A stretch of 14,959 nt of DNA, taken from NCBI GenBank assembly GCA_947626405.1, contig CANQSE010000019.1:1-14959 (forward strand), in the 5' to 3' direction. Made by a program: the position numbers and the translations under genes. Position 1 is the first letter of the stretch. Every line of letters begins with the position of its first letter. The stretch comes from an uncultured Acetatifactor sp. GTDB lineage: Bacteria; Bacillota; Clostridia; Lachnospirales; Lachnospiraceae. Below, piece by piece: positions 1-14,959 of the stretch. Under the pieces are notes generated by a model. The model saw nothing but the letters and a program-made list of their open reading frames with translations, had not been told where the DNA came from and did no database searches.

Positions 1-19
1 GGCGACTTGTAACGGTATG

Positions 20-1516
20 TCAGTTTCCGGTGGGAGTATTGACTATTCCCACGAACAGCGGCAGGCCGCTGTCCCCTGTGATGCAGAACAGGAAGGGGCG
101 ATCAAGGACAAAGTCCACTTCCTCGTCGGGCGGCATGGCAGCGCCGGCTGCAAGCATCACCGTGAATGCGGCGGCGGTGCAGCCTTCCTCGTCGATTTTT
201 ACCCTTGCCGCGTGGTCGGCGCTGGAGAGCACAATGGGCGCGTCAGTATCAGTAGTCATGGGAGTGAAGTCGGCGCGGTACGGGTCGAATACGTCAGTGA
301 CCCCCAGCTTCTGCAGCCCTTCTCCTAAATCAAATTGAGATGCCACGTCAAATTTGGGAATGGATTTGTTCACAAACAGGAATTTGGTATTTTCCCATTT
401 ACCACGGTTAAAGAGGAAATTCACCGTCTCTTTGTCGGAGAGCAGCTCCTCCGGAGTGATGCCTTCGTCCGGAAGGATAAACCACATCTGGCCTCCTTCT
501 TCAAAGCCCTGACTGATGGCGGCAAAATGCTCTCCCCAATAGTAGTTCTGATCGTCCCGCTGGTGCATAAAATCAGCTTCGATATCCCCATTGGGGCTGT
601 GGAAGGTCTCGGATACTGTGTTTGTTTCGGAAAATTCATGGCTCCATTTTGCCCTGAAGTATACGGAGGTCGCCAGGGCGAGGACAGTTTCGGGATCCAT
701 GGTGACATTTCCTGCCTGATCCGCTAAAAGTCCGCCTGTCTGTTGGGTAAGCCACTCCTGCAGGGCCTTGTTGTATTCGTCAGTGCCCATCTCTCCCTGA
801 TAGGACGATGCGTAGAGATCCCGTGCGAGTGTATCCAGAGTGTCCTGATTGAAGCTTATATCTCTGTTCAGCCAGAGGGAGCTTGCGAGGATGGATGTCA
901 GCGCCCCGTCGTCACGGTAATTGCAGTGCCAGACGTCGCTTGCCTGTTTACGCAGCGCGTCCGTACTGTCGCTGCCAAGAAGGGAGAGGATCTGGGAGCA
1001 GCTTTCGCCGTCCGTAAGCTGAGCCAGCATACTGAGCGCCATATAGACATTTAAGGGGGAGTAGACCCTGTTCTGCCCGTCTGTGTCTGATAAAAATACG
1101 GCGGAGCTGTTCATGAAAAAGGTCTGCAGGGAGGAGATGTCCCCAAGATCCCGACGCTGCGCCCGGACATCTTCCCACCAGTCTTCAAATTGCTTCTCTG
1201 TATGTGGCTCTCCGGGGTAGGGAGCCATTTGAGGATATTGAGCTTCGGCAAGGGCATAAGCTTTCAACTCTCCGCCGGGACGGAGAAAGACGTGAACAAG
1301 CATATCAGGGAGATTATCGTATTTTCCCCGTAAATATCCGTATTTAAAAGCAGGCAGAAGAATACCGCAAATGATGGCAATGGCAAGTACCGCAGCAGCA
1401 GCGCCAAACCAACGCGCTTTTTTGTGACGTTTCTGCTTTCCGGGGGCGGACTTTGTCCCTTCAACAAGGTCATCCCTTATATCGGTTATTCCATCGTAAA
1501 TATCGTTTGGATTCAT
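20..1516 (-). CDS. Membrane-anchored serpin, putative anti-sigma partner
   Basis: A 498-residue serpin (serine-protease inhibitor fold). Residues 1-35 form a short cytoplasmic, basic-ended segment; about 36-58 is one hydrophobic helix (WFGAAAAVLAIAIICGILLP), so the serpin body (about 130-498) should face outside. Serpin marks are YSPLNVYMALSMLAQ after a linker, the hinge IDEEGCTAAAF at about 441-451, and the C-terminal DRPFLFCI...PLFVGIVNTP. Counting from hinge G445 as P15 puts the scissile P1-P1' near A459-A460, hinting at an elastase-like target; P14 Cys and P9 Phe are not canonical. The start ATG overlaps the sigma-factor stop as ATGA, indicating translational coupling. The N-terminus (DIYDGITDIRDDLVEGT) resembles, from memory, the short N-terminal segment of membrane proteins paired with ECF sigma factors in Clostridia. 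The serpin fold is well supported; the anti-sigma role is inference. Confidence 0.9.
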   Translation of the reverse strand: MNPNDIYDGITDIRDDLVEGTKSAPGKQKRHKKARWFGAAAAVLAIAIICGILLPAFKYGYLRGKYDNLPDMLVHVFLRPGGELKAYALAEAQYPQMAPYPGEPHTEKQFEDWWEDVRAQRRDLGDISSLQTFFMNSSAVFLSDTDGQNRVYSPLNVYMALSMLAQLTDGESCSQILSLLGSDSTDALRKQASDVWHCNYRDDGALTSILASSLWLNRDISFNQDTLDTLARDLYASSYQGEMGTDEYNKALQEWLTQQTGGLLADQAGNVTMDPETVLALATSVYFRAKWSHEFSETNTVSETFHSPNGDIEADFMHQRDDQNYYWGEHFAAISQGFEEGGQMWFILPDEGITPEELLSDKETVNFLFNRGKWENTKFLFVNKSIPKFDVASQFDLGEGLQKLGVTDVFDPYRADFTPMTTDTDAPIVLSSADHAARVKIDEEGCTAAAFTVMLAAGAAMPPDEEVDFVLDRPFLFCITGDSGLPLFVGIVNTPTGN

Positions 1517-2070
1517 GGCTCTACTCCTTTAGTTTCCAGAAATGTGCGCAGCCCTTTGCGTAGACGCAATAGCCGCTGTGAACAGTTGTTTGACCGCTCA
1601 TTAAGCTTCGCGGCCAGTTCCTTTACCGAATCTGCGTACCAATATCTGCGGACAAAAAGCCAGCGGTCCGTATCATCCAGGGTGTCCAGCCAGTCACTGA
1701 TCGCTTCCGCGAGGATATGCCGTTCGACGGACGCTTCCACCGTGCAGGTGGAAGGCACGCAGTCTTCAAGCTCCGAAAGCAGGATTTCGATCCCGTCATA
1801 TCGTTTCCCTGCGTGATCGCGTCGCCATCGGCTGACGGACAGATTGCGTGTGATTCGCCCGAGGAAAGCGCCAAGATACGCCGGACGATCAGGAGGCATT
1901 TTGTTCCAGGCGGCATACCAGGTGTCGTTGACACATTCCTCTGCGTCCTCCTTCAGCCCGAGAAGCCGCATGGCGATTGAGCGGCACATTCCGCCGTATT
2001 TTCTGTCAGATTCTGTAATGGCCTGTTCTTCCCGCCTGTGATAAAGCTCAATAATGGCAGTATCGTCCAT
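1513..2070 (-). CDS. RNA polymerase sigma factor, sigma-70/ECF type
   Basis: A 185-residue sigma factor with regions 2 and 4 only. Region 2 is about residues 12-90: the -10-recognition helix area is EDAEECVNDTWYAAWNKMPP, followed by YLGAFLGRITRNLSVSRWRR. Region 4 is about 120-180: AISDWLDTLDDTDRWLFVRR, then the helix-turn-helix SVKELAAKLNERSNNCSQRL. I chose the ATG at 2070 because a GGAG sits 6 nt upstream (2077-2080). An in-frame ATG at 2082 would add four residues but lacks a good site and abuts a palindrome. The stop overlaps the serpin start (ATGA), so the pair forms one operon. By analogy with sigma/anti-sigma operons it should direct an extracytoplasmic-stress regulon, probably including itself. 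The family is certain; the regulon is unknown. Confidence 0.93.
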   Translation of the reverse strand: MDDTAIIELYHRREEQAITESDRKYGGMCRSIAMRLLGLKEDAEECVNDTWYAAWNKMPPDRPAYLGAFLGRITRNLSVSRWRRDHAGKRYDGIEILLSELEDCVPSTCTVEASVERHILAEAISDWLDTLDDTDRWLFVRRYWYADSVKELAAKLNERSNNCSQRLLRLRKGLRTFLETKGVEP

Positions 2071-2085
2071 GGTAATCTCCATTCC

Positions 2086-2103
2086 AAGCGAATGTATTCG
2101 CTT
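2086..2103 (-). promoter_or_regulatory. Perfect 8-bp palindrome in sigma-gene leader
   Basis: AAGCGAAT-GT-ATTCGCTT is a perfect inverted repeat with 8-bp arms and a 2-bp centre. It ends 5 nt before the GGAG ribosome site of the sigma gene. It could be an operator, or an mRNA hairpin next to the ribosome site. The palindrome is seen directly; its role is unknown. Confidence 0.55.
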
Positions 2104-2122
2104 TGAGTTTTAAGCGACGGGC

Positions 2123-2151
2123 AGACTATCTTCCCGTTCTGTTTGGTTCCC
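2123..2151 (-). promoter_or_regulatory. Candidate ECF-type promoter for sigma/serpin operon
   Basis: On the minus strand GGGAACC (2151-2145) is followed after 18 bp by GTCT (2126-2123). An AAC-containing -35 with a GTC-like -10 is the usual ECF style, which would fit autoregulation. The predicted transcript would start near 2115, giving a leader of about 45 nt containing the palindrome. No good sigma-A promoter was seen here. This is a motif match by eye only. Confidence 0.3.
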
Positions 2152-2152
2152 T

Positions 2153-2350
2153 TTACAAGTAAAGTCGCAAAACAAGTGAAAAAATGACAGATACTTTTTT
2201 GACCCTTCTGTAAAGAATAAAAGTGAAACCATTTTCCGAAAGTTCATAAGAATACTTTATCTTTGCATCCCTGCACAAACTGTCGATACGCTTAAGGCCG
2301 CTTCCAAACCGCTCAATAGACTTGTTCAAATTATATTTAAAAGCCCGCAA
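2153..2350 (-). pseudogene. C-terminal remnant of AlbA_2/RecG-like ATP-binding protein
   Basis: The frame encodes IERFGSGLKRIDSLCRDAKI followed by KYSYELSENGFTFILYR. This is the characteristic C-terminal stretch (W/FGSGxxRI...) of putative transcriptional regulators with an AlbA_2 (Schlafen-like) DNA-binding domain, often annotated as RecG-like or ATP-binding proteins of 400-500 residues. Only about 45 residues of homology remain. The nominal ATG at 2350 lies inside a terminator hairpin, and no upstream part of the gene is present; tRNA genes lie there instead. I read it as a decayed gene end, probably not expressed. Family recognition is from memory. Confidence 0.55.
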
Positions 2351-2370
2351 ACATTATTGTTTACGGGCTT
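2332..2370 (-). terminator. Rho-independent terminator of tRNA-Gly/tRNA-Asn unit
   Basis: On the minus strand the 12-bp stem AAGCCCGTAAAC / GTTTGCGGGCTT (one T-G wobble), with a 6-nt loop, is followed by TTTAAAT. It lies about 100 nt after tRNA-Asn on the same strand and has no other gene to serve. Confidence 0.75.
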
Positions 2371-2385
2371 GAAAAGACTTTCTAC

Positions 2386-2407
2386 GCAAGAACATTTATG
2401 TTCTTGC
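2386..2407. repeat. Perfect 10-bp inverted repeat
   Basis: GCAAGAACAT-TT-ATGTTCTTGC: perfect 10-bp arms around a 2-bp centre, giving a stem with a tight loop. It is the middle of three hairpins between tRNA-Asn and the AlbA_2 remnant. No U-tract follows on either strand, so it is not an obvious terminator. Confidence 0.7.
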
Positions 2408-2418
2408 CGGTAAAACAT

Positions 2419-2459
2419 AGCTTTTCTTAAGTTGTGTTCTTTACAACTTTAGAAAAGCT
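2419..2459. repeat. Long inverted repeat, 17-bp arms
   Basis: Arms at 2419-2435 and 2443-2459 (AGCTTTTCTTAAGTTGT against ACAACTTTAGAAAAGCT) pair with one internal mismatch around a 7-nt loop. It begins 12 nt beyond the 3' end of tRNA-Asn. T-rich sequence flanks it on both sides (TTTTTACC on plus; TGTTTTA on minus), so it may be a bidirectional terminator, or serve in tRNA 3' processing. Confidence 0.7.
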
Positions 2460-2471
2460 TTTTACCGTTAG

Positions 2472-2543
2472 CTCCCCGAGTTGGGCTCGAACCAACAACC
2501 CTTCGGTTAACAGCCGAATGCTCTACCATTGAGCTATCGAGGA
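2472..2543 (-). tRNA. tRNA-Asn (anticodon GTT)
   Basis: A 72-nt cloverleaf with acceptor TCCTCGA/TCGGGGA, D stem GCTC/GAGC, anticodon stem TTCGG/CCGAA, loop CTGTTAA giving GTT, T stem GTTGG/CCAAC with loop TTCGAGC, and discriminator G. CCA is not encoded. It lies downstream of tRNA-Gly on the same strand; a TATAAT at 2639-2644 (minus) between them could be its own -10, but no matching -35 was seen. Confidence 0.95.
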
Positions 2544-2710
2544 AAATTATTTGCGCTGCCTTAAATATGGCGGCACACCATATAACTGTAAGATGTCTGC
2601 TGGGCTTAAGAACCTGCGTTTTTCTTTCGTCCTGGCATATTATATGCAAAATTTTTCCTTTTATACCGTATAAATAAAATGCAACGCCGCAATTACAGGC
2701 ACTTTTCAAG

Positions 2711-2781
2711 AGCAGATAACGGGAGTCGAACCCGCCTTTCCAGCTTGGGAAGCTAGCGTTCTACCGATGAACCATATCTGC
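2711..2781 (-). tRNA. tRNA-Gly (anticodon TCC)
   Basis: A 71-nt cloverleaf with acceptor GCAGATA/TATCTGC, D stem GTTC/GAAC, anticodon stem CTAGC/GCTGG, loop TTCCCAA giving TCC, T stem GCGGG/CCCGT with loop TTCGACT, and discriminator T. CCA is not encoded. The 170 bp to tRNA-Asn holds no recognisable gene. Confidence 0.95.
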
Positions 2782-2828
2782 GCGGTAACGCACCGGGGTA
2801 AATCCGCTCCAGCGCTGTTTACCTGCTT

Positions 2829-2837
2829 AGTATAACA
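2829..2837 (-). promoter_or_regulatory. Extended -10 promoter for tRNA-Gly
   Basis: On the minus strand TGTTATACT is an extended -10 (TGn + TATACT, 2834-2829). Transcription would start near 2822, about 40 nt ahead of tRNA-Gly. No good -35 lies 17 bp upstream (TGGTAA). Confidence 0.5.
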
Positions 2838-2931
2838 TATCAGGCGACAGATTACCAGCATTATTTTTGCGTTATGCCTATGAAAATAATTTTACTTCAT
2901 ATCTCTGAAAAAGGAGGAAGACCTCTCGGAT

Positions 2932-2979
2932 TGCTATTCACCTGCTATTCACCGCAGAAAACCCCGCTTGCTATTCACC
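2932..2979. repeat. Three direct copies of TGCTATTCACC
   Basis: The 11-mer TGCTATTCACC occurs exactly at 2932-2942, 2943-2953 (abutting) and 2969-2979. The intervening 15 bp is GCAGAAAACCCCGCT. The cluster lies 45-95 bp ahead of the -35 of the DUF2975 promoter. No coding sequence covers it. Confidence 0.7.
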
Positions 2980-2999
2980 ATTATTTTTTGAATTAAAAA

Positions 3000-3018
3000 T
3001 TTAATGAAAAACATTAAA
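3000..3018. promoter_or_regulatory. Inverted repeat just upstream of -35, possible operator
   Basis: TTTAATG-AAAAA-CATTAAA: perfect 7-bp arms with a 5-bp spacer, ending 6 bp before the -35 box at 3025. The operon encodes a small Xre-type regulator, so an autoregulatory operator is plausible but unproven. Confidence 0.4.
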
Positions 3019-3024
3019 ATTGTA

Positions 3025-3053
3025 TTGACAAACGTAATTAATGGGTTTATACT
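3025..3053 (+). promoter_or_regulatory. Sigma-A promoter of DUF2975/HTH operon
   Basis: TTGACA (3025-3030), a 17-bp spacer, and TATACT (3048-3053). It is near consensus. The predicted start is near 3060, about 55 nt before the ATG at 3116. Confidence 0.85.
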
Positions 3054-3115
3054 GGCATTACAAACCGCGGGATGTAGTAACATTTATACTTGTATCAGGC
3101 AGGAGGAAGACAATC

Positions 3116-3667
3116 ATGAACGAACAAAACAATAAAATGGAGAAGATAAAGCGGATCAGCAACATAGCAATGAGAATCTCGGTGATCTGTAAGGTATTTA
3201 TGATCATGGCGGCAGTGGTGACGTTTATGGGCGGAATTATTCTGCTTGCGGTCCCCAGGGCCGGTAATGAGTGGGATAGATTAAGAGAGGTGGTGGAATC
3301 GGGACAGTTCAACGTAGATATCAGATTATTTGGTTTCGACGTCTCCACGGATATTGCGGGCGGCGCCGCGAATTTTGACAAACTGGCTTTAGCGACGGGA
3401 TTTATGTTTGTCATGTGCGTGCTGTTTGTTTTATTTGCGCTCACCCTGCATTACGTTGCTAAGGTTTTTAAGGAGATCAGGGACAGCGATTCGCCGTTCA
3501 GGCCGGCTGTACTTAAGAGATTGAGAATGACGTTTATTCTGATCGTTCTGATGTCGTCACAGAACAGCCTGTTCTTCGGAGTGGTAGTAGCTATTGCACT
3601 TTGGTGCGTTTATTGTATAGTTGATTACGGATGTGAATTGCAAAGGCTGTCCGACGAGACATTGTAA
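3116..3667 (+). CDS. DUF2975 family membrane protein
   Basis: A 183-residue protein with four predicted membrane helices, at about residues 22-46, 91-117, 137-150 and 152-170. A soluble loop of about 45 residues lies between helices 1 and 2. The stretch FKEIRDSDSPFRPAVLKRLR before helix 3 is typical of DUF2975 (Bacillus YoaS-like) proteins, whose biochemical role is not known. I start it at 3116 because AGGAGGA lies 9 nt upstream. A longer in-frame start at 3041 would put the N-terminus across the -10 box and is rejected. The gene for a YozG-like regulator follows 28 nt downstream, the usual partner of this family, so the two probably form one operon from the promoter at 3025. Confidence 0.85.
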   Translation: MNEQNNKMEKIKRISNIAMRISVICKVFMIMAAVVTFMGGIILLAVPRAGNEWDRLREVVESGQFNVDIRLFGFDVSTDIAGGAANFDKLALATGFMFVMCVLFVLFALTLHYVAKVFKEIRDSDSPFRPAVLKRLRMTFILIVLMSSQNSLFFGVVVAIALWCVYCIVDYGCELQRLSDETL

Positions 3668-3695
3668 CACATCATAACGGAAGCGGGGAAAAAGT

Positions 3696-3926
3696 ATGGC
3701 GATTATATTGAGGCTCGACAGAATGATGGCCGACAGAAAAATATCATTGAACGAACTTGCGGAAAAGGTGGGCATAGCAAATGTAAACCTCTCCAACATC
3801 AAAACGGGTAAGGTGAGTGCGATTCGCTTCTCAACCCTCAATGCGATTTGCGATGTGCTGGACTGTCAGCCGGGCGATCTGCTGGAATTTAGGAGAGATG
3901 TGGCAGAGACGAAGGAAAGTCCCTGA
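3696..3926 (+). CDS. Small Xre/Cro-type regulator, YozG-like
   Basis: A 76-residue protein that is almost entirely a helix-turn-helix domain. The start is MAIILRLDRMMADRKISLNE; the helix-turn-helix is about residues 17-40 (SLNELAEKVGIANVNLSNIK) and the C-terminal part is FSTLNAICDVLDCQPGDLLE. This is the HTH_26/YozG pattern found beside DUF2975 genes. GGGGA lies 7 nt before the ATG. It presumably controls its own operon, possibly with the DUF2975 protein modulating it at the membrane. The ligand and binding site are unknown; the inverted repeat at 3000-3018 is a candidate operator. Confidence 0.88.
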   Translation: MAIILRLDRMMADRKISLNELAEKVGIANVNLSNIKTGKVSAIRFSTLNAICDVLDCQPGDLLEFRRDVAETKESP

Positions 3927-3994
3927 CTAAAACCTGATATCCGCCGCTCACAGACGGCACAGAAAGCAGTAAATCACCAAGGGGGACATGCGCA

Positions 3995-4873
3995 ATGTAT
4001 GAACTTGTACAGGTTTCAGACAGCAGCTATTACATTCAAAGCCCTGCAAAAGCAGGGCTTGTCAGGCTGAATGAAAAAGAGGTTTGCCTTATCGACAGCG
4101 GCAGCGACAAAGACGCAGGGCGGAAAATCCGGCAGATTCTGGACGCTAACGACTGGAAGCTTACAGCTATATATAATACTCATTCAAACGCCGATCACAT
4201 TGGTGGCAACAAATATTTACAGGGACAAACAGGCTGTAAGATCTACGCGCCGGGTATAGAGTGTGATTATACAAGACATCCGGTTTTGGAGCCGTCATTT
4301 TTGTATGGCGGCTATCCATTCAGAGAACTCAGGCACAAATTTCTTTTGGCACAGGAAAGCGTCGCGGAGGATTTGACAAAAGACGTTTTGCCGTGCGGCT
4401 TTGAAGCTATCCCTTTGCCGGGACATTTCTTTGATATGACAGGTTTTCGGACACCGGATAATGTAGTCTATCTTGCCGATTGCCTTTCAAGCAGGGAAAC
4501 TTTGGATAAATATCAAATCAGTTTTATCTATGACGCAGGAGCGTACATAAAGACGCTTGAAATGGTGAAATCACTTGCAGCAAAAATGTTTGTCCCGGCT
4601 CATGCCGAAGCAACAGAAGATATTTCAGCGCTGGCTCAGTATAACATTGATAAAGTACAGGAAATTGCCGGTAAAATCATCGACTTGTGTAAGGAGCCGC
4701 TTTGTTTTGAGGCGATTTTGCAGCGGTTATTTGCGGAGTATGCCCTGACGATGAATTTTGAACAATACGTGCTTGTCGGCAGTACGGTCCGTTCATATCT
4801 TGCATGGTTAAAGGACACAGACAGACTGGATGCTGTCTTTGAAAATAATATGCTGCTCTGGAGGCGCAAATAG
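3995..4873 (+). CDS. MBL-fold metallo-hydrolase
   Basis: A 292-residue metallo-beta-lactamase-fold protein. Metal-binding marks are THSNADHIGGN with H63, D67 and H68, GHFFDMTGF with H144, YLADCLSS with D162, and VPAHAEA with H203. The second His of the usual HxHxDH is Asn65, so the first metal site has one altered ligand. A C-terminal extension (about 225-292) is helical and looks like the winged-helix tail of LACTB2-like members. The ATG at 3995 follows AAGGGGG by 9 nt; the ATG at 3988 runs into a stop after four codons. It lies 68 nt after the regulator gene, with no clear terminator between, so read-through from that operon is possible. The substrate is not known; a hydrolase acting on thioesters or similar esters is typical. 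Confidence 0.88.
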   Translation: MYELVQVSDSSYYIQSPAKAGLVRLNEKEVCLIDSGSDKDAGRKIRQILDANDWKLTAIYNTHSNADHIGGNKYLQGQTGCKIYAPGIECDYTRHPVLEPSFLYGGYPFRELRHKFLLAQESVAEDLTKDVLPCGFEAIPLPGHFFDMTGFRTPDNVVYLADCLSSRETLDKYQISFIYDAGAYIKTLEMVKSLAAKMFVPAHAEATEDISALAQYNIDKVQEIAGKIIDLCKEPLCFEAILQRLFAEYALTMNFEQYVLVGSTVRSYLAWLKDTDRLDAVFENNMLLWRRK

Positions 4874-4874
4874 A

Positions 4875-4926
4875 CGCAAAATTGTTTTTGCGAAGGATTA
4901 ATCATAGTTTTTTGCGGAGGATTAAT
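4875..4926 (+). repeat. Hairpin and imperfect direct repeat after MBL gene
   Basis: Directly after the stop, CGCAAAA-TTGT-TTTTGCG (4875-4892) forms a 7-bp stem. The stretch GTTTTTGCGAAGGATTAAT (4884-4902) recurs as GTTTTTTGCGGAGGATTAAT (4907-4926), differing by one inserted T and one A/G change. The hairpin lacks a good U-tract, so termination is doubtful. Confidence 0.5.
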
Positions 4927-4939
4927 TGTATTTTTTTAC

Positions 4940-4968
4940 TTGATTTTCGCCGGATATGTTGTTATACT
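4940..4968 (+). promoter_or_regulatory. Sigma-A promoter for tRNA-Ala
   Basis: TTGATT (4940-4945), a 17-bp spacer, and TATACT (4963-4968). Transcription would start near 4975, about 50 nt before the tRNA. The leader contains a small AGGAG/CTCCT hairpin. Confidence 0.75.
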
Positions 4969-5023
4969 GTTGATGATGTTGAAACGCAGTCAGGAGGAGA
5001 AAACTCCTAAGCTTCATCATCTC

Positions 5024-5096
5024 GGGGCATTAGCGCAGCTGGGAGCGCGCCACACTGGCAGTGTGGAGGCCACGGGTTCAAGTCCCGTATGCTCCA
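5024..5096 (+). tRNA. tRNA-Ala (anticodon GGC)
   Basis: A 73-nt cloverleaf with acceptor GGGGCAT/ATGCTCC, D stem GCGC/GCGC, anticodon stem CCACA/TGTGG, loop CTGGCAG giving GGC, T stem CGGG/CCCG with loop TTCAAGT, and discriminator A. CCA is not encoded. A possible terminator (AAGGCT at 5102-5107, AGCCTT at 5130-5135, then TTATAT) overlaps the 3' end of the convergent gene. Confidence 0.95.
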
Positions 5097-5106
5097 TTCA
5101 GAAGGC

Positions 5107-5979
5107 TTATATGATTTCATCAACCGCCGAGCCTTTTATATCCTCGTCGATCAGGCTAAGCCTGTCAAGAAGGCTCTGAACCTCACGGCGGATGTCTTCT
5201 TTTGTCCTGTCAAGATCCAGGATTTCATCTGTATTGACATCCTCGGAGAGGTTCTGTGACGCCTTGGGGCTTTCGTCCTGTTTTTCCTGAAGCTCCTCCT
5301 GCTTTTCCTTTTCCTCCCGGATTTTTTCCGCCTTTTCCTCCCGTTCCTTTTGTTTTTCGTCAATGCTTTGTTTTGCTTCGTCAAGCACCATGCCAAGGAT
5401 ATCTTCGCCGGCCGATTCAATGATTTTTTCTGCTTCTTCCTGAGTCTTTACCATGGGAGCTTTTTTTAGCCTGTCCAGCCTGGTGCCGCGGATCAGGGCG
5501 TTCTCAGCCATAATGGTGCGCTCGTTTTTGGAAAGAGAGTTCAGGTCGTACTCCTCGCGGTCAGCCAGATCCTGCATCCATTCTCTGTATTCCTCCGGCT
5601 GTGACGAAAGAGGAGTATTTTCGGTAACGCCGTAATAATCCATAAGTTCTTCGCGTTTCTGGGCTACTTCCTTTAAATCATTTTGAAACTGCAGGTTTTC
5701 GTCCTGCATCAGGCGTATGTGTTCTCTGCTGTTGTCAAGTTCCTTATCGACGGATTTTGATGAATCCCAGGTATCTTTAACAAGCTTAAGCGCTTCCTGG
5801 CGGGCCTTTTCCTTCTTCTGGCGGATCCGTTCCGTCAGGGTGTCTGTGCCGTTTAAATTTCCGGCAAATACGGTTTTACGGTCTTTTATATCTTTTTCGG
5901 CGTTTTTACCGGCGGATGTCCTATATGAAATTTCCGGTTCTTCACTCGCAAACAATGTGATATCAGATTTAACCTTCAT
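5107..5979 (-). CDS. Coiled-coil protein of unknown function
   Basis: A 290-residue, strongly charged, soluble protein without signal peptide or membrane helix. Residues 1-45 are low in charge and end in RKTVFAGNLN. About 46-115 is a Lys/Glu-rich helix (ERIRQKKEKARQEALKLVKD), and about 200-240 is an uninterrupted Glu/Lys/Gln coiled coil (ERE/EKAEKI/EEKEKQEEL). The end (DRTKEDIRREVQSLLDRLSL) is another helix. I start it at 5979 because GGAGG lies about 10 nt upstream; an in-frame ATG at 6108 lies upstream of the proposed promoter. It converges on tRNA-Ala with only 10 bp between. I recall similar uncharacterised proteins in Lachnospiraceae but can assign no function. The sigma-D-like promoter upstream suggests a link to motility genes. 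Confidence 0.8.
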   Translation of the reverse strand: MKVKSDITLFASEEPEISYRTSAGKNAEKDIKDRKTVFAGNLNGTDTLTERIRQKKEKARQEALKLVKDTWDSSKSVDKELDNSREHIRLMQDENLQFQNDLKEVAQKREELMDYYGVTENTPLSSQPEEYREWMQDLADREEYDLNSLSKNERTIMAENALIRGTRLDRLKKAPMVKTQEEAEKIIESAGEDILGMVLDEAKQSIDEKQKEREEKAEKIREEKEKQEELQEKQDESPKASQNLSEDVNTDEILDLDRTKEDIRREVQSLLDRLSLIDEDIKGSAVDEII

Positions 5980-6061
5980 GACCTGTTGCCTCCTCACTCC
6001 CGTTTCGGCCGCCAATATGCAAAAAGCCGCGTCCGCCCGCTGGAAAAATACTTCAACATAT

Positions 6062-6086
6062 ATATCGGACACCGATGGAATTTTTA
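6062..6086 (-). promoter_or_regulatory. Sigma-D (flagellar)-like promoter
   Basis: On the minus strand TAAA (6086-6083), 14 bp, then CCGATAT (6068-6062). This matches the Bacillus sigma-D pattern (TAAA, about 15-16 bp, CCGATAT), although the spacer is slightly short. No sigma-A promoter was found for this gene. The predicted start is near 6055, about 75 nt before the ATG at 5979. A small palindrome ATCGG-ACA-CCGAT (6064-6076) overlaps it. Confidence 0.45.
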
Positions 6087-6107
6087 TTAGCGGAGGGATT
6101 TTAACCA

Positions 6108-6136
6108 TTGAACATAAGTCAGATGTAGATTATAAT
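6108..6136 (+). promoter_or_regulatory. Sigma-A promoter of dipeptidase/beta-galactosidase operon
   Basis: TTGAAC (6108-6113), a 17-bp spacer, and TATAAT (6131-6136). It is near consensus and gives a leader of about 75 nt before the dipeptidase gene. It is divergent from the sigma-D-like promoter at 6062-6086. Confidence 0.8.
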
Positions 6137-6218
6137 GTTACATATAAAAAAATCGGGCCAGGGGCTGCGGTAAACAGGGGGTGCGCCTTTATGGGCGATG
6201 CTTCCGGAAAGAGGGCTT

Positions 6219-7679
6219 ATGGGAGTTTTATCCGAATTGGAACCAAAGAAGGTTTTTTCCTGTTTTGAGGAGATCACAAAAATACCTCGCGGCTCGGGAA
6301 ATATGGAGAAAATCAGCGATTACATTGTGAGATTCGCAATGGAACGGGGATTGTTCTTTGTAAAGGACGAGCTGAAAAACGTTATTATAATTAAGGAAGC
6401 TTCGGACGGATATGAGAATGAGCCGGCGCTTATTCTGCAGGGACATATGGACATGGTTGCCGTGAAGGAGCCGGATTGTCCTCTGGATCTGAAAACGCAG
6501 GGACTTAAGGCTGCGGTCCGCGGCGACGAGATTTATGCTGAGGGCACGAGCCTTGGGGGAGACGACGGCATTGCGGTTGCGTATTGCCTGGCGCTGCTTG
6601 ACTCTGACGACATAAAGCATCCCAGGCTTGAGGTTGTGCTGACCGTGGACGAGGAGGTGGGCATGGACGGAGCGAGAGGGATCGATCTGTCAATGCTTAC
6701 CGGAAACAGGATGATAAACCTCGATTCGGAAGACGAGGGAATCTTCCTTGCAAGCTGTGCGGGCGGTGCGAGGGTCAGGTGCCGGCTGCCTTTAAAGGCT
6801 TCGGGAACGCGCGATGGTGTGCTTAAGCTTCAGATGGGCGGTCTTGCCGGAGGCCATTCCGGAGGTGAAATCCACAAGGAACGGGGAAATTCCAACTGTC
6901 TGATGGGCAGAGTCCTATATGAAATCTGCCGTGTTGTTCCGGTGGAGCTTGCCGGCGTTGAGGGCGGTCTTGCCGACAACGCCATTCCCAGAGAAACCGA
7001 CGCTCTTATCTGGGTAAGAGAAGAAGACAGGCATGTACTTGACGGCCTGGTTGAAAAGATTGAGAAAGAGATCAGGGATGAGCTTTCGGTAAAGGATCCC
7101 GGATTTTATCTCAAAATAAGCGGACAAAGCAAGGGAAGCTATCCCTGTATTACAGCGGAGGACACAAGGCGTGCGGCGGCTTTCCTCCATGCTCTGCCAA
7201 ACGGCGTACAGGCCATGAGCGCCGATATACCTGATTTGGTTGAAACCTCGTTAAACCTTGGCGTCCTCACGATGTCCGCCCAAAATGGACCCGGGCTTGA
7301 GGCGGAATTTTCAGTGCGAAGCAGCGTGGAGAGCGCAAAGAGGGCGCTTATCAGCAAGCTTTTTGCGGTGACTGAGACGGCTGGGGGAAGCTGCGAGGTA
7401 AGCGGTGATTATCCGGGCTGGAAATATCGCAAGGATTCGCCCCTCAGGGAAAAAATGACAGCCGTTTATGAGAAAATGTATGGCAAAAAGCCAAAAATAG
7501 AGGCAATTCACGCGGGGCTTGAATGTGGAATCCTTGGAAGCAGGATAAAGGATCTTGACTGTGTATCAATCGGTCCTGACATGCGCGATATCCATACGAC
7601 GGAGGAAACATTGAGCATTTCGTCAGCCGCCCGTGTGTGGGAGTATCTCATAAGGCTGCTGGAACAAAAGGATAACTGA
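6219..7679 (+). CDS. pepD: Aminoacyl-histidine dipeptidase (M20C family)
   Basis: A 486-residue cytosolic zinc dipeptidase of the PepD/carnosinase-like M20C family, which cleaves Xaa-His and other dipeptides. Metal and catalytic marks in order are LQGHMDMV (H76, D78), GTSLGGDDGIA (D115), TVDEEVGMDGA (E145, E146), NLDSEDEG (D169) and IHAGLECG (H431). All expected residues are present and the length equals that of E. coli PepD (485). I chose the ATG at 6219 because MGVLSELEPKKVFSCFEEIT aligns with the usual PepD start and GGAAAGAGGG precedes it. An in-frame ATG at 6198 would add seven unlikely residues. The beta-galactosidase gene starts 24 nt after the stop, so the two are probably cotranscribed. 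The exact peptide preference cannot be read from the sequence. Confidence 0.93.
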   Translation: MGVLSELEPKKVFSCFEEITKIPRGSGNMEKISDYIVRFAMERGLFFVKDELKNVIIIKEASDGYENEPALILQGHMDMVAVKEPDCPLDLKTQGLKAAVRGDEIYAEGTSLGGDDGIAVAYCLALLDSDDIKHPRLEVVLTVDEEVGMDGARGIDLSMLTGNRMINLDSEDEGIFLASCAGGARVRCRLPLKASGTRDGVLKLQMGGLAGGHSGGEIHKERGNSNCLMGRVLYEICRVVPVELAGVEGGLADNAIPRETDALIWVREEDRHVLDGLVEKIEKEIRDELSVKDPGFYLKISGQSKGSYPCITAEDTRRAAAFLHALPNGVQAMSADIPDLVETSLNLGVLTMSAQNGPGLEAEFSVRSSVESAKRALISKLFAVTETAGGSCEVSGDYPGWKYRKDSPLREKMTAVYEKMYGKKPKIEAIHAGLECGILGSRIKDLDCVSIGPDMRDIHTTEETLSISSAARVWEYLIRLLEQKDN

Positions 7680-7703
7680 CGGAAAAACCGAAAGGAGCGC
7701 AAA

Positions 7704-10700
7704 ATGAAGGAGTTTGACTACAAAAAGGTGGCGGATCCTGAATTTTTCAGGGAAAACAGGCTAGACGCCCATTCCGACCACAAATGGTACGGGGGATATG
7801 AGGAGGAGCATGACGGAAACAGCCGGTTCATAAAGCCGCTTAACGGATTGTGGAAATTTTCCTATGCACCCAATTACCGATCCGCCGTGCAGGGCTTTGA
7901 GGGGGAGGATTACGACTGCAGGTGCTGGGACGACATTCGGGTGCCCGCACATATCCAGATGGAAGGGTACGATCGTCCGCAGTATGTGAACGTGGCCTAT
8001 CCATGGGACGGGCATGAGGACATTGTGCCGGGCCAGATCCCACAGGATTTTAACCCGGTGGCAAGCTATGCAAAATATTTTACGCTGCCCGACGAGATGA
8101 AAGGCGCTCCGGTTTACATCTCCTTTCAGGGTGTGGAGAGCGCGATGGCTCTCTGGTGCAACGGAGCGTATGTGGGTTATGCCGAGGATACTTTTACGCC
8201 TTCGGAGTTTGAGCTGACGCCGTATCTTAAAGAGGGAGAAAACAAGCTGGCGCTCAGGGTGTTTAAATGGTGCGGCGGAAGCTGGTGTGAGGATCAGGAC
8301 TTTTTCAGATTTTCCGGAATTTTTCGTGACGTATATCTGTATACGGTACCCAGGGTGCATATATGGGATATGAAGATCCGGACTATTTTTGCGGACGGCC
8401 TGGACAGGGCGGAGCTTGCGCTGGATCTCAAAGCCTCAGGGGAAGGACGCGTATCCGTAAGGCTTCTCAGGGAAAAGATGAGTTTCAGGTACAGCGATGA
8501 ATATTGTGCGCATCCGGGACAGGTTACGTCGAGTGAGGAGATTGCTTCGTTTACTGAGGAGCTTAAAGAGACGAGCCATATTGTGATACCTGTGGAGCAT
8601 CCTGACCTCTGGAGCGCGGAGGAACCGAACCTTTATAAGCTTTTTCTTGAGATATACGACGGGGACGGCAAGCTCCAGGAAGTGATTCCGCAGCTTGTGG
8701 GCTTCAGAAAATTTGAGCTTTCGCAGGGACTTATGAAGCTCAACGGAAAAAGGATCGTTTTTAAGGGTGTAAACCGCCACGAGTTCAGTTCCTATACGGG
8801 ACGCGTTCCCCGAGAGGAGGAGCTGTGGAGGGATCTTGTTACAATGAAGCAAAACAACATAAATGCCATACGCACATGCCATTATCCCAACGACTCAAGG
8901 CTTTATGGCCTGTGCGACCAGCTCGGCATTTATATGATAGACGAATGTAATCTGGAGTCTCACGGCTCATGGGATCCCGTATCACGCGGCGCGAGGGATT
9001 CTTCGTATCTTGTGCCGGGGGATCATCCCGAGTGGAACAAGATTGTGCTTGATCGTGCAAACTCCATGTACCAGCGCGACAAAAATCACCCCGCCATACT
9101 TATTTGGTCATGCGGAAACGAGGCATACGGAGGGAAAAACATATACGATATGTCGTGCTTTTTCCATGAACAGGATCCGGACCGGCTGGTGCAGTACGAG
9201 GGAATATGCCATGACAGGCGCTATCCGGACACAAGCGATGTGGAGAGCCAGATGTACACTCCGGCTGCTGGTATTAAGAGCTGGCTGGAAAAAGAGCGGA
9301 GCAAGCCTTTTATCTGCTGCGAATACACTCACGCCATGGGAAATTCCTGCGGCGCCATGCACAAATACACAGATCTGACTGATACGGAGCCGCTCTATCA
9401 GGGCGGGTTTATATGGGATTATGTGGATCAGTCAATTGTCAGGAAGGACAGGTACGGCGTTGAATTTCTGGCATACGGAGGAGATTTTGACGACAGACCA
9501 AACGACGGGAATTTCAGCGGAAACGGAATCGTATACGGCGGTAAGCGAAACGCTTCTCCCAAGATGCAGGAGGTAAAATTCAATTACCGCAGTATTTCGG
9601 TTGAGGTGGAGGAGGATGCCGTCACCGTCACAAACAAGAACCTTTTTGTCAATACGGGGCGGTTTGACTGCGTGACTGTTCTTGAGAAAGACGGAAAGAG
9701 AGTCGGCGAGTACCCGATTAAAGCCGATGTCGAGCCCGGAGAGACGGCGAGGATTCCTAATCCGGTCAGGCTGCCCGGGACTGCAGGGGAATATGTGGTT
9801 ACGGTTTCGTTCCGTCTGAAGGAGGATACGGCGTGGGCCGGGGCGGGACATGAGGTGTCATTCGGACAGGGAATATTCAGGAAAAAAGAAGGCTTGATCG
9901 CGGATGTGCCCTTGAAGGAAAAGAGGCCGTTTAAAATCATACATGGGACATTTCACCTTGGAATCCGTGGAGAAGGCTTTGAAGCGCTGTTTGGCGGAGG
10001 AGGCCTTGTTTCCTATAAATACGGTGGAAGGGAGATGCTCAAATCCGTTCCCATGCCTAATTTCTGGCGTGCGCCTATCGACAATGACAACGGAAACCAC
10101 ATGGCGGAGCGGTACGGACAGTGGAAGCTTGCCAGTCTTTATTTGAGCGGCTGGGGGGCGCAGGGACCCAATCCGCATGTAGAGGAAGGGGAAAATTCAG
10201 TAAAGGTTTCCTATCAGTATGTGTTCCCCACCACGCCCAAGGGAGGCTGCGGCATATGCTATGAAGTGTTCGGAGACGGCTCCGTTGAGGTGACATTGTC
10301 GTATGATCCCGTGGAGGGGCTTGGAGATATGCCGGAGTTTGGCGTCATGTTTAAGATGGACGCGGATTTTGACAACCTGGAGTGGTACGGAAACGGTCCT
10401 GCGGAAACCTATGCCGACAGGCAGCATGGAGCAAAGCTGGGGCTGTATCGGAATAAAGTCGCCGACAACATGGCTGGGTATCTTGTCCCGCAGGAGTGCG
10501 GAAATAAAACTCAGGTCAGATACGCAAAGGTAACTGACGATAGGGGCAGGGGGCTTATTTTTGCGGGGGACGGCATGTCATTTTCGGCTCTGCCGTATAC
10601 GCCGCATGAGCTTGAAAACGCAAAACATGCTTATGAACTTCCGAAGGTGCATTATACGGTGATACGGGCGGCTCTTGCCCAGATGGGCGTGGGCGGTGAC

Positions 10701-10787
10701 GATAGCTGGTGGTCAAGGGTTCATGAGGAATATCTGCTCAAGGTAAACAAACGGCTGGAATTTAGGTTTGTATTTAAGGGAATCTGA
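7704..10787 (+). CDS. lacZ: Beta-galactosidase, GH2 family (LacZ type)
   Basis: A 1027-residue enzyme that hydrolyses terminal beta-galactosides such as lactose, close in length to E. coli LacZ (1024). The GH2 sugar-binding domain comes first (NGLWKFSYAP, PAHIQMEGYDRPQYVN), then the beta-sandwich, the TIM barrel and the C-terminal small-chain domain (FWRAPIDNDNG, WYGNGPAETYADR). Barrel motifs are GVNRHEF, RTCHYPND and DECNLESHG. The acid/base is E473 in IWSCGNEAYG and the nucleophile is E540 in ICCEYTHAMGNS. No signal peptide is visible, so it should be cytoplasmic. AAAGGAG lies 6 nt before the ATG. No sugar transporter or regulator lies beside it; its partner is the dipeptidase gene, and no clear terminator follows. 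Confidence 0.96.
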   Translation: MKEFDYKKVADPEFFRENRLDAHSDHKWYGGYEEEHDGNSRFIKPLNGLWKFSYAPNYRSAVQGFEGEDYDCRCWDDIRVPAHIQMEGYDRPQYVNVAYPWDGHEDIVPGQIPQDFNPVASYAKYFTLPDEMKGAPVYISFQGVESAMALWCNGAYVGYAEDTFTPSEFELTPYLKEGENKLALRVFKWCGGSWCEDQDFFRFSGIFRDVYLYTVPRVHIWDMKIRTIFADGLDRAELALDLKASGEGRVSVRLLREKMSFRYSDEYCAHPGQVTSSEEIASFTEELKETSHIVIPVEHPDLWSAEEPNLYKLFLEIYDGDGKLQEVIPQLVGFRKFELSQGLMKLNGKRIVFKGVNRHEFSSYTGRVPREEELWRDLVTMKQNNINAIRTCHYPNDSRLYGLCDQLGIYMIDECNLESHGSWDPVSRGARDSSYLVPGDHPEWNKIVLDRANSMYQRDKNHPAILIWSCGNEAYGGKNIYDMSCFFHEQDPDRLVQYEGICHDRRYPDTSDVESQMYTPAAGIKSWLEKERSKPFICCEYTHAMGNSCGAMHKYTDLTDTEPLYQGGFIWDYVDQSIVRKDRYGVEFLAYGGDFDDRPNDGNFSGNGIVYGGKRNASPKMQEVKFNYRSISVEVEEDAVTVTNKNLFVNTGRFDCVTVLEKDGKRVGEYPIKADVEPGETARIPNPVRLPGTAGEYVVTVSFRLKEDTAWAGAGHEVSFGQGIFRKKEGLIADVPLKEKRPFKIIHGTFHLGIRGEGFEALFGGGGLVSYKYGGREMLKSVPMPNFWRAPIDNDNGNHMAERYGQWKLASLYLSGWGAQGPNPHVEEGENSVKVSYQYVFPTTPKGGCGICYEVFGDGSVEVTLSYDPVEGLGDMPEFGVMFKMDADFDNLEWYGNGPAETYADRQHGAKLGLYRNKVADNMAGYLVPQECGNKTQVRYAKVTDDRGRGLIFAGDGMSFSALPYTPHELENAKHAYELPKVHYTVIRAALAQMGVGGDDSWWSRVHEEYLLKVNKRLEFRFVFKGI

Positions 10788-10892
10788 GTCGAAGCACAGG
10801 CGCGTCTGCCGGGAGAACATCGGAAGTATCGGGCATGACCTGGGGGAAAAGGCTGAAGTGTTACGTTTTGCGGAAAATGTTAAAAAAGGGTA

Positions 10893-10921
10893 TTGCTTTT
10901 TTTGCCGCGGCGCGGTATAAT
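10893..10921 (+). promoter_or_regulatory. Sigma-A promoter for tRNA-Pro
   Basis: TTGCTT (10893-10898), a 17-bp GC-rich spacer, and TATAAT (10916-10921). The predicted start is only about 6 nt ahead of the tRNA. Confidence 0.85.
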
Positions 10922-10934
10922 ATGACACGTGTCG

Positions 10935-11009
10935 CGGGGTGTGGCTCAGCTTGGTTAGAGCGCCGTCTTAGGGAGGCGGAGGTCGCGAGTTCGAATCCCG
11001 CCACTCCGA
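10935..11009 (+). tRNA. tRNA-Pro (anticodon AGG)
   Basis: A 75-nt cloverleaf with acceptor CGGGGTG/CACTCCG, D stem GCTC/GAGC, anticodon stem CCGTC/GGCGG, and loop TTAGGGA giving AGG with G37, as usual for proline tRNAs. The T stem GCGAG/CCCGC has one A-C mismatch; the T loop is TTCGAAT and the discriminator A. CCA is not encoded. A34 is uncommon in bacteria outside tRNA-Arg(ACG). Confidence 0.9.
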
Positions 11010-11015
11010 TACATC

Positions 11016-11065
11016 AGGAAGTCCGGAAAACCTTGAAATACAGGGTTCCGGACTTCTTTTTATTT
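11016..11065 (+). terminator. Rho-independent terminator after tRNA-Pro
   Basis: An 11-bp perfect stem (GAAGTCCGGAA at 11018-11028, TTCCGGACTTC at 11046-11056) is followed by TTTTTATTT. It begins 7-9 nt after the tRNA. Confidence 0.92.
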
Positions 11066-11192
11066 GCATTACAGTTAGTCTGTACTTACTTGTGTGTTAA
11101 ATTATAGTGTTATTTTATATGTTTTGTTATTTGAATTGGAGTAGAAATTGGGTCAGTAAAAACATATTTTTATTTTCATTCTGAAAAAAAGG

Positions 11193-11201
11193 TGATATAA
11201 T
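11193..11201 (+). promoter_or_regulatory. Extended -10 promoter of first chemoreceptor gene
   Basis: TGATATAAT is an extended -10 (TGn + TATAAT). The 17-bp-spaced -35 is weak (TTTTCA, 11173-11178). The leader is about 95 nt. No sigma-D motif was seen. Confidence 0.65.
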
Positions 11202-11211
11202 ATATGAAACA

Positions 11212-11276
11212 GGCAAAACATGTATGGGGGTTATGCCGTAGTCAGTTGCGGGCTGCCGTTATGAGGGCTGTTTTGC
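11212..11276 (+). promoter_or_regulatory. Leader inverted repeat of first chemoreceptor gene
   Basis: GCAAAACA (11213-11220) pairs with TGTTTTGC (11269-11276) across 48 nt. The left arm, within GGCAAAACA, starts 10-11 nt after the -10 box, so it lies at the predicted mRNA 5' end; the right arm lies 12 nt before the AGGAGGA ribosome site. The second receptor gene has a similar arrangement. The function is unknown. Confidence 0.5.
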
Positions 11277-11304
11277 ACCACATTGTAGGAGGAGATCGGA
11301 TACT

Positions 11305-13350
11305 ATGAAAAACAAGAAAATGAGCACTGTTATTACCGCAATCGTCTCTTGTGTCACCGCAGTATGTATGCTGCTGCTTTTCCTGGTTGCCAGTCTGAAT
11401 ATGACTTCGGCGATGAGGGATTCCGCGAGAAACAATATGGTAACATCGCTGAATGCCCGGGCGCAGCTTATAGAACAGTATGTGGCGCAGGCTGAGAGCC
11501 TTATGATCGCTTTCGGCAAATCTCCGGTCGTGGCGGATCTGCTGAGAGATCCTGACAATGCTGCCGCGACGCAGAAGGCCCAGGATTATACGGTGAATTT
11601 CTACAAGGACCTCGACGGCTGGGAAGGCGTCTACATAGCGGAGTGGGATTCCCATGTGCTGACGCATATCAATCCCGGGGCAATAGGCATTTATACCCGT
11701 GAGGGAGATCCTTTAAAGCAGATGCAGGACGGCATACTTGCAGCCGGAGCAGTATATAACATAGGTATACTTGTTTCCCCCGCTTCTCAGCAGCTGACGC
11801 TCTCTCTGTACAGCCCTGTTTACGACACGGACGGCGATATCCTTGGTTATGTGGGAGGCGGACAGTTTGCAACCAGCCTGACGAATCCCCTTCAGCAGGT
11901 AGTTGTGGAGGGCCTCGAGAACGCCAGGGATTATATGATAAATACGGCGGCCGCTACATATATTTATGATCAGGATGAATCGCTGGTCGCTACGGAAATT
12001 GAGAATCCCATGCTTCTGGAGGTAATTGACAAGATAAACAACGATCCTTCGCAGCTTGTGGGAGAAATAGAGTATGTCGATGAGAACGGAGTAAAGAGTG
12101 TTGCAATGTACCAGTACCTGCCTGATCGTCAGTGGGCAGTGGTATTGAGCGACAGTGAAAGCGAAATTTACAGTCTTGCAAACACAAACAGGATTACTTT
12201 CGGTATTCTCTGTATCGTGGCGTTTATCCTGATCGCCGTGTTGTCATTCGCGGCAGTTAAGGTTTGCGTGAAGCCTCTGGATGTGGTTGAGAGATCCATC
12301 GACAGACTGAAGAATCTGGAGCTCAGGATCCCGACGGATATGAAAAAGTATGTGGGCGGTGCAAGCGAGACAGGAAAGATTGCAACGGCGGTCGATTCGC
12401 TTTATACAACCCTGCAGAATATCGTGTCTACACTTCGTGGCTGTACGGAATCGCTTGGCGAGTCAACCGACAGGATGAGTGAAGCGACACATACGCTCGT
12501 TGAATATGTCGGAGATAACTCCGCCACCACCGAGGAGCTTGCGGCAAGCATCACAACGACCAACGAAGCCATAGACAATGTGACGGGTGAGATTGAGAGA
12601 ATCTCAGAGCTTGTGCAGCATGTCGAGGAGAAGGTGACGGCAGGGGATGAAAAGAGCAATCAGCTCCTCCACACTGCGGCTTCAATGAAGGAAATGGCCG
12701 AGAATACTCTGGGTGAGACAGCCGAAAAGATAGAAGTGAACAGAAAGAACGTTGAGGCCGCAATGGTCAACCTGCAGTCGCTTACCAGAATCAATGACAT
12801 GGCACAGCAGATCCTGGAGATTGCAAACCAGACCAACCTTTTGTCGCTGAACGCGTCGATCGAGGCTGCCAGGGCCGGAGAGCAGGGCAGAGGATTTGCG
12901 GTTGTGGCTCAGGAAATCGGAAATCTTGCATCAAATTCCTCCGCTACAGCTACACAGATCTCCGATATCTGCGGAGAGATCAATACAAACATCAAGAATG
13001 TGCAGACCTGCGTGGACGATATCATCAACTTTATGGAGGTGGATGTCGCTGATAAATTTAAGGAGTTTGTTGGAATAGCAAACGAATACGGCGGCTCTGT
13101 TGAGTCAATCAGGGAGGCCATCGGCGAGATCGAGGAAACCACAAACGGATTTGTTTCGTCAGTTACAAGTATACGCGACCGTATGGAGGTTATCAGAACG
13201 GCTTCCGGTGAAAATGAAGCGGGCGTGGGAGACATTGTAAACAAGATTGAGCAGACCAACACGACGGCTGAGGAGCTGCAGAGCGTTGGTAAGATCAACC
13301 AGGAAAACGCAAAAGAGATCAGCACTATCGTGGAAAAATTTACGGAGTGA
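11305..13350 (+). CDS. Methyl-accepting chemotaxis protein, Cache-type sensor
   Basis: A 681-residue transmembrane chemoreceptor that would signal through CheW/CheA. Helix 1 is about residues 7-30; the extracellular sensor of about 260 residues (35-292) contains [16 protein letters not shown] and [18 protein letters not shown], fitting a double Cache domain. Helix 2 is about 297-317, then a HAMP-like linker ([18 protein letters not shown]). The cytoplasmic signalling domain has the conserved hairpin tip at about 502-545 ([31 protein letters not shown]). It ends STIVEKFTE, with no NWETF-like pentapeptide. GGAGGAG precedes the ATG. It is a close paralogue of the next gene, about three quarters identical over the N-terminal 60 residues by eye. 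The ligand is unknown. Confidence 0.94.
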
Positions 13351-13412
13351 TGCACGCAGACTGTATTTGATAGTACAGCCGCAGATATTTTACTTTCCTT
13401 TTTTTAAAAATG

Positions 13413-13421
13413 TGCTATAAT
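13413..13421 (+). promoter_or_regulatory. Extended -10 promoter of second chemoreceptor gene
   Basis: TGCTATAAT is an extended -10 with a weak -35 (CTTTCC, 13393-13398), the same design as the first receptor gene. It lies 62 nt after the first receptor's stop, so the second gene can be transcribed on its own. A weak CTGTA/TACAG stem (13361-13378) lies between and lacks an adjacent U-tract. Confidence 0.65.
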
Positions 13422-13432
13422 TTACTTAATAA

Positions 13433-13464
13433 GGCAAAATAAAAATATGACATGCCGTTTTGCC
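13433..13464 (+). promoter_or_regulatory. Leader hairpin of second chemoreceptor gene
   Basis: GGCAAAA (13433-13439) pairs perfectly with TTTTGCC (13458-13464) over an 18-nt loop. It starts 11 nt after the -10, at the predicted mRNA 5' end. The right arm and what follows (GCCGTTTTGCCGCACAT, then AAGGAGGA) match the first receptor leader (GCTGTTTTGCACCACAT, then AGGAGGA). Confidence 0.55.
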
Positions 13465-13488
13465 GCACATGCTACAAGGAGGATTGCG

Positions 13489-14959
13489 ATGAAAAACCAA
13501 AAAATGAGTACGGTTATTACAACCATTGTCGCCTGCGTTACAGCGGTATGTATACTGCTTCTGTTTCTGGTGGCAAGCCGTAATATGACCGTGGCAATGA
13601 GAGAAACGTCCATGAACAACATGGAGACTTCCCTTAACGCAAGGGCTGAAGTAATTGAGCAGTATGTTGCCCAGGCTGAGAATCTGACGATTGCTTTCGG
13701 AAAGGCTCCGATTGTGACACAGCTTCTGAAGAATCCCACAAACGCAACGCTTGCCCAGCAGGCACAGAATTATACGCTTAAGTATTTTGCCGGGCTTGAC
13801 AACTGGGAGGGAATTTACATAGCCGAGTGGGACAGTCATGTGCTTACGCATCCCAACGCCGGTACGATAGGAATGTATACGCGTACGGGAGATCCTTTGG
13901 CGGCGCTTCAAAATTCAATCAAGGCGTCGGGAGATATTTATGACACGGGTATTATCGTGTCCCCTGCTACACAGCAGCTTATCCTTTCGCTTTATGCGCC
14001 TGTGTTTGACGACAACGACAACATTGTTGGTTATGTAGGAGCGGGTCAGTTCGCTTCGAGTCTTGCAGAGCTTCTGGATCAGTTGAATGTTGAAGGCATG
14101 CAGCATGCAAGAAATTATATGATTAATGTTGCCACGTCGATGCACATCTTTGACGAAAACGAGGAGATGATGGCGCAGCCTATCGAAAACCAGATGCTGC
14201 TTGACATTATCGACAAAATTAACGAGGATCCTTCCGTTCTGGTCGGTGATATTGAATATGTAGATGAGAACGGAGACAAGTGCGTCGCAGTTTATCAGTA
14301 CCTGCCTGAGCGTCAGTGGGCGGTTGTGCTGAGCGATACGGAGTCAGAGATTTACAGTACCGCTACCCAGAGCCGTAATATTCTGGCGCTGATTTGTGTG
14401 GCGGCGTTCATCCTGATTGCTGTTCTGTCCTGGATTTCCGTGAAGCTCTGTGTGAAGCCTCTGGAAATCATAGAAAATTCCATTGAGAAGCTTAAGAATC
14501 TGGAGCTGCAGACTCCTGAAGACATAAAGCACTATGTGGGAGGAAAAAGCGAGACAGGGAAGATTGCGACGGCGATGGATTCCCTCTACGGAACGCTGAG
14601 AAGCATAGTGTCTACGCTTCGCGGCTGTACTGAATCTCTCGGCGAATCTACAAGCAGGATGAGTGAAGCGACGCATACGCTTGTTGAATATGTCGGAGAT
14701 AACTCCGCGACCACCGAGGAGCTTGCTGCAAGTATTACCACAACCAACGAGGCCATTGAGAACGTTGTGGGTGAAATCGCAAGAATTGCCGAAATGGTTG
14801 ATACCGTTGAAGAAAAGGTTAAGGCCGGCGACGACAAGAGCAAGCAGCTTATCCATACGGCTGCGGCGATGCGGACAATGGCTGAGAGCACGCTGAACGA
14901 TACCGACACAAAGATTCAGGAAAACCGCAAGAATGTGGAAGCGGCCATGGTGAACCTGC
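13489..14959 (+). CDS. Methyl-accepting chemotaxis protein, partial (3' end outside window)
   Basis: An open frame of 490 codons that runs off the window without a stop. The start is MKNQKMSTVITTIVACVTAV after AAGGAGGA. It has the same layout as the upstream receptor: helix 1 at about 7-30, Cache-type sensor ([34 protein letters not shown]), helix 2 at about 297-317, then KPLEIIENSIEKLKNLEL and the start of the signalling domain ([20 protein letters not shown]). The part with the conserved hairpin tip should lie just beyond the window. The linker and early signalling region are nearly identical to the first copy while the sensor has diverged more, suggesting tandem duplication with ligand change. 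The sensor's ligand is unknown. Confidence 0.93.
   Translation, partial: MKNQKMSTVITTIVACVTAVCILLLFLVASRNMTVAMRETSMNNMETSLNARAEVIEQYVAQAENLTIAFGKAPIVTQLLKNPTNATLAQQAQNYTLKYFAGLDNWEGIYIAEWDSHVLTHPNAGTIGMYTRTGDPLAALQNSIKASGDIYDTGIIVSPATQQLILSLYAPVFDDNDNIVGYVGAGQFASSLAELLDQLNVEGMQHARNYMINVATSMHIFDENEEMMAQPIENQMLLDIIDKINEDPSVLVGDIEYVDENGDKCVAVYQYLPERQWAVVLSDTESEIYSTATQSRNILALICVAAFILIAVLSWISVKLCVKPLEIIENSIEKLKNLELQTPEDIKHYVGGKSETGKIATAMDSLYGTLRSIVSTLRGCTESLGESTSRMSEATHTLVEYVGDNSATTEELAASITTTNEAIENVVGEIARIAEMVDTVEEKVKAGDDKSKQLIHTAAAMRTMAESTLNDTDTKIQENRKNVEAAMVNL

Follow-up and report, generated by a model that had tools for sequence, protein, structure and literature searches.

A membrane-tethered serpin as the probable anti-sigma factor of an ECF sigma factor in an uncultured Acetatifactor, and its possible role in protease sensing

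A serpin encoded directly behind an ECF sigma factor gene in an uncultured Acetatifactor sp. is very probably the cognate anti-sigma factor of that sigma factor, because the gene pair is conserved, its N-terminal module is shared in both directions with non-serpin sigma partners, and the serpin co-varies with sigma. The original prediction on this DNA had placed the serpin in the anti-sigma position, and it is now supported by these observations. The locus lies in a stretch of 14,959 nucleotides (here called the window), and its features are listed in Table 1. We give a probability of roughly 55% to the full model, which combines a sigma-serpin unit, protease-triggered release and re-making of the operon. 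The two genes would form one signalling unit. In it, the ECF sigma factor would be kept at the membrane by a cytoplasmic end that is about 35 residues long and has two helices, and an inhibitory-type serpin, tethered by one membrane-crossing helix, would face the outside. A protease attacking the reactive-centre loop would leave the serpin spent and changed in shape (or cut), the membrane stub would become a substrate of regulated intramembrane proteolysis, and the released sigma factor would transcribe at least its own operon. The spent inhibitor would thereby be replaced, and the unit would act as a gauge of inhibitor consumption. The trigger and release steps are modelled by analogy on RsiV as described in PMC5014341, and we put the odds that a protease attacking the loop acts as the trigger at about even.

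The contig (C19) begins at the first position of the window and belongs to an 85% complete genome, about 2.0 Mb long and split into 287 contigs. The start of the sigma gene was set at its second ATG (MDDTAII...) because close relatives begin there, and this agrees with the end coordinate given in the original prediction. The product matched Pfam Sigma70_r2 above the cut-off (1.5e-9) and the ECF superfamily model TIGR02937 with 62.4 bits (cut-off 42.9), and its region 4 match was weak at 18.7 bits versus a Pfam cut-off of 25.7. The gene is an ECF (group 4) sigma factor possessing regions 2 and 4 only. The overlap of its stop with the serpin start, read earlier from the letters, was borne out by the ORF coordinates. 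A single serpin was found in the incomplete source genome, together with a second sigma factor of the same family (43% identity to the window sigma; locus L203), the partner of which is a non-serpin protein of 333 residues that carries the N-terminal module. Among named relatives, the nearest (79% identity) carry the label uncultured Acetatifactor. It was noted that the isolate names of the relatives ('Lapin') suggest rabbit samples.

Table 1. Position of the sigma-serpin features in the window
Feature	Position	Strand	Remarks
Promoter-like motif of ECF type, TGTCAT-N14-TGCGACT	2163..2189	-	92 nt before the sigma ATG at 2070
ECF sigma factor CDS	1513..2070	-	185 aa from the second ATG; ORF reaches 2082
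ATGA overlap of sigma stop and serpin start	1513..1516	-	identical overlap of exactly 4 nt in 51/76 coupled serpin loci
Serpin (probable anti-sigma) CDS	20..1516	-	498 aa; ORF and Pfam Serpin match
Putative cytoplasmic anti-sigma module, residues 1-35 (MNPNDIYDGITDIRDDLVEG... plus basic stretch)	1412..1516	-	profiles, charge, fold
Predicted single membrane helix, about residues 37-57	1346..1408	-	hydropathy
Serpin domain, residues 143-495	32..1090	-	Pfam Serpin, 6.5e-61
Hinge and reactive-centre loop, residues 443-463 (P17 to P4')	128..190	-	P1 = Ala459 by canonical count

A protein search returned 5504 relatives among 7998 scored candidates, and among the best 120 of these 5504 the N-terminal motif was present in its loose form in all 120 and in its strict form (G[VI]TD[IVL]R[DE]D) in 117. 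Across 200 genomes of the same family, serpins were found in 73 and relatives of the window sigma in 90. We then considered a pooled set of 221 loci, comprising serpin hits, sigma hits, 80 named loci of 130 confirmed, and neighbours, with 199 distinct serpin ORFs, 192 of them full length. Within this pool, which was partly selected by sigma, 76 of the 192 full-length serpins were immediately preceded by a sigma gene in the same orientation, 105 had none by the rule applied despite at least 900 nt being available, and 11 had no room for one. These counts include two genes that were each cut two ways (L035/L181 and L055/L177), a serpin with a signal peptide (L158), and at least six serpins counted as uncoupled that do have a sigma of another type. 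Among the family-genome loci alone, 21/103 full-length serpins were coupled, 76 were not, and 6 had no room. Homologous sigma-serpin pairs, proposed earlier as a check, are thus readily encountered in numerous relatives from the gut, and the pairing is not a matter of chance, since the gene order and often also the overlap recur in dozens of loci.

Residues 1-35 of the serpin protein make up the putative anti-sigma module, for which the consensus is about MKSEKLFDAITDIDDDLIEEAEKAPKKKKRRK. A profile derived from the N-terminal 48 residues of 73 coupled serpins was searched against 6219 ORFs and, at E<1e-2, matched 46 ORFs that were neither serpin nor sigma; 44 of these lie directly behind a sigma gene, some of the hits being repeats from a few overlapping loci, compared to a background of 94 behind a sigma among all 5871 non-serpin, non-sigma ORFs. 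One of the hits (L038, identical to L204) may be a split serpin, as a contig-cut serpin reading frame overlaps its end. The same profile matched 8/116 full-length serpins counted as uncoupled: four beside the second sigma type described below, two tandem second genes (L088 and L158), and L079 and L186, where no sigma stands directly before the gene. The reverse comparison was independent, with a profile built from 42 non-serpin sigma partners, and matched 71/76 coupled serpins versus 2/116 others. Each of the latter two (again L088 and L158) is a second serpin gene, lying right behind a sigma-serpin pair. The conservation of residues 1-35, which the original prediction had singled out for checking, therefore extends to sigma partners that are not serpins. 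When ten of these non-serpin partners were scanned against Pfam, the only matches were DUF4349 (one protein), DUF4179 (one, below the cut-off) and a weak beta-propeller (one). From the common N-terminus and the differing Pfam matches, we infer that one cytoplasmic module carries various outer domains, the serpin included.

These profiles bear on a very improbable alternative, according to which the neighbourhood is coincidental or purely regulatory: sigma would drive a surface serpin, the cytoplasmic end would be a mere anchor, and the true anti-sigma factor would be encoded elsewhere. The gene after the serpin is invisible in the source genome because the contig ends 19 bases past the serpin stop, a circumstance that leaves room for such a gene. 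However, the module, which also occurs in non-serpin sigma partners, is almost entirely missing from uncoupled serpins, and these often carry a lipoprotein-like signal by a simple pattern (50/95, versus 6/77 serpins with the module). The N-terminus of the serpin also co-varies with sigma, as detailed below. Moreover, what follows the serpin gene in relatives varies between loci, and an inspection of ORF starts by eye revealed no recurring candidate for the separate anti-sigma gene that had been raised as an objection to the serpin's role. It was noted that the next gene in relatives is often on the other strand, and that several loci end before one.

We analyzed co-variation in 115 sigma/partner pairs (73 serpin, 42 other), in which sigma distances correlated with those of a 21-residue core of the module at 0.64, compared to a mean of 0 and a maximum of 0.13 over 500 permutations. 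When the 73 serpin pairs were taken by themselves, the core gave a correlation with sigma of 0.78 and the whole serpin domain one of 0.66, and those of the first 70 residues that lie outside the core gave 0.46. The partial correlation was 0.67 for the core with the serpin domain controlled for, and 0.44 for the serpin domain with the core controlled for. The core thus tracks sigma more closely than the whole serpin domain does. A weaker sigma/core correlation of 0.31 was obtained for the 42 non-serpin pairs. At the level of single positions, scored as mutual information with background correction and with sigma numbered from the ATG at 2070, the strongest co-variations between sigma and the N-terminus were R136-G20, W127-T11, A146-Y7 and L152-T11. 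Their values ranged from 0.37 to 0.28, compared to a mean top value of 0.23 over 12 shuffles, and shared ancestry, which shuffling leaves uncontrolled, can also yield such co-variation. All four sigma residues fall within the region 4 match, so that partner positions 7, 11 and 20, in a segment with two predicted helices, co-vary with region 4; helix 1 of known anti-sigma domains binds this region, as described in PMC7406223.

A fused fold of sigma with the first 45 residues of its partner was predicted for locus L078, where 4 of 44 alignment rows cover the N-terminus. The fused model (mean pLDDT 84.1, pTM 0.79) contained two helices in the partner, and blocks 211-240 had pLDDT means of 79, 89 and 76, following a block at 52. 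The N-terminal end blocks of the serpin folded alone had means of 32-39, a comparison that is only suggestive because alignments and lengths differ.

Serpin partners are not confined to the sigma family of the window. Five serpins that were uncoupled by profile (L112, L113, L122, L131 and L132) overlap by 4 nt a short sigma gene of a second kind; two of these five sigmas were scanned, and both match regions 2 and 4. The N-termini of the five serpins carry a different motif, IHAPEE or IHAPED in 4/5. A profile from the partners of 30 second-kind sigmas in other genomes placed them at ranks 1, 2, 3, 5 and 7 of 192, with weak separation (E 2.7e-5 to 8.4e-4, other serpins from 2e-4 on). A third kind comprises the sigmas of L151 (counted as uncoupled) and L153 (counted as coupled), which are 59% identical to each other and 25-27% identical to the second kind; compared to the window sigma, L153 reached at most 26% identity and no alignment was obtained for L151. 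Two further, unrelated-looking sigma types also have a serpin partner. A FastTree phylogeny of 189 serpin domains required 25 changes between serpins with and without the anti-sigma end, of which at least 16 were forced by well-supported branches; L151 was labelled as being without this end, and gain and loss are indistinguishable from the tree. A tentative extension of the model is that of a suicide inhibitor which reports its own consumption: one trapped protease would spend one anti-sigma factor and free one sigma, which would mainly re-make the operon, and serpins would have been recruited behind at least three ECF sigma types, repeatedly exchanging their N-terminus for a lipoprotein anchor.

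The serpin protein contains one hydrophobic stretch (best 19-residue window 39-57). It is preceded by a short charged end and a basic stretch. Since residues 18-36 hold 7 K/R versus 1 D/E, the N-terminus is probably inside, and the protein probably has one membrane helix, as predicted by hydropathy and charge. The serpin domain spans positions 16-370 of the 370 in the Pfam profile, corresponding to a complete fold, and Serpin was the sole Pfam match of the full 498-aa protein at E<0.01. Its nearest solved sequences include conserpin and tengpin, and the predicted structure, although poor (mean pLDDT 60.3), matches serpins. The hinge, EEGCTAAAF, starts at E443 and has small residues at P14 and P12-P10, which characterizes it as being of inhibitory type. 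The expectation of a short cytoplasmic end, one membrane helix and a serpin with an inhibitory-type hinge and P1 near Ala459 accordingly held on hydropathy, charge, the Pfam match and canonical counting. An A-x-A-like stretch follows the membrane helix; it was discounted as a signal-peptidase site, a similar stretch being present in uncoupled relatives.

An inhibitory-type hinge was retained in 74/77 serpins with the module (75 parsed), in 5/5 serpins of the second sigma type and in 85/95 uncoupled serpins (91 parsed). P1 by count was A, S or G in 61/75 parsed serpins with the module versus 46/91 parsed uncoupled serpins, a difference that is no test because many module-bearing serpins are close relatives. 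The conserved hinge and the mostly small P1 fit protease sensing; the hinge is kept about equally in uncoupled serpins and is therefore no proof of such a role. Small P1 residues suit elastase-like enzymes, and neutrophil elastase is also among the targets of the siropins, which are serpins of the gut bacterium Eubacterium siraeum. According to PMC5127057, siropins have small-residue hinges and inhibit human proteinase 3; one is predicted to be intracellular and one extracellular, and the available text of that paper gives no link to sigma.

A rather unlikely reading keeps the serpin as anti-sigma factor and lets its outer domain sense a ligand, the envelope state or unfolding, as a recruited binding domain comparable to that of RsiV for lysozyme. 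The gene pair, the module and the co-variation are neutral about the signal, and non-serpin relatives of the module carry other outer domains, such as DUF4349 and the sub-threshold DUF4179. The inhibitory hinge, however, would be superfluous in a mere binding domain and is nearly always kept, and small P1 residues are more frequent with the module than in uncoupled serpins. Less probable still is that the tethered serpin is cut as an ordinary substrate, in its loop or linker, which would constitute the site-1 cut and make the inhibitory shape change irrelevant. Regulated proteolysis usually begins with such an outside cut, as described in PMC5014341, and among relatives the linker that follows the membrane helix is of widely differing length. 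In addition, genes for a site-2 (M50) protease and for signal peptidases are present in the source genome, as they are in nearly all control genomes. A plain cut nevertheless leaves the kept inhibitory hinge unexplained.

A close parallel in layout is SigV-RsiV of Bacillus subtilis and Clostridioides difficile, where RsiV is a lysozyme receptor opened by signal peptidase and RasP (PMC5014341, as are the other statements on SigV). Both systems combine an ECF sigma factor with a single-pass partner, and RsiV recognizes a host defence enzyme through its outer domain. Unlike the serpin of the window, RsiV has a DUF4163/DUF3298 outer domain and its signal is lysozyme binding; in the window protein, Pfam gives Serpin alone, with no DUF4163/DUF3298 domain that would place it in the RsiV family. 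A short cytoplasmic end, one membrane helix, a large outer domain and adjacent genes are likewise found in Tt-RpoE1/Tt-TolB of Thermoanaerobacter tengcongensis, where residues 1-39 of Tt-TolB bind the ECF sigma factor Tt-RpoE1 (PMC3397946). The outer domain there is of TolB type, unlike the serpin, and the likeness drawn here is one of layout.

Among anti-sigma domains, the module differs from class I (ASDI), having two predicted helices in about 35 residues and zero cysteines. The signal of the class II pair CnrH-CnrY from Cupriavidus is metal. As described in PMC7406223, ASDI is a four-helix domain, in part with an Hx3Cx2C zinc motif, and CnrY is a two-helix anti-sigma factor, its first helix contacting region 4 of CnrH and its second contacting region 2. 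The window module may resemble CnrY in its two predicted helices and in the placement of its top co-variation in region 4.

In the titles and abstracts returned by searches of open-licence papers, we found no description of a sigma-serpin pair. Membrane-anchored prokaryotic serpins are mentioned, with no function assigned to them, in the available text of a serpin phylogeny, and the reason some gut bacteria keep serpins is given there as an open question (PMC8233489). A serpin acting as a transcription sensor would, if true, join two fields, let gut commensals read the activity of host or bacterial proteases directly, and turn the irreversible shape change of serpins into a signalling event. 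Sigma activity would then serve as a reporter of serpin consumption, which makes the question testable. With the N-terminal module as a simple marker, further outer sensor domains can be sought among the partners of this sigma family.

The region upstream of sigma was examined for a promoter, and the closest relatives were found to have TGTCAY-N14-TGCGACT in common with the window. The form TGTCA-N16/17-CGACT was present in 13/73 serpin pairs (0.02 expected after shuffling) and 0/42 other pairs, and a looser form in 24/73 (0.14 expected) and 2/42, respectively; these counts describe rather than test the motif, because it was derived from the same upstream regions. The looser form was not found in 49/73 upstream regions of the serpin pairs, for which some starts are misplaced. 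Hexamers of the GGAACC and CGTC-GTCT types had also been considered and were dropped, as 7/115 upstream regions matched. The window motif resembles the Tt-RpoE1 promoter, tGTTAC-N16-CGTC, and Tt-RpoE1 transcribes its own gene in vitro (PMC3397946). Active SigV similarly raises transcription of its own operon.

It is likely that the window sigma autoregulates its own operon. The exact promoter pattern occurs once in the incomplete source genome, before sigma, and 11 exact sites were found in 12 relatives, compared to 8 for a reversed-pattern control. With one mismatch allowed, 13 genomes contained 40 sites versus 81 for the reversed control. Exact and one-mismatch scans of these incomplete genomes, in which degenerate sites would be missed, gave no evidence of other targets in a wider regulon, and their results fit autoregulation without another strong target. 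Ten of the 11 exact sites in relatives are identical in sequence to those preceding sigma, and the remaining one precedes two tandem ORFs that, by eye, resemble secreted SLH-type proteins.

A stretch resembling GTGAAAGG was found 3' of the -10 element in a number of the regions upstream of ECF sigma genes, including those of loci L109, L126, and L137. Using a loose pattern, we encountered this stretch in the sigma upstream regions of 14 of the 73 sigma-serpin pairs, compared to 0.7 expected, and it was also present in 7 of the 42 pairs with a non-serpin partner. It was also noted that the sigma promoter motif occurs a second time in the genome of L082, again as an exact match (L233, approximately 1400-1530), and there lies 5' of two tandem ORFs. 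These ORFs look like genes for secreted SLH-type proteins, and they are a possible target beyond the sigma operon in this one genome.

Two loci were characterized by three-gene arrays, comprising sigma, a secreted serpin, and an anti-sigma serpin in that order (L158, 2236-5961) or sigma with two anti-sigma serpins in tandem (L088, 2933-6437). At L038 and L204, which represent one locus, there is an overlap between an ORF bearing the N-terminal anti-sigma module and a serpin reading frame truncated at the contig end, and the two may be a single split gene or two genes. The serpins of L084, L085, and L086 possess a dockerin-like N-terminal part (e.g., YRLGDINTDGSVNAADALLALQ), for which cellulosome serpins are a known parallel, and a sigma profile search of these loci found no sigma.

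Within the window, the minor listed ORFs at 2449-2709 and 10835-11107 overlap with tRNA genes, and two chemoreceptor genes that are alike in appearance were found as neighbours.

Additional genes in the window
Feature	Position	Remark
tRNA-Asn gene	2471-2543	
tRNA-Gly gene	2710-2781	
tRNA-Ala gene	5024-5096	
tRNA-Pro gene	10935-11009	
Chemoreceptor gene 1	11305-13350	MCPsignal match and weak Cache domain matches
Putative chemoreceptor gene 2	13447-14959	Continues past the window end; resembles adjoining gene 1 by look
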